Source of the DNA: Candidatus Neomarinimicrobiota bacterium
GTDB lineage: Bacteria > Fidelibacterota > UBA8477 > JABMPR01
Direction of reading: 5' to 3'
DNA length: 59,375 nucleotides
NCBI GenBank assembly: GCA_034716895.1
Contig: JAYEKW010000147.1
Location: forward strand, 1 to 59,375
Shown here: positions 1-59,375 of the stretch, piece after piece
Layout of the letters: every line of letters starts with the position of its first letter
How positions within the stretch are numbered: the first letter of the stretch is position 1
The notes under the pieces: generated by a model
Told to the model about the DNA's origin: nothing
The model's input: only the letters and a program-made list of their open reading frames with translations
Databases searched by the model: none
Position numbers and translations under genes: made by a program

Positions 1-1
1 C

Positions 2-296
2 CTTCGGGATATTTCTTTAGCAGATAAATCAGGTCTCATTCACCATTTTGACGCTTCTTCCTATGACCCCAGGTACGCATTTAGGGGAAGAACCAAAATA
101 TAGTTATCCAGTTCACTGGGATGGCGTTGAATGGACACAGAATAATTTAACTGAATCAGGCATAAGTGGCAGTCCGGGAAGTGCCATTTGGGGCACCTCC
201 TCATCTATTAACCCGGCGGATATTAAACGAGCGGGGACGGACATTGAGGTTCTCGAAATGGGAGTTGGTTACACTATAAAGTTAGCGATTCTGTGA
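2..296 (+). pseudogene. Broken fragment of a 'HWDG...WGTSSS' repeat lipoprotein
   Basis: Two reading frames together resemble the intact gene that starts at 785. The frame beginning at base 2 reads GLIHHFDASSYDP and then runs into a stop near base 104. The frame covering about 85-296 reads VHWDGVEWTQ...IWGTSSSI, which matches RHWNGEEWT...CWGTSSSN of the intact gene. The switch between frames falls at a 13-mer (CCAGGTACGCATT, 69-81) that recurs three more times in the window inside repeats, so the junction may be a repeat-associated rearrangement. The window edge cuts off the 5' part. I read it as a decayed paralog; a plain frameshift is the alternative. Confidence 0.6.
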
Positions 297-529
297 AGAT
301 ATATATGATTGAAACTGTCTCATACCCCCCCCCAATATAGATAATAACCAATATTACGATATATATCTTGCTGTTATCATTTTGGTGGCTATATTTATCC
401 ATAAATTATCAATTTGCAGTGATAGATGAATATTTTATCCGAAATAAAACCACTTATTGTTAAAAGATGCCTTTCCGGTTTGGTATTCCTTGATATGAAA
501 CTGACAGGAATATTTTTAAGTGAGAAGTT

Positions 530-680
530 GACGCCCTCGCAAAAAGTCCCTCTCGCACGCAGAGGCGCAGAGTATTGATATTTATGGATTTAGGAGTATT
601 TGCGTTATGTTGTTAATATTAAATGAGTTAGGGCGTATTTGATGATTTTTAAACCGTAAGGAACTTTTTGCGGCTTCGTC
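530..680 (+). repeat. R1 repeat, copy 1 (151 bp, terminal inverted repeats)
   Basis: Starts GACGCCCTCGCAAAAAGTCCC and ends in the inverted version GGAACTTTTTGCGGCTTCGTC, so the ends form imperfect inverted repeats of about 21 bp. The inside shares ACGCAGAG, TATTGATATTTATGGATTTA and TTTTTAAACCGTAAGG with copies at 7477-7662 (same strand) and 28858-29043 (opposite strand). This copy lacks an internal block of about 35 bp found in the other two. There is no coding capacity; it looks like a non-autonomous MITE-like element. The rest of 297-721 shows nothing gene-like apart from a C9 homopolymer near 327-335. Confidence 0.8.
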
Positions 681-682
681 AA

Positions 683-807
683 AGTTAAAAGTTAAAAGTT
701 AAAAAAATAGGATATGATAATATGACAGATCACACATCAATAGGCAGGATCCGAGGACTTGAGACTTCCCAACCTTTTCGAGGCATGACACTTTTAACTT
801 TTAACTT
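683..807. repeat. A/T-rich inverted repeat spanning the lipoprotein leader
   Basis: AGTTAAAAGTTAAAAGTT at 683-700 is the reverse complement of bases around 789-806, giving at least 17 paired bases around a loop of about 88 nt. The right arm lies inside the predicted signal peptide of the next gene. It could fold in the mRNA and hide the start, or be remains of a short duplication-inversion. The left arm directly follows the R1 copy. Confidence 0.6.
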
Positions 808-1957
808 AACACTTTTAATTCTACTAACAGCTTGTCCCAACCCACCGGCAGAAACTCTCTGCGGACAAGGCATGGTATTGCAATCTGACACCTGCGCCTG
901 CATCCCCAACGCTCACCCGGTTAATAATGGTGAATCCTGTGAGTGTGATACCTTGTATCATTGGAATGAAGATTTAACTGTATGTATTCTAGATACGACC
1001 AGTCATGACTTTACCTGGACTATTGATACCTTTGGCACCTACTACACGATTCTGCGGGATGTGGAGATTGTGGATGAAAATGATATCTGGGTGGTGGGAA
1101 CCATCCGGATGCTGGAGCCGGATTCCAGTGGGGATTCAACCATTAGAAAAAAGTACAATGCGGCTCACTGGGATGGCAATGAATGGGAGGTGATGCAAAT
1201 AGTTAATACAGCAGAAATGCACAGTATATTCTATTTTGCTAGTGATGATATTTGGATGTGTTCCAGCTTTCCAAGACATTGGAACGGTGAGGAGTGGACT
1301 ATGTATCACCTCCAGAATATGGGATTACCTGTGAGCACAGAATACTGTTGGGGTACTTCTTCAAGCAATATGTATTTCGTTGGTTCCTATGGTTCAATAG
1401 TCCACTATGATGGGTCAGAGTTTACTAAGATTGAAAGTGGGACAGAGATAAATCTTTATTCAGTTTCTGGAACGCCGGATGGGGAGTATGTGTTTGTGTG
1501 TGGTGTTAGCAGACTTTATGAATCAGTTGTTGTAGAAATAAACAATCTTTCTGCCAAAACTATTTATGAAGGGGATTCACCGTGGTCTGAGCCGGTAGGA
1601 GCCCCCTTTACAGTTCATGTATTAGGAGATACGGCTTACTTTGCCAGCGGTTTAGGTGTTTGGAAATATAATTATCTCACGGATTCTTCTTCTGTTGTGC
1701 TTGAGGCTCAAAATTACGAAGGGATATCACCTAGGCAAATCTATGTTAATTCACCAAATGACATATTTTTATGTGCTGCCAGGTCAGAACTTATTCATTT
1801 CAATGGTGTTAGCTGGTCATCTGATTTCAGTGTCTGGGGTCAGTTTGACTATCAGGGTGTTACCACAGAAGCAATGGATGTAAAGGGTAACTTGGTAGTC
1901 AGGGTCGGTCATTGTTTTGGTGGAAATAGAGCTCTCATCGTGAAAGGTTATCGATAA
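785..1957 (+). CDS. Secreted lipoprotein with EGF-like Cys cluster and WD-like repeats
   Basis: I choose the ATG at 785 because it opens directly into a hydrophobic signal peptide ending in the lipobox LLTAC; the ATG at 722 would add 21 unlikely residues. After the lipidated Cys comes a Cys-rich stretch (about residues 20-70, eight Cys with CACIP and CECD pairs) like small EGF-type modules. It is followed by repeated blocks of the form DIW-V-G...HWDG-EW and WGTSSS, as in kelch or beta-propeller-like surface proteins of environmental FCB bacteria. The predicted location is the cell surface or outer-membrane face, and the binding partner is unknown. A broken relative lies at 2-296. No catalytic motif is visible. 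Confidence 0.72.
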   Translation: MTLLTFNLTLLILLTACPNPPAETLCGQGMVLQSDTCACIPNAHPVNNGESCECDTLYHWNEDLTVCILDTTSHDFTWTIDTFGTYYTILRDVEIVDENDIWVVGTIRMLEPDSSGDSTIRKKYNAAHWDGNEWEVMQIVNTAEMHSIFYFASDDIWMCSSFPRHWNGEEWTMYHLQNMGLPVSTEYCWGTSSSNMYFVGSYGSIVHYDGSEFTKIESGTEINLYSVSGTPDGEYVFVCGVSRLYESVVVEINNLSAKTIYEGDSPWSEPVGAPFTVHVLGDTAYFASGLGVWKYNYLTDSSSVVLEAQNYEGISPRQIYVNSPNDIFLCAARSELIHFNGVSWSSDFSVWGQFDYQGVTTEAMDVKGNLVVRVGHCFGGNRALIVKGYR

Positions 1958-1988
1958 ATGATTGCAACTAAACAATTTTATCCTACAG

Positions 1989-2045
1989 GCTTTCTTTGAA
2001 GAAAGCACCCCGGTTCACAGCAGTTGAATGATGTCGGAACCGGGG
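1989..2045 (+). terminator. Two tandem perfect hairpins downstream of the lipoprotein gene
   Basis: GCTTTCTT-TG-AAGAAAGC (1989-2006) is an 8-bp stem. CCCCGGTTC (2008-2016) pairs with GAACCGGGG (2037-2045) across a 20-nt loop. Neither is followed by a T-run, so this is not a textbook intrinsic terminator. It sits between two plus-strand genes, and could end the first transcript or act as a leader structure for the beta-helix gene at 2136. Confidence 0.5.
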
Positions 2046-2135
2046 CACAGGTGAAAAAAGTAATTGAGCTCGTAACTCAATCACTATTAACTCCAATTCT
2101 AAAAATAATATACGCTTATCAAAAGGAATAATCAC

Positions 2136-5100
2136 ATGAGATTATCAAAGATATTCATATCGTTAATACTGCTTGCTTGTGCTTCAATCCTCAATGCAAG
2201 TGAATCAGAACTTATTGAAAAAAGAGGGTTTTTCTCCAAAACATTCCAACTGGATAATGGACTGGAGAAGCTGGTAATACATGCTGGGCCAATTCATTAC
2301 GTCGATTCAGGCAATCGATTTGTTGAGGTAGGATACCCAGGAAGCTCAGATTACAATGATTTGTTGAGCATGGCAATGACTCAATCAGAACTCTGGTCAA
2401 ACATGGGAACTCCACATGAGTACAACAAGTTTGAGAATGATTGCACATATGATTCTGAGCCTGTGTTTGTTACTCAGGAAAGTGCAATAGCGGACTATCA
2501 AACTGTTAGATACTACACACAAATGCAATTTAACAACTCGAGTTTTGAACCTTACTATCAAATACAAAGTGTATCGCATAAAATGGCAGTTGGTAGTCAC
2601 ATTCAGTATGGTCCTACAGATAATGGAGAGTATACACTATTTGTAAAGGAATTCACTTTCCCAGAGGGTTCATATACCGATTGCGATGTTTACGATGCAA
2701 TTGGATCCGGAGATATTTTAGATCAAGTAGCAGTGGATTTCAGTAATTACATAGATCCGACGGGAGAGCAATCAGTTCTGTTACCTGATTTTGTATCAGT
2801 ATTTCAAGACATGGTGGATCAAGCACCAGTAGCCCAATTTATGAATGTAAGATTTGGGTATTCAATCGGGAATACAATTTATGATGTAGCTGATTTTTAC
2901 AATCTTTATCTAAACGGAGCTCCAACTTTGGAAGTTGTCTACAAAACAACTATTACCGGTATGTTGGCAAATCGACACTTGCCAACTCCAACTGCCGATA
3001 TGGGTGGTACTCTGAGTATTATTGATCATGATAATGCCGCACATACACATGAGCATATAGGAAGTCTGACTCCTGTAGAACTTAATCCCGGAGATATATG
3101 TACTGCCCTGACAGATAGCATTGGTTTTAATGCAAGTGAATTCCATCACCATTCTTGGAATAGTGTTACTGCATCAGGCTACTCAATTCAACTATCTCAG
3201 TTTCTTATTGATGAGACTGAATATGAAATCTCAGCCTTTTTCAATGACCAGTTTCAGTTGACCTTACCCACTGGTTCACCGGAAATATCACTTAAAGACC
3301 CCTGGTATGTTTCAAATCCTTCAGCTAATCCCGAGGATTGGATTCAGCCAAATATCTATCGAACAGTTGCTGAAATGCAAAGTGACAACAGTAGTCGGGT
3401 CTTTAAAGATCAGAATGATGATTTTTCTGATAGTATCCCCATCTACTATTTGAATGCCCCACAATTCACGGATGAAGGAAATGGTGAATACTTCATCTTT
3501 CACCATTGGGAAGGTAGCCATGTTCTGTACGGTGTAGGTCAAACAACTACAACTGATAATGAGACAACGGTTGTTTTTACATCAAGCTCCTCAGCGCCCC
3601 TCCCTTATTTTAACCAGCTATCGGTTAGTGGCGGTGCCAGTGTTTGGGAAGCATCTGATACGCTTTGGATTAAAGCCAGCCAATTTTATTATGAGAACAA
3701 TGATTTTTATGAATTCAGTCATTGGAGCGGTGATTCCATCACACTTGGGAATTCCACATCATATTTGACAACTGTTGAGGCTTTGTCCGGTGATGCAACC
3801 GCTACTGCGGTTTATAATACAGGCACAGCGTCAAACAGTATACAGAACAAGACCATTAATATTCATACCGATGAAAGTATCAGTATCCCTGCCGGCGCAA
3901 ATATTCAATTTGCAGAAGGAGTCACTATTGATATAGCAGGAAGCTTTTCCGTGAATGGTACACCAGGGAGTCCGGTTAATTTCGAGAGCACCGGGAGACA
4001 ATCGCCTTTTCCAGCCGCGATGACTGAGCATCCCTCTGTTCCACTCGACAAGCTTATCAAAATCACCGGTGATGGCGCAAACTGCACCATCACCTATTTG
4101 CAGCTTTCTGATGCCTATTGCGGTATTTCAATTGAAGGAGACAATGCCAATATAGAAATTGAGGATGTGACCTTCTCAGATTTGAATTATGCTCTCAATA
4201 TTGAGCCGGTCTCCAATACAACTTTTGAGATCAGTGGCAGCAAATTTCACAATCTTGATAATGGGATTGTCTATAGCACGAATATTAATAATCCCGGAGT
4301 TTCGACCTCAGGTCTGCTGCATCATAACGAATTCAGCGACATTGCAGATCGGGCTGTTTTTATTCGGCTCGAAACGAAGGTGTCCGGCAACAATTCCATA
4401 AATACCCTGGGAATCAGAGCTAATACTTTCTACAATAACGGCACCAGTATCTACTGCCAAAGAGAATCTGGAACAGCTACCTATTTTGGTGATTATTATT
4501 TATACATCACGAATACGCTTTTTTCCGAATCACCAACGCTGATGCTGCCTGACGATCAGGTAATTTACCTTGAAACATCCGAAGGGTATGAATCTGATAA
4601 TAATCTGTTCCATAATTCAGGTACAACCTGGTATATCGGTACTACAACAGCGGATCCCAAATTCGTTAATACATCAACTGGAGATCTGCGACTCTGTTAC
4701 GATAGCCCGGCAGTTGATGCAGGATTTGTTGATGATGATACAGATGACTGGCCGGATTTTTTTATTGATGAGGATCCTGATGGTACTGACCCTGAAATAG
4801 GCGCTTACTACTGCCCCCAAACCACATTATCCACAGCCACTTCCATTAATGCGGATACGGAATGGTATGGCATTTATAATATCAATGAAGATGTGTTTGT
4901 GAATACCGGCAAGACCCTCACCATTGTGCCGGGAAGTGTCTTGAGGTTCCCTGATCGCTCTGAGCGGGTTGTTTTTGATATCAACGGTAACCTGGTGGCA
5001 AACGGAAGCCCTGAAGCGCCCATCACCTTCACCAGCTCAGATGCAACACCTGCAAAAAATGACTGGAACGGTATTCGTATTTTTGGTACCTCAGATGATA

Positions 5101-5846
5101 ATGTGACGATTCTGGATAATTGTATTGTAGAGTATTCCTGCTATGGTATTTATCCTTACAGTACCAGCCCAAACATCAGCAATAATATCTCTCGAATGAA
5201 CACGTATGGATATTATGCTCGTTACAATAGCTCTGATGTCAATTCAAACCAGTTTGTCAAAAACACCTACGGAGTGCGTACTACTTATGCTTCCCCAACT
5301 TTCACCAACAACCTGATTCGGGATAACAGCTATCGGGGGATGTATTTCTATGGTACCAGTACTCCCAGGATGTATAACAATACCATCGATAGCTCCAACG
5401 GGTACGGAATTTACATGTATAATCATGTAGATGTGCAGTTCGGGCATGCAGGGGTCAACAATCCAGGTTACAATGAGATTATCAATAATGCTTCTTATGG
5501 TATATATGCCAGCTATTATTGTGATCCTTTTTTGGGTACATCTGACCCATATAATCAGCAGGTGGCCGGTGATAACAGTATCCATGATAATGGAACTTAC
5601 AACCTGAGAACTTACAATCATTCTACTGCAGAAGCAGAATGGAACTGGTGGGATAGCGAGACAACATGGAGCGCCTATTCATCCTCCAGTTATGATACGT
5701 CTCCGGTGCTAGGAAGCGCTCCGAGTGCTTCTTTACTTGGTTCTGATCTGGCAAAGGGTACTTCATATGATGGCTATGCTGATTGTCCTGCGATTAGGAA
5801 TTGCACTACTCCTTTTGCTTATCCCACTTGGATTGAAAGCAATTAA
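2136..5846 (+). CDS. Large secreted right-handed beta-helix protein
   Basis: A 1,236-residue exoprotein with a signal peptide (residues 1-21, ending ILNA). Residues about 25-440 match nothing I recognise. Two FHHWEGS / FSHWSGD modules (about 445-560) resemble divergent InlB B-type repeats. From about 565 the chain becomes a parallel beta-helix of the PbH1/NosD-like type, with a PAVDAG...DPEIGAYY block near 855-890 typical of 'choice-of-anchor Q' proteins, and a second helix from about 900 to 1190 rich in Asn-Asn and Tyr-Gly turns. No C-terminal sorting domain or catalytic residue is evident. Likely a surface adhesin or carbohydrate-binding/processing protein. Its last 80 bases overlap the start of the next gene in another frame. 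Good spacing to the start but only a modest SD (AAAAGGAATAATCAC). Confidence 0.8.
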   Translation: MRLSKIFISLILLACASILNASESELIEKRGFFSKTFQLDNGLEKLVIHAGPIHYVDSGNRFVEVGYPGSSDYNDLLSMAMTQSELWSNMGTPHEYNKFENDCTYDSEPVFVTQESAIADYQTVRYYTQMQFNNSSFEPYYQIQSVSHKMAVGSHIQYGPTDNGEYTLFVKEFTFPEGSYTDCDVYDAIGSGDILDQVAVDFSNYIDPTGEQSVLLPDFVSVFQDMVDQAPVAQFMNVRFGYSIGNTIYDVADFYNLYLNGAPTLEVVYKTTITGMLANRHLPTPTADMGGTLSIIDHDNAAHTHEHIGSLTPVELNPGDICTALTDSIGFNASEFHHHSWNSVTASGYSIQLSQFLIDETEYEISAFFNDQFQLTLPTGSPEISLKDPWYVSNPSANPEDWIQPNIYRTVAEMQSDNSSRVFKDQNDDFSDSIPIYYLNAPQFTDEGNGEYFIFHHWEGSHVLYGVGQTTTTDNETTVVFTSSSSAPLPYFNQLSVSGGASVWEASDTLWIKASQFYYENNDFYEFSHWSGDSITLGNSTSYLTTVEALSGDATATAVYNTGTASNSIQNKTINIHTDESISIPAGANIQFAEGVTIDIAGSFSVNGTPGSPVNFESTGRQSPFPAAMTEHPSVPLDKLIKITGDGANCTITYLQLSDAYCGISIEGDNANIEIEDVTFSDLNYALNIEPVSNTTFEISGSKFHNLDNGIVYSTNINNPGVSTSGLLHHNEFSDIADRAVFIRLETKVSGNNSINTLGIRANTFYNNGTSIYCQRESGTATYFGDYYLYITNTLFSESPTLMLPDDQVIYLETSEGYESDNNLFHNSGTTWYIGTTTADPKFVNTSTGDLRLCYDSPAVDAGFVDDDTDDWPDFFIDEDPDGTDPEIGAYYCPQTTLSTATSINADTEWYGIYNINEDVFVNTGKTLTIVPGSVLRFPDRSERVVFDINGNLVANGSPEAPITFTSSDATPAKNDWNGIRIFGTSDDNVTILDNCIVEYSCYGIYPYSTSPNISNNISRMNTYGYYARYNSSDVNSNQFVKNTYGVRTTYASPTFTNNLIRDNSYRGMYFYGTSTPRMYNNTIDSSNGYGIYMYNHVDVQFGHAGVNNPGYNEIINNASYGIYASYYCDPFLGTSDPYNQQVAGDNSIHDNGTYNLRTYNHSTAEAEWNWWDSETTWSAYSSSSYDTSPVLGSAPSASLLGSDLAKGTSYDGYADCPAIRNCTTPFAYPTWIESN

Positions 5847-7560
5847 ATGGCGAAATATTGACGTGTTGCTGCTTGCCTGGTTTACCTGGCAGGGCATGAG
5901 TACACTTATTGATACTCCCTGGCCCCAAAGTGGTTTTAGGCTTGAAGGATTAGTGCTTATGCTGCTGTTTTATCTCATGACGCGAACCACATTGAACCGA
6001 TTGACCAATATTTACACAATGGCTCAGATCATTGCCATAATGGCTACCCTTCAGTCAGGTATCGGAGCTTTACAATACATCAAGCTATTTCCCTGGACCT
6101 CCGAATATTTTCTGGGTTTTGAATCTCAAGTAACCGGGACGGTGGGGGGAGCTAACGTCTTGGGAGCTTCCCTTGCCATGTCGTTGCCTTTTTTGTATTT
6201 ATTGATTGGGAAAAGTGTCAGGATCGAAAAAGTGTGGTGGATGCTTTCACTTGTACTAATAGTTATAACCCTCATTCTAACCCAGAGCCGAGGGGCGTGG
6301 GTAGCTGGACTTGTTGGTGCGGGTATTTACAAATGGAGCCTCATCTCTGGATATCTACGTTTTTTAAGGCCGCGTAAACTGATCATGTCCATCTTTGTCC
6401 TATTTGCAGTAGGAGTAATAACCCTTTTCCTGATTGGAATATACAAGCTCAACCCGGACTCAGCAAATGGACGGCTATTCATTTGGTCTATTACCGGGAA
6501 TATGATCAGAGATAACCTTTGGACGGGTGTTGGGCACGGCAACTTCGGATTGTACTGGCTTAAATATCAAGGGGCCTACTTTGCTGAAGCAACCGATCCA
6601 TCCCTGCACCATCTGGCAGTCAGCTTGAAATCGGCTCATTCTCAATATCTTCACCTTATAGCTGAAACCGGAATCGTGGGTCTGGGGTTATTCACCGCTC
6701 TATGTCTTTCAGCTTTTGCTTCCTTTAAACGGCAAGTTGGAAGACTTCCTGCTGAGCAAACCCGAATATTCACCACCACCTCTTCTGCTCTGGTTACCAT
6801 TCTGATTCATGCGTTGGTTGAGGATGTCTTCAATTCCCTAACTGTACAGTTGGTCTTTCTGATCCTGTTGGCAATTGTTGTTTCAATCCCCGATCTCAGA
6901 GCAAAAACAACAGCCGGGGTATCTGTCCTGAAAAGAAAGTGGAAGCTGGTGGTCATTTTACCCCTGATTATTCTGCTGGGGATTATAAGCTTGAGACAAA
7001 TTCTTGGTGAGTTACACTGGGAACAGGGTCAGGATTCGGCACAGCTAGGCAATTGGGAGCAAAGCATTAAGCACTATCAAGAGGCTGGCAGCTATTTGCC
7101 GTACAATCTTGAACTCGAGTTCTATCTGGGAGCGGCTTACTCAAAGACAGGTCAGGCTGAAAAGGCAATCAAGCATCTTAATAGATCCCAGAAAGGCTTC
7201 TCTGATAAGAATCAATACATCGCTCTCGGGAAAGCCCACATAGATAATCGGGATTACAACCGCGCTGAGGCTGCATTGCATCAGGTTCTCACCTACTACC
7301 CCGCTCTGCTTGTTCCTCACTATTGGTTAAGCCGGATTTATTTTGAACAGGGGGATACAGGAAGAGCAAGAAATGAGCTACAAGTAATCATTGGATCTGA
7401 TAACATTTATAATTCACCTGGAATTGAACAGATACAGAAAGATGCTAAACGAGCGCTAATTCAATTGTACAATATTGATGGTCTCGCAAAAAGTACCTCT
7501 CGCCCGCCTGCGTATAACTTCGTGCGGGCAGGCAAAGCGCGCAGAGACGCAGAGTATTGA
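5767..7560 (+). CDS. O-antigen ligase-like (Wzy/WaaL) membrane protein with TPR tail
   Basis: Polytopic protein (about 12 membrane segments, residues 1-415) with the Wzy_C/WaaL core: the SRGAW motif near residue 175 and the long periplasmic loop with GVGHGNFG and HSQYLHLIAETG near 245-305. It would polymerise or ligate glycan chains at the periplasmic face. Residues about 430-570 form TPR-type helices (GAAYSKTGQAEKAIKHL). I choose ATG 5767 because AAAGGG sits 8 nt upstream; an ATG at 5725 is open but lacks this. The start therefore lies inside the beta-helix gene. From 7477 the reading frame runs into repeat R1, so the last 27 residues are repeat-derived and the native C-terminus has been lost or replaced. 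Confidence 0.82.
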   Translation: MMAMLIVLRLGIALLLLLIPLGLKAIKWRNIDVLLLAWFTWQGMSTLIDTPWPQSGFRLEGLVLMLLFYLMTRTTLNRLTNIYTMAQIIAIMATLQSGIGALQYIKLFPWTSEYFLGFESQVTGTVGGANVLGASLAMSLPFLYLLIGKSVRIEKVWWMLSLVLIVITLILTQSRGAWVAGLVGAGIYKWSLISGYLRFLRPRKLIMSIFVLFAVGVITLFLIGIYKLNPDSANGRLFIWSITGNMIRDNLWTGVGHGNFGLYWLKYQGAYFAEATDPSLHHLAVSLKSAHSQYLHLIAETGIVGLGLFTALCLSAFASFKRQVGRLPAEQTRIFTTTSSALVTILIHALVEDVFNSLTVQLVFLILLAIVVSIPDLRAKTTAGVSVLKRKWKLVVILPLIILLGIISLRQILGELHWEQGQDSAQLGNWEQSIKHYQEAGSYLPYNLELEFYLGAAYSKTGQAEKAIKHLNRSQKGFSDKNQYIALGKAHIDNRDYNRAEAALHQVLTYYPALLVPHYWLSRIYFEQGDTGRARNELQVIIGSDNIYNSPGIEQIQKDAKRALIQLYNIDGLAKSTSRPPAYNFVRAGKARRDAEY

Positions 7561-7662
7561 TATTTATGGATTTAGGGAAATTTTCTATATGTGGTTGATT
7601 TTATAAGATTTAGGGGATATTTCATAATTTTTAAACCGTAAGGAACTCTTTGCGGTTTCGTC
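7477..7662 (+). repeat. R1 repeat, copy 2 (inserted into the ligase 3' end)
   Basis: The left end GATGGTCTCGCAAAAAGTACC and right end GGAACTCTTTGCGGTTTCGTC match the R1 termini. AATATTGA occurs at 7471-7478 and again at 7663-7670, abutting or just overlapping the element ends, as a target-site duplication would. The copy carries the internal GCCCGC...GCGGGC hairpin block seen in copy 3. The first 84 bases are translated as the C-terminus of the ligase. Confidence 0.8.
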
Positions 7663-7902
7663 AATATTGAATCTACTGGAAAATGAAAGTTTGGCTCGAA
7701 AATCCTTATTATTCTGCTTGCACAGTGAAAAAGAGTAACCATAGCAGCTACAAAGCAGTTTGCCTGGACAGGTCTATTCGACAAAACACTAAAATACAGA
7801 AGATTTTCGATCACGTTCATAAAGTATTAAGAAACAATAATATATGATACAATGTGATCTCTGATGTTTGTGCAATTACATGAATAACAATAACTTATCA
7901 TT

Positions 7903-8068
7903 TACCCCACGCTTTAGCGTGGGGAGCTGGGACGCACCTCCAAAAGGGCTTTAGCCCAAGACAACCAGCTACACAGTTGGGCTAAAGCCCTGAATTTCTA
8001 GCGATCTGTTAACCCCCAAGCTAAAGCATGGGGTAAGCGTTGTCCCTATTCTAACACAGCCTCTATAA
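7903..8068 (-). repeat. REPIN-like double palindrome, copy A
   Basis: Contains a perfect 9-bp stem CCCCACGCT/AGCGTGGGG (7905-7924) and a perfect 14-bp stem GGGCTTTAGCCCAA (7946-7959) / TTGGGCTAAAGCCC (7977-7990). A third REP-like arm CCCAAGCTAAAGCATGGGG follows, and then GTTGTCCCTATTCTAACACAGCCTC. The right half matches copies at 28320-28565 and 53081-53325. This architecture is that of REP doublets mobilised by RAYT (Y1-type) transposases; no such transposase is in this window. Bases 7663-7902 upstream hold nothing I recognise. Confidence 0.75.
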
Positions 8069-8158
8069 CCCTTACCTTTAACCCTTTGTACCCCAGAATA
8101 TTTTATTGACCCCCAATCTCAATGATTGTATCCAGGTACGCATTATTATAATGAACCA
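8063..8158 (+). repeat. R3 flanking repeat, copy A
   Basis: From CTATAACCCTT to CATTATTATAATGAACC this closely matches 28561-28650, including TACCCCAGAATATTTTATTG and the 13-mer CCAGGTACGCATT (8132-8144). It lies directly beside a REPIN-like element in both places, although that element has opposite orientation in the two sites. Confidence 0.75.
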
Positions 8159-8280
8159 TATTTTGAAATTAATAGACCCTTTAGAACTGAATTTGCTATA
8201 AGCGCAACCCTACCTTCCCACTTGAAACAAATTATATTATGAGTATGTTGCGCGTGAAAATGAATCATAACCACAAAGCT

Positions 8281-8286
8281 TATAAT
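8281..8286 (+). promoter_or_regulatory. Perfect -10 box very close to the start codon
   Basis: TATAAT is followed by CCCCTTAC and then the ATG of the CNNM-family gene at 8295. A start site 6-9 nt downstream of this box would fall on or just before the ATG, so the mRNA may be leaderless; no Shine-Dalgarno sequence is visible. I see no convincing -35 at standard spacing. Confidence 0.4.
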
Positions 8287-8294
8287 CCCCTTAC

Positions 8295-9494
8295 ATGATA
8301 GAGCTCATTCTTGCTACGATTGGTCTTATTCTCAGTTTCATCTTTGCCGGAGCTGAGATCGCTCTCCTGTCATCTAATCGGCTGCAACTGGAGGTCTGGC
8401 AACGACGATCGGTAAAAGGGGCAGCCTCTGCCCTGAAAGCCAGTACTGATCCTGAAAAATTTCTTACCGCAACCCTGGTGGGTAATAATATCGCCAACAT
8501 TATGGCCACCTCTTTTGCCACCATTATGCTGATCCAGGTCATATCCAGCGAATGGCTAGTCCTGCTGATCATCTCCGTAAGCGTGCTGATCTTTGGTGAA
8601 ATCATCCCCAAAACCCTTTTTCGGGAATTTCCCAATGCTTCCATGTTGTTCTTTGGTCGCTTTATACGCATTGCCGAAGTTATTTTTTACCCCATGACCC
8701 TTCTTCTGGGTTTCTATCGCAAACACATTCTGCGTAGTGTCGAAGTGGAAAGCCAGACCAGTCTCGACATTGAAGAGTTGCACCTCCTGTTCAACGACCC
8801 CAATGAAGAAAGCGGTGTTGATATTCACGAAAGACAAACCATCGCACGCATCTTTACTTTTAAAAATACATCTATCAGTGAGGTGATGACCCCACGACCC
8901 GATATGACCGCGATACCTATTAACAGTAGCCTGGAAGAAGTTGAAGCGGCCTTTATGGAATCGGGCTATTCAAAGCTTCCGGTCTATGAAGAGACTATTG
9001 ATGACATAAAAGGCTTGATCTTTCTTCATGATATTTTCCGGGGTGCCACCAAGCTGAGGGAAGTCATTCGAGAAGCCTATTTTGTCCCTGAGACCAAAGC
9101 AGCCGATGAACTACTGGGGGAAATGCAAAGTAAAAGTCTATCCATTGCCATTGTCATTGACGAGTATGGCGGCACTGCCGGATTGATTACCATTGAAGAT
9201 CTTTCTGAGGAGCTATTTGGCGAATTTACAGATGCTTTTGATGAAGAAGACTCCCCGGTTCAGCAGCTGGATAAAGGTTTCCTGGTCAAAGGTAATGCTG
9301 AGATTGATCTATTGAATGAACTGCATGATTTTGAAATTCCCCCGGGTGAATATGAAACCCTGGCCGGTTACCTGATCAAGAGTCTGGGGCATATCCCCCA
9401 GAAAAATGAGCAGTTTCTGACTGAAACTCATCGCTATGTGATCTCATCCTCCACACCTATCCGCATCGAAACTGTTTTCATTCAGGAACGCTAA
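8295..9494 (+). CDS. CNNM/CorC (HlyC-type) membrane protein with CBS pair
   Basis: A 399-residue protein with the standard three-part architecture. A DUF21/CNNM transmembrane domain (about 1-190, opening with FIFAGAEIALLSSNR) is followed by a CBS pair (about 200-320, VMTPRPDMTAIP and IDEYGGTAGLITIEDL) and a C-terminal CorC_HlyC domain (about 330-399, YETLAGYLIKSLG). Family members transport or regulate Mg2+ (and Na+); the name 'hemolysin C' is historical. An MgtE Mg2+ channel is encoded at 51518-52891. The following LptF/G gene begins 15 nt downstream, so the two are probably cotranscribed. Confidence 0.9.
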   Translation: MIELILATIGLILSFIFAGAEIALLSSNRLQLEVWQRRSVKGAASALKASTDPEKFLTATLVGNNIANIMATSFATIMLIQVISSEWLVLLIISVSVLIFGEIIPKTLFREFPNASMLFFGRFIRIAEVIFYPMTLLLGFYRKHILRSVEVESQTSLDIEELHLLFNDPNEESGVDIHERQTIARIFTFKNTSISEVMTPRPDMTAIPINSSLEEVEAAFMESGYSKLPVYEETIDDIKGLIFLHDIFRGATKLREVIREAYFVPETKAADELLGEMQSKSLSIAIVIDEYGGTAGLITIEDLSEELFGEFTDAFDEEDSPVQQLDKGFLVKGNAEIDLLNELHDFEIPPGEYETLAGYLIKSLGHIPQKNEQFLTETHRYVISSSTPIRIETVFIQER

Positions 9495-9508
9495 TCGGCG
9501 AATCAATC

Positions 9509-10600
9509 TTGGGCTTTCTTTCTCTTATTGATCGTTATTTGATCCGGGCATTTTTCTCCACCATGGGGACCGTTCTGGTCAGTCTGGTAGGTATTTTCAC
9601 CATTGCTGATTTTGTAGAGAAGATCGACAATTTTGTAGATGCCGGTGCCGGTGGGGATATCATGTTGCTTTACTATGGTTTTAGCCTGCCCTATTTTATC
9701 GATACAGCGCTACCCATGAGCATGTTGCTGGCAACGGTATTCTCATTAGGGAGTTTGAATAAAAACTATGAGATCGCTGCCATGCGAGCCTCGGGCATCA
9801 GCATGCTCCGGATCGCCCGTCCCTTACTCCTGTTGGGTGTTTTCTTCACCCTGTTCCAGTTTGTGTTTCAGAACCTGGTAGTTATGCCCTTTAATCATAA
9901 ACATAAAGAGATCACTCGTAACATATTGAAGCCAGCCCGCAGCCCAAAAAAACTTAAAGAAGTCGTACGGCAGGATCTCAATGGAAATATTATTGTGATC
10001 AAGTCCTATGATGTGAAGAAGAATACTGGTCGGGATGTCTCTATTCTCGCCTACCGGGATTCCGGAATCACTGAACGCTGGGACTACGCTACTCTGCAAT
10101 GGGATGATTCTTTGGGAACCTGGCAGAAGAGCGCTGGTCTTAACCGACGGTTTGATGCGGAGGGACGTTTACTTTTTTCAGAGATGAGTCTTCTGGATGA
10201 GCTACCCATTACACTTACTCCCTTCGATATCCGTAAGGAACAGATACGACCGGATGAAATGAACATCTTCCAGTTGGGTACTTTCATTGAGAAGAAAAAA
10301 ATGCTGGGACTGAACCCCCATCGCTGGGTAGTGGACTACCACTTTAAGCTGGCTTTCGTGATGACGGGTTTCATTGTCATTTTCCTAGGCATCAGCTTTG
10401 CCCTGCAGGGCTCCCGTGAGAATCTTGCCGTTGGTGTAGGGAAAAGCGTTGTTGCTCTTTTTATATACTACATATTGCTCATTGGGGGGCAAAAAATCGC
10501 TTACAACAGTTCCATACATCCTGCTTACGCGGTCTGGTTTGGTGATGTCGTGCTATTTATGGCAGGAACCTGGCTGTTTATCCAAACTGCAAAAAAATAA
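9509..10600 (+). CDS. LptF/LptG family LPS-export permease
   Basis: A 363-residue YjgP/YjgQ-type permease, an inner-membrane component of the Lpt bridge that extracts LPS for export. It has membrane segments near residues 12-35, 50-75 and 95-120, then a periplasmic beta-jellyroll domain (about 125-265), then three C-terminal segments (about 275-360), which is the family order. The start is TTG at 9509 with no clear Shine-Dalgarno; the next ATG would remove half of the first membrane segment, so TTG is preferred. LptF and LptG cannot be told apart here, and the partner permease is not in the window. Confidence 0.88.
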   Translation: MGFLSLIDRYLIRAFFSTMGTVLVSLVGIFTIADFVEKIDNFVDAGAGGDIMLLYYGFSLPYFIDTALPMSMLLATVFSLGSLNKNYEIAAMRASGISMLRIARPLLLLGVFFTLFQFVFQNLVVMPFNHKHKEITRNILKPARSPKKLKEVVRQDLNGNIIVIKSYDVKKNTGRDVSILAYRDSGITERWDYATLQWDDSLGTWQKSAGLNRRFDAEGRLLFSEMSLLDELPITLTPFDIRKEQIRPDEMNIFQLGTFIEKKKMLGLNPHRWVVDYHFKLAFVMTGFIVIFLGISFALQGSRENLAVGVGKSVVALFIYYILLIGGQKIAYNSSIHPAYAVWFGDVVLFMAGTWLFIQTAKK

Positions 10601-10645
10601 GCCAGGCGAACCCAGCTTTATCCCAACTGACAAGTGTAGATTGGT

Positions 10646-12019
10646 TCAGCGCTTAAATTGAAAATTGATCCCGAATTCAATGCCTTCGGCCGAGGCAAAG
10701 GATGCCCCACCCAATAGCTTGATAGCTACATCGGCATCGAACCAGATCAGGTGAACACCGGCACCCAGAGATGCTTCCCGTCCATAGGGCCCCCCAAAAG
10801 CCATACCTGATCTGATAGGAATCATCTTAAAACGAATCCATTCAGTAGCAATGGCCAATCGCCAGGATCGGTCAGCAAAGTAGTAGTCATCCAGGCCGGC
10901 AGAAAGATCAGCCATGAGGATAAAATCCTTTTTATACTGATAACTTGCTCCAAATCGAAACATGGCGGGGTAATTCATTCGAATGCTATCTGGAGTTGCC
11001 ACAGATTCCTGCTGAAGTTGGAATATACTGTCAGAATTGGCAAAGGCACCACTGACATTCACATTCTCCATTTCCATGCTATAGATGGTACTGGCTGAAA
11101 ATATGGTGCTGTCACTTGATATCTGCAGCATATCCCGAATGGGGATCAATCCCTCAATGAGTCCGATCTGTTTGGCAATAAGATTGTCATTACTACCCCA
11201 GTTAATGAAGCCGATCACATTGTTTACGGCAAAACCATATTGCCAATCACCGATCTTGCGAGTATTGAAACCTAAATCTACTGCCAGACCATTACCGCCA
11301 ATAGCCCGCGTATAACGGTAAAATCCATCAGATTCCAGGCCAGTGGGCTGCGTACTGAAAGTACCACCAGAAGAATCCACACCGGCAAAACCCAGACCAG
11401 CCAAATATTTGACTGTAGCTCCAAAATTATACTTCTCAAAGGGGATGGCGAAGGAGAAACTAAAATTGGATATCAATAGAACATCCTGGGTCAGAGCCAG
11501 GTCAAAGGATCGTCCCACTTGGTTACCTTCCATAATGATCTCAAATAGACTCAGGGGCAGTGAGTTCTTCATGTAGTATTCAAGTCCTGAAGTAAAGGCG
11601 TAATTTCCCAGTGAAACATTTAGGATCGGAAACGGAACGCTTACACCAAGATCCACCGCAAAGCCTTCTTCCGGAATCTGAGCCAGTAAATACTCCTTGT
11701 GGGTTTGATCACTACCAGGTCTTAACGTTTCCAGATCAAAGGGATCCCCGTTCCGGTCTCCAGTGAAATACTTGTTGAATAATGCCAGGGACATAAAGTT
11801 ATTGCTGGCTGAGAGCTTAAGATCCAATAGGTCGGCACTAAAAACCAAATCTTCTGTATAGCCCAGATTTGCCGGATTGAAGCCAACTGCAGATACTCCT
11901 CGGGATGTTACCGTGTAGGCATTACACAAACCCAATCCGCGGGCATCAACATGAACCTGACCAGTGACCGAGAAGGCCATTATGGTCCCCAGACCGATCA
12001 TTTTGAGCCAGTTGGTCAT
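10646..12019 (-). CDS. Predicted outer-membrane beta-barrel (FadL/PorV-like)
   Basis: A 457-residue protein with a signal peptide (about residues 1-20). A GLGLCNAYTVTSRGVSAVGFNPANLGY block follows at once in the protein (residues about 28-55), the N-terminal hallmark of FadL/OmpP1-like and DUF5723-like barrels in FCB bacteria. The remainder alternates short hydrophobic strands with turns and ends GINFQFKR, an aromatic-terminated final strand. Its start overlaps the stop of the large upstream lipoprotein gene by 4 bases, so the pair is translationally coupled and may form one surface complex. Substrate unknown. Confidence 0.75.
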   Translation of the reverse strand: MTNWLKMIGLGTIMAFSVTGQVHVDARGLGLCNAYTVTSRGVSAVGFNPANLGYTEDLVFSADLLDLKLSASNNFMSLALFNKYFTGDRNGDPFDLETLRPGSDQTHKEYLLAQIPEEGFAVDLGVSVPFPILNVSLGNYAFTSGLEYYMKNSLPLSLFEIIMEGNQVGRSFDLALTQDVLLISNFSFSFAIPFEKYNFGATVKYLAGLGFAGVDSSGGTFSTQPTGLESDGFYRYTRAIGGNGLAVDLGFNTRKIGDWQYGFAVNNVIGFINWGSNDNLIAKQIGLIEGLIPIRDMLQISSDSTIFSASTIYSMEMENVNVSGAFANSDSIFQLQQESVATPDSIRMNYPAMFRFGASYQYKKDFILMADLSAGLDDYYFADRSWRLAIATEWIRFKMIPIRSGMAFGGPYGREASLGAGVHLIWFDADVAIKLLGGASFASAEGIEFGINFQFKR

Positions 12020-15006
12020 TGAGTTGTATCTTCCTCAGCGTTATTGAACATGGGTTCGGAATTCAGGATAAATTGCATGTAAGCCGTCACATCAATTCCA
12101 GCCGAGAAGGGGAGTAAGGCCGGGTTGGGAGTTTCTGCCAGAATAAATTTGGTGGCAATGAAATGATCTCTGGGTTCAACCAGCCAACCCAATTCTCCAT
12201 AATCAGTGACATCTATCATGATCCACAATTCCTTACCATCCTCGCTGAGCGTCAAATTGTAGAGGCTATCAGCGACAGTCGGAGCAGCCAGCTCAGCCAG
12301 GGTTAAGGCTTCGGCAACATCTGTGAAAGCAGTATCAGACTTGGCCAGCAGAAAAGTGTCCAGGAAAGCGTACTGATGGTGGATCAGCGTTCCATAGGTT
12401 GAATCACCTTCAACATCATTCAGATTGAAGTCAGCAGAATAGGAATATTGGCCACTGCCCTCCATCCCCGGGATCACTAATCCTGTACTCGGATCAGTCG
12501 TACCAGCCGGAATCTGCAGTTGCAGGGTTTTCACCATGGGATGGGTGATCAGGGTATCCAGATCCAGGTCTACAGTATCTGCGGCTCCATCCTGATCCAG
12601 ATCTGCAGAAACCATAACTCGGTTTTCAACATTACTATAAAATGGAAAATAGGGAATATCTGAAACCAGGATCTCCAGACCGAAACCCAGACCAATATCG
12701 CTGAAAATGATAGTGTTGATGGTGGAACTAATGAGCATATCTGTCTTGTCCGGGATGCCGTTGCTACCCACCAGCTGCTTGATCGTACTGGAATCCAGGG
12801 CAGCCATTCTGGTAAAGGTCGGCGGCATAAATTCAACACCCCCAGCGGCAATACTTAACAGGAATGGTATTTCAAATCGCCAGGTACCAGCGATCTCTGC
12901 ACCGGCAGTAATAGAATTCAGGTTATCTGGTGAAATGACGGCATCGCCTCCAACGGACACGACATCAGGCATCATGGCCATGAGATCTACAATATTGCTT
13001 CCGGAATCAAAATGCTGGACAATGGTTTCATCACCATCAATGGTCTTCCGGACATATTCCCGGCTGATCCTGATTTCTGTTATTGCCGGACTGCCTGCTG
13101 CACCAGATTCAAAGGTCACCGAGTCAGGATTCAATTCCACAACGACACTATCGGTTCCCCGATACCCCTTTACCTGTAATCCAAGTCCTGGTGCTACCCC
13201 AAATTCATTTTCCAAAGTTATGGAAAGAATGGCTTCACCAAAGGAGATGCCGCCAACTAATCCGGGGAGACTAAGCGGTTGTTCCTGATCACTGATCGCA
13301 AAGCTAACCCCGAAAAAACCAGTTAGATCCTCGATCTTCAGGGAAGTCATCTCCACCTCCACATCCATGATCATCTCGTCAGGTGGTGGATAGGGAATTG
13401 ATATGGGACCGCCATCACTGCTAAATTGGATCTCAGTCTCAATGAGCAGGGAATCCAGGGGCACATTATCCCCTGTTGTATTACTGATCAGATGTCCGTC
13501 CAGTACCACAACCGTATCGGCAGTTCCGCCATCAGGCAGTACAAACTCCAGAATCTCATAGTTCCCGGCCGCCAGTTGTGCATCATTTTCATAAAAATTA
13601 CGTAGCTTGATCCGCAAAACTGAAATATCAAGCCCCATCCGGTTTGCCAGTGAGATACTCAGGCGATTTGTATCTTCGTGAGCAATATTATCTTCAAATG
13701 CGGCTGATACGATCTCCACGCTGAAACCTTGACCCGATTCGTCGGTAGAGCTGGTATTCATTTCCTGCATAAAGATCATGGTGGTATCGATCATATTGAC
13801 TTCCATACTCTGAAAGCCATCTATATCCATGGAAAAGCTGTAGTGGAAAAAGGGCTCAACTCGCTGGGGAAAAAATAAGGTATCACCAGGGGCCGTGGGA
13901 TTTATATATCCACCAAATTCAAAAATGAGACTGTCAAATACAGATACCCCATCCAGGGAAGAGACTTTGGTACTGTCTTCACCTTCAACCATATTCTGGG
14001 AAATGTGATCAAAAAAGTGACTGTGTAAACGGGTCGTATCACCATTGGCTTTCTTGGTGTAGACGATCAGGCCTGTATTTGAAAAGGTGAGCGGCATCTG
14101 GCTGTTAATGATTGATTCGATGGAGCCCGTTGAGATTGTGATGGATTCAAAGCTTTCAATAGGGGCATCAGCCGGCAGGATCGAGGGGTCAGGCAACAGG
14201 GCAAAAGCTTCTCTGAAAAGAGGCAGGGTATCAGCCGGTATATTGGGTGTTCCAGACATGGGATAAGTGATGGAACTATCACAAATAAAGTTAGGTGGGG
14301 GCGTAAGACAGGGAACACACCCACTTCCCGGATCATCTGAGGGAGCACTACCGGTGATAACATGTACATACCCTGGAATTGTTACCAAGCTATCATAATT
14401 CAGATCGGAGGGATCATCCCCAAAGCTGAACGAGATCGTATCTGATCGAATGGCTGTCGGGTCTTCACAAGAGGCATTGGGAATGCTATCCACCACAATA
14501 TCATCCATAGCAAAACCCAGATCAGCCAGGGTGATGGAGGCATTCTCAGGACCCACATGAATTCCATCATCCAGCTCAGCCGGTAAGATTGAAGCAATAT
14601 CGATGGGGCCGACACCCAATTCCATGGGATCCTGACCAGGGATCACAAACATATCTGCCGGTAAAGTGATGGGGGGCAGATCATTCTCCAACGTGATGTA
14701 AAGACCACCGGGATAATCAGCCAAAGTGTCAGGCAATAGAATGTCCATGAATCCATCACTATTGGTATCCACTGAATCCCCATAGACCTGGATAGTGCCT
14801 GTTGTATCAGAAGCCAATAGACCATCAAAAGGATAGTTTTCTGAGACCAGGGGAATGGTCAGAGTAACCTGCCAGGTTGGCATAACAACCTTGGTGGGTA
14901 GTCCAAAATCACATTGGATCACCAGGGCACCGAAGGTTAGCGCCATTAGAATCCCTGTGAAGCGAGCCTTAAATTTTGATGAGCTAATGATCTTCCTTAC
15001 CTTCAA
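12016..15006 (-). CDS. Large lipoprotein, beta-rich, family not recognised
   Basis: A 996-residue protein with an N-terminal signal and lipobox (ALVIQC, Cys32), followed directly by PTWQVTLTIPLVSENYP, an opening I associate with big lipoproteins of Marinimicrobia-like genomes. The body is acidic, Thr/Ser-rich and dominated by short beta-strands, consistent with repeated Ig-like or jelly-roll modules; I cannot name a domain. No catalytic motif is visible. It is coupled by an ATGA-type 4-bp overlap to the downstream barrel gene (10646-12019). That overlap suggests a surface lipoprotein working with an outer-membrane protein, as a plug, adhesin or export partner. The gap to ahcY is 57 bp. Confidence 0.65.
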   Translation of the reverse strand: MKVRKIISSSKFKARFTGILMALTFGALVIQCDFGLPTKVVMPTWQVTLTIPLVSENYPFDGLLASDTTGTIQVYGDSVDTNSDGFMDILLPDTLADYPGGLYITLENDLPPITLPADMFVIPGQDPMELGVGPIDIASILPAELDDGIHVGPENASITLADLGFAMDDIVVDSIPNASCEDPTAIRSDTISFSFGDDPSDLNYDSLVTIPGYVHVITGSAPSDDPGSGCVPCLTPPPNFICDSSITYPMSGTPNIPADTLPLFREAFALLPDPSILPADAPIESFESITISTGSIESIINSQMPLTFSNTGLIVYTKKANGDTTRLHSHFFDHISQNMVEGEDSTKVSSLDGVSVFDSLIFEFGGYINPTAPGDTLFFPQRVEPFFHYSFSMDIDGFQSMEVNMIDTTMIFMQEMNTSSTDESGQGFSVEIVSAAFEDNIAHEDTNRLSISLANRMGLDISVLRIKLRNFYENDAQLAAGNYEILEFVLPDGGTADTVVVLDGHLISNTTGDNVPLDSLLIETEIQFSSDGGPISIPYPPPDEMIMDVEVEMTSLKIEDLTGFFGVSFAISDQEQPLSLPGLVGGISFGEAILSITLENEFGVAPGLGLQVKGYRGTDSVVVELNPDSVTFESGAAGSPAITEIRISREYVRKTIDGDETIVQHFDSGSNIVDLMAMMPDVVSVGGDAVISPDNLNSITAGAEIAGTWRFEIPFLLSIAAGGVEFMPPTFTRMAALDSSTIKQLVGSNGIPDKTDMLISSTINTIIFSDIGLGFGLEILVSDIPYFPFYSNVENRVMVSADLDQDGAADTVDLDLDTLITHPMVKTLQLQIPAGTTDPSTGLVIPGMEGSGQYSYSADFNLNDVEGDSTYGTLIHHQYAFLDTFLLAKSDTAFTDVAEALTLAELAAPTVADSLYNLTLSEDGKELWIMIDVTDYGELGWLVEPRDHFIATKFILAETPNPALLPFSAGIDVTAYMQFILNSEPMFNNAEEDTTQ

Positions 15007-15063
15007 CTCTTAACCGGTTTCGTCCCGGCAAGCTTTTCGAACTTTTGACTTTCGACCTCTTTA

Positions 15064-16362
15064 TTAATACCTGTAGTGATCCGGTTTAAAGGGTCCTTTT
15101 TGCGGAACACCCAGGTAATCAGCCTGATCCTCAGTTAATTCTGATAAATGGATATCCAGATGAGCCAGATGCAGGCGGGCAACTTCTTCGTCTAATTCTT
15201 TGGAGAGCACATGAACGCCTGGTTTAACGTTGCCTTCAAACAGGGTTATCTGAGCCAATACCTGGTTGGTGAATGAGGTTGACATGACAAATGATGAATG
15301 ACCCGTTGCATTTCCAAGATTGACCAACCGTCCTCGTGACAAGAGGATCAACGATTTGCCATCAGGAAAATCGAAGCGGTCAACCTGGGGCTTAATATTG
15401 TATTCTGTGACACCAGGTTGATTTTCCAGCCAATGGACATCGATCTCATGATCAAAATGGCCGATGTTGGCTATAATTGCATTGTCTTTCATCTGTTCCA
15501 TGTGTTCACCACGGATCACATCTTTACAACCAGTGGTGGTCACGAAGATATCGCCAAAGCTGGCTGCTGCTTCCATGGTCACAACTGAAAAACCTTCCAT
15601 AGCGGCCTGGAGGGCACAGATCGGATCGATCTCCGTCACAAATACCTTGGCACCATAACCAGCCATGGATTGGGCTGATCCTTTACCCACATCCCCATAA
15701 CCGGCAATAATAACTTTCTTCCCGGCCAGCATAATATCGGTACCCCGTTTAATGCCATCAGCCAGAGACTCGCGACACCCATACTTATTATCAAATTTAG
15801 ATTTGGTCACCGAGTCATTCACATTGATGGCTGGAAAGGGTAGCGCATTCTTTTCCATTAAGTGATAAAGACGATGGACTCCTGTTGTGGTCTCCTCAGA
15901 AACACCCTTAATGTCGGCATGCATTTCAGGATGCTGCTCCAGAATAACCTTCGTCAGGTCACCCCCGTCATCCAGCATCAGGTTGGGACCTTGACCATCA
16001 AAGTCCAGGGTCTGATCGATACACCACCAATACTCTTCTTCAGTCTCACCCTTCCAGGCAAAGACCGGAACACCAGAATCGGCAACGGCGGCGGCGGCAT
16101 GATCCTGAGTTGAGAAGATATTACAGCTGGACCAGCGTATTTGAGCCCCCAACTCTTTCAAGGTTTCGATGAGCACTGCCGTCTGGATGGTCATGTGGAT
16201 ACAACCGGCTATCCGGGCTCCGGCCAGGGGCTTGGAATCGCGGTAACGTTTCCTGAGCTCCATGAGTCCGGGCATCTCTTTTTCAGCCAGAGCGATTTCA
16301 TCTCGACCAAAGGCGGCCTCATTGATATTTGCAACTTTGTAATCTGTAAATATTGTTTCCAT
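15064..16362 (-). CDS. ahcY: Adenosylhomocysteinase
   Basis: S-adenosylhomocysteine hydrolase (SAH to adenosine plus homocysteine), cytosolic and NAD-dependent. At 432 residues it has the usual bacterial/archaeal length. The catalytic/substrate region [16 protein letters not shown] lies near residues 53-68, [19 protein letters not shown] at 182-200 and the NAD-binding [10 protein letters not shown] at 221-230. The C-terminus KPDHYRY matches the family ending. It lies downstream of metK on the same strand, so SAM synthesis and SAH removal are neighbours. About 200 bp holding a palindromic repeat separate the two, so ahcY may have its own transcript. SD-like GAGAGAG precedes the ATG. Confidence 0.97.
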
Positions 16363-16476
16363 ATCTCTCTCTATATGTTATTAACCATTCTCTAAATATA
16401 CTCTACTTGCCTTACTTATTCCTTAAAAACCCTCTCGCAAAGTTCGCGGAAAACACTTTTATTCATGTGAAATCTT

Positions 16477-16553
16477 TTGCCACAAAGGCTCAAAGACACG
16501 AAGTTTCTTTAAGCTCTTTTTGCATTCTTTGTGACTTAGTGCCTTCGTGGCAA
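16477..16553. repeat. Palindromic 'GCCACAAAGG...CTTCGTGGCAA' repeat
   Basis: TTGCCACAAAGGCTCAAAGACACGAAG forms the left arm in two parts, and CTTTGTGACTTAGTGCCTTCGTGGCAA forms the right arm as its imperfect reverse complement. This is a dispersed palindrome type I know from many environmental bacterial genomes. It fills most of the ahcY-metK gap. A fragment CCCTCTCGCAAAG similar to R1 precedes it at about 16430. Confidence 0.7.
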
Positions 16554-16566
16554 CATTTCCAATGAT

Positions 16567-17721
16567 CTATTCTAATTGTTTGCTTACTTCTGCTGTAAGA
16601 TCTGTCTTCTCCCAGGGGAACTCATCTCTTCCAAAGTGACCATATGATGAGGTCTGTTGATACAGGGGACGCTTCAGATCTAAATGCTCAATAATCTCAG
16701 CTGGTTTTAATGGGAATACTTCCCGGACCATGGCTTCCAACTCAGCATTACTATGTTTTGAAGTACCGTGGGAATCCACCAGAATGGAGATCGGTTCAGC
16801 AACGCCAATGGCGTAGGCCAGTTGAACGGTGCAGCGTTGGGCGGCCTTGGCTGCCACGATATTCTTAGCAATGTAACGAGCCATGTATGTGGCAGATCGA
16901 TCAACCTTGCTGGGGTCTTTCCCGGAGAAAGCACCACCACCATGGGGGGCATAACCACCGTAGGTATCCACGATGATCTTGCGACCAGTCAGACCAGCAT
17001 CTCCCTGAGGACCACCAACGACAAAACGGCCGGTGGGATTAACAAATATTCTTAGTTTCTTATAATCCACCAGTTCTGCTGGCAAGACCTTCTTGATAAC
17101 ATGTTCAACAATATCATCATACATCTCACCTTTAACATCAACACCATCCTCGTGTTGATTTGAGATCACTACTGCTGTTACAACTTCTGGTTTATGCGTT
17201 TCAGAATTGTATTGAACCGTAACCTGTGATTTTCCATCAGGTCTCAGGTAGGGGATGATCCCCTCTTTGCGAACTTCAGCCAAGCGTTTGGTTAGCGCAT
17301 GAGCCAGATGAATGGGCAGGGGCATGTATGCTTCAGTTTCATCGGTTGCATAGCCAAACATCATTCCCTGATCACCAGCCCCCTGTTCGCGATCCTGGTC
17401 ATCAACTCCCCGAGAGATATCCCGAGACTGTTTATCAATCGTTACCAAAACTGAACAGGTTTTATAATCAAAACCCATCATGGAATCAGTATAGCCGATC
17501 CGCTTGATGGTTCCCCGAACGATCCGTTGGATATCAACATAGGCGGAGGTTGTGATCTCGCCACCCACCAGAACCAGACCTGTTGTAACAAAGGTTTCAC
17601 AGGCAACCCTTCCCTGAGGATCTTTTTCCAGGATGGCATCTAAAATGGCATCTGAGATCTGGTCGGCGATCTTGTCAGGATGCCCTTCAGTAACCGATTC
17701 AGATGAAAACAAATACGACAT
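16567..17721 (-). CDS. metK: S-adenosylmethionine synthetase
   Basis: Methionine adenosyltransferase (ATP + Met to SAM), 384 residues as usual. Visible signatures are [21 protein letters not shown] (split here as residues 7-27), [15 protein letters not shown] near 117-131, and the Gly-rich loop [17 protein letters not shown] near 257-273. The start has a good SD (GGAG, about 6 nt before the ATG). No SAM riboswitch is seen in the 61-bp upstream gap. It is co-oriented with the upstream nucleotidyltransferase and the downstream ahcY. Confidence 0.97.
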
Positions 17722-17782
17722 TAATTACTCCGCTCTCTTTCATTATAAATAACTTTTATTTTAACAGGCAAAAGTCATACTT

Positions 17783-18760
17783 TCAATTCAATTTAAGTTC
17801 TGAATAATCTCCAACATTGACCGTTCTCACTTGATTCTCAACAATGGAATGATCTCCGATAAGTGAATGGCTCAGGATCATATTCTTGATCACAGAGTCC
17901 TTTCCAACAATGGTATCTGTCAAAATAGCACCACTGATCTCAGCTCGTTTATCTACAGTCACATTCGGGCCAATAACCGAATTGATCACTTTTGCCTCAG
18001 GATGAATAAATACTGGTGGATGAATGATCGTGTCTTTGGCATGATTACCAGCAGGTAGATCATCCAGCAAAAATCGATGAGAATCCAACAAAGACTCCCT
18101 GGTTCCACAATCATACCAACCATTGATCTCAACAGCCTGGATAACGGTTCCCTCTTCAAGCATCAACTGCAAGGCATCCGTAAGCTGGTATTCACCGCGA
18201 GTTTTGATCTCATCAGCAATTAGTTTTTCGATGGCAGCTTTCAGGATCCGTTGGTCTTTGATGTAGTACATGCCGGCCAGAGCCAGATCAGATTTGGGGT
18301 GCTCTGGTTTTTCAACAAGTCGCTCCACGCGATTGACTTCGTTTACTTCTGCCACACCAAAGCGACGCGGATCATCAACTTTGACCACTGCAATGGCATT
18401 TTCACCAGTACTTACAAAATTCTTGAAGTCTACATCAAATACAGTATCACCCAGCAGGATCAGAACCCCCTCCTCCTTGTCTTCCAACCCCTGGAGGACT
18501 GCATGTCCCAGACCTTTCCGTTCTGCCTGATAGGGAAAATCAAGCCGCATATGAGAATAAAATCGATTCACATACTCTTCGACCTGTTCGCCTTTATAGC
18601 CAACGATGATAGAAACTGAAGTTACACCAGCTGCCTCAACCGCCTCCAGAACGTGACCAATGAGACGTTTTCCAGCCAGATTGATCATCACTTTCGGTAC
18701 ATTTAGAGTATGTGGTCTCAGCCGCTTTCCAATTCCGGCTGCAGGAATAACTGCTCTCAT
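17783..18760 (-). CDS. Sugar nucleotidyltransferase with left-handed beta-helix tail
   Basis: A 325-residue NTP_transferase enzyme. The N-terminus carries the nucleotide-binding motif PAAGIGKRLRPHT (residues 5-17) and the metal/sugar site LLGDTVFDVD near 102-111. The C-terminal 80 residues contain hexapeptide-like repeats (VINSVIGPNVTV, ISGAILTDTIVG) of a left-handed beta-helix. This fits glucose-1-phosphate thymidylyl/uridylyltransferases and archaeal-type bifunctional enzymes; the exact sugar is not readable from sequence. It begins 3 bp after the MCE gene ends, so the two are cotranscribed. It would supply activated sugar for the surface glycans implied by the ligase and the glycosyltransferases. 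Confidence 0.85.
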   Translation of the reverse strand: MRAVIPAAGIGKRLRPHTLNVPKVMINLAGKRLIGHVLEAVEAAGVTSVSIIVGYKGEQVEEYVNRFYSHMRLDFPYQAERKGLGHAVLQGLEDKEEGVLILLGDTVFDVDFKNFVSTGENAIAVVKVDDPRRFGVAEVNEVNRVERLVEKPEHPKSDLALAGMYYIKDQRILKAAIEKLIADEIKTRGEYQLTDALQLMLEEGTVIQAVEINGWYDCGTRESLLDSHRFLLDDLPAGNHAKDTIIHPPVFIHPEAKVINSVIGPNVTVDKRAEISGAILTDTIVGKDSVIKNMILSHSLIGDHSIVENQVRTVNVGDYSELKLN

Positions 18761-18763
18761 GTT

Positions 18764-19723
18764 TTACTTGCCTCCACCGAACATATCTACCTTGATATTC
18801 ACGTGTTCCAAATATTTCTTCGGGTTCTCTTTGATCTCTTTCACAATGTCATTGATATTAACGGTTATGCTATCCAATCTTTGATAGAGCGAATCAGACA
18901 AGGTCAGCTTCCCCAAACTGGATTGAGGATCTTTTAAGCGGGTACTCAAGATGCTGAGGTCTTCACCTATTTTATCCAGATTGGCAATAGAACGAGCCAG
19001 CTTATCCTTATTATCATCCACAACGACATTCAGAGTTTTGGAGACTTTCTTCAAATTCGTTACAATAACATCAATATCTTCCCGCTTTGCATTCACCATT
19101 TCTTCGGTCTGTTGTAAAGCGCTCTTCATGGCCAATAAACCCGGTTGTATGTCCGACACCATGAGAGAATCAATCAAATTGGCTGTGTTGTGAATGGTGT
19201 GAAGGCTGGCCTGGACATCTTCTTCCATGGCTTTATTAAGCAGCAAAAGCGTTTTATTAAAGTTACCCATGAGGGTTTTAAAGTCTGTGGAAATAGCACC
19301 GGTAGTCTCAAAAATATCTTCCAGACCGCCGGCAAAGGTGCCCCTAAAAATACCACGCTCAACCAGCAGGACCCCTGATCTTCCCGGGTTTACTTCGACT
19401 TTTTTTGACCCCAGGAGTTCCATATTGGAAATAATTGCACTGGCATCACTATACAAAGTGATGTCTTTATCTACACCAATAATGACATCAACAGAATCCT
19501 CCCTGATAATGAAATCATCCACGACACCCTTAGGTACACCTGATACGGTCACCGGGTCGCCCTCTTGCAAGCCACTGGCCCGGGCGACCCGAACCGTATA
19601 ATAACTTCTTGAGGAAAAAATGTCATACTTCTTCCCCCACATGATACCCATGACTGTAGCAGCCAGGATGATCAGTACGACAATGCCGACAATGATTTCT
19701 TGTCTTTTTTCCTCAGGTCTCAT
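18764..19723 (-). CDS. MlaD/MCE-domain lipid-transport protein
   Basis: A 319-residue protein with one N-terminal membrane anchor (residues 11-30, IVGIVVLIILAATVMGIMWG). An MCE/MlaD domain follows (about 37-115, ASGLQEGDPVTVSGVPKGVVDDF), then a long alpha-helical tail (about 125-300) predicted to form coiled-coil. MCE proteins make periplasmic hexameric rings that carry phospholipid between membranes with an MlaE/MlaF ABC transporter. Neither mlaE nor mlaF is in the window, so the partners are encoded elsewhere. There is a 113-bp gap to hpf upstream and 3 bp to the nucleotidyltransferase downstream. Confidence 0.88.
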   Translation of the reverse strand: MRPEEKRQEIIVGIVVLIILAATVMGIMWGKKYDIFSSRSYYTVRVARASGLQEGDPVTVSGVPKGVVDDFIIREDSVDVIIGVDKDITLYSDASAIISNMELLGSKKVEVNPGRSGVLLVERGIFRGTFAGGLEDIFETTGAISTDFKTLMGNFNKTLLLLNKAMEEDVQASLHTIHNTANLIDSLMVSDIQPGLLAMKSALQQTEEMVNAKREDIDVIVTNLKKVSKTLNVVVDDNKDKLARSIANLDKIGEDLSILSTRLKDPQSSLGKLTLSDSLYQRLDSITVNINDIVKEIKENPKKYLEHVNIKVDMFGGGK

Positions 19724-19836
19724 TTCAATTTACTTTCCGGCCTAAATGTACTTGCCCCTTTTAAACAACTGTAGATTTCAAGTACAACTCGGGCTTTATT
19801 TTCCTTCACTTCCAGTGAAATTTCAATCTCGCTGAT

Positions 19837-20169
19837 TTACTCTTCTTCAGCGGTTTCTACAAACTGTTTATCAGGGTCAATGGGACGTTTCCACTTCGTT
19901 TTATGTTTTGCAAGTTGTTTGCGCATCTTTTTAACTACGTAATCCACGGATTTAGACAAATCATTGGACGTTTCCTTTGCTGTCATAGTCTCACCGGGGA
20001 CATTCAATATTACTTCAGCGATATAATCATTTTTAGTCTTATCAACGATCACCTTGCAATTTACAATTCGATCATAGACGGGTTCCAGTCGATGATCTAC
20101 TTCCGCCTGAATATAATCCCGAGTCTTTTCAGAAATGTCAAAATGACGGGCGACGATGTTTACCTTCAT
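19837..20169 (-). CDS. hpf: Ribosome hibernation promoting factor, short form
   Basis: A 110-residue HPF/RaiA family protein (Ribosomal_S30AE). It binds the 30S decoding region and, in its short form, helps make or stabilise inactive 70S/100S ribosomes in stationary phase. The start is well supported by AGGAGG about 6 nt upstream. The fold-typical opening (IVARHFDISEKTRDYIQAEV) and basic VKKMRKQLAKHKTKWK tail are present; the C-terminal dimerisation domain of long HPF is absent. The leader (about 20200-20240) includes an R1-like fragment CCTCTCGCAGCGTACGCAGAGG. Confidence 0.92.
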   Translation of the reverse strand: MKVNIVARHFDISEKTRDYIQAEVDHRLEPVYDRIVNCKVIVDKTKNDYIAEVILNVPGETMTAKETSNDLSKSVDYVVKKMRKQLAKHKTKWKRPIDPDKQFVETAEEE

Positions 20170-20303
20170 TGGCTCCTCCTGTTATGTGGTGATTATGATG
20201 TTCCTCTCGCAGCGTACGCAGAGGCACAGCTAATATAAAATTCTTAAAGTTGACAGAAGCATACCTGTTTGAATTAATTATGCTCTTCAAAATGTATCTC
20301 ATG

Positions 20304-21248
20304 TTAATTCAGCCTGGATCCTTCTGTCTTTTTTCCGGCTCTGGGATGAGCCCTGTGAAATGCTTTTTTCATTTTGTCAACTTGTACATGTGTATACACC
20401 TGAGTCGTAGATAGGTTCGCATGACCCAGCAGATCTTTTAAGGCCATCAGATCAGCTCCAGCATTGAGCAAGTGGGTGGCGAAAGTATGACGCAGCACAT
20501 GGGGACTCATTTTTTTTAATTCAGCAATGGCTTTGATAGCTTTTTTCACCCGCAAACGGATACCATTCTGCCCGAGGGGCAACCCATTCTTACTAAGAAA
20601 AACAGCTTGTTCTGCGGCTTTCGTTCCGAACTTTTTTTTTGCTGCATATTGATAGTTCTCCAGAGCCTCCCAGGCATACTGCCCTACCGGAATAACTCTC
20701 TGCTTGGATCCTTTTCCCAGCACGGTAACCGTCCCCTTGTTTTGGTTCAAGTCTGCCGCTGTCAGACCGGCTAACTCAGAAACTCGCATACCGGTAGCAT
20801 AGAACAGCTCCACAATAGCCAGATCCCGTTTACCCATCCAGCTATCGGTTTCACTCAATTTTTCTAAAACGGCCACGATCTGATTCTCGGACAAATAGCT
20901 GGGAATTACACCGGGAAGTTTGGGTGTATGCACATAAGCTGCAATGTTCAGGGTCACAATCTGTTCACGATGCAAATACCTGAATAACGACTTCAGGGCG
21001 GCTAGTTTTCTTGCCACTGATCGGGGTTGTTGTCCTAACTCACCTGTTAGAAAGCCCAAAAAACTCCGCAGTACCCCTCGATCGATCTGTTCCGGGTCGT
21101 TCAAACATTCCATATCATGATCCTCAAGGAACTGGCAGAACTGCTTCAAATCAATCTGATACCCCCGGATCGTCTCCGGCGAATAGCGTTTCTCCACCTC
21201 CAGCCAAATCAGGAATTTGTCAATCTGTTGATCTAAGACCCAAGCCAT
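20304..21248 (-). CDS. xerC: XerC/XerD-type tyrosine recombinase
   Basis: A 314-residue tyrosine recombinase of the chromosome-dimer-resolution type. A SAM-like N-terminal domain (about 8-92) precedes the catalytic domain. The active-site residues are visible: Arg155 (GMRVSEL), His250-x-x-Arg253 (SPHVLRH), His276 (GHANLS) and the nucleophile Tyr285 (TTQVYTHV). It overlaps the rluD stop by one base and lies in a housekeeping run with no phage or integron genes nearby, so a chromosomal Xer is more likely than an integrase. XerC and XerD cannot be separated by eye, so the symbol is provisional. Confidence 0.88.
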   Translation of the reverse strand: MAWVLDQQIDKFLIWLEVEKRYSPETIRGYQIDLKQFCQFLEDHDMECLNDPEQIDRGVLRSFLGFLTGELGQQPRSVARKLAALKSLFRYLHREQIVTLNIAAYVHTPKLPGVIPSYLSENQIVAVLEKLSETDSWMGKRDLAIVELFYATGMRVSELAGLTAADLNQNKGTVTVLGKGSKQRVIPVGQYAWEALENYQYAAKKKFGTKAAEQAVFLSKNGLPLGQNGIRLRVKKAIKAIAELKKMSPHVLRHTFATHLLNAGADLMALKDLLGHANLSTTQVYTHVQVDKMKKAFHRAHPRAGKKTEGSRLN

Positions 21249-22252
21249 TAGAATTGACTTTCTGTTCTCAGAATATCCAGAACGGCTTCTATATCTCCAT
21301 GGAGGGTAGCCTTTAAATCCATCAGTTCATTGGTCATGGGGTGAGTAAAGATCAGTCTACGAGCATGCAGGGCTTGACGATTCAACATGCCCAATAGTTT
21401 GGCAGCCAATTGTCGATTGCGCATGTTCAAGGTGATGATCTTGGAATTCCGACCACCGTAGTAAGGGTCACCAAAAACCGGGTGATTGGCATGAGCCATA
21501 TGAACCCTGATTTGATGGGTGCGACCGGTCTCAAGCTTGATTCGCAACAATGTTAAGAATTTAAATCGTTCCAGAACCTCATAACGGGTTAACGAAGGTT
21601 TGCCTGTATCGATCACCGTGAATTTTTTGCGATTTTTGGGAGAGCGACCAATAGGAGCATCTATCTCACCCGTGTCATCAGGAAATTGTCCCCAAACCAG
21701 GGCATGGTAGTATTTTTTGATGGTTCGTTTGGAAAATTGGCTTCTCATATTGCCATGGACCCGGTTATCCTTGGCAGATATCAATAGACCTGAAGTATCC
21801 TTGTCAAGACGATGAACAATGCCCGGACGAAGCAATCCATTATCATTGGACAGGTGTTCGCAATGATATATCAGGGCATTTACCAGTGTCCCTGTAGCAT
21901 TACCGGCACCGGGATGAACAATAAGCCCTGCCGGTTTATTAACGACGATGAGATAATCATCTTCATAAACAATATCCAGGGTGATGTTTTCACCATAAAG
22001 CGTTGGTGCATAGGGTAGCTCATATTCCACCAGGACCTGCTCACCCGGCATGATCAAATGGCTGGCTTTCACCGGCTTCTCATCAACCCTGATCTTCCCG
22101 GATCTCAGTAAGATCTGAACCTGATTGCGGGTGATGTATGAGGGCAAACGGGTTGCCAAAAACTTGTCAATACGAATTGGTTTCTGTTGAGGATCAATTA
22201 TGACCTCAAAGGTTTCAGTCGTGGAACTGTGTGGTTCAACCTGGGTTAACAG
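21248..22252 (-). CDS. rluD: RluD-family 23S rRNA pseudouridine synthase, apparent CTG start
   Basis: Catalytic motif GIVHRLDKDTSG is at residues 144-155 (Asp150 is the nucleophile); NKPAGLIVHPG and the C-terminal RTHQIRVHMAHANHPVFGD block are intact. An S4-like RNA-binding domain lies at the N-terminus. The first standard start in frame is TTG at 22159, but it cuts into the conserved IRIDKFLATRLPSYITR segment. The frame stays open for 35 codons upstream without any ATG, GTG or TTG. CTG at 22252 lies 6 nt after AGGA and gives 334 residues, close to the family length of about 325. A sequencing error is the alternative. Confidence 0.85.
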   Translation of the reverse strand: MLTQVEPHSSTTETFEVIIDPQQKPIRIDKFLATRLPSYITRNQVQILLRSGKIRVDEKPVKASHLIMPGEQVLVEYELPYAPTLYGENITLDIVYEDDYLIVVNKPAGLIVHPGAGNATGTLVNALIYHCEHLSNDNGLLRPGIVHRLDKDTSGLLISAKDNRVHGNMRSQFSKRTIKKYYHALVWGQFPDDTGEIDAPIGRSPKNRKKFTVIDTGKPSLTRYEVLERFKFLTLLRIKLETGRTHQIRVHMAHANHPVFGDPYYGGRNSKIITLNMRNRQLAAKLLGMLNRQALHARRLIFTHPMTNELMDLKATLHGDIEAVLDILRTESQF

Positions 22253-22391
22253 TATGATTCCTAACTATTCGTTACTATAAATGGGTATTATGGAAGTGGA
22301 ATATACTAATAAATACACTAAAAAAACCGCCTGAGCCGAATATAACTGTGAGGTTTGAAAATGAAAAGATATATGAGTGAAAAATTGGTGC

Positions 22392-22910
22392 TTATGTATG
22401 AGGCGTTGAGGGCTCTCCAGGTGAAGATATCTTGCTCTCTTTTCCTTCCACAAAAAATACATAGCCCAGGTACAAAACCATTCCGATATTTACAGCACTA
22501 TCGGCAATATTGAAAGTGGGCCAACGGGTAAAGTACAACCAGTCCGGCCAATCAGCACTGATAAAATCGACCACATAACCCCGGATCAGACGCTCGGGTA
22601 TATTGCCAAAGGCACCACCCAGGATCAAGGCCAGACCAATACTGGGCAGCGGATGCTTATCTTTGTATTCCCAGAGCAGATAGAACAGCAGACCCATGGC
22701 ACCGATGGCCAGAGTATTGACCAGCGGCATGGGGATGAATGACAGACTAAAAACCATGTTATAGTTCTCAGCATAATCAAAACGAAACAAAGACCACCCA
22801 TGGGGCCAGGCCGGCTTCCCCTTTAAGGCAGCTATTGCCCACAGTTTAGTCCCATGATCCAAAAAAACGACCAAGACTGTAATTCCCAGATATTTTAACA
22901 GTGCTTTAAT
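22392..22910 (-). CDS. lspA: Lipoprotein signal peptidase, apparent ATT start
   Basis: Signal peptidase II, the inner-membrane aspartyl protease that cleaves lipoprotein signal peptides. The conserved DHGTK, NYNMVF (N-x-G-A-A-F equivalent), GNIPERLIRGYVVDF and FNIADSAVNIG blocks are present, including the catalytic Asp in VVDF and in FNIAD. The Asp of the usual GN-x-x-DR is Glu here. The first standard start, TTG at 22874, would leave four residues of the first membrane segment. ATT at 22910 has GGAG exactly 8 nt upstream and restores IKALLKYLGITVLVVF, giving 172 residues. It would serve the lipoproteins at 785, 12016 and 43738. Confidence 0.85.
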   Translation of the reverse strand: MKALLKYLGITVLVVFLDHGTKLWAIAALKGKPAWPHGWSLFRFDYAENYNMVFSLSFIPMPLVNTLAIGAMGLLFYLLWEYKDKHPLPSIGLALILGGAFGNIPERLIRGYVVDFISADWPDWLYFTRWPTFNIADSAVNIGMVLYLGYVFFVEGKESKISSPGEPSTPHT

Positions 22911-22928
22911 ATTATTTGCTCCTTTTTT

Positions 22929-22990
22929 TCCTCTCGCCTATCTCTGCCAGGCTTCGCCATGGCAAGCAGAGACGCAGAGGTTTTTTTAAA
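22929..22990. repeat. R1-like fragment with hairpin between ileS and lspA
   Basis: CCTCTCGCC, TCTCTGC...GCAGAGA (7-bp stem) and CAGAGACGCAGAGG resemble the middle of the R1 family but lack its ends. It lies in the ileS-lspA gap and ends just upstream of the lspA ribosome-binding site. Confidence 0.5.
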
Positions 22991-23006
22991 GGCTTTCTTT
23001 GGAGTG

Positions 23007-26000
23007 TCAGTGACGTTCAATGCCGACTTTACATACGCTCTTGCCAAGCTTGAATTCAGCCTGGAAGATGTCTGCTTTTGAATTGAAGTTAATCTTCTCA
23101 GCCAGGGTTTCATTGGCAATGTATTTCTCATGCTCCCCGATCATTTTTTGCAGCTCATCCTCAGCTTCAATAAAGAGTTGAATACGGTCAGAAACATCAA
23201 ACTCAGCATCCTTACGCATATTTTGAACATTACGAATAAAGTCACGAGCGAGACCCTCACTGATCAAAGCCTCAGTCAGTTCTGTATCAACAGCAACCAC
23301 AACACCGGCCTCTTCAACCACAGCTTGTCCTTCAGGCTCAATACTGGTGATCAGTAATTCGGCCGGTAACAATTCAAATGAAACAGTTCCATCGTTCAAC
23401 TGAATATTCTCACCTGATTTGGAATGCTTCAAAAGGTCCTGCGGATCTGCAGCGTTGATCAAATTCCGGATGGCACCCATGTCTTTGCCATACTTGGGAC
23501 CCAGTAAACCCAGATTTGGTTTTACATCAACCTGAACCAAATCATCTGCCGTTGTAACCACCGTCATGGTCTTGATGTTTAATTCTTCCAGGATCTGTTC
23601 CTGCAGGTCCAGGGCATAAGCCCGATCTTTTTCATCCGGGAAAAAGACCGACACATTGGCCAATGGTTGACGAACCTTTAAATTGGCCTTATTTCTGGCG
23701 GCCCGACCCAATTCAACCGCTTTGATAACCACGTCGACCCGCCGTAGCAGATCCTCATCAAGCCAGCGCTCCTCGACCTCAGGGAATCGGCAAAGATGAA
23801 TACTCTGAGGAGCTTCAGGATCTTGACCTGCCACCAAATTCTGATAGATGGCCTCAGTAAAAAATGGTGCGACCGGTGCCAATACTTTGGTCAGAGTAAC
23901 CAGAGCCCGGTAGAGCGTATGGTAAGCTGCCCATTTATCTGTATCATTTTCACTTTTCCAGAAACGACGACGGGAACGCCGGACGTACCAATTGGAAAGG
24001 TCATCCACAAATCGATTGATCTTGAGCATAAGTTTATCAGTCTGGAAGGAATCATAATCTTTGCTTGATTCAGCCACCAGGCGGTTCACTCGAGCCAGAA
24101 CCCATTTGTCCAGTTCGGTCAGGGTCGTTTCATCTAACTTTTCCAAGGGGTCAAATTTATCAAGACGGGCATAGGTCACAAAGAATGAGTAAGTATTCCA
24201 AAGGGTCAACAGTTTACGGCGGACTTCATCGGCTGCTCCATAACCGAAATTCAGATTATGAATGGGAACCTGGGAAGCATACATCCAGCGCATGACATCC
24301 ACACCCATTTGCTCAGCAGCATCTTCAAACCAGATGGCGTTACCGGCGGATTTGTGCATATCGTCACCCTTATCATCTTTGACCAGGGCATGACCCATGA
24401 TGGTTTTGATAGGGGGTCGGTTTTCCATAACTGTACTCATGGCCAGAATGGCGTAGAACCAGTTGCGAAACTGACCGGGTAACGATTCAACAATAAAATC
24501 AGCAGGGAACCATTTTTTCCAGTATTCAGGATCTTTGCGGTAGTCCATAGTGGAATAAGGCACAATACCTGCATCCAGCCAGGGGTTTCCTACATCGGGC
24601 ACTCTGGTTCCAATGAGACCTGTCTTGGGATGTTTAATTTTCACGTGATCAATCCAAGGTCTATGTGGGCTATTGCCTTCAAATTCGGCCCAACCCTCAA
24701 CGGCCAATTCTTCTAATTCAGTCTCTGATCCCACCACGTAGAAAGAGCCATCTTCAAAGGTCCAGATGGGTAGTGCCAGGCCCCAATAACGCTTTTTAGA
24801 GATCATCCAATCGTGCATGTTTTTGAGCCAATCCAACTCACGCTCTTTACCATAAGAGGGAATCCAGTTGACCTGTTTGGTAACTTCAGCGATCTCAGGA
24901 CGCAACTTATCCATGGCGATGAACCATTCATCCACAGGACGAAAGACCAACTCTGTACCATGGCGCCAACAGGTGGGATAACGGTGCGTTATAGGTTCAC
25001 GTTTGTAACGCAGACCTTTGTTGGAGAGATCATCGATGACCTTGTCGCCATTACCCATGACATTGGTGCCGGTCCAATCGCCGAAACCGTCCAGATAATT
25101 GCCAAATTCATCAATGGGTTTGATGATCTGGAAACCCAGTTCCTTGGCTAAAGCATTGTCCTCTTTTCCGCAACCTGGAGCAATATGGACGATACCGGTA
25201 CCGTCATTTTCAGAGATCTCATCCCAGAAAATAATGGCATGCTGAATATCCTGCTGGATGGGCAATTCATCATAAGGACCATGATATTCCCATCCTAGCA
25301 TATCCTTACCTTTGAGAGTCTCCAGGGTTTCGTAATCACCTTGCAGGATGGACAAGCGACCTTGAACCAAATAGTAAATATCATCACCCTGCCTGACCTT
25401 CACATAATCCAGATCCGGATGAACAGCAGCCATCACATTGGATGACAAGGTCCAGGGAGTAGTGGTCCAGACCAGGAGCGATTCATGCTCACGACCTTTA
25501 AGGGGGAATTTTAAGTAGATGGAAGTATGGGTTAGTTCTTTATAGCCTTCCGTGGCGATCTCATGTTCAGAAAGGGCAGCACCACAGCGGGTACACCAGG
25601 GCATCACATCATAGCCCTTGTAGATCAGATCACGATCAAAACATTTTTTCAGAAAACCCCAGATGGTGTAATTGTTCTCGTCAGACATGGTGAAATAGGA
25701 ATTATCCCAATCCATCCAGTAACCCATGCGTTTGGACTGTTTGGTCTGAACTGCAGAGAACTTGCGCACCCGCTCCTTACATTTATTAACGAATTTTTCG
25801 ATACCGTAGTCTTCAATATCAGTTTTGGATTTGAAGCCCAATTCCTTTTCGACTTCCACTTCCACCCAGAGACCCTGACAATCGAAGCCATTCTGATAAC
25901 GTAGTTCTTTACCCCGCATGGCGTGATAGCGCTGGAACAGATCTTTGTAGGTTCGGCCCCAGGCATGGTGAACCCCCATTGGATTATTGGCAGTGATGGG

Positions 26001-26138
26001 ACCATCCAGGAAGGACCAGGGTGGTTTCCCAGCATTCTGAGCTCTGAGTTTATTAAAAATATCTTCCCGCTCCCAAAAATCGAGCATATCGTGTTCGAGG
26101 GCAATAAAATCTACTTTGCTGGATACTTCCTTCATCAT
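23007..26138 (-). CDS. ileS: Isoleucyl-tRNA synthetase
   Basis: Class I synthetase of 1,043 residues from the ATG at 26138; an open TTG 13 codons upstream lacks support. The HIGH-type motif is PMGVHHAWGRTYKD near residue 55, the editing domain lies in the middle (VWTTTPWTLSSN near 225), and the anticodon-binding region follows residue 660. The KMSKS-type loop reads DDMHKSAGNAI, an unusual form where the first Lys is replaced. Length and the His-Lys-Ser-Ala-Gly form point to the eukaryote-like (IleRS2) clade rather than the E. coli type; that is inference. It lies between htrA and lspA in the minus-strand run. Confidence 0.95.
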   Translation of the reverse strand: MMKEVSSKVDFIALEHDMLDFWEREDIFNKLRAQNAGKPPWSFLDGPITANNPMGVHHAWGRTYKDLFQRYHAMRGKELRYQNGFDCQGLWVEVEVEKELGFKSKTDIEDYGIEKFVNKCKERVRKFSAVQTKQSKRMGYWMDWDNSYFTMSDENNYTIWGFLKKCFDRDLIYKGYDVMPWCTRCGAALSEHEIATEGYKELTHTSIYLKFPLKGREHESLLVWTTTPWTLSSNVMAAVHPDLDYVKVRQGDDIYYLVQGRLSILQGDYETLETLKGKDMLGWEYHGPYDELPIQQDIQHAIIFWDEISENDGTGIVHIAPGCGKEDNALAKELGFQIIKPIDEFGNYLDGFGDWTGTNVMGNGDKVIDDLSNKGLRYKREPITHRYPTCWRHGTELVFRPVDEWFIAMDKLRPEIAEVTKQVNWIPSYGKERELDWLKNMHDWMISKKRYWGLALPIWTFEDGSFYVVGSETELEELAVEGWAEFEGNSPHRPWIDHVKIKHPKTGLIGTRVPDVGNPWLDAGIVPYSTMDYRKDPEYWKKWFPADFIVESLPGQFRNWFYAILAMSTVMENRPPIKTIMGHALVKDDKGDDMHKSAGNAIWFEDAAEQMGVDVMRWMYASQVPIHNLNFGYGAADEVRRKLLTLWNTYSFFVTYARLDKFDPLEKLDETTLTELDKWVLARVNRLVAESSKDYDSFQTDKLMLKINRFVDDLSNWYVRRSRRRFWKSENDTDKWAAYHTLYRALVTLTKVLAPVAPFFTEAIYQNLVAGQDPEAPQSIHLCRFPEVEERWLDEDLLRRVDVVIKAVELGRAARNKANLKVRQPLANVSVFFPDEKDRAYALDLQEQILEELNIKTMTVVTTADDLVQVDVKPNLGLLGPKYGKDMGAIRNLINAADPQDLLKHSKSGENIQLNDGTVSFELLPAELLITSIEPEGQAVVEEAGVVVAVDTELTEALISEGLARDFIRNVQNMRKDAEFDVSDRIQLFIEAEDELQKMIGEHEKYIANETLAEKINFNSKADIFQAEFKLGKSVCKVGIERH

Positions 26139-26352
26139 GGTGCTATGTGTTCCTGTGCTAAATTCCAATCTAATCAAGTTGCGAGTTAAGACCCGCTAAA
26201 GCCTTTCAATATAATCGCCGACTTTTCGCCATGTCAATGTTGTTACGATATCAATGCCCTTTTTTCTAGTCACAGAGATTGCAGAGAACTCAGAAGATTG
26301 ATCTGAATTAATATTGCCAATTTGACTTCATCGTGCGTTCACCATCTGGAGC

Positions 26353-26477
26353 TGTCTTTACGAGTTCCGAAGGAACGTGGCAATCTCAAACTTGTAGCCC
26401 GTATGATGGAGATCGCTGCGATGGCTACACTCACTAGCGTAGGCAAAGTGCATGTTTTAAATTTCAAATAGCATAAC
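26353..26477. repeat. Degenerate BIME-like palindrome and short repeat
   Basis: The stretch from TTTACGAGTTCCGAAGGAACG to CACTAGCGTAGGCAAAG has the layout of the widespread 'ATTGCGAG...GCAATCTC...GAGAT...GCT...CTCGCAAT' bacterial interspersed palindrome. It is followed by GTGCATGTTTTAAATTTCAAATAGCAT, which resembles 42667-42696 and 58711-58740. I treat the small ORF across 26339-26554 as spurious. The rest of 26139-26740 shows no gene. Confidence 0.55.
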
Positions 26478-26525
26478 TGCTTGCATCGATTTATGAGACC
26501 CTGACTAGCACCACCCCTAAAGGAA

Positions 26526-26552
26526 GAGACCCCAAGAAATTCTCGGGGTCTC
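26526..26552. terminator. GAGACCCC/GGGGTCTC hairpin
   Basis: A perfect 8-bp stem with an additional AGA/TCT inner pairing lies in the htrA-ileS gap, downstream of htrA on its strand. It is not followed by a clean T-run on either strand, so function as an intrinsic terminator is uncertain. Confidence 0.35.
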
Positions 26553-26740
26553 ACGGGTTTGGAGGGAAAGCATCCAGTATGGGAATACCGGAGATTATTA
26601 TGTTTATTCGGGTTTAAACTAGTGTCACCTTGTTTAGCTTGAACCTGGTTGAGGGTTACTTCTCTCTATATTTTTTGTTCTCTCTGCCTGCCTGGCGTAG
26701 CTTATAAAGCGTAGACGCGTGGTTAGTTTTTTCATTAATT

Positions 26741-28174
26741 CTATTCTGGAATAGTCAGCGCTACAAAAAACGTATTGTTATTATCACGTCGAACCAGCAG
26801 TAAAATCGATTCACCAGGTTTGATCTCAGCCACTTGCCGCTCAAAGGCCTGTCTGGATGTAACCGTTTTAAGATTGCGAACATTAGGACCGATTTTCTGG
26901 ATCATTTGTCCCACCCGGATATTCTTTCGGTAGGCTTCACTAAATTTTTCAACTGATGTAAGCAGGACCCCTTCCGTACCCCGGTTAAACCCGTAAAATT
27001 GCAGGCGGTCAGAACTGGGGGTCTCAACCGTTATGCCCAGATCTGATTTTTCAGATTCGAAAGGACCCACGGCACTGGCTTCTTCTGGTAATTCACCCAG
27101 TTTGATGGTTAGGGTTTTGAATTTTCCGTTCCGGAGAACCTTAAGCTTTTTCTTTTCATTGGGACGTTGAGTTGAAACCATGGTGGGTAATTGTTTTGAA
27201 CTCTCTACTGTGTGCCCATCAAACTCCAGGATGACATCTCCCTGTTTTAAGCCAGCCTTGTCAGCGGGACTATCTTCAACCACCTGCCCAACCAGTGCCC
27301 CTGAAGCATTTTCCATACCCAGCATCCTGGCCATGGTTCCATCTACTGCCTGTACATAGACTCCCAGCCAGGCTCGGGTGACCCGTCCATTCTCCCTTAG
27401 ATCCTCAATGACACGGTTGATAATGTTAACTGGAATAGCAAAGCCGATACCCTGACTGCCACCGCTCCGTGAGGCAATGGCTGAGTTCATGCCAATCAAT
27501 TTGCCATCCAGATTAACCAGAGGACCTCCGGAATTACCAGGATTGATGGCAGCATCGGTCTGGATAAAATCTTCGTAGTCAAGCAGGCCGACAGAGGAAC
27601 GACCAATACCGCTTATGATTCCCTGGGTCACGGTTTGAGATAAATTTCCAGAAAAGGGACTGCCAACCGCCAAGACCCATTCACCAACCCGAATTCGGTC
27701 TGAATTGCCCAGTTTGAGCGGTGTAAGATCATTCGCATCGACTTTGATCAGGGCTACATCAGTCTTGGGATCACTGCCAATGATCTCGGCATCCAGTTCC
27801 CTATTATCGGAAAACTGAACCTTGATATTCTCGCCTTTTTCGATGACATGATTATTGGTAATGATGTAACCATCTTTGCTGATGACAATTCCAGAACCCA
27901 AAGAGGTACTCAGCATTTCCCTTCCACCATCCGGCATGAACTGGCGAAAATGGTCTGGAAACATATCCTGGAATCTCCTGAACTGATCCATCCCGGGATG
28001 TTTGTAAACATGTTCACTGGTAATGGTGACGACTGAGGGTGAAACCCGTTCGGCAATATCAGCAAAGGTGTTACTCAGTGATTTCGCTAGACTCAGATCA
28101 GAAGCCTGAACCTGGGTCGGAATCAGTAGAACCATGATCAGTAGTGGAATAATTCGTAGTAAATGTTTCATCAT
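26741..28174 (-). CDS. HtrA/Deg periplasmic serine protease with two PDZ domains
   Basis: A 477-residue DegP/DegQ/HtrA-type protease-chaperone. It has a signal peptide (residues 1-24, ending VQA) and a trypsin-like domain with His109 (ITNNHV), Asp139 (DPKTDVAL) and Ser215 (NPGNSGGP). PDZ1 spans about 275-365 and a more divergent PDZ2 about 385-470. It degrades or refolds misfolded envelope proteins. A good SD (GGAGAAAG) precedes the ATG. It is the first gene of the long minus-strand run, but 600 bp of repeats and a hairpin separate it from ileS. DegP and DegQ are not distinguishable here. Confidence 0.93.
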   Translation of the reverse strand: MMKHLLRIIPLLIMVLLIPTQVQASDLSLAKSLSNTFADIAERVSPSVVTITSEHVYKHPGMDQFRRFQDMFPDHFRQFMPDGGREMLSTSLGSGIVISKDGYIITNNHVIEKGENIKVQFSDNRELDAEIIGSDPKTDVALIKVDANDLTPLKLGNSDRIRVGEWVLAVGSPFSGNLSQTVTQGIISGIGRSSVGLLDYEDFIQTDAAINPGNSGGPLVNLDGKLIGMNSAIASRSGGSQGIGFAIPVNIINRVIEDLRENGRVTRAWLGVYVQAVDGTMARMLGMENASGALVGQVVEDSPADKAGLKQGDVILEFDGHTVESSKQLPTMVSTQRPNEKKKLKVLRNGKFKTLTIKLGELPEEASAVGPFESEKSDLGITVETPSSDRLQFYGFNRGTEGVLLTSVEKFSEAYRKNIRVGQMIQKIGPNVRNLKTVTSRQAFERQVAEIKPGESILLLVRRDNNNTFFVALTIPE

Positions 28175-28319
28175 GCAACTTTCTCCATTCTTTAGACCTT
28201 CCTTTCTATGCGGGTTTGAGAGAAAGGTTTCAGATATTTTTTCAGCCAGGGATATTACGGATTATGGCTCTTCCTCCAAATGCGTACCTGGAGACGGGGA
28301 TATTAGGGATATAAGGGTC

Positions 28320-28565
28320 TAGAGGCTGTGTGAGAATAGGGACAACGCTTACCCCATGCTTTAGCTTGGGGGTATGATATCCTACTGTTTCTTTGGGCTT
28401 TAGCTCCGTATTGTTGGGCTAAAGCCCTCCTTTTTAATACTTTTAGAACCCCCAGGCTGAAGCCCGGGGTAAGTATCATTAGTAACAGTACGATACGTAG
28501 ATAACTAAAGATAATATTAGCAAGCAATTATTCCGGCGCAATGAAGTTTTCACACAGCTTCTATA
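28320..28565 (+). repeat. REPIN-like double palindrome, copy B
   Basis: It runs from AGAGGCTGTGTGAGAATAGG to TTTTCACACAGCTTCTATA, so the ends are inverted repeats around TGTGTGA. Inside are CCCCATGCTTTAGCTTGGGG-type and GGGCTTTAG...CTAAAGCCC arms. Read in reverse complement, the copy at 53081-53325 is almost the same over its whole length. A wider pair of inverted AATGCGTACCTGGA copies (28279-28292 and 28623-28636) brackets the element. Confidence 0.8.
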
Positions 28566-28650
28566 ACCCTTATACCTTTGTACCCCAGAATATTTTATTG
28601 ACCCCCAACCTCAATGATTGTATCCAGGTACGCATTATTATGATGAACCC
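28561..28650 (+). repeat. R3 flanking repeat, copy B
   Basis: Matches 8063-8158 with only scattered differences (CTATAACCCTT, TACCCCAGAATATTTTATTG, TCAATGATTGTATCCAGGTA). Bases 28651-28857 downstream carry nothing I recognise. Confidence 0.75.
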
Positions 28651-28857
28651 GGATTATAATGAGTGTTCATCTCTAAACTCTTTTTCTACAACGAAGCAAA
28701 CGAAATTCATGAAGATACCAATGCTTTTTCGTAGTATTCGTCAAATTCATTGTGGAAAACTGTAGGTGCATCTGCTTAATACCTGATTTCTGGACAGACG
28801 CTAATGAATACTCTACCCGTTTGATTCTATTTAATTCCTTATTGCTATTTCAAACTT

Positions 28858-29043
28858 GACGAAACCGCAAAAAGTTCCTTACGGTTTAAAAATCATCAAA
28901 TACGCCCTAACTCATTTAATATTAACCACATAACGCAAATACTGCTAAATCCATAAATATCAATACTCTGCGTCTCTGCGCGCTTTGCCTGCCCGCACGA
29001 AGTTATACGCAGGCGGGCGAGAGGGACTTTTTGCGAGATCGTC
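28858..29043 (-). repeat. R1 repeat, copy 3
   Basis: Inverted relative to the other two copies. Ends are GACGAAACCGCAAAAAGTTCC and GGGACTTTTTGCGAGATCGTC. It includes the GCCCGC...GCGGGC hairpin and the TTAATATT...AACGCAAATACT core shared with copy 1. It lies 80 bp upstream of the methyltransferase gene and could affect its transcription. Confidence 0.8.
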
Positions 29044-29122
29044 ATACTTCATAACACCTGTAAATAGTAATCAGCACATTTCTCTCGCTTTGTTCGTTCT
29101 GTTTAATAATTAGATTGCTTAC

Positions 29123-30178
29123 ATGACTAGAAGAGAACGTGTTATATCAGCCCTGCACCGTCAGGAAACCTCCAGAGTCCCCATCGGTGAGATCGGTGGT
29201 GGCTACACCGAATCCATTATCAAAGCCTTACTGGGCGATGACCATCAGACTGGCCCTGATTCTTATTATCACAACCATGTAAATGTCCGGCAGCTTCTTG
29301 GCGCAGACATTATGGGTGCCCGTGTAGCTGGTCCCCCGGTGGAAGTAGTTGGCACTCATGAAGATTGGGGAACAGAGGTTTTCAAAGATTTCTGGGGTGC
29401 CACCCATACCCAACCTCCGGAAGCTACCGTTCAACTGGTGGAACCCATTGCAAATACACCTGAAGAACTCGACAAATGGGCTGCTCCTGACGTAAGCAAG
29501 TTTGACAAAGCCCCAATCAGACGCTGGAAGACAAATACGGATCTTTTTGTCATGTCAACCCTGAACGCCGGCTTTGACCTGGGTTACGAAATTCTGGGTT
29601 TCGAACGCTTCATGATGTGGACTGTTCAAGCACCGGATGTCATGTTAAGGTATTACGAAAAGCTGATTCAGACCAATTTGGAGCTGGCGCTCATGAGTGC
29701 TGAAGCGGGTGCCGATGCAGTGCTTATCGCTGATGACCTGGCTTTCAATACCGGTACTTTCGTGGATCCAGCTTATCTCCGTAAGGACTATTTTCCCCTA
29801 CTAAAGAATATGATCACTGACATTAAAACAACCGGTCTTCCGGTTTTCTTTCACTCGGATGGCGACTTACGAACCATCATACCCGATTTGATCGATTGCG
29901 GCATTGAGGTATTGCAGTCCTGTGACCCCAACGCCAACATGGATATTCCCTCTTTGAAGCAGGAATATGGACGAGATCTGGCATTCATGGGCAATATTGA
30001 TGTGGATCTGTTGGCCAATGGCAGTGTGGAGGAGGTTCAGAGAACTACCCGGGATCTCATTCGCGATGCAAGAGCCGGCGGGGGCTTTATTTTAAGCACC
30101 AGCAATGTGGTTGCTTCTTATTGTAAACCTGAAAATGTAAAAGCCATGTACGCAATTGCCCATGAGGAGTTGACCTAA
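29123..30178 (+). CDS. UroD-family corrinoid methyltransferase
   Basis: A 351-residue protein of the uroporphyrinogen-decarboxylase superfamily. It lacks the N-terminal decarboxylase signature and resembles the MtaA/MtbA/MtgB-type methyltransferases that move methyl groups to or from a corrinoid protein. A TIM-barrel layout is visible: TRRERVISALHRQE at the start, EAGADAVLIADDLA near 190-205, and FFHSDGDLRTIIPDLIDCG near 245-265 where zinc-type relatives have H-x-C. Here the Cys position is Asp, so it may be the non-zinc branch. The stop abuts the start of the corrinoid-protein gene with no spacer, strongly implying a functional pair. Methyl donor and acceptor are unknown. Confidence 0.85.
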   Translation: MTRRERVISALHRQETSRVPIGEIGGGYTESIIKALLGDDHQTGPDSYYHNHVNVRQLLGADIMGARVAGPPVEVVGTHEDWGTEVFKDFWGATHTQPPEATVQLVEPIANTPEELDKWAAPDVSKFDKAPIRRWKTNTDLFVMSTLNAGFDLGYEILGFERFMMWTVQAPDVMLRYYEKLIQTNLELALMSAEAGADAVLIADDLAFNTGTFVDPAYLRKDYFPLLKNMITDIKTTGLPVFFHSDGDLRTIIPDLIDCGIEVLQSCDPNANMDIPSLKQEYGRDLAFMGNIDVDLLANGSVEEVQRTTRDLIRDARAGGGFILSTSNVVASYCKPENVKAMYAIAHEELT

Positions 30179-30820
30179 ATGTCTCTTGATAATATTCAAC
30201 AGGCCATCATTCTGGGAAATGTTGCTTCCATTTCCAGCTCAGTGCAAAACCTTTTGGAACAAGGGCAGACTGCCCAGCAAATTCTCGATCTGCAATTGTT
30301 ACCCGGCATGGCAATTGTCGGTGAACGTTTTAAGCGGAATGAAATGTTCCTACCCCAGGTTCTTATGTCTGCTCAAGCTATGCAAACGGCTATTGATATC
30401 CTCAAGCCACATCTGATCCAGGATGCAACCGGTTCTAGCAGAAATACTGTTGTCATTGGTACCGTGAAGGGTGATATGCACGACATCGGCAAAAATCTGG
30501 TGCGGATCATGCTGCTGGGGGCAGGATTTGAAGTGATCGATCTAGGTGTTAATGTTCCGCCTCAACGCTTTCTGGAAGCTACCGCTACCCACCAGGCTCA
30601 AGTTGTCTGTCTTTCAGCATTGTTATCATCAACCATGAACAATATGCGTGAAATAGTGCAGCTCTTTCGAAATGATGAAATCCTGCATTCCACCAAGATC
30701 ATGATTGGGGGTGCCCCGGTGAATCGAGCATTCTCAGAATCTATTGGAGCAGATGGTTATGCCCCAACAGCGCCTGGGGCAGTTGAGCGGATTCAGGGAT
30801 TAGTTTTTAACGATCGGTAG
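30179..30820 (+). CDS. Corrinoid (B12)-binding methyltransferase protein
   Basis: A 213-residue two-domain protein of the MtaC/MtbC/MttC type. A helical B12-2 cap (about residues 1-85) precedes a Rossmann-like B12-binding domain (about 88-213). The cobalt-ligating motif D-x-H-x-x-G is present as GDMHDIGKNL with His101 as lower ligand. It shuttles a methyl group for the UroD-type partner encoded immediately upstream. No reductive activator (RamA-like) gene is in the window. Its last 21 bases overlap the 3' end of the convergent histidine-kinase gene, so both transcripts are antisense to each other there. Confidence 0.92.
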   Translation: MSLDNIQQAIILGNVASISSSVQNLLEQGQTAQQILDLQLLPGMAIVGERFKRNEMFLPQVLMSAQAMQTAIDILKPHLIQDATGSSRNTVVIGTVKGDMHDIGKNLVRIMLLGAGFEVIDLGVNVPPQRFLEATATHQAQVVCLSALLSSTMNNMREIVQLFRNDEILHSTKIMIGGAPVNRAFSESIGADGYAPTAPGAVERIQGLVFNDR

Positions 30821-31987
30821 TTTTATCGTAAAGGTTGTTCCTACATCCACTTTGCTGGACACCGAGATATCACCCTTGTGATCGGTGACTATACTTTTCA
30901 CAATAGCCAACCCCAACCCTGTTCCCTTATACTTTTTATAGGTAAAAAACGCATTAAACGCTTTTGCCTGGATCTCTTGCTCCATACCATGCCCTGTATC
31001 TGAGATCTCCATGACCAATTGGTCTGCATCCACGTAAGATGTAATGGTGAGGGTGCCCCCTTCGCTCATGGCTTCGGCTGCATTGTTGGCCAGATTTTCG
31101 TAGACGCGATAGAAACGATGTGGGTCAATACGGATCCTGGCTTGTCCCTGGATATCCGTTACCAGCCTCATTTTCTGCTGAACCAGGTTAAATTGAATAC
31201 TGGCCAGAGCCTCATTGATACAACTGGGAAAATTCAAAGTCTGTAATTGTAGAGTAGAGCCACCAGTGGCAAATGCCAGAAGCTCCTGAGCCAGCGTGTT
31301 AAATTGGCTCACCTGTTTACCAATGATCTGAGTGTATTTCACTACCTCTTCATAGGGCATTTCTTTTAAGCCTATGAGTTGAGCAAAACCGGCTATGGTG
31401 GTCATGGGATTTTTCAGGTCATGCAGGATCGTGGAAGCCATGCGCCCGATAATGGAAAGACGTTCATTATCAACCAGAGCTTGCCGGGTTTCATGCAGCT
31501 CGGTAATAATATTTTCCAGTTCTCGATTTTTTTCTTCCAGGGCACCAATGAGCGTACTATCCGTCCGTCGCAGATACGTGGAAATGCTTTTTGCCACCTC
31601 CAGGGTAAACTGGGGAAAGTGATTCACCAGCTCAAGGAAACCTTCCTTTTGAACCACCAGTACCTCGCTCTGTTCCCGGGCTATAATACCAGCACTGCGT
31701 GGTTTATTTTCCACCAGAGCCATCTCACCAAAAAGTTCACCAGATCGATCAATAATGTTAAGACTCTCAAACTCATCACCTTCGATGGATTTTACCACTT
31801 CCAGAGTACCTTGGATCAATACAAAGAATTTTGAGGCGACCGCTGCTTCCCGAATAAGTGTTTCGCCGGATTTGTACAGTCTTCTCTGCATTAGACTGCT
31901 GATCTTTTCAAGTTCAGCTCCATCGATCCCTGCAAAGGGTTCCAATTGTTTTAGTAATTCGATGTTTGGTGATTCAAGTGTGCGCAT
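30800..31987 (-). CDS. Histidine kinase with N-terminal cyclic-nucleotide-binding domain (paralog 1)
   Basis: A 395-residue soluble kinase. A cNMP-binding/CRP-like domain (about 15-130) has the phosphate-binding cassette GELFGEMALVENKPRSAG (83-100). A helical linker (about 140-175) follows, then HisKA with His189 (STILHDLKNP) and HATPase_c with the N box (ENLANNAAEAM), DTGHGM and GTGLGLAIVKS. It has no membrane segment or receiver domain. The next gene on the strand (32019-33257) is a colinear paralog whose His also falls at residue 189, so this is a tandem duplication. No response regulator lies nearby. The signal may be cAMP-like or non-nucleotide. Confidence 0.88.
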   Translation of the reverse strand: MRTLESPNIELLKQLEPFAGIDGAELEKISSLMQRRLYKSGETLIREAAVASKFFVLIQGTLEVVKSIEGDEFESLNIIDRSGELFGEMALVENKPRSAGIIAREQSEVLVVQKEGFLELVNHFPQFTLEVAKSISTYLRRTDSTLIGALEEKNRELENIITELHETRQALVDNERLSIIGRMASTILHDLKNPMTTIAGFAQLIGLKEMPYEEVVKYTQIIGKQVSQFNTLAQELLAFATGGSTLQLQTLNFPSCINEALASIQFNLVQQKMRLVTDIQGQARIRIDPHRFYRVYENLANNAAEAMSEGGTLTITSYVDADQLVMEISDTGHGMEQEIQAKAFNAFFTYKKYKGTGLGLAIVKSIVTDHKGDISVSSKVDVGTTFTIKLPIVKN

Positions 31988-32018
31988 AAGAAAACCTGAT
32001 GGTAATTATTATTGCTGA

Positions 32019-33257
32019 TTAGCTGGTCTCAAAAGGGATGGGGATCTGATGCTTGGATTTCGGCAACAGATTGAAACCAACAGCGGGAAGGTCAACGATG
32101 AATTTAGTGCCAACGCCTTCTTCAGATTCGATGGAGATGATACCATCATGTTCATCGATGATCCGTTTTACAATGGCCAGTCCCAGACCAGTTCCTTTTC
32201 GTTTTCCAAATGTATAAAATTCCTTGAAAGCATTTTCCTTTACTTCGTCCGACATTCCAATGCCATTGTCCTCCAAAATAATTCTGACACCAGTCTCCAC
32301 CTCCAGACTGTGCACGGTAAACACTCCCTCTTTATCCAAAATATCAAGAGCGTTCATGGCAATATTCTCCAGAACCCTGAAAAACCGACCGGTGTCGATG
32401 CGTACTTCCCCTTTAAACTGAAGGTCTCGTACAAAAGAGATGTCTTGATTCTCAAATCTAAGTACCAGCGAGTCACAACATTCCTGGAGATATCCAGCCA
32501 TCTGGACTGATTTCAGCCGCATCTGGTCGCCACCCTGGGCAAAAGACAGTAGATCCTGGGTCATGCTGGTGAATTGGATCACTTGTTTGGCGATAATATC
32601 CGCATATTTAATGAGTTGTTCATTACTGTGCTTTTTCATCTTGATCAACTGGGCATAACCACCAATTGTGGACATGGGATTTTTCATATCGTGTAGAATA
32701 GTTGAAGCCATACGACCAATAAGAGAAAGACGTTCCTTGCCGATCAGCTCTTCCTGAGTCTCCTGCAGCAGGTAATTCATATGTCGTAATTCATCATTCT
32801 CTTTTTTAAGTTTGTTGATGAGTCGCTTGTCAGTTTCTCTGAGAAATTGAGATATATTTTTCGCAATAGATAGTGTAAAAAGCGGAACAGTTTGAACGAG
32901 TTCAAGAAAATCCGCTTTTGACACAGCCAATACCTCACAGCTTGTATCAGCGATCATCCCAGCACTTCTAGGTTTATCTTCCAACAAAGCCATCTCACCA
33001 AAAAAACCACCGACCTCATCATAGAATCCCAGCAATTCAGAGTTGCCTTCATTAATTCTCTTTTCAATTCTGACTTTGCCAGAGGCAAGAATAAATATAT
33101 GATCCCCAATGGAACCTTCACGAATTATGGATTCTTCATGATTATAACGACGAAATTCCAGCTTTTTTAAAAGGTGTTTTAATTCAACCTCAGGAATATG
33201 CTCAAAGACCTTCCATTTTCTGAGATCTTCATAAGGGGGACTCTTTATCAGCTTCAT
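32019..33257 (-). CDS. Histidine kinase with N-terminal cyclic-nucleotide-binding domain (paralog 2)
   Basis: A 412-residue kinase with the same plan as its neighbour. The cNMP domain (about 15-130, GGFFGEMALLEDKPRSAG) is followed by a linker, HisKA with His189 (STILHDMKNP), and HATPase_c (ENIAMNALDIL, DNGIGMS, GTGLGLAIVKR). The C-terminal 17 residues extend past the paralog. It is upstream of paralog 1 with a 31-bp gap, so both are probably on one transcript. Two sensors with the same input fold but diverged binding pockets may hetero-dimerise or read different ligands. The 33258-33737 gap upstream holds hairpins and is shared with the divergent NosL operon. Confidence 0.88.
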   Translation of the reverse strand: MKLIKSPPYEDLRKWKVFEHIPEVELKHLLKKLEFRRYNHEESIIREGSIGDHIFILASGKVRIEKRINEGNSELLGFYDEVGGFFGEMALLEDKPRSAGMIADTSCEVLAVSKADFLELVQTVPLFTLSIAKNISQFLRETDKRLINKLKKENDELRHMNYLLQETQEELIGKERLSLIGRMASTILHDMKNPMSTIGGYAQLIKMKKHSNEQLIKYADIIAKQVIQFTSMTQDLLSFAQGGDQMRLKSVQMAGYLQECCDSLVLRFENQDISFVRDLQFKGEVRIDTGRFFRVLENIAMNALDILDKEGVFTVHSLEVETGVRIILEDNGIGMSDEVKENAFKEFYTFGKRKGTGLGLAIVKRIIDEHDGIISIESEEGVGTKFIVDLPAVGFNLLPKSKHQIPIPFETS

Positions 33258-33526
33258 ACACTATCCGCTTAAATTAGATAAATTCATAAGTATGTTTTAA
33301 AAGAAATCAACCGCGTTCTGAAAAATATTATCCTCAGGACCAACTTTATTGCATACATCAAAACAACTGCCAAAGGAAGGCTGGAAGCACCTTGTGATCA
33401 TTGACAATGCCGTTCAGTTTGATTCCTTTACTAATACGACCTAAAGTAATCCTGAATAACAATTTTCAAACAGAACTGTCCGAGATTAAATGCTTTTTTG
33501 GTCATCTGATCATCCCCTGTCTTCAG

Positions 33527-33563
33527 CCTGAACCTTTAAAAAAGTTCAGGGGTTATCAGCCCC
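33527..33563 (+). promoter_or_regulatory. Inverted repeats upstream of the NosL operon
   Basis: CCTGAAC (33527-33533) and GTTCAGG (33544-33550) form a perfect 7-bp inverted repeat with a 10-nt A/T-rich centre. A second stem GGGG/CCCC (33549-33563) overlaps its right arm. It lies between the divergently transcribed kinase pair and the NosL operon, so it may be an operator or a transcript hairpin. The remaining sequence of 33258-33737 shows no gene. Confidence 0.35.
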
Positions 33564-33737
33564 TATTTCAGCGTGATCAATTTTAAGACATTTCACAGGT
33601 GTCAGTATCACAGTGAATGCGGATAAAACAATGCTGTTTGAATGTCATGTGAAAATCATATATTTCCGGAAACTACTGGTGTTCTCCAGGGGGAGATCGA
33701 ACCAATCCTAGTATCTATTACTAGAGGAAGTCATGTC

Positions 33738-34877
33738 ATGAATAAACGCATATTCCTTACTCTTATTCTGTTGTTGAGTGTTAATATTCTTTTAGCTCAA
33801 TCAAGATTTGTGAAATCAGCTCAAACAGACCAGGCCATGTTATTGCAAACAGGTCAGGCAAAAACCTGGTGTCCAATTTGCGGTATGAATCTCATGCTGT
33901 TCTACAAAACCAACCATGCTTTGGAACTGGCCGATGGAAGCACCCATCAGTATTGTTCTATCCGTTGCCTGGCGGTTGATCTTAAGGATCACCCCGATCA
34001 AATTACTCACGCACAGGTGGTTGATGTCAATAGTGAACGGTTCATCGCTGTACAGGATGCCCACTATGTCATTGACAGCAAAGTTTCCGGTACCATGACC
34101 CGTGAGAGTAAACTCGCCTTTGGCTCATTTGAGGAGGCAAAACAATTCAGCAAAAAGCATGGCGGAAGAACTATTCTCGGGTTCACCGAAGCCCTTGATC
34201 TAGCCCGTACTCAAATGCAGGCTGATAATGCCATGTTGATGAAAAAGAAACAAAGCATCGTTTTTCCCAAGGGGGAAAAATTATTCAACAAATTTTCCGC
34301 AGAAATAGGAACTTTGCCTCCATTTGAATCTATCGTGGATCTGAAGGCTCACCTTAAAACCCGTTCAGGCTGTAAATCTTTGGATGAGAAAAAACTCCAG
34401 ATGCTGGCTTTGTATATTTTTAACGCTAATCAGCAGCATTCAGGTAGGCAGCCTGCAGCACAGGTCATTCAGGTCTCAAAAGATGAGAAGTGCCCGGTCT
34501 GTGGCATGTTTGTTTATAAGTATCCTCGCTGGGTTGCTGTTCTGAATATCACGATCAACAACCAACCTAAAAAGTTATATTTTGATGGTGTAAAAGACCT
34601 GATGAAGTTTTACCATAACCCTCAAAAATGGGGAAAATACGAGCACCTTAAAATCCACGAGGTAGTCGTTACCGATTACTATCAGCAAACTGCCCTGGAT
34701 GGTAGAAAAGCTGAATATGTCATTGGGAGCGATATTTTAGGACCCATGGGGCATGAACTCATTCCCTTTGACTCTATAACTCAAGCCAAAGTATTTCTAG
34801 ATGATCATGCAGGATCTCGAATTCTCAAATTTAGCGAGATCACAGAGCAGCTTATTTCCGATCTAGACAATAATTGA
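33738..34877 (+). CDS. Periplasmic protein with two NosL domains
   Basis: I place the start at ATG 33738, which opens a signal peptide (residues 1-20, ILLA|Q); the ORF extends upstream to 33642 without such a signal. The 379-residue product has NosL domain 1 with WCPICGM (Cys45, Cys48, Met50) and a further Cys73/Cys77 pair. NosL domain 2 has KCPVCGM (Cys252, Cys255, Met257) and SDILGPMGHELIPF (Met337). Known NosL proteins bind Cu(I) through this C-x-x-C-G-M type site and help mature nitrous oxide reductase. The linker (about 178-229, KGEKLFNKF...GCKSLDEKKLQMLALYIF) resembles a cytochrome-c-like fold without the heme motif C-x-x-C-H. It is the first gene of a tight five-gene operon. Confidence 0.85.
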   Translation: MNKRIFLTLILLLSVNILLAQSRFVKSAQTDQAMLLQTGQAKTWCPICGMNLMLFYKTNHALELADGSTHQYCSIRCLAVDLKDHPDQITHAQVVDVNSERFIAVQDAHYVIDSKVSGTMTRESKLAFGSFEEAKQFSKKHGGRTILGFTEALDLARTQMQADNAMLMKKKQSIVFPKGEKLFNKFSAEIGTLPPFESIVDLKAHLKTRSGCKSLDEKKLQMLALYIFNANQQHSGRQPAAQVIQVSKDEKCPVCGMFVYKYPRWVAVLNITINNQPKKLYFDGVKDLMKFYHNPQKWGKYEHLKIHEVVVTDYYQQTALDGRKAEYVIGSDILGPMGHELIPFDSITQAKVFLDDHAGSRILKFSEITEQLISDLDNN

Positions 34878-34897
34878 ATCGGACTGACTGATATCTC

Positions 34898-35215
34898 TTG
34901 AGTCCAAAAACCAACTTAACGCTCGGTGCATTGGTTCTGGTTATCCTGGCCACCCTGGTTGAGGGAGGATTATTGCTGGGGAACCAGCAGGAGCAGGCAA
35001 CTCAAAAAGCGATCAAACGGCAAGCGGTGGAATTGACTCAACTCCCTGACCTTGCCCTGATCACTGAAACAACCTGGCTTCGGCATCGCAGCCTGACCAC
35101 ACCCCATGCAATTTTTCCTGAAGATGGCTCTCTGCTTGACTATTATCCTGCCAGCTTTGTATACAATATCGCAATTGTGCAATCTGAACCGGGGGTCGCC
35201 AGACGTGAACCTTAA
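34898..35215 (+). CDS. Small single-TM protein of the NosL-ABC operon
   Basis: A 105-residue protein that starts at TTG 34898 with a weak upstream GGA. One membrane segment (about residues 8-27) is followed by a periplasmic stretch with LPDLALITETTWLRHRSL and PHAIFPEDGSLLDYYPASF. It has no Cys, so it is not an obvious metal carrier itself. I cannot assign a family. Its tight position, 20 nt after the NosL gene and overlapping the permease start by 11 bases, argues that it is a real subunit or adaptor of the transporter rather than chance. Confidence 0.65.
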   Translation: MSPKTNLTLGALVLVILATLVEGGLLLGNQQEQATQKAIKRQAVELTQLPDLALITETTWLRHRSLTTPHAIFPEDGSLLDYYPASFVYNIAIVQSEPGVARREP

Positions 35216-36383
35216 ACTAATTGATTATGGTATAAGCTCTCTTTGGAGAAGATTTTGGAATCGCTTCACTGTTATTCTGATCTTTTCCCTTCTGGTCTTT
35301 CTACTGGTTTCTGTTTTTAGTATTTCAAGTTCGATCAGACTGGAGTTGGGGATTACGCTTGAGGCCTTGCCGGAGTTGATTGTCCAAAAAATGAATGGCG
35401 GGCGGCAAACAGTCATCCCATCTGAACGAGCTTATGAAATCGCCACCATCCCCGGTGTGAATACAGCAATCCCCCGAGTCTGGGGTTACTATTATTTTGG
35501 TAGTGCAAACGTCAACTTCACTGTCATTGGTCAGGATCCTGATCTGGATAGCTACAAGGCCAAGTATTCTAAACTGTTTGAACTGAATGCTTCTCTGATC
35601 GATACCTTGACTACACCCTTTTTCCTGGCAGGTCAAGGTGTGGTGGAAATCATGGATCAGTATTACTTCAGGGATGAGTTTTTCTTTATTACTGCAAATG
35701 GCAATATTTTAAACCTTGCATTGGCCGGCACTTTCTCAGATGAATCTTCATTAGAGACCAATGACGTGATCTTAATGCCGGAATATCTGGCTCGTGAACT
35801 GTTTGATATCTATGAAGACGATGCAACCGATATTGTAGTTCGAGTTTCCAATCCAGCTGAAATTGAGATCGTAAAACAGAAGATTCAATTCATGTACCCT
35901 GATTGCCGCATCATCAGCAAAGATCAAATTGAGAGCTCCTACCAGAATGTATTCGACTACAAATCCGGTTTATTTCTCGCTTTACTGATTCCTGCATTTA
36001 TGGCCTTTTTCACAATGGTCTATGACAAAGCTAGCGGTCTAAGTTTGGAGGAAAAACGCGAGATCGGCATTATGAAAGCTGTGGGTTGGCGAGTGGAAGA
36101 TGTCCTTATCCTGAAGCTTCTGGAAAGTGGCTTTATTTCACTTTTTTCATATTTTAGCGGTGTTGCGCTTAGCTTTTTCTTTGTTTACACTTTGGATGCG
36201 CCCTTGTTAAAAAATCTATTTATTGGGGCTGGAAATTTAAAACCAGCCTTTCAACTTACCCCTGTGATCGATGTCCACATCTTGAGCTTGAGTTTTATGG
36301 CTATCGTCCCGGTTTACATTCTAGCCACGATTATCCCAGCGTGGAGAACAGCTATTATTGATGCAGATGAGGTCATGCGATGA
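35205..36383 (+). CDS. FtsX/MacB-like ABC permease
   Basis: GTG at 35205 with GGGGG about 9 nt upstream is the best start and overlaps the small gene by 11 bases; an ATG at 35106 would add 33 residues read from inside that gene. The 392-residue product has one N-terminal membrane segment (about 22-45), a large periplasmic MacB-PCD-like domain (about 50-255) and three C-terminal segments (about 260-385). EIGIMKAVGWRVEDVLILK is the typical coupling helix of the MacB/LolCE/FtsX family. Such permeases act mechanically on periplasmic partners rather than passing small solutes. Its stop overlaps the ATPase start by 4 bases. Confidence 0.85.
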   Translation: MNLKLIDYGISSLWRRFWNRFTVILIFSLLVFLLVSVFSISSSIRLELGITLEALPELIVQKMNGGRQTVIPSERAYEIATIPGVNTAIPRVWGYYYFGSANVNFTVIGQDPDLDSYKAKYSKLFELNASLIDTLTTPFFLAGQGVVEIMDQYYFRDEFFFITANGNILNLALAGTFSDESSLETNDVILMPEYLARELFDIYEDDATDIVVRVSNPAEIEIVKQKIQFMYPDCRIISKDQIESSYQNVFDYKSGLFLALLIPAFMAFFTMVYDKASGLSLEEKREIGIMKAVGWRVEDVLILKLLESGFISLFSYFSGVALSFFFVYTLDAPLLKNLFIGAGNLKPAFQLTPVIDVHILSLSFMAIVPVYILATIIPAWRTAIIDADEVMR

Positions 36384-37048
36384 TTCACCTTGATGCAGTT
36401 GACCTCGTTTTTAACTCCGGTTTGATTAATGAGATGACCGCCCTGAGAAACATCACTTTTTCTGTAGTTGAAAATGAGTTTTTATTGCTGCGGGGAGCCA
36501 GTGGAAGTGGTAAAAGCAGTATTTTCTCGCTGGTAGCAGGGTTAGTCAAACCAACCCGGGGAGATGTGATCATTGATGGTCACTCCATTGCCAAAATTCC
36601 GGATAGTTACGCTGCTGTAATGCGGCGAGAAAAAATTGGAGTGATTTTCCAGAAATTCAATCTGATCCATGATCTATCAGTATACGATAACGTGATCCTG
36701 CCGTTGATTCCTTCCACCCAGTCAAAGCATGAAATCCGATTAGCCACTGAAGAACTGTTAACCGACTTATCCTTGATCGATAAATCAAATACATCAGTGC
36801 GTTATCTTTCCGGTGGTGAACAACAACGAGTTGCCATAGCCAGAGCCCTGGTTAACAGGCCTAAGATAATCCTGGCTGACGAACCAACTGCCAACCTTGA
36901 TCAAGGTCTGATCGAATCCTTTCTACAGATCATACGTGATCTAAAAACAAGTGGTATCACTGTCTTGATAGCCAGTCATGACCCCCTATTTTCCAAGCTG
37001 GACTGCATTGATCGTATTTTGGATATCTCTGGTGGTAAACTTCAGTGA
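36380..37048 (+). CDS. ABC transporter ATP-binding protein (LolD/MacB type)
   Basis: A 222-residue ATPase. Visible motifs are Walker [10 protein letters not shown] (about residues 40-48), Q-loop FQKFN, signature LSGGEQQR, Walker [12 protein letters not shown] and the switch His in ASHD. Length and motif set fit the LolD/MacB/FtsE-like (o228) class that powers type VII mechanotransmission permeases, matching the upstream gene. It overlaps both neighbours by 4 bases, so it is translationally coupled with the permease and the following membrane protein. Confidence 0.93.
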
Positions 37049-38010
37049 GCGTACTTCTCAGTCCTGAGGTCATCATACTTTTCATTGAGGATGTTTTGCT
37101 TTTGGGTTTTAATTCCCTGGCTGTTTTCCTGGCCTTTAATATCCAAAAAGACTTTGATCTCAACCAAACCACTGCACTGCAGTATCGTCTGGAGCGGCTG
37201 ACTTATCTGGTTTCAACTATCATCCGCTTCTCATTGATTATAAAGATATTCAGCTTTGTTTTTTTCATCTTTACTTTAGACAAACTTTCGAACATTATTC
37301 CTGGAGCCATGTGTGGTGCCGGCGTCACCAATGCTTCACCTTACGGCAGTTATGTTCTGCTCGTCAAGCTTTTTAGCCTTTATCTTTTTGGGGTTTGGTT
37401 GATGATCGACCGGGAGGACCAGAAAACGGAGGACTATCGATATACGGTAAAGAAGTTTAGATATTTTATCATCATTTACCTGTTCTTCCTGATCGAATTA
37501 AGTCTGCAATATCTTTATCTCAGTGACATCGATCCTGAAAAAATCGTGAGTTGTTGCGGTACTGTTTTCAACGCTGCCAGCACCAGTTTTGCCGGGCAGT
37601 TACTCAATATCCCAAATGGAATCGTACTTCCCTCATTCTATACTATTTTTGCTCTGCTCATGTGGACCAGCTTGCGTCAGGATGTCATTTGGACCGGTAT
37701 TCTCAACCTCTTCTTTTTGGCTTTTGGACTGCTAACCCTGATCAGTTTTTTCAGCACCTATATCTACGAGCTACCCAGCCACCAGTGTCCATTCTGTTTA
37801 CTCCAAGGCGACTATCACTATGTTGGGTATCTGATCTATGCCCTGTTATTAAGCGGATCTTTCTTTGGGATCGCTGCTTTGGCTCTTAATCTTTTCTTAG
37901 GGATTCACCTCAAGATCTTAAAGCTATCCATCTTACTCAATACCGCCTTTGTCGTACTGGTCTCGGCCTACCCCCTGTTCTATTACATCAGGAATGGGGT
38001 TTGGCTGTAA
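37045..38010 (+). CDS. Cysteine-bearing polytopic membrane protein of the NosL-ABC operon
   Basis: A 321-residue protein starting at GTG 37045 (4-base overlap with the ATPase). It has about eight membrane segments. Cysteines lie in short loops: PGAMCGAG (near residue 92), VSCCG (near 170) and HQCPFC (near 250). The C-P-F-C pair recalls DsbB/VKOR-like or metal-relay sites, but no quinone or family signature is certain. I recognise no named family. Its position as the last gene of the NosL/ABC operon suggests it moves electrons or metal ions across the inner membrane to the Cys-x-x-Cys sites of the periplasmic NosL protein; this is inference. A strong terminator follows. Confidence 0.75.
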   Translation: MSVLLSPEVIILFIEDVLLLGFNSLAVFLAFNIQKDFDLNQTTALQYRLERLTYLVSTIIRFSLIIKIFSFVFFIFTLDKLSNIIPGAMCGAGVTNASPYGSYVLLVKLFSLYLFGVWLMIDREDQKTEDYRYTVKKFRYFIIIYLFFLIELSLQYLYLSDIDPEKIVSCCGTVFNAASTSFAGQLLNIPNGIVLPSFYTIFALLMWTSLRQDVIWTGILNLFFLAFGLLTLISFFSTYIYELPSHQCPFCLLQGDYHYVGYLIYALLLSGSFFGIAALALNLFLGIHLKILKLSILLNTAFVVLVSAYPLFYYIRNGVWL

Positions 38011-38021
38011 CCGTTAAAATG

Positions 38022-38053
38022 AAAAACGCCCAGCATGTGCCGAGCGTTTTTTT
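38022..38053. terminator. Bidirectional intrinsic terminator
   Basis: AAAAACGC (38022-38029) pairs with GCGTTTTT (38044-38051), with a T7 run on the plus strand and an A-rich (T-rich on minus) arm on the other side. It lies between the convergent NosL-ABC operon and ppdK and can end both. Confidence 0.85.
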
Positions 38054-38074
38054 GATAGACGATTAGCTTGTGTA

Positions 38075-40783
38075 CTAAGCTTCGCGAATAACTGCCTGAG
38101 CAGCGGCCAATCTGGCGATGGGTACCCGGTAAGGTGAACAACTCACATAATCCAGACCAGCCCTGTGACAGAATTCAACTGAACTTGGCTCACCGCCATG
38201 TTCACCACAAATTCCCAGCTTGATATCGGGACGGGTTTCTTTTCCGAGCCTACAAGCCATCTCAATCAATTGGCCAACACCTTCCTGATCAAGCACTTCG
38301 AAAGGATCATTCTTCAAGATGCCTTTTTCCAGGTAAACTGGCAGAAACTTTCCTGCATCATCACGAGAATATCCGAAGGTCATCTGTGTCAGATCATTGG
38401 TACCGAATGAGAAAAATTCAGCACTGGTTGCGATTTTGTCAGCCGTCAATGCTGCCCGTGGAATTTCGATCATGGTTCCAACCAGGTGATCGATAGACTC
38501 ACCCGTTTCAGCAAACAGGGCTTTGATCGTTTCCCGAACAAACTCTTCCTGCATCTTCATTTCGGTCAAGGTTCCGGTCAACGGGATCATGATCTCCGGC
38601 TTGGCAACAATGCCTTTAGCTTGAAGAGCTAAAGCAGCACCCATAATAGCCCGGGTCTGCATCACGGTGATCTCAGGATAAGTGTTTCCCAAGCGACAAC
38701 CACGGTGACCCAACATGGGATTGAATTCAGACAAATCTTCAACTTTTGCCTTAATATCAGCAACTGAAATGCCCATGACATCGGCCATTTCCTGTTGACC
38801 CTTTTCATCATGAGGAACAAACTCATGGAGTGGGGGGTCAAGGAGACGAACGGTAACGGGAAGATCCTGCATGGCTTCAAAGATACCTTCGAAATCCTTT
38901 TGCTGAATTGGCAACAATCTCTCAAGGGCAGCCTCTCGACCAACAACATCCTCAGCCAGGATCATTTCGCGCATGGCTATGATCTTATCGCCTTCAAAGA
39001 ACATGTGCTCTGTCCGACAGAGGCCAATTCCCTTGGCACCAAATTCACGCGCGATTTTACTCTCCCGGGGAGTATCAGCATTGGTTCGAACATACATCCT
39101 GGCATATTTATCAGTGATGCCCATGAGCTTACCAAAATCACCACTTACTTCAGGATCAATGGTTTTGATCTTATCCAGGAAAATCTCACCGGTGGAACCG
39201 TTAAGGGAAACCCAGTCACCCTCGTTAAAGACTTCGCCATTAATTGTCATTGTACGGGTTTTGTAGTTGATTTTCAATTCTCCAGCACCGGACACACAGC
39301 ATTTTCCCATTCCACGCGCAACAACTGCAGCATGAGAGGTCATGCCACCGCGAGCGGTTAAGATCCCATTGGCGATATTCATGCCTTCCAGATCTTCAGG
39401 AGAGGTCTCCATTCGGGTTAGAATTGTATCCTTATACTTATTTGCTTCGTCTGCAAAGAATACCAACTGACCGGTTGCTGCTCCTGGAGAAGCTGGCAAA
39501 CCTTTGGTAAGCCGTTTTGCAGAAGCCATGGCTGCTTTGTCAAAAACAGGGTGTAGCAATTCATCCAATTTGTTTGGTTCAATATGCATCAAGGCTTCTT
39601 TTTCATCGATCTCGCCTGCAGCAAGCTGCTCCATGGCAATCCGTACCATGGCAGCGCCAGTCCGTTTTCCACTACGGGTTTGAAGCATCCAAAGCTTACC
39701 ATCCTGGATGGTGAACTCAATATCCTGCATATCCTTATAATGATCTTCAAGCTTGGTTTGATAATCATCCAGTTCAGTGTAGATCTCCGGCATTAATTCT
39801 TCCAGAGAAGGAAAATTCTTTATCCGCTCCGCCTCGCTTACATCTGCCAGTACCGCCCAGCGCTCCGAGCCTAATTTGGTAATCTGCTGAGGTGTCCGCA
39901 CACCGGCAACCACATCTTCACCCTGAGCGTTGATCAGGTATTCTCCATTGAAAACATCTTCACCTGTCCCAGCATCACGGGTAAAAGCTACACCTGTTCC
40001 AGAGTTGTCGCCCATATTACCGAAGACCATGGCCTGTACGTTGACAGCTGTGCCCCAGTCACCAGGGATTTTATTCATTTTGCGATAATAGATGGCTCTG
40101 GGGGTTTCCCATGAATCAAAAACTGCCATAACGGATCCCCAGAGTTGCTCCCAGGGATTATCGGGAAATTCTTTACCGGTTTGTTTTGTAACAGCAGCTT
40201 TAAATCTTGATACCAGATTTCTGAGATCTTCAACGGTGAAATCTGTATCCAATTCAACACCACGTTCTTCTTTTAATGCTTCCATGATGGCTTCGAAGGG
40301 ATCGATATCCTCTTTGGATTGTGGTTTCATGCCGAGTACGACGTCACCGTACATCTGAACAAAACGGCGGTATGAATCCCAGGCAAAACGATCATTACCG
40401 GATTTTTTGGCCAACGCTTCAACGGCGCTATCATTCATCCCCAGATTCAGAACCGTATCCATCATCCCAGGCATGGAAACTCTGGCTCCTGAGCGAACGG
40501 AGATCAATAATGGATTTTCAGGATCACCAAATTTTGCACCCATGGTTTCTTCGGTTTGGGTAATAGCAGCTTCAACTTCTGCTTTGATCAGAGCAACGGT
40601 TTGTTCCTGACCAATTTTGTTATACTCGGTACAAACCTCTGTGGTAATTGTAAAACCTGCAGGAACCGGAATCCCCAGGCCACTCATCTCAGCCAGGTTA
40701 GCACCCTTACCACCCAGAAGATTCCGATAGGAAGCATCTCCTTCAGCTTTTCCTCCACCAAATACGTAAACATGTTTTGCCAT
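38075..40783 (-). CDS. ppdK: Pyruvate, phosphate dikinase
   Basis: A 902-residue PPDK that interconverts pyruvate, ATP and phosphate with PEP, AMP and pyrophosphate. It serves as a reversible glycolytic or gluconeogenic enzyme, common in anaerobes. The N-terminal ATP-grasp part (LGGKGANLAEM at 23-33) is followed by the swivelling domain with the catalytic His in GGMTSHAAVVARGMGK (about 460-475). The C-terminal PEP/pyruvate TIM barrel has IGLCRTEHMF, LGHRGCRLG and the Cys region GICGEHGGEP. Length is as expected. SD AGGATGA precedes the ATG. It is transcribed as a single gene. Confidence 0.97.
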   Translation of the reverse strand: MAKHVYVFGGGKAEGDASYRNLLGGKGANLAEMSGLGIPVPAGFTITTEVCTEYNKIGQEQTVALIKAEVEAAITQTEETMGAKFGDPENPLLISVRSGARVSMPGMMDTVLNLGMNDSAVEALAKKSGNDRFAWDSYRRFVQMYGDVVLGMKPQSKEDIDPFEAIMEALKEERGVELDTDFTVEDLRNLVSRFKAAVTKQTGKEFPDNPWEQLWGSVMAVFDSWETPRAIYYRKMNKIPGDWGTAVNVQAMVFGNMGDNSGTGVAFTRDAGTGEDVFNGEYLINAQGEDVVAGVRTPQQITKLGSERWAVLADVSEAERIKNFPSLEELMPEIYTELDDYQTKLEDHYKDMQDIEFTIQDGKLWMLQTRSGKRTGAAMVRIAMEQLAAGEIDEKEALMHIEPNKLDELLHPVFDKAAMASAKRLTKGLPASPGAATGQLVFFADEANKYKDTILTRMETSPEDLEGMNIANGILTARGGMTSHAAVVARGMGKCCVSGAGELKINYKTRTMTINGEVFNEGDWVSLNGSTGEIFLDKIKTIDPEVSGDFGKLMGITDKYARMYVRTNADTPRESKIAREFGAKGIGLCRTEHMFFEGDKIIAMREMILAEDVVGREAALERLLPIQQKDFEGIFEAMQDLPVTVRLLDPPLHEFVPHDEKGQQEMADVMGISVADIKAKVEDLSEFNPMLGHRGCRLGNTYPEITVMQTRAIMGAALALQAKGIVAKPEIMIPLTGTLTEMKMQEEFVRETIKALFAETGESIDHLVGTMIEIPRAALTADKIATSAEFFSFGTNDLTQMTFGYSRDDAGKFLPVYLEKGILKNDPFEVLDQEGVGQLIEMACRLGKETRPDIKLGICGEHGGEPSSVEFCHRAGLDYVSCSPYRVPIARLAAAQAVIREA

Positions 40784-40961
40784 TATTAAATCATCCTTTC
40801 ACATCTATATATAAATTTTATTAAATCGTATCTCAGGTCTGAGTGACGAAAGTCCATGCCTCCAATTAAACGCTTCATAGCCCGATTTACCAGTATTTTC
40901 AGCCAACTCAAACCCTTCTTGCTTAAGCGTTCCAGATAGCAAAAAAGTCTGCCGTTGGCAA

Positions 40962-41627
40962 GTGAGTTTTTTCGTGGATTTTAGTGACTCCCGTCTAGAT
41001 TTTAAGGTGAAGACCCTACTCATTCATGCCCTGCGATCAGAAGCCGGGATCCTGAAACAGCATTTTCCACAAGCTGATAAGATCTCTGCTCAACATGATC
41101 CTGGCATATTTGCGCTTGACCATAACTACGATTTGGTAAGAACAGGTGTGGGACTGGATCGTTCAAAATTCATCCTCGAACAGATTTCCAATATTAAAAA
41201 TTATAATCTGGTCATTCATTTTGGGGTCAGCGGTGCTCTTGATGACAAACTGCAAATTCACACTCTGATCCGTAGTCATCAATTCAAAGCTAATGGTCAG
41301 CACATGATCACGCTGGATCCGCTCAAACATTTGGTACATCAAGGCGTAAAGGAAACCATTTTTTTTAGTAGTCAATCAGCTGTAATTGACGAAGTCTCCC
41401 GGGAACAGCTAATTCCCACTGGTGCCGGAGCCGTCGATATGGAATCCTACTCTGTGGCCGAATTCTGTCAGAACCAACAGTTACCGCTCCTGGCAATACG
41501 TTGTATCTCAGATCGAGCTGGTCACTCAACATCAGAGGATTTCCGTCGAAACTATAACTATGCTTCCAAAATACTTCAGGACTATCTTTTGAACAACCTG
41601 CTTAAACCCCTGAAGGCCAAGTCGTGA
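40962..41627 (+). CDS. Nucleoside phosphorylase / MTA-SAH nucleosidase-like protein
   Basis: A PNP_UDP_1 superfamily protein of 221 residues from GTG 40962, or 206 residues from GTG 41007 (VKTLLIHALRSEAG), which fits the family's beginning better; neither has a strong SD. Visible motifs are GVSGALDDKL (the FGTxGG-like base loop), GAGAVDMESYSVAEFC (ribose-binding Met-Glu) and CISDRAGHS (the catalytic Asp). These fit MTA/SAH nucleosidases or futalosine hydrolases; the substrate is not certain. It is coupled by a 4-bp overlap to the GT2 gene, an unusual partner. It could complement ahcY in SAH or MTA disposal. The 40784-40961 region upstream shows no gene I trust. Confidence 0.75.
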   Translation: MSFFVDFSDSRLDFKVKTLLIHALRSEAGILKQHFPQADKISAQHDPGIFALDHNYDLVRTGVGLDRSKFILEQISNIKNYNLVIHFGVSGALDDKLQIHTLIRSHQFKANGQHMITLDPLKHLVHQGVKETIFFSSQSAVIDEVSREQLIPTGAGAVDMESYSVAEFCQNQQLPLLAIRCISDRAGHSTSEDFRRNYNYASKILQDYLLNNLLKPLKAKS

Positions 41628-42475
41628 ATATTTCAGTTATCATCCCTACCTATAATCGTGAGCGCACCATTGAACGAGCCATGCTATCGGTCTTCCGCCA
41701 GACTTATCCAGCCCTAGAGATCATTGTGGTAGATGATTTTTCAGATGATGCTACTGCTGAAATCCTGCTTGAATATAAAGCCAAGATCAAAATCATCACC
41801 AATGAGAGCAACCGGGGAGTCTCCTACTCCAGAAATATGGGAATCAAAGCCGCCAAAGGAGACTGGCTGGCATTTTTGGATTCTGATGATCGTTGGGATA
41901 AACATAAGCTGGAGACTCAAAAACTATTTCATGATACGAACCCGGATTTGTCCATCAGTCAATGTGATGAGATCTGGATTCGCAATGGAACCCGGGTAAA
42001 TCCTATGGCCAAACACGCCAAGAAAGGTGGCTGGATATTCGAAGCGTGTATCCCTCGTTGTATCGTCAGTCCCAGTGCCACGATCATTCATAAAAATATT
42101 TTTAAGAAGATCGGACTTTTTGACTCCCACTTGATGGCTTGTGAAGATTACGATCTCTGGCTCAGGATCGCACCTCATTATGAAATCGGATTCCTCGACA
42201 AAAAATTAGTGACCCGTTACGGTGGGCACGACGATCAATTAAGTAGAAAATACTGGGGGATGGATCGTTTTCGCATTACAGCCATGGAAAAGCACCTTGA
42301 TAGCAAATTGAACCCGGATTGGAAAAAAGCACTTCTGGAAGAGCTGGTATTTAAATGCGGTATCATTGCCGAGGGAGCCCGAAAGCGGGATAATCCTGAA
42401 CTGGCTGAACGTTATCTGACAAAGCAAAAGCAACATCAGGAACGATTACAGGTATACTTGCAACAACCTTCGTAA
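41624..42475 (+). CDS. Family 2 glycosyltransferase
   Basis: A 283-residue GT-A fold enzyme from GTG 41624. The N-terminal VIIPTYNRERTIERAMLSV, VDDFSDDAT and the metal-binding FLDSDDRW (D-x-D type, about residues 86-93) are clear. CEDYDLWLRIA near 175-185 holds the usual catalytic-base region of ED-motif GT2 enzymes. It has no membrane segment, so it is cytosolic or membrane-associated. It transfers a sugar from an activated donor, probably to a surface glycan; acceptor unknown. It overlaps the nucleosidase-like gene by 4 bases. Confidence 0.9.
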   Translation: MNISVIIPTYNRERTIERAMLSVFRQTYPALEIIVVDDFSDDATAEILLEYKAKIKIITNESNRGVSYSRNMGIKAAKGDWLAFLDSDDRWDKHKLETQKLFHDTNPDLSISQCDEIWIRNGTRVNPMAKHAKKGGWIFEACIPRCIVSPSATIIHKNIFKKIGLFDSHLMACEDYDLWLRIAPHYEIGFLDKKLVTRYGGHDDQLSRKYWGMDRFRITAMEKHLDSKLNPDWKKALLEELVFKCGIIAEGARKRDNPELAERYLTKQKQHQERLQVYLQQPS

Positions 42476-42666
42476 GCGCTTCTACATAATGATGAATTAG
42501 TGAAACTGTTGGAACATGGGCATTACCAATTGGCTTCTTTCCGCGCCTACTACGATGGATATATACTCCAGCCTTTCACCCGTATTTAAGGGAGATCGCT
42601 GCCCGTCTTCATTTTCCAAACTTTGCCGTGGTAGGTTGTCGCTACATTCTCTCGCGAAAACGCAAA

Positions 42667-42696
42667 GCGCGTGTTTTGAAGTTCAAATGGCAATAA
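42667..42696 (+). repeat. Short dispersed repeat unit
   Basis: GCGCGTGTTTTGAAGTTCAA followed by ATGGCAATAA resembles 26446-26477 and 58711-58740, and more loosely 47551-47577. It lies in the convergent gap 42476-42699, which otherwise contains only TTTGCCGTGG-type repeat debris and no gene. Confidence 0.45.
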
Positions 42697-42699
42697 AGA

Positions 42700-43497
42700 T
42701 CACTCAACCATGTCGTTGCGGATTCCAGCATATTTTAAGGTGGAGTATAGATTCCGGTAGAAGGGCGGCTGTACTTTTTCCATATGGCTCATAGCGGCCT
42801 GGTAATCATAGTCAAATCGTTCTACTTCCCATTCGATGGAATCACCTCTGATCTTTAAAAAGGCGACTGCTCCATGCTGGTTTTCATCAAAGGGTAAGCC
42901 AGTAGAACCCGGACACAAAACGCGGAGTTTGCCAAAATGTTCATTTCGAGGAATGTGGGTGTGCCCATGGACAAAGACAAAACGGCTCACTTGAGAATGC
43001 TTCTTCTGCTCATGATCACGCCACTTCTTCGCTTCTTCCAGAGTTGGCGGCAATTCATCACGACCAAACCAGGCGTGTGTAAACTCTACATAGGTGCCAT
43101 GAATGCTCACGAAATAGGACATTTTCATGTTCTGAATGAATGTCTGGCCTTCATCACCCAACTGTTCTGCTGTCCACTTTTCATTGGCTATAATATCGAT
43201 GCAGACTGGATCGTCAGGATCCATCCCCTCAATAGTGGGACGATCATAGTTCCAGATCTTCTCGAAAAGATAGCGATCATGATTGCCACGAATAAATACC
43301 GTGTTTTTCAGCTGTTGCAGCTTCTTTAGGACTGCTGCTGGTGCTGAACCCAATGAGAAATTATCACCTAGACAAATAATGCGATCCACATTTTTGTGCT
43401 GTTTGATCAGTTTTACAGCCTCATCTAGTGCGTAAATATTTCCGTGTATATCGGTAAGGATTGCGAATGTCACGGATTGTCCATCAACTTTAGGCAT
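42700..43497 (-). CDS. Calcineurin-like metallophosphoesterase
   Basis: A 265-residue YfcE/MJ0936-like phosphoesterase. All metal-site motifs are visible: DIHGN (residues 17-21), GDNF (about 44), GNHDRY (about 71-76) and GHTHIPRN (about 178-185). Members hydrolyse phosphodiesters or phosphomonoesters with two metal ions (often Mn2+); the natural substrate is not predictable here. It lies alone on the minus strand, convergent with the GT2 gene. Bases 43498-43690 upstream hold no gene. Confidence 0.9.
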   Translation of the reverse strand: MPKVDGQSVTFAILTDIHGNIYALDEAVKLIKQHKNVDRIICLGDNFSLGSAPAAVLKKLQQLKNTVFIRGNHDRYLFEKIWNYDRPTIEGMDPDDPVCIDIIANEKWTAEQLGDEGQTFIQNMKMSYFVSIHGTYVEFTHAWFGRDELPPTLEEAKKWRDHEQKKHSQVSRFVFVHGHTHIPRNEHFGKLRVLCPGSTGLPFDENQHGAVAFLKIRGDSIEWEVERFDYDYQAAMSHMEKVQPPFYRNLYSTLKYAGIRNDMVE

Positions 43498-43737
43498 TAA
43501 CCAGACCCCCGATTCGCTTCATATAATATTGTGTTAGTTGCATTGTATCATGATACCAGGGCGTGAATATCTCATTTCAACACTGCAAATCCAATCCTTT
43601 TAAAAGCTCGTGGATATATGTCATAATCTTGTAATGAGCTCAGCGAAAGGGTTGCCTTATACTGGCTGATTGAATATATTTGCGGCCGCATGAGAATGAT
43701 GTTAAACCATACCATAAAATCCATAAAAGGAGATTCG

Positions 43738-44787
43738 ATGAAACTGTCAAGAAACCTGTTGGTCTGGGTTGTGGGGCTCTTGCTGCTCTCAATTCTGGGA
43801 TGTGATTCCACCGACATGACCTCTGCAAAAGTCTATCTGCAGCAGAAAAACTATGATAAAGCCGAAGAAATGCTATTGTTGGCTTTTGACAAAGAACCAA
43901 CAAATCCAGAACCAGCTTATTTATTGGCTGTTGAGATCTATTCCCGAAGTAAAACCTGGGATAAAGTTGCTGAATACTTGAGCAAATCAGAGGCAATCGG
44001 ACCAAATTTTGCCGAAAAGATCAAACAAGCCCGAGAAAAATATTGGGTGGATAATTTTAATTCCGGAGCTAATGGCTACAACGCCTTGATTAATGGAACA
44101 GCCAAAGATTCAGAAAAGGTTTTCACCAGTACGATCAAGGCTTTTGAAAATTGTATCATAATAAACTCTGAGAAACCAGAAGCTTATAGTACTATTGCAC
44201 AGGTCTATCTTTTCAAGGAAGATTTTGTAAAAAGCAAAGAGTATATGGTCCTGTCTGTCGAAAAGAACCCAACAGACATCACTTCTCTGGTAAATCTCGG
44301 GAACCTTTATTTTAGGGATAAAGAATATGATGATGCACTGGTTTACCTGGACAGAGCTATGGAAGTTGACCCTGCCAATCTGAATGCCATCAAACAAATC
44401 GCCTTTGTTTACGATGCCAAGGGTGAAAAAGACATGGCTGCTAAAGCATATCTGAATGCGATCAACGCTGATCCTGAAAGTACTGATCTACATTACAATC
44501 TAGGGGTGCTTTACTTCCAGCAGGAAAAATGGCAGGATGCCGCCGATGAGTTCATCAAAGTGACTGAAATTTCTCCTACCGAGATTGATGGTCTATTTAA
44601 CGCCGGTCTTGCTTTCGGCCGAATGAAGAACTATACCGAAGCTGAGAAATACCTGGAATTAGCCTATGAGATGGCTCCTGAATCACTGGATGTGGTTCAT
44701 GAACTAAAAATGGCTTACTACCATAATTACGGTACTAAATCCAAGAAATTCAAAACGTTGGAAAAGGTCGAGAAAAGTCTCAAATAA
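43738..44787 (+). CDS. TPR lipoprotein
   Basis: ATG 43738 has AGGAG about 7 nt upstream and opens a lipoprotein signal ending LLLLSILGC (Cys22); the ORF extends upstream to 43690 without support. The 349-residue product is built from tandem TPR units (for example AKVYLQQKNYDKAEEMLLLAF, NLGNLYFRDKEYDDALVYLDRAM and YNLGVLYFQQEKWQDAADEF, each cited from longer repeats), about eight in all. It is likely anchored to the outer membrane as a scaffold, comparable in style to BamD or PilW-like proteins but not assignable to either. A strong intrinsic terminator follows at 44814. Confidence 0.85.
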   Translation: MKLSRNLLVWVVGLLLLSILGCDSTDMTSAKVYLQQKNYDKAEEMLLLAFDKEPTNPEPAYLLAVEIYSRSKTWDKVAEYLSKSEAIGPNFAEKIKQAREKYWVDNFNSGANGYNALINGTAKDSEKVFTSTIKAFENCIIINSEKPEAYSTIAQVYLFKEDFVKSKEYMVLSVEKNPTDITSLVNLGNLYFRDKEYDDALVYLDRAMEVDPANLNAIKQIAFVYDAKGEKDMAAKAYLNAINADPESTDLHYNLGVLYFQQEKWQDAADEFIKVTEISPTEIDGLFNAGLAFGRMKNYTEAEKYLELAYEMAPESLDVVHELKMAYYHNYGTKSKKFKTLEKVEKSLK

Positions 44788-44813
44788 GCTGTTCTCAAAG
44801 TAATTTTCAACAG

Positions 44814-44838
44814 GCCCTGCTTTTTAGCGGGGCTTTTT
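44814..44838 (+). terminator. Intrinsic terminator after the TPR lipoprotein
   Basis: GCCCTGC (44814-44820), a TTTTTA loop and GCGGGGC form a 7-bp stem (one G-T pair), followed by TTTTTG. It lies 26 nt after the stop codon. Confidence 0.85.
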
Positions 44839-44983
44839 GTTTCACCCTCTCGCAAACCATTTATTTTACCTCGCAACTATTCAATAAAATGGAGATCTCC
44901 CGGTAATGCATATCTCTACGAAGTCGTCATAATACCCTAATTTGGCCTTTTTAGACCCCTGTATCTGCGCTACTTTCGATGCT

Positions 44984-47431
44984 ATGATCTCCCGCTATTT
45001 TAGAAAAGTCTGTATTTGGGGATTGACTCTTGCCGGTTTCGGTTTCGGGCAAGAAGTTCCAATTCAAAACCCCCTTCTCTTACCCTTTCCCTCAGTCAAT
45101 TCCGGTTTATCCTATTATTCCCTGGTTCCATCTCAAAATTTAGTGGTGAGCAGCCTGGCTGGTGGTTGGACTGCCCAAGATACCCTGAAGGGGCTCGCCT
45201 TTACATTTGATCTGGAGCTGCTGCGTTACCGGTGGTGGGATCATTTCTTTGCCCCTTCCAAGTGGGATGCTTATTCCAGTCTTGGGTATTCCATTTTTAA
45301 TCAAATGGAGTCTATTGAACTCCCGGTAAGTTATCCAGCTTCCTTCCAATTGAACAATTCGGTGATCAGTGAATTCGAGATGAACGCTCTGATTACGGAA
45401 TTTTACCTGAATAACCGTTTTGCCTTCAACTATAACCGACGTGGTGCCTTGTCTGCTACACTGGGAGCCGGTCTTGCCCATCTAGCCCTGTATCAGAATG
45501 ATGCTGGTACGCGCCTCTTTGAGTCAAATGGTCTGGGGCTGCATTTCGGTCTTGGCTGGAAAACCACGCTGGCGGGACAAGTCGGAGAGCGACTTCGCCT
45601 GGGTATTGACCTGGGTTATTCAATGCGTAGTTTCGACCTTACTCAACAGAATGATGAACTGAAACTGGCTGACGGTTCTTCAGGGGCAATCTCACCTATC
45701 CAATCGATTTCTTTTAATACTCCTGACCTGAAGCTGAGCATTGAGTTCGGGGAAGCACTTTTTGCCGGCTACACGCCCTATCGCGAACCTTATAAATTAG
45801 GCCTCGTCGATATAAGTATAGGCATGGGTGTGATCGATCACCAAACCGGGGTTACCTTACAATTCGACTCTATCGGCACCTCACTAAGTATTCCTGCGCT
45901 GGCTACCATATCACAAAATTTCGACTTGCAATTCTTTAAGTATAACTGGCCGTTCCATTTTATTCGACAATCCAATATTGATATTCTGAGTGGGCTGGGT
46001 ATCCGTTACTGGCGCAACATGCAGCGCACAAGTGTACCAGAGGGTTGGGCCAGACAGCTTACTGATGGCAGCCGTATCTTTTCCGGTATGAGTTTTTTCC
46101 CTAAGGTTTTGGACCTGTATCTAGACCATGAGCTTATTTATCCACTTAGTCCCAAACTCCACGCTAAATTCATAGCCGGGAGCGGATTTGCCACCATGAC
46201 CCTTTATGAGAACGAGATCTCCGATAAACTTATTGATGCCAATGGACTGACCTGGCAGCTTGGTGGTGGGCTGGGTTATACATTAAAGGGAGATGGCAGT
46301 TCAAAGGTTAACCTAGGACTGAGTTTTACCTACTTGCATCAAAGCTTTGAAATCGACATGAATAACTCAAACCTTTCCCCGGTTGATCCAGCTGAGAGAA
46401 TACCTATCACCTATATTGATCTGAGCCAACCGATCATCTCATTGGATATTGGACTCATTTTCGGGGGTAGCTCCAACGCAGCTTTAAAAGCCCACTCACT
46501 ATTTAAGCAAAAACGTTACTCCAAAGCCCTGGAGATGCAGCATGAGATGTTGCAATTATACCCGGATCATCATAACAAAAAAGCCATCTTGCTGCAAAAA
46601 CAGATGATCGAGGATTCTCTCGTCACGAGATACTATCGAGATGTGGATACCATATTATCACAGGGGAAACTTGAAAATGCACTGGCTTTGCTCACCCAGG
46701 GTGAGACTCCTCCGAATGAAATAGTGGCAAATTCAGTATATGAGATGAAGCGCCGTCTTGCTGACAAAGCTTTGACAAAAGCTGGAAACGCTCTGAAGCA
46801 CCTTGATTATGACCAAGCTGAACAGTTGATCCTGCTGGCTTTAAAGAGTGATCCAACAACAGTACAGATCGCGCAAGTCCTATTAGCTCGATCCTATATC
46901 ATCCGAGCCACTATTTTATATCAAGCCGGTGTTTATCAACGTAGTCTTTACTGGCTGAAGCAAGCAGACAAAAATTCAGATCGCTACAAAATGGTTACTA
47001 CAGACCTGCGTCAAAAGATTGGGGATGGTCACCTGGATGATGCCAATGCAGGCATTCTGAAGTCTGACCGACAAATGGTATATGAATCCATGAAGGATGC
47101 AAAAAACCTGAATCCTATTCTGGGAGACATCGTTGATAAACATTTAATTGATCTTGAACATGCGATGGAGTTTGTGGAAAAACAACAACTCGAACCATTG
47201 AAACGGATGGCGCTGGATAATTTATTAGATGATGTTGCTGGTTTGAATCCGGAAAACTTCAATCCCAAGATCGGTATGAAAGGATCTCTCATCGCTCGCT
47301 ATATTGGTCCTCCGGAACGCTGTTTTGAAGAGGGAAACTATGAGTTGTGGGTCTATCCCCGCCCTGAGGGTGTAGAGTTATGGCTGTATCTGCAAGAAGG
47401 AAAAATAGAACGAATTGAATATCAGGAATAG
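44984..47431 (+). CDS. Outer-membrane protein with two tandem barrel-like domains and TPR tail
   Basis: ATG 44984 opens a signal peptide (about residues 1-22, GFGFGQ); the TTG at 44942 adds 14 unlikely residues. The 815-residue product has two similar strand-rich halves: GAGLAHLALYQNDAGTRLFESNG...LRLGIDLGYSMRSFDL in the first (about 160-220) is matched by GSGFATMTLYENEISDKLIDANG...VNLGLSFTYLHQSFEI in the second (about 400-460), each quoted in pieces. From about 500 the chain becomes alpha-helical with TPR-like repeats (SLFKQKRYSKALEMQHEML). The last 50 residues form a compact domain (YIGPPERCFEEGNYELWVYP). I know no named family with this order. Confidence 0.7.
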   Translation: MISRYFRKVCIWGLTLAGFGFGQEVPIQNPLLLPFPSVNSGLSYYSLVPSQNLVVSSLAGGWTAQDTLKGLAFTFDLELLRYRWWDHFFAPSKWDAYSSLGYSIFNQMESIELPVSYPASFQLNNSVISEFEMNALITEFYLNNRFAFNYNRRGALSATLGAGLAHLALYQNDAGTRLFESNGLGLHFGLGWKTTLAGQVGERLRLGIDLGYSMRSFDLTQQNDELKLADGSSGAISPIQSISFNTPDLKLSIEFGEALFAGYTPYREPYKLGLVDISIGMGVIDHQTGVTLQFDSIGTSLSIPALATISQNFDLQFFKYNWPFHFIRQSNIDILSGLGIRYWRNMQRTSVPEGWARQLTDGSRIFSGMSFFPKVLDLYLDHELIYPLSPKLHAKFIAGSGFATMTLYENEISDKLIDANGLTWQLGGGLGYTLKGDGSSKVNLGLSFTYLHQSFEIDMNNSNLSPVDPAERIPITYIDLSQPIISLDIGLIFGGSSNAALKAHSLFKQKRYSKALEMQHEMLQLYPDHHNKKAILLQKQMIEDSLVTRYYRDVDTILSQGKLENALALLTQGETPPNEIVANSVYEMKRRLADKALTKAGNALKHLDYDQAEQLILLALKSDPTTVQIAQVLLARSYIIRATILYQAGVYQRSLYWLKQADKNSDRYKMVTTDLRQKIGDGHLDDANAGILKSDRQMVYESMKDAKNLNPILGDIVDKHLIDLEHAMEFVEKQQLEPLKRMALDNLLDDVAGLNPENFNPKIGMKGSLIARYIGPPERCFEEGNYELWVYPRPEGVELWLYLQEGKIERIEYQE

Positions 47432-47452
47432 TGCTAAGTGCACCTCAAAATA

Positions 47453-47549
47453 GCAGGGAGTGTTGAGGTTGCCACCCGTCTATGTCTTCCAGACTTCGCC
47501 GTGGCAAGCAGTCGTTTCACTCCTTGCAAAGACATGGACAATTCCCTGC
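47453..47549. repeat. Nested palindromic repeat in a convergent gap
   Basis: GCAGGGA (47453-47459) pairs with TCCCTGC (47543-47549), and an inner ATGTCTT pairs with AAGACAT. The centre contains GACTTCGCCGTGGCAAGCAG, similar to repeat debris near 22950 and 42620. It may end the convergent transcripts from both sides. Confidence 0.5.
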
Positions 47550-47617
47550 ATTACACTTCAAAGTGGCGTTATGCTATTCACAATGAATACGATGAAAAAT
47601 GAATGAATACCCATTAT

Positions 47618-48736
47618 TTAGATCAGGCGGTGACCTTTAAGCCCTTGATAGATCTCCTGAATCACCACTTTGAATATCCCCCAGGCTGGTACAGCTAAAA
47701 ACATCCCGAGTACACCAAACTGTGAACCAATGAGAATCAATAATATCACAGTTAAGGGATGCATCTCCATAGATCCCGAGATCACAATCGGTGAGATCAG
47801 ATTGTTGTCGATCATCTGAACAATAAAGAACATCACGACAATATGGATGATATAATAAAAATTAGCCGCAGCCACCGGATCACCCAGATTGTTGAATAAG
47901 CTAACGATGATAGCCGGTGCCATGCCCATAAAGGGACCCACAAAGGGAATCATGTTGGCCAGGCCGGCAATGGAACCAATCAGAAACACTCCGGAGATAT
48001 TTGCATCAAAGATCCAATTCAACAAACTCAAGCCAATGATTGATTGAATAGCCACACCCAGAGCGGCTAACAATTGTCCTCTGAGAAAATTGGTCAATTG
48101 CTTTTTTGTTTTGTAACTAATATTCAGGGACATCTCAAAATAGCGATTGGGAACGATCTCGATCAATCGTTTCATCATACGCGAGCCATCAACCAGAAAG
48201 AACATGGTGATGATCAAGATGAAAATAATGGTGGTCAAGGTGTTTAGAGCGCCTGCTAACAGAGACCCCAACTGTCCGAAGAACTGTGTTGATAAATTGG
48301 ATATGATGTCCGTATCCAATTCAAAACTGGGAATATACCGAGCTATTCTGGCATTTATATCGTTCATAAAGGAATCCAGAGAGTCCGCAGCCATATGTCG
48401 CTGGATCACCTCGTTGATCCTGGTGACCTCAGCCAGCAAGGCCGGCACGCCTTTGACCAAACCGATCCCAACTGTAAAAAAGATACCCCCGAAAACAATT
48501 AAGGAACCAAATATTCGCTTCACCCCGGAAGACTCCATGCGATCCACAAGGGGATTGAGGATCACCGTCAGGATCGAGGCAATAACCAGGAGAAAAATGG
48601 CATCTATTACTAGGGGGAGTGCTTTATAGGCTCCAGCCAACAACAGGATTAATAAAAAGAAATATACCAGGGTTTTTAACAAATTCTGGTGAAAGAAACG
48701 TACCGATTGCGGGGCTATCTGGATCTGATTACTCAT
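47618..48736 (-). CDS. AI-2E/PerM family membrane transporter
   Basis: A 372-residue polytopic protein with the AI-2E_transport (UPF0118) layout: two N-terminal membrane segments, a soluble insertion (about 85-155, with a coiled stretch), then five or six segments. The signatures IPFVGPFMGMAPAI (about 265-278) and NNLISPIVISGSMEMHPLTV (about 310-330) are clear. Members export small molecules or act as Na+/H+ antiporters; the autoinducer link is shown for only some. It overlaps the upstream cNMP-domain gene by 8 bases, so that protein may control or sense its activity. Confidence 0.88.
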   Translation of the reverse strand: MSNQIQIAPQSVRFFHQNLLKTLVYFFLLILLLAGAYKALPLVIDAIFLLVIASILTVILNPLVDRMESSGVKRIFGSLIVFGGIFFTVGIGLVKGVPALLAEVTRINEVIQRHMAADSLDSFMNDINARIARYIPSFELDTDIISNLSTQFFGQLGSLLAGALNTLTTIIFILIITMFFLVDGSRMMKRLIEIVPNRYFEMSLNISYKTKKQLTNFLRGQLLAALGVAIQSIIGLSLLNWIFDANISGVFLIGSIAGLANMIPFVGPFMGMAPAIIVSLFNNLGDPVAAANFYYIIHIVVMFFIVQMIDNNLISPIVISGSMEMHPLTVILLILIGSQFGVLGMFLAVPAWGIFKVVIQEIYQGLKGHRLI

Positions 48737-49283
48737 GATCTCCAGTCACATCCAGTTCTTCCAAACGCTGGTTCAATTTAAGTAACTCACTGTTCGTTCC
48801 GCGCAGACGGGTTGCCAACACCTCAGAAAGTGATAGAAGTATCTTGTTACCCAGAGCGGGCTTGGTCTTGAGGATCTCCATAAGGTCCGGACGATAAAAA
48901 CCAATGATTGTACAATTATCCAGAGCTGTAGCTGAAGCGGAGCGGGGCGAATCATCCAGAAGGGCGATCTCACCAAAAAAATCACCTTCACCCAGTTCCG
49001 GTAATTTGGTAGGCTCCTGGTTGGGAACCTCAAAAAAGAGACCCACTCGACCATGGACAATGATATACATACCGCTTCCGGGATCGCCTTGTTTAAAGAT
49101 GGGCTCTTTGGGAGTATAGGTACGAATATGCACTGCATGCTCTATGATCTTGATCTCTCGCCAGGACATTCGACTGAATATCTCCACTTGTGAAATGGCT
49201 AATTGCGCCTGACTGCGCTTCGGCTTCAGCTTATTCTTGTAACTCTCAAATATGGGATAGGATACTTTTGGTTTATCATTCAT
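48729..49283 (-). CDS. Stand-alone cyclic-nucleotide-binding domain protein
   Basis: A 184-residue protein with one cNMP/CRP-like domain (about residues 30-150). The cassette GEGDFFGEIALLDDSPRSAS (95-114) closely resembles those in the two kinases at 30800-33257. There is no helix-turn-helix, so it is not a DNA-binding regulator. A short C-terminal helix follows. It overlaps the AI-2E family gene, suggesting a regulatory or effector role for that transporter. With three such domains in the window and no cyclase, the ligand is unresolved. Bases 49284-49580 upstream show no reliable gene. Confidence 0.85.
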   Translation of the reverse strand: MNDKPKVSYPIFESYKNKLKPKRSQAQLAISQVEIFSRMSWREIKIIEHAVHIRTYTPKEPIFKQGDPGSGMYIIVHGRVGLFFEVPNQEPTKLPELGEGDFFGEIALLDDSPRSASATALDNCTIIGFYRPDLMEILKTKPALGNKILLSLSEVLATRLRGTNSELLKLNQRLEELDVTGDHE

Positions 49284-49580
49284 GTGAGCCTTCCAGATAA
49301 AATCTTACTTTGGATCAGCCTGTTAATTTTCAACCAGTTCCTGATCTGGCAATGCTATAAATCTACTTGGAGTAGATCATGCTAATCTTTACAGGCGCTC
49401 TAAGAATTCCAACATAAATATTGGGAGATACAAAGCTATTGAATTATTGGAGAATAATATCAACAGGAATAACCATTCTGGACATTGGTTTGGTCAACAG
49501 CATTCACATTACCAGCACAATGAGAATGGTTTTCGTGCGATCCAACATATTGATCAAAACAAGAGTCAGATTAATTGGAT

Positions 49581-50306
49581 TTACTTATTTTGTATTTGTT
49601 TTAGCACCACAGCCCTGGGGAAATTGCCAAATTGAGCTCGAGTATAATTACCGTCAGGAGCAACCCAGAGCAAAAATCGGGTTCCTTCTGTGGCGATGAC
49701 CGAAGTAAGGATATCATTATCATCAATGATGGCTTTGCCGCTGAGATAATGCAGGTCGGCCTGAACCAGGATCTGGTTTGCAACCAGGGTATGATCAGGA
49801 TGGGGGTTGTCAGCAGTATATCGCCGAGCATGTGCTTCCCACAACTCACCATCAATGAACACGGGGAATTTCACAGGGAAAAAACCAGGATCCTGAGCCC
49901 TGGAGGCTAAAAAATGGGTGGCTGAGAATATGGTCATACATCCTGGCGGAAAATCAAGACTGAGACCATTTGAATAGATAACTTTTTGCCCATCGGAAGA
50001 TCGTACAGCTCTGAGTTGAAATTGCATATCTCCCTCAGAAACTGTTTTTGACCAATCCAGGGGGGCAAAACTATCCCTTTGGAAATGAACCCTGTAAATG
50101 TTGTGGATGGGATGGAAAAAAGCGATAAATGGCTTGAGCTGATTGTCATAAGTAATCTGAACGCTGGTTTCGTCTTCCACCCAGGTCAGCGTCATATCAA
50201 GAAGTGGTATTCCCATGTAGGCGGCTTCATAATGGATCACTTGATCAGCAGGAGCAGCGATTGCACCCCAGCTTAGGCAGAATGTCAATATGATTATATA
50301 TTTCAT
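49581..50306 (-). CDS. DUF3108-like periplasmic protein
   Basis: A 241-residue protein with a signal peptide (about residues 1-18, GAIAA). The body is beta-rich, with HYEAAYMGIPLLDMTLTWV at the start and an extended FHPIHNIYRVHFQRDSFAP block, fitting the DUF3108 family (LolA/LppX-like fold suspected from such architecture, not proven). It ends QFGNFPRAVVLKQIQNK. Role unknown; likely envelope-related. It is transcribed alone, with about 100 bp to the next minus-strand gene. Confidence 0.65.
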   Translation of the reverse strand: MKYIIILTFCLSWGAIAAPADQVIHYEAAYMGIPLLDMTLTWVEDETSVQITYDNQLKPFIAFFHPIHNIYRVHFQRDSFAPLDWSKTVSEGDMQFQLRAVRSSDGQKVIYSNGLSLDFPPGCMTIFSATHFLASRAQDPGFFPVKFPVFIDGELWEAHARRYTADNPHPDHTLVANQILVQADLHYLSGKAIIDDNDILTSVIATEGTRFLLWVAPDGNYTRAQFGNFPRAVVLKQIQNK

Positions 50307-50410
50307 GACACTTTCATTGAAGTAAATGACAAATCATGAAACGCATTCTCATTACACTATATCTAACAGATTCATTTCTCATGATACTTCAGACTATTCA
50401 TCAGAAAATA

Positions 50411-51514
50411 TTATGGCTTCCAACTGAATTTTCCTCGGAGTCCCATGAGTCCTACATAGCTAATGTAGAAGGGCTGCACCACGAACCAAAGTGGGTACAT
50501 TGGCAAAAGAGCTCCATAGCCAAAACGCTGGGCACCTGCCATCATTACCACACCTTCCGCCAAGAACTTAAGTGCCAAAGCACACCAGAAGAAAACATCG
50601 AACCAGCCAAACATCCCCATAATCAAGAGGAGAAAATTGCTTAAAAAGGCACTCAGAAGAAAAGCGAAAAATCGGGGTTTACGTTTCTCCAGTCCCTTGG
50701 AATTCGAGGACCAACGAATCCGCTGACTTAAAAACGCCTTGAGCGTATCCATGGGCATTGTTTGTACAAAATGATCCGGCTCAAAATTAAATCTGGCTTG
50801 TAAGCCGGTAGCTACTGGAATTGCCTGCACCAGATAAACATCATCCCCTGAAATTTTATGTGCAACAGGATTAAAGCCACCAATAGTAGTGAAAGCCGAG
50901 CGGCGGTAAGCCAAGTTTTGACCGGATCCGCTCCAGACCTGACCCTGGGTCATCATGCCTGCGTTTGCCACCATGATCCCAATAAAATCCAGGGCTTGAT
51001 AACGCTGAAAAATTGTCCTCGCCTCAACCTGAGAATAACCAACCAAAACGCCCACTGTTTCATCCATCTGAGAAACTGCACTGGCAACCCAACCAGGACC
51101 AACTCGACAATCAGCATCTGTCGTAAGGATAAGCTCTGCAGTAGTTTGTTTCAGACATTGGGTCAAAGCATTCTTTTTTGGCGTCATATTCTCGGCCAGG
51201 GCGTTGATACGGACTGCGTGCAGATTTGTATGCCTCCTGGAAAATTGTTCTAAAATACTCCAGGTTGAATCAGTAGAGCGGTCATCAGCAATATAAAAGT
51301 CCAACTGTCCCTGGTAATTCTGCGCAGCGAGATCTGCTAATAGCTGAGGAAGATTCTGCTCTTCATTCCGAGCGGCGATTACCACAGCCACATCAGGATG
51401 ATCAGATCGACCAGGCTTGGATAATTTCAGGAAAAGACCGCGAATAATAACGATGGTGAAACCAACATAAACCAGTGTAACTACGACCAGCAAGCCGCCA
51501 ATAAATAGGTTCAT
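50411..51514 (-). CDS. Membrane-anchored family 2 glycosyltransferase
   Basis: A 367-residue GT2 enzyme with an N-terminal membrane segment (about 4-26), a catalytic GT-A domain (VAVVIAARNEEQNLPQLLADL, ADDRSTDST, TTDADCRV as D-x-D near 130, ISGDDVYL and QRIRWSSN as the (Q/R)-x-x-R-W motif) and two or three C-terminal membrane segments (about 285-355). The Q-x-x-R-W motif marks processive-type or lipid-linked GT2 enzymes such as hyaluronan- or ceramide-type synthases. Product unknown. The mgtE stop is 3 bp upstream, so the two are cotranscribed. Confidence 0.88.
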   Translation of the reverse strand: MNLFIGGLLVVVTLVYVGFTIVIIRGLFLKLSKPGRSDHPDVAVVIAARNEEQNLPQLLADLAAQNYQGQLDFYIADDRSTDSTWSILEQFSRRHTNLHAVRINALAENMTPKKNALTQCLKQTTAELILTTDADCRVGPGWVASAVSQMDETVGVLVGYSQVEARTIFQRYQALDFIGIMVANAGMMTQGQVWSGSGQNLAYRRSAFTTIGGFNPVAHKISGDDVYLVQAIPVATGLQARFNFEPDHFVQTMPMDTLKAFLSQRIRWSSNSKGLEKRKPRFFAFLLSAFLSNFLLLIMGMFGWFDVFFWCALALKFLAEGVVMMAGAQRFGYGALLPMYPLWFVVQPFYISYVGLMGLRGKFSWKP

Positions 51515-51517
51515 GCT

Positions 51518-52891
51518 TTAAAGAATAAAAAATCCGGCAACAATGAAATAAACCACTACGCCAAGAATATCAACGGAAGTCGTGACAAATGGACCCGTTG
51601 CAACGGCTGGATCCAGATTTATCCGATTCAACAAAACAGGAACCAGAGCTCCAACAAAGGCGGCCGTTGCCATGGCTAAAATAATTCCCACGCCGATCGT
51701 GATACCCAATTCAACTGCTGTCATGACGCCAATATCCATGTAGCCCAGAAGCCCCAGGAGATAACCTGACCCTCCAAGGAGAATACCATATAGCGTACCC
51801 AACATAAAACCAACCTTGAGTTCTTTCAAAACGACCATCAAAGCTGTTGCCGAGTCAACTCTTCCTGTGGCAATTCCGCGGACAACGATGGTAGCTGTTT
51901 GAGTACCCACGTTTCCAGCCATACCTATGATGATGGGCAAAAATGCCATAAGGGCTAGAACCTGACCCAGGGTTTCCTCATAAGTCGTGATAATACTGGC
52001 CACCAACATACCACCAATCCAACTTGCAAATAGCCAGGGAACCCGAGTTTTAGCGTTTGAAAAAGCACTTTTCATGAGGATGTCACGGTCGCGACCGGCA
52101 CCAGCCATCTGGAAAAAATCTTCTGTTGCTTCTTCACGAATCACATCGATCACATCGTCAACCGTGATAATTCCCATCAGCTTGTTGCCACTATTTACCA
52201 CAGGTACTGCCAGAATATTATACCGTGAGACCATTTGAGCCACTTCATCCTGATCCGTCAACGGTTGAACGGAATGGACATTCATGGTCATCATCTGACT
52301 TAATTTTTTGTCAGGCTTAGATGTGATCAGGTCACGCAGTGAGATTACGCCAACCAGGTGCTGACGATCATCCACAACATAGAGATAGAATACCATCTCC
52401 TGTTCATCCTGATTCTGGATGGATGCAATGGCTTCACCTACAGTGGTGTCTTCATGAAGCGCAAAGACGTCTGGAATCATCAAGCCACCGGCAGAATTCT
52501 CAGGATAAGCCATGAGGGATTCCAGCTCCTCAGACTCACTATCTTTCAAGCGATCGAGGATTTCCTCAGCCAATTCAGCAGGTAACAATTGAAGAATGTC
52601 AGCCTCATCATCAGGAGACATCGCTTTCATCAACTGCATGGTTTTATCAATAGGAAGGGATGTTATCAGTTCTTCAATCAGGTGCTCATCCATCTCAGAG
52701 ACGACTGCAGCGGCATGATCCACATTAATAATAGTCAAAAAGACGTCGCTGATTTCCTCAGTGGAAAGATGACGAAAGATCAAGGCCAGGTCGGCAGCGT
52801 GCAACTTAGCCAACATGTTCTCAAGATTGCTCTTGGCATGTCGACGCAAAAGGCGTCTTACGGTGTCAATATGTAGGTGTAAATCTCGCAT
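51518..52891 (-). CDS. mgtE: MgtE Mg2+ channel
   Basis: A 457-residue MgtE. The N domain of alpha-superhelix (about 15-130, LHAADLALIFRHLSTEE) is followed by a CBS pair (about 135-255, YPENSAGGLMIPDVFALHEDTTV and GIITVDDVIDVIREEATEDF quoted as landmarks). Five C-terminal membrane helices follow (about 285-457) with the pore-lining GNVGTQTATIVVRGIATG. It takes up Mg2+ and is gated by Mg2+ bound to the N/CBS part. Start ATG at 52891; 'MRDLHLHIDTVRRLLRR' is a plausible N-terminus. Confidence 0.95.
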   Translation of the reverse strand: MRDLHLHIDTVRRLLRRHAKSNLENMLAKLHAADLALIFRHLSTEEISDVFLTIINVDHAAAVVSEMDEHLIEELITSLPIDKTMQLMKAMSPDDEADILQLLPAELAEEILDRLKDSESEELESLMAYPENSAGGLMIPDVFALHEDTTVGEAIASIQNQDEQEMVFYLYVVDDRQHLVGVISLRDLITSKPDKKLSQMMTMNVHSVQPLTDQDEVAQMVSRYNILAVPVVNSGNKLMGIITVDDVIDVIREEATEDFFQMAGAGRDRDILMKSAFSNAKTRVPWLFASWIGGMLVASIITTYEETLGQVLALMAFLPIIIGMAGNVGTQTATIVVRGIATGRVDSATALMVVLKELKVGFMLGTLYGILLGGSGYLLGLLGYMDIGVMTAVELGITIGVGIILAMATAAFVGALVPVLLNRINLDPAVATGPFVTTSVDILGVVVYFIVAGFFIL

Positions 52892-53014
52892 GGGCTTGCC
52901 CTGAAATTAAGCGGGAATCATAGATAAGGAAGAAGGAAAAGGGGAAGGGTGTTGGATTTGTGCTTCTCCATAATGAACTTTTTTTATCCGCGGATTGCGC
53001 AGATTTACGCAGAT

Positions 53015-53066
53015 TGATTTGAAAGGGTTACAGCCCCGATTGTTGCATGGTAAAACTTTCAAATCA
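53015..53066. repeat. 11-bp perfect inverted repeat
   Basis: TGATTTGAAAG (53015-53025) pairs with CTTTCAAATCA (53056-53066) over a 30-nt loop. It lies just before REPIN-like copy C. Preceding it, ATCCGCGGATTGCGCAGATT is a dispersed repeat phrase I know from many environmental genomes. Confidence 0.5.
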
Positions 53067-53080
53067 AGCCCCAGCCTGAA

Positions 53081-53325
53081 GAAGTTGTGTGAAAACTTCA
53101 TTGCGCCGGAATAATTGCTTGCTAATATTATCTTTAGTTATCTACGTATAGTGCTGTTACTACTGATACTTACCCCAAGCTTCAGCCTGGGGGTTATAAA
53201 AATATTAAAAAAGGAGGGCTTTAGTCCAACAATACTGGGCTAAAACCCAAAGAAACAGTAGATTATCATACCCCCAAGCTAAAGCATGGGGTAAGCGTTG
53301 TCCCTATTCTCACACAGCCTCTATA
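53081..53325 (-). repeat. REPIN-like double palindrome, copy C
   Basis: The reverse complement of 28320-28565 with about 90 percent visual identity from GAAGTTGTGTGAAAACTTC to TTCTCACACAGCCTCTATA. Arms ACCCC...GGGGT and GGGCTTTAGTCC/GGGCTAAAACCC are slightly eroded compared with copy A. Bases 53326-53448 downstream are low-complexity C/T-rich sequence. Confidence 0.8.
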
Positions 53326-53448
53326 CCCCTTATTCCCCTATACCTTAATACCCTCATAATACCCCAAACCTACTAACCCATCTCCCCTTTTTTATCTTCT
53401 ACCTCCCATATTCAATATTCAAAAACATCCCCCATCCCCTCTACTTTC

Positions 53449-53574
53449 GACTATGTTCGGGCGATGATACTAGTTAATAGCATATATCTTGAATTTAAAA
53501 CAACCGAGATCAATCTATTCTGTGATGAACTGGAAAAGATCGTTCGCTCAATTCGAAAAGACCTGATAAAATGA
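53449..53574 (+). pseudogene. Decayed C-terminal tail of an IscS/NifS cysteine desulfurase
   Basis: The open frame reads DYVRAMILVNSIYLEFKTTE (first 20 residues) and then INLFCDELEKIVRSIRKDLIK and a stop. This lines up with the IscS family ending, S-Y-V-L-R-A ... SSIRFSLGRFTTEEEID ... RLR, with several residues deleted. The PLP-domain body is absent; upstream is repeat C and C/T-rich sequence. The stop overlaps the mnmA start as ATGA. IscS delivers sulfur to MnmA and the two genes are neighbours in many bacteria, which supports the reading. A 36-codon leader ORF from ATG 53464 is what remains translatable. Confidence 0.5.
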
Positions 53575-54674
53575 CACCCATCAATAAAAAAGTCGTTATC
53601 GCCATGAGCGGGGGTGTGGACAGCTCCCTGGCAGCTCGTCTTCTGGTTGAGCAGGGTTACGATGTCATTGGTGTAACCATGAAGCTAGGAGGTTACATCG
53701 ACACAGGGGATCAAACGACCCATGATAGTAACTGCTGTTCTCTGGATGATATCAACAATGCCAAAGCCGAGTGTGCCGATCTGGGGATTCCCCATTATAC
53801 ACTGGATATGTCAGCGGAGTTCAAGCAGATCGTCATCAAGAACTTTGTTTCTGAATACAAAGCCGGCCGCACGCCCAACCCCTGTATCATCTGCAATACT
53901 GAGATCAAGTGGCATGCACTCCTGAATAAACTGGATGACCTGGGTGTGGATTATCTGGCTACGGGACATTATGCCCGGAAAGTTCGACATGCAGCATCAG
54001 GACAATGGGTCATCGGGCGTGGAAAAGATCTGCACAAGGATCAATCTTACGTACTTTGGGGTATCCGGCCGGAAGACCTGAAGCGAACCCTTTTCCCACT
54101 GGGTGATCTTTCCAAAAAAGAAGTTCGGGAGCTGGCAACCCAGTCAGAAATGCGCACCGCTGATACTCCAGAGAGTATGGAGATCTGCTTTGTACCAGAT
54201 AATGACTATCGCCGCTTCCTGAATGAACAGTATCCCGAAATGGTTGCTGCTGCACCTGCAGGTGATTTTATTGATGCGCGGGGTGAGGTCATCGGGCAGC
54301 ATCAGGGTATTTTCAATTATACGGTTGGCCAACGAAAGGGACTGGGGTTGGCTACTGGTGAACGGGTATTCATCAATAAGATCGATGCAGATAATAATAT
54401 CATTCACGTCGGTAATAAACAGGCTGCTGAAGCCATGACTTTCACTGTGAATTCCTGCAATTGGCTCATTCCGGAGATCCACATCCTTGATAAAGCGATC
54501 GATGTTCAGATTCGTTACAATCACAGTGCCATGCCTGCAGTTATCTCCCGGGTTTCAGAGAATGAGATCAAGGTCGTCTTTGAGAAGCCCGAAAATGCTA
54601 TAACACCGGGACAATCGGCCGTCTTCTTCCAAAATGGGATGGTGGTTGGTGGTGGCATCATTAGTTCAGTTTAA
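53571..54674 (+). CDS. mnmA: tRNA-specific 2-thiouridylase
   Basis: MnmA (TrmU) makes 2-thiouridine at the wobble position of Lys, Glu and Gln tRNAs using ATP and persulfide sulfur. At 367 residues it has the expected length. The PP-loop AMSGGVDSSLAA is at 11-22, the catalytic Cys pair is Cys105 (NPCIICN) and Cys206 (SMEICFVPD), and GQRKGLG plus the C-terminal beta-barrel (GQSAVFF) are intact. Its start overlaps the stop of the iscS-like remnant. With that gene broken, sulfur must come from a desulfurase encoded elsewhere. Confidence 0.96.
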   Translation: MTPINKKVVIAMSGGVDSSLAARLLVEQGYDVIGVTMKLGGYIDTGDQTTHDSNCCSLDDINNAKAECADLGIPHYTLDMSAEFKQIVIKNFVSEYKAGRTPNPCIICNTEIKWHALLNKLDDLGVDYLATGHYARKVRHAASGQWVIGRGKDLHKDQSYVLWGIRPEDLKRTLFPLGDLSKKEVRELATQSEMRTADTPESMEICFVPDNDYRRFLNEQYPEMVAAAPAGDFIDARGEVIGQHQGIFNYTVGQRKGLGLATGERVFINKIDADNNIIHVGNKQAAEAMTFTVNSCNWLIPEIHILDKAIDVQIRYNHSAMPAVISRVSENEIKVVFEKPENAITPGQSAVFFQNGMVVGGGIISSV

Positions 54675-54737
54675 AGGCTTGAATTACGTACTCTTTCCCC
54701 ATGTGCTGCTTAAATTGACCCAAGAATGGAACCAATA

Positions 54738-55484
54738 ATGAACAAACAATTAGCAGTAGTGATCATGGCAGCCGGGAAAGGGACCCGCATGAAACGGGAT
54801 GATATCCCGAAAGTGTGTAACCTTGTTCTGGGCAAACCCTTGATCCAATATGTTGTGGATCAGGCAAAAAGTTTATCTCCAGCGAAGATCATTTGTATCG
54901 TTGGACATCAACAAGATATTGTAAGAAACACCCTTAAGAATGAGCCCATTCTTTTTGCTGAGCAATTGGAACAACTGGGAACCGGTCATGCAGTCCAGCA
55001 AACAGCCAAACTCTTAAGGGATTTTGAGGGTGATATCATTGTATTATCCGGAGATGTTCCCCAACTGCAAGGCACTACTTTAGCTACTCTGCTTAAGAAA
55101 CACCGCAATGAAAATTTTGCTGCCACAGTTCTGACGGCTCTGGCTGATGACCCTACTGGTTATGGTCGCGTTCTGCGAACCGAAGATGACCTCTTCGATT
55201 ACGTGGTGGAGCACAAGGATGCTAACGAAATTCAGCTAAGCATCAATGAGATCAACTCAGGCATTTATGTTTTTGATAGCAAAAAACTCTTTGCAGAACT
55301 CGCTAAAGTGGGCAACAGTAATGCTCAGGGCGAATATTACCTACCCGATGTTTTGCCTTTATTGCAAAACACAGGGGCAAAGGTAGGGGTTGAAATCTGC
55401 GAAACTTTTTCTGAAATTCAGGGTATCAACACTGTGGAAGAATTACAAACAGTGGAAGCGAAGATTTTAACCTCGCAGGAGTAA
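54738..55484 (+). CDS. GlmU-like N-terminal nucleotidyltransferase domain, stand-alone
   Basis: I choose ATG 54738 (MNKQLAVVIMAAGKGTRMK) over the 54726 ATG. The 248-residue product carries the GlmU uridyltransferase motifs: AAGKGTRMKRDDIPKV, EQLEQLGTGHAVQQ, VLSGDVPQL and INEINSGIYVFDSKKLF. The family's C-terminal acetyltransferase beta-helix (about 200 residues) is missing, so it can make UDP-GlcNAc from GlcNAc-1-P but cannot acetylate GlcN-1-P. Either the acetyltransferase is encoded elsewhere or this enzyme has another sugar-1-phosphate substrate. It is followed after 3 bp by a small exoprotein gene. Confidence 0.82.
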   Translation: MNKQLAVVIMAAGKGTRMKRDDIPKVCNLVLGKPLIQYVVDQAKSLSPAKIICIVGHQQDIVRNTLKNEPILFAEQLEQLGTGHAVQQTAKLLRDFEGDIIVLSGDVPQLQGTTLATLLKKHRNENFAATVLTALADDPTGYGRVLRTEDDLFDYVVEHKDANEIQLSINEINSGIYVFDSKKLFAELAKVGNSNAQGEYYLPDVLPLLQNTGAKVGVEICETFSEIQGINTVEELQTVEAKILTSQE

Positions 55485-55487
55485 CAC

Positions 55488-55991
55488 ATGAAGCCTGGAA
55501 AAAGCCAACATATTGTAATCATTATTACCATTCTATTGCTGATTCCTTTGCTGGTTCAAGCACAGTATAAACAGGATGTACCCAGCATTCCCGGTCTCAG
55601 ATCATATAACACAGGCAGCTCCAGCAGTATTCTTGGTATTGATCTGTCCCGGGTAAATTTTTATAACAGTTATTCAATGCAAATGAGCTCCATGGGTGGT
55701 GATGCCGTGGCCATGGGTCTGCTGAGATCCAGTTTTGATTATGCGATCAATCCTCAGATAAGCGTTCGAGGATATGTCGGTCTCATGCACTCGCCTTTCT
55801 CCAGTATTACTCCTATTGATGAACAATACTCCTTTATCAATGGTTTTAACAATGACAATATTTTATACGGCGGGGAGATCACTTACCAACCAAAAGAGAA
55901 CCTTTATTTCCATATTGGCATTAATAAATTGCCAACAAACAATTTAAATCAATTTTTTGCACCTAATTTTTACAGACCACGGGGATACTGA
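55488..55991 (+). CDS. Small secreted beta-rich protein, family unknown
   Basis: A 167-residue protein with AGGAG before the ATG and a clear signal peptide (about residues 1-26, LLVQAQ). The mature part has repeated short strands with aromatic ends (RVNFYNSYSMQMSSMGGDAVAMG, ISVRGYVGLMHSP, LYFHIGINKLP) as in small outer-membrane barrels of FCB bacteria; I recognise no family name. It lies between a nucleotidyltransferase gene and a LytR_C gene with gaps of 3 and 6 bp, so it is in the same operon. Confidence 0.65.
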   Translation: MKPGKSQHIVIIITILLLIPLLVQAQYKQDVPSIPGLRSYNTGSSSSILGIDLSRVNFYNSYSMQMSSMGGDAVAMGLLRSSFDYAINPQISVRGYVGLMHSPFSSITPIDEQYSFINGFNNDNILYGGEITYQPKENLYFHIGINKLPTNNLNQFFAPNFYRPRGY

Positions 55992-55997
55992 TCTGAC

Positions 55998-56564
55998 ATG
56001 GCAAAAGTTCTGAACAGCAAAACCTCCAAACAATCTCGACGCGCAACCAAGAAAAATCGTAAAAAACGACCGGCTCAATCAGCTGATATGCTGGTGAATG
56101 TTCTCATGCTGGCACTCTCCGTGTTGGTCCTCACCTTTATCTGGTCTTTCTGGAATCGCCACACAAACAATCGAACGGTCGCTGAAGAAATGCGCTATTA
56201 TGCAGAAATTCCCGAGGAAGTCACTCCTGAAACTCTGATCGCCAGCAAAAAGTACCCCAATGTGAGTGTTGAGATATTGAATGGATGTGGCGTGAGTGGT
56301 GTTGCTGCTTTATTCAAAGATATCGTTCACGAAAAGACCTTTGATGTACTAAACACGGAAAACGCTGCTCATTTTCACTACGATAATACCATTATTATCG
56401 CCCGAACTTCAAATACGGATGCCGCCTTTAAGCTGGCCGAGGAACTTGGGATCGATCGCGGTAAGGTTAGTATCGAAAAAGATGCCAGCCTGGCAGTTGA
56501 TATCACCATGATAATCGGGCATGACTACAAAACTGTTCCGGCCTATAAGGCAAAAAAATCATAA
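55998..56564 (+). CDS. LytR C-terminal domain membrane protein
   Basis: A 188-residue protein. A basic N-terminus (about 1-25) leads into one membrane segment (about 31-51, LVNVLMLALSVLVLTFIWSFW), and a LytR_C domain lies outside (about 85-180, VSVEILNGCGVSGVAALFKDIV, with NTIIIARTS and ITMIIGHDYK). The LytR-CpsA-Psr phosphotransferase domain itself is missing, as is common for such stand-alone forms. It may bind envelope glycans. The downstream gene is rsfS, a neighbour seen in many bacteria. Confidence 0.85.
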   Translation: MAKVLNSKTSKQSRRATKKNRKKRPAQSADMLVNVLMLALSVLVLTFIWSFWNRHTNNRTVAEEMRYYAEIPEEVTPETLIASKKYPNVSVEILNGCGVSGVAALFKDIVHEKTFDVLNTENAAHFHYDNTIIIARTSNTDAAFKLAEELGIDRGKVSIEKDASLAVDITMIIGHDYKTVPAYKAKKS

Positions 56565-56622
56565 GTTTTGACCCTTTTGCCTCTATTGTCAATCACCAAA
56601 AACCAAATAAATGAAATGATCT

Positions 56623-57024
56623 ATGCCTGACAATTATTCAGCTTCAAAAAAGCTCGCTTTCGAAATCGGTGAGTTTGCCATGCAAAAGAAAGCCAACAAA
56701 GTAAAGATACTGGATGTCCATAAATTGACTTCCATGACTGATTTCTTTGTGATCTGTTCCGGAAATTCTGACGCTCAAGTGAAAGCAATCACCGATCATA
56801 TCGTTGATGAGATTGCTGAAGTCGAGCGACCCTACAATCGTGAAGGTTATGATACTCGTGAATGGATCCTTTTGGATTATATAAATGTGGTTGTGCATAT
56901 TTTTCACGAAGCCAGTCGGGATTACTATGACCTGGAACGATTATGGATCGATGCTGAGACAACTGAGCTTTCCGATGATGACCAGGTCCCAGATGCCGAC
57001 ACACCTCTTTTCGACAACCTCTAA
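56623..57024 (+). CDS. rsfS: Ribosomal silencing factor
   Basis: RsfS (Iojap/RsfA) binds ribosomal protein uL14 and blocks subunit joining during starvation. The 133-residue length and the motifs VKILDVHKLTSMTDFFVICSGNSDAQVKAI (cited in part) and EWILLDYINVVVHIFHEASRDYYDLERLW (cited in part) are typical. It pairs functionally with hpf at 19837-20169 in ribosome shutdown. There is a 58-bp gap after the LytR_C gene and 34 bp before argS. Confidence 0.95.
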   Translation: MPDNYSASKKLAFEIGEFAMQKKANKVKILDVHKLTSMTDFFVICSGNSDAQVKAITDHIVDEIAEVERPYNREGYDTREWILLDYINVVVHIFHEASRDYYDLERLWIDAETTELSDDDQVPDADTPLFDNL

Positions 57025-57058
57025 AACAGCAGATAAAACAAAGATAGTCCAAATCATA

Positions 57059-58690
57059 ATGTTTACCTATTTAGAAAAGCAGATCACTGCTCGTCTGGAC
57101 CAGTTAGACTGGCCAACCGAACGACTTCAACTGTCACGACCCAAAAAAGTAGAAAATGGTGATTGGGCTTGCAATATTGCCATGACGCTGGCTCGTGACC
57201 TGAAACGCGCTCCCCTTCAGATCGCTGAAGAATTGATGGAAGGTATCGTCCTGGATCCGGAAATTGTCGAAAAACATGAGATCGTAAAGCCGGGATTCAT
57301 CAATTTCTTCCAATCTGCCAATTATTTGGCCGCTCAACTGCAGTATATCCTGGACAATCGTGAAAACTATGGCAAGAATGACGTCGGTGCCGGTAAAACA
57401 GCTCAAGTCGAATTTGTCAGTGCCAATCCTACCGGTCCGTTGACAGTTGGTCATGGACGCCAAACAGTTCTGGGAGATACGCTGGCTTCAATCCTGACTT
57501 GGTCTAGTTATGATGTAACCAGGGAATATTATTTCAATAATGCCGGCCGCCAGATGCGACTATTGGGTGAATCATTAAAAGCTCAATACCTAACCCTCAA
57601 AGGTAATCTGATTGCACTCCCGGACGGGGGCTACGAAGGTCGTTATCTGGTTGATGTGGCGCAGCAACTTCTGACAGAGCAACCTGACCTGAATGCTGAT
57701 AGCAAGGTGGACATCTTTAAGGATTTTGCCGAAAATTCCATTTTTGCAATGATAAAATCAAGTTTGGAACGCATTGGTGTCAGGCATGATGTTTTTTACA
57801 ACGAACGTTCACTATATGAAACCGGTAAAATCGATGAAGTTCTCTCTCTGCTACAGGACAAGGGTCTGCTCTATAAAAAAGACGGTGCAACCTGGTTTAA
57901 AACAACTGAATTTGGGGTTGATCAGGATCGTGTATTGGTAAAATCAAGTGGGGAGCCCACCTATCGTCTGCCAGACATCGCCTATCACCGTGAGAAAATT
58001 ACCCTTGGGTTCGATCTGGTAGTGGATGTTTTTGGAGCTGACCATATCGATGCTTACCCTGACGTGCTTTTAGCCTTAAAGGTCATGGGGCTGAAACAGG
58101 AACATATTAAAGTAGTTATTCATCAGTTTGTAACTCTGTTACGCTCGGGTGAAGTAGTCAAGATGTCAACCCGTAAAGCTAATTTTGTTACCCTGGATGA
58201 ATTGATCGATGAGGTCGGGGCCGATGTGGTCAGATATTTCTACATCATGCGAAGCGCTTCCAGTCATCTCAATTTTGATCTGGATCTGGCGAAGCGACAA
58301 ACGGAGGAAAACCCTGTTTTTTATTTGCAGTATGCGCATGCGCGTATTTCCAGCATTTTCCGTCGCGCCAAGGAACGTGGTCTGGATATTGATACCCGGA
58401 ATGCTGACCTCTCACTCCTGAACGAGGAGCATACCATAGCGTTGATCAATGAGACCTTTGAATTTCCAGAGGTCATTGATCATTGTCGGCGAGCTTTGGA
58501 GATACATCATCTGCCTGGTTACTTGTACAGTTTAGCGACAGCGTTGCATAAGTTTTACACAGAGTATAAAGTGATCGACCTGGAACAACCCGAGCTTTCT
58601 AAAGCCAGACTGGCTCTACTTGAGGCAACTCAAATCACCTTGAAAAACGGGTTGGATATTCTGGGGATAAGCGCCCCGGATCAAATGTAA
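57059..58690 (+). CDS. argS: Arginyl-tRNA synthetase
   Basis: Class I ArgRS of 543 residues from ATG 57059; an open frame extends upstream to 56885 but runs through rsfS. The N-terminal Arg-tRNA domain (about 1-85) is followed by the HIGH-type SANPTGPLTVGHGRQTVLGD (about 120-139), a KMSK-type VVKMSTRKANFVTLDEL (about 365-381) and the DALR anticodon-binding domain (about 425-543). Length and motifs are standard. It is the last gene of the plus-strand run. Confidence 0.96.
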   Translation: MFTYLEKQITARLDQLDWPTERLQLSRPKKVENGDWACNIAMTLARDLKRAPLQIAEELMEGIVLDPEIVEKHEIVKPGFINFFQSANYLAAQLQYILDNRENYGKNDVGAGKTAQVEFVSANPTGPLTVGHGRQTVLGDTLASILTWSSYDVTREYYFNNAGRQMRLLGESLKAQYLTLKGNLIALPDGGYEGRYLVDVAQQLLTEQPDLNADSKVDIFKDFAENSIFAMIKSSLERIGVRHDVFYNERSLYETGKIDEVLSLLQDKGLLYKKDGATWFKTTEFGVDQDRVLVKSSGEPTYRLPDIAYHREKITLGFDLVVDVFGADHIDAYPDVLLALKVMGLKQEHIKVVIHQFVTLLRSGEVVKMSTRKANFVTLDELIDEVGADVVRYFYIMRSASSHLNFDLDLAKRQTEENPVFYLQYAHARISSIFRRAKERGLDIDTRNADLSLLNEEHTIALINETFEFPEVIDHCRRALEIHHLPGYLYSLATALHKFYTEYKVIDLEQPELSKARLALLEATQITLKNGLDILGISAPDQM

Positions 58691-58710
58691 TGTCCGTTTG
58701 ACTTCACAGT

Positions 58711-58740
58711 GCGCGTATCTTGAAGTACAATTGGTATTAT
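58711..58740 (+). repeat. Short dispersed repeat unit
   Basis: GCGCGTATCTTGAAGTACAA and TTGGTATTAT resemble the unit at 42667-42696. It occupies the 46-bp gap between the convergent argS and RsbRD-N-like genes. Confidence 0.4.
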
Positions 58741-59243
58741 TCGTTGGTGCTGGCTCCGGCTCTGAAGGCAGACAGGATATTTTCCAAAGCAGCTTCGTCC
58801 TCAGTTGAGGGTGCTTTAGAACCCTCATAGCCTTTGATCACAAAATAGCCGATTTTATCAAAAAAATAGGTGATCCGACTGGTAAAAGTGATCAATTCCT
58901 GCAGGTCGGGAACATCATCTTCGCCCAGATTTTCCAGGATATTGATAAAGAGATTCCGGCGGGCTAGCACCAAGGCATAATAGATATCAGAAAGTGGAAC
59001 AGCTTGTGATTTCCGATCCAATCCTACCTGCCAGAATATTTTGGCTATTTCCGCTGATGTTTTTTGCCAATCCAGCCACATCTTGAGTTGTTGATAAACA
59101 AAATGTGAATATTTAGTCAAACTTTCTTGATCTAACTGCTGGTAGGAACCTGTATTCTCATTCTCCTTTAGCAATTGGATCCAACTATCAGACAAGCTGT
59201 CGGCCTGTGTCTCCAACATGGAGATTAATTTTTCGATGATCAC
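58737..59243 (-). CDS. RsbRD N-terminal-domain-like protein
   Basis: A 168-residue all-helical protein from GTG 59243, preceded by AAGGAATAGGT. The opening LISMLETQADSLSDSWIQLL and the central LSDIYYALVLARRNLFINIL fit the RsbRD_N-type globin-like sensor module often found in front of histidine kinase or STAS domains. Here it stands alone, with an acidic C-terminal tail. No heme-ligand claim can be made. It probably senses a signal for a partner encoded elsewhere. Confidence 0.6.
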   Translation of the reverse strand: MIIEKLISMLETQADSLSDSWIQLLKENENTGSYQQLDQESLTKYSHFVYQQLKMWLDWQKTSAEIAKIFWQVGLDRKSQAVPLSDIYYALVLARRNLFINILENLGEDDVPDLQELITFTSRITYFFDKIGYFVIKGYEGSKAPSTEDEAALENILSAFRAGASTNE

Positions 59244-59336
59244 TACACCTATTCCTTCTCTATTAATCGGGACTGAAAGATATCATTTAAGCGAACTAAT
59301 CCCAATTAAACCTCAGCAAGGTTCTGTTCTATCAAA

Positions 59337-59369
59337 AATAAAAGCCTCAACCAAATTGAGACTTTTATT
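59337..59369. terminator. Strong intrinsic terminator at the window end
   Basis: AATAAAAG-C-CTCAA (59337-59350) pairs with TTGAG-A-CTTTTATT (59356-59369): 13 paired bases, one C-A mismatch and a 5-nt loop. T-rich tracts on both sides allow either direction. It probably ends a gene beyond the window edge. Confidence 0.75.
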
Positions 59370-59375
59370 GAATAT

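Follow-up and report, generated by a model that had tools for sequence, protein, structure and literature searches.

What could a NosL protein and its partner genes be doing in a genome in which no nitrous oxide reductase is found? The question is raised by five genes on a contig of a Candidatus Neomarinimicrobiota bacterium, the whole of which (59,375 nucleotides; hereafter, the window) was analyzed. On balance, we favor reading the block as a transferable accessory module, powered by ATP, that would deliver Cu(I) in the periplasm to respiratory copper enzymes, namely, NosZ and cbb3 oxidase.

Anatomy of the block and its proteins

The block (33738-38010) consists of five open reading frames on the forward strand, with neighbors that overlap or lie about 20 bases apart. 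It is followed by a terminator and bordered on both sides by genes on the reverse strand:

32019..33257, reverse strand: left border, outside the block; sensor kinase of the cyclic-nucleotide-binding type, conserved in the genus
33738..34877, forward strand: P1, dual-NosL periplasmic protein, 379 aa (PF05573 twice, AF2/Foldseek, motif conservation)
34898..35215, forward strand: P2, small one-helix membrane protein, TTG start (alignment of 22)
35205..36383, forward strand: P3, ABC permease of the FtsX/MacB type, GTG start, overlaps P2 (PF02687)
36380..37048, forward strand: P4, ABC ATPase, FtsE/LolD-like, 222 aa (PF00005)
37045..38010, forward strand: P5, Cys-rich membrane protein with eight helices, GTG start (66-sequence alignment, AF2)
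38021..38052, forward strand: intrinsic terminator hairpin followed by a T run (MFE -11.9 kcal/mol for the stretch, z -3.1)
38075..40783, reverse strand: right border, outside the block; pyruvate phosphate dikinase (PPDK), named by reading

The terminator hairpin was missed by a simple scan and picked up by the folding-energy computation, and a promoter scan gave a count at background level, so that no promoter is assigned to the block. At 29123-30820, beside two sensor kinases, a uroporphyrinogen-decarboxylase-like methyltransferase has a corrinoid-binding-like protein as its neighbor (by reading only).

Both halves of P1 match the NosL family (PF05573), with 62 bits for the N-terminal and 100 bits for the C-terminal half against a Pfam cut-off of 24, and each carries a CxxCGM motif (residues 45-50 and 252-257). 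For known NosL, Cu(I) binding has been traced to a conserved CXM motif plus a second Met that is also conserved (PMC6530538). Each half of P1 has this combination, and an alignment of relatives shows it conserved: C48-G49-M50 with M120 in the N-terminal half, C255-G256-M257 with M337 in the C-terminal half. The best Foldseek matches of the P1 model (AF2, mean pLDDT 86.6) are the NosL structure 7og7 and the NosDFYL complex 7osf. The protein starts with a signal helix and is not a predicted lipoprotein, the lipobox Cys near the signal-peptide cleavage region being absent from P1 and most aligned relatives. A search with PF05573 found no NosL in the window genome outside P1. The linker between the halves, described earlier as cytochrome-like and heme-less, gave a weak Foldseek match to cytochrome c552 (E 1.4), which lends that description weak backing; a cytochrome c origin was set aside because its fold matches were weak.

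P2 has no Pfam or NCBIfam match, and P50, L52, and R62-H63-R64 are invariant in the alignment of 22 sequences. In a Sulfurimonas lineage with the block on the ftsZ side, a membrane peptide of 65 aa that lacks the RHR motif takes its place (L012:3301-3498). P3 scores 35.8 bits against FtsX (PF02687), above the cut-off, and falls below the cut-offs of MacB_PCD (PF12704; 21.1 bits, cut-off 27) and LolCE (28 bits, cut-off 362); a Bacteroidetes MAG has the permease gene in two frames (L010:8158-9339), a frameshift or an assembly error. P4 matches PF00005 with 116 bits and stays under the equivalog cut-offs of FtsE (200 bits, cut-off 265) and LolD (176 bits, cut-off 308), to which it is nevertheless closest. 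By these scores, the pair is assigned neither to MacB nor to FtsEX or LolCDE, and the block encodes no HlyD-type adaptor of the kind that defines MacB exporters.

P5 belongs to a membrane protein family covered by neither of the profile libraries used (Pfam and NCBIfam). Its AF2 model (mean pLDDT 89.5) has eight transmembrane helices and no match in the PDB at an E-value of ≤0.001 (Foldseek). The top match, CcmF, is nonsignificant (E 0.6), and recurring weak matches, to CcmF and to complexes of cytochrome oxidase, were disregarded, none being significant. The loops carry the motifs MCG, SCCG, and CPFC, and M89, C90, C170, C171, H246, C248, and C251 are invariant in 66 sequences; all of the invariant Met, Cys, and His residues are predicted to be periplasmic from the distribution of Lys and Arg. 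Several Campylobacterota genomes, G497, G500, and G538 among them, have two or three diverged copies of P5 (about 50% and 36% identity to the query), which suggests paralogous blocks with different roles.

The anatomy drawn in the earlier note thus stands: five same-strand genes with a closing terminator, a lead protein with two NosL domains, a permease and ATPase of the mechanotransmission type, and a polytopic protein with the three Cys-containing loops. The note would have doubted itself had the second half of P1 shown no NosL profile match; this half gave the higher score.

Conservation, selection, and insertion

A contig scan identified 442 relatives of P5, and the best 80, nearly all from Campylobacterota, were fetched; the gene order is mostly kept. 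Among these best 80, 50 loci had at least 5 kb of sequence upstream of P5. P4 adjoins P5 in 47 of the 50 and P3 comes next in 46; a NosL protein lies within 5.5 kb in 45, P2 is recognizable in 35, and all five genes are present in 31. The NosL protein has dual length in 14 of these 50 loci, and other loci have a NosL protein with a single domain; hence, the dual protein is one form among the relatives. All five genes are under purifying selection, as judged by dN/dS values between the window and a sister genome, G016 (a Candidatus Neomarinimicrobiota MAG), of 0.09 (P1), 0.14 (P2), 0.05 (P3), 0.07 (P4), and 0.04 (P5), with several dS values near saturation. The block is therefore more than a chance arrangement, since its order is kept in most relatives, the loss of which the earlier note had named as grounds for rejection, and since dN/dS is low (0.04 to 0.14) for every gene.

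Within the genus, only the window genome and G016 have the block, at the same site. In 15 other members the sensor kinase gene directly abuts that of PPDK and the block is missing; it is thus a discrete insertion of 4.3 kb. P5 is rare in the phylum (3 of 245 genomes) and far more common in Campylobacterota (107 of 298 genomes). In the two sampled classes around the Ignavibacteriales and Bacteroidetes matches, full matches to P5 are confined to the one known genome each, next to two further marginal partial matches. The P5 tree groups the window and G016 with the Ignavibacteriales and Bacteroidetes sequences, and one branch separates this group from the Campylobacterota sequences. The simplest reading is that the block moved as a unit, most likely out of the Campylobacterota, a direction that we infer.

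Association with nos and cytochrome oxidase genes

A profile search of the window genome, whose assembly is 95% complete (258 contigs), found no NosZ, although one could lie in the missing 5%. Nor was a genuine NosD found in this genome: the matches to the NosD model are weak (best, 44 bits) and were dismissed, since they fall in beta-helix proteins of a generic kind, most of which far exceed NosD in length. The 44-bit match is a 1,236-aa protein with a beta-helix stretch (2136-5846) that is probably a surface protein. The genome does have a CcoN-family protein, found by search, in a cluster reading ccoI-ccoNO-ccoP-ccoG-ccoH, where CcoI, P, G, and H were named by reading against annotated relatives. 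cbb3 oxidase is near universal in the sampled genomes; two genomes with P5, both possibly incomplete, lack a COX1 match, and one of them, G067, also lacks NosZ.

In other genomes the block is often close to nos genes, which lie within 10 kb in 16 of the 34 loci with full flanks. In Campylobacterota it directly follows nosD-G-C-C-H-F-Y-L at L016, L019, L021, L031, and L036 and is convergent with a nos cluster at L024, L054, L059, L070, L077, and L084. At L078 it sits inside the nos cluster (nosF-lipoprotein-P2-P3-P4-P5-lipoprotein-nosY), so that the same gene order within a nos cluster is found in relatives and not in the window. A genome paper of 2016 reported that the nos cluster of Sulfurospirillum cavolei has five genes inserted between nosL and nosY, among them those for an ABC permease, an ATPase, and hypothetical proteins; it gave the insertion no function and mentioned no dual NosL (PMC4794192). 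This insertion matches L078 in composition, by a comparison of descriptions rather than of sequences. Two positions, one between nosF and nosY and one downstream of P5, repeatedly hold a gene for a short CxxCxM lipoprotein (L016:4724-5233; L054:10954-11442 and 13357-13833; L112:3434-3898; L108:4037-4543). One member (L111:9172-9609) matches NosL and the others match no Pfam family; the lipoprotein looks like a divergent one of the NosL type.

P5 and NosZ also occur together across genomes. Among the 298 Campylobacterota genomes, 68 have both P5 and NosZ, 39 have P5 only, 21 have NosZ only, and 170 have neither; NosZ is thus present in 68 of 107 genomes with P5 and in 21 of 191 without (odds ratio 14, Fisher p 3e-21, in a test that ignores shared ancestry). 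Even so, NosZ is no constant companion of the block, since 39 of the 107 P5 genomes lack it, several of them consisting of one near-complete contig. In Sulfurimonas the block has a second stable location, flanked by an M48 peptidase, prmC, and DUF4149 at one end and by ftsZ-ftsA at the opposite end; this location has no nos genes. Outside the phylum, the two closest relatives (Ignavibacteriales and Bacteroidetes) have the block next to CcoG, FixH/CcoH, DsbD_2, and SCO1, and the Bacteroidetes contig also carries nosZ, nosDFY, and cbb3 genes. A DsbD_2 protein is a recurrent neighbor. In G067 the block follows a CusBA-like pair (an RND pump and a CusB-like protein) in an operon-like manner. Closer to the window, G016 has a NosZ cluster on another contig, and 14 of 15 NosZ-bearing genus members lack P5, which makes the block dispensable for NosZ in the genus. 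At L148 (genome G438) it lies beside an intact nosY and a NosL gene in a genome without NosZ, with transposase-like open reading frames adjacent, as in a decayed nos cluster.

The absence of nosZ, which the earlier note had made a defining feature, therefore holds for the window genome, which has no nos cluster near the block, but not in general. Likewise, a periplasmic role with metal or thiols survives as the best inference from its proposal of a self-contained Cu(I) or thiol-metal system, but a separate system defined by the lack of nosZ is not supported, given the nearby nos genes, the co-occurrence of P5 and NosZ, and the S. cavolei insertion. By its own standard, under which a nosZ/nosDFY cluster within a few genes in this genome or most relatives would count against it, the note is thus partly contradicted. 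Because the block is often found beside genes for the assembly of nitrous oxide reductase or cytochrome oxidase, it is probably an aid to known copper enzymes and not a system entirely of its own.

Candidate role in copper delivery and the alternatives

How might such a helper work? We hypothesize that P1 is exported and serves as a chaperone with two Cu(I) sites of the NosL type, each made of the CGM motif and the second Met of its half. P3 and P4 would form an ABC machine of the FtsX/LolC type in which ATP moves the periplasmic part and so drives copper hand-over; the pair would work like NosFY in NosDFYL and would not carry copper through the membrane, although P3 and P4 could equally be an exporter. 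P5, with its Met, Cys, and His residues on the periplasmic face, may receive Cu(I), keep it reduced, or pass it on, acting as a membrane acceptor or reductant, and P2 may be a small coupling subunit. Copper would go to NosZ in genomes that have it and to the CuB site of cbb3 oxidase, the likely client in the window genome.

The copper reading is likely; copper as the metal, the direction of transfer, and the roles of ATP, P5, and the clients are what we infer. Copper delivery is suggested by the match of P1 to NosL in both sequence and predicted fold, the copper-related gene context in several lineages, the co-occurrence of P5 with NosZ, and the predicted periplasmic position of the invariant residues of P5. 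The cbb3 oxidase is a likely client given the cbb3 cluster of the window genome and the P5 tree, which places the window with the two lineages in ccoGH/SCO context; oxidases as clients rest on the gene contexts of these two lineages and on the presence of the near-universal cbb3. Against the reading stand the NosZ-bearing genus members that lack P5, the two P5 genomes with no COX1 match, one of which has no NosZ match either, and the neglect of shared ancestry in the co-occurrence test. Our literature search found no experiment on any member of the block. A NosL family protein that a proteome paper found increased on pyruvate fermentation in S. multivorans was set aside as evidence for the block, and the literature on copper stress in Nitratiruptor gave no usable copper evidence.

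The co-occurrence with NosZ would also be expected if the block were a dedicated accessory of NosZ maturation, present in the window genome as a leftover after loss of NosZ or serving a NosZ encoded in the unassembled part. The position between nosF and nosY at L078, as in S. cavolei, the NosZ cluster of G016, with the block at the same site, and the relic-like locus of G438 fit this explanation. We nevertheless regard it as unlikely, though worth keeping in mind, because many P5 genomes lack NosZ, including near-complete single contigs, the Sulfurimonas location is stable without nos genes, and most NosZ-bearing members of the genus lack the block. Detoxification of copper or another soft metal, in which NosL sequesters the metal and the ABC pair and P5 help to clear the periplasm, would explain the RND pump and CusB-like protein next to the block in G067, and P3 has the MacB/FtsX-like fold that exporters use. 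However, this neighborhood is limited to one lineage, the neighbors elsewhere are cuproenzyme assembly genes, and the block lacks an outer membrane channel as well as an adaptor, which makes detoxification improbable.

Two further explanations have even lower probability. The block might help in periplasmic thiol redox reactions or cytochrome c maturation, with P5 moving reducing equivalents and metal binding being secondary. The CPFC and CC pairs of P5 on the periplasmic side, the recurrent DsbD_2 neighbor, and CcmF as the top, albeit weak, fold match point this way, but that match is nonsignificant and NosL is a family of copper chaperones, so that we give this idea little credence. Least credible of all is a machine like LolCDE that would release the small CxxCxM lipoproteins beside the block: the better scores of P3 and P4 come with the LolCE and LolD/FtsE models, and many loci have a gene for a short CxxC lipoprotein after P5, but P1 has no lipobox, the LolCE score is far under its cut-off, and in the window P5 has no lipoprotein of this kind beside it.

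Among known systems, the preferred reading, ATP-driven copper delivery, brings the block close to the NosDFY-NosL assembly complex of nitrous oxide reductase (PDB 7OSF-7OSJ and 7ZNQ), which joins a NosL-type Cu(I) chaperone, matched by the P1 model, to a membrane ABC pair. In contrast to this complex, the block has a permease of the FtsX type instead of the ABC-2 type (NosY) and an ATPase of the FtsE/LolD type; it contains no NosD, has P2 and P5 in addition, and its NosL is duplicated and lacks a lipobox. With LolCDE, FtsEX, and MacB it shares an FtsX-fold permease and a matching ATPase, whereas its scores stay under the cut-offs that define LolCE, LolD, FtsE, and MacB, and its partners differ. 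In its permease and membrane protein, the block may also resemble iron uptake of the P19/FetMP type, with its FtsX-like ABC transporter. The S. cavolei insertion is like the L078 block in having an ABC permease, an ATPase, and hypothetical proteins in a nos cluster. ccoG, ccoH, and SCO genes are direct neighbors of the block in the two nearest lineages; to our knowledge, the established copper assembly factors of cbb3 oxidase (CcoG/CcoH/CcoI and SCO) include neither a NosL nor an ABC pair or a P5.

The block is best described as an uncharacterized accessory module of known cuproenzyme assembly. More tentatively, it may represent a distinct class of horizontally transferred, ATP-driven copper-loading machines, in which an FtsX-type ABC transporter, partnered by a membrane protein whose fold is undescribed, acts on NosL proteins and serves both nitrous oxide reductase and cbb3 oxidase; we see this as possible but would not yet lean toward it. 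NosL alone is no marker for nosZ. Copper supply to NosZ and cbb3 oxidase limits the removal of N2O and respiration at low oxygen, and a conserved module in about one-third of the sampled Campylobacterota genomes can be addressed directly by genetics in Sulfurimonas, Sulfurospirillum, and Arcobacter, which are culturable.
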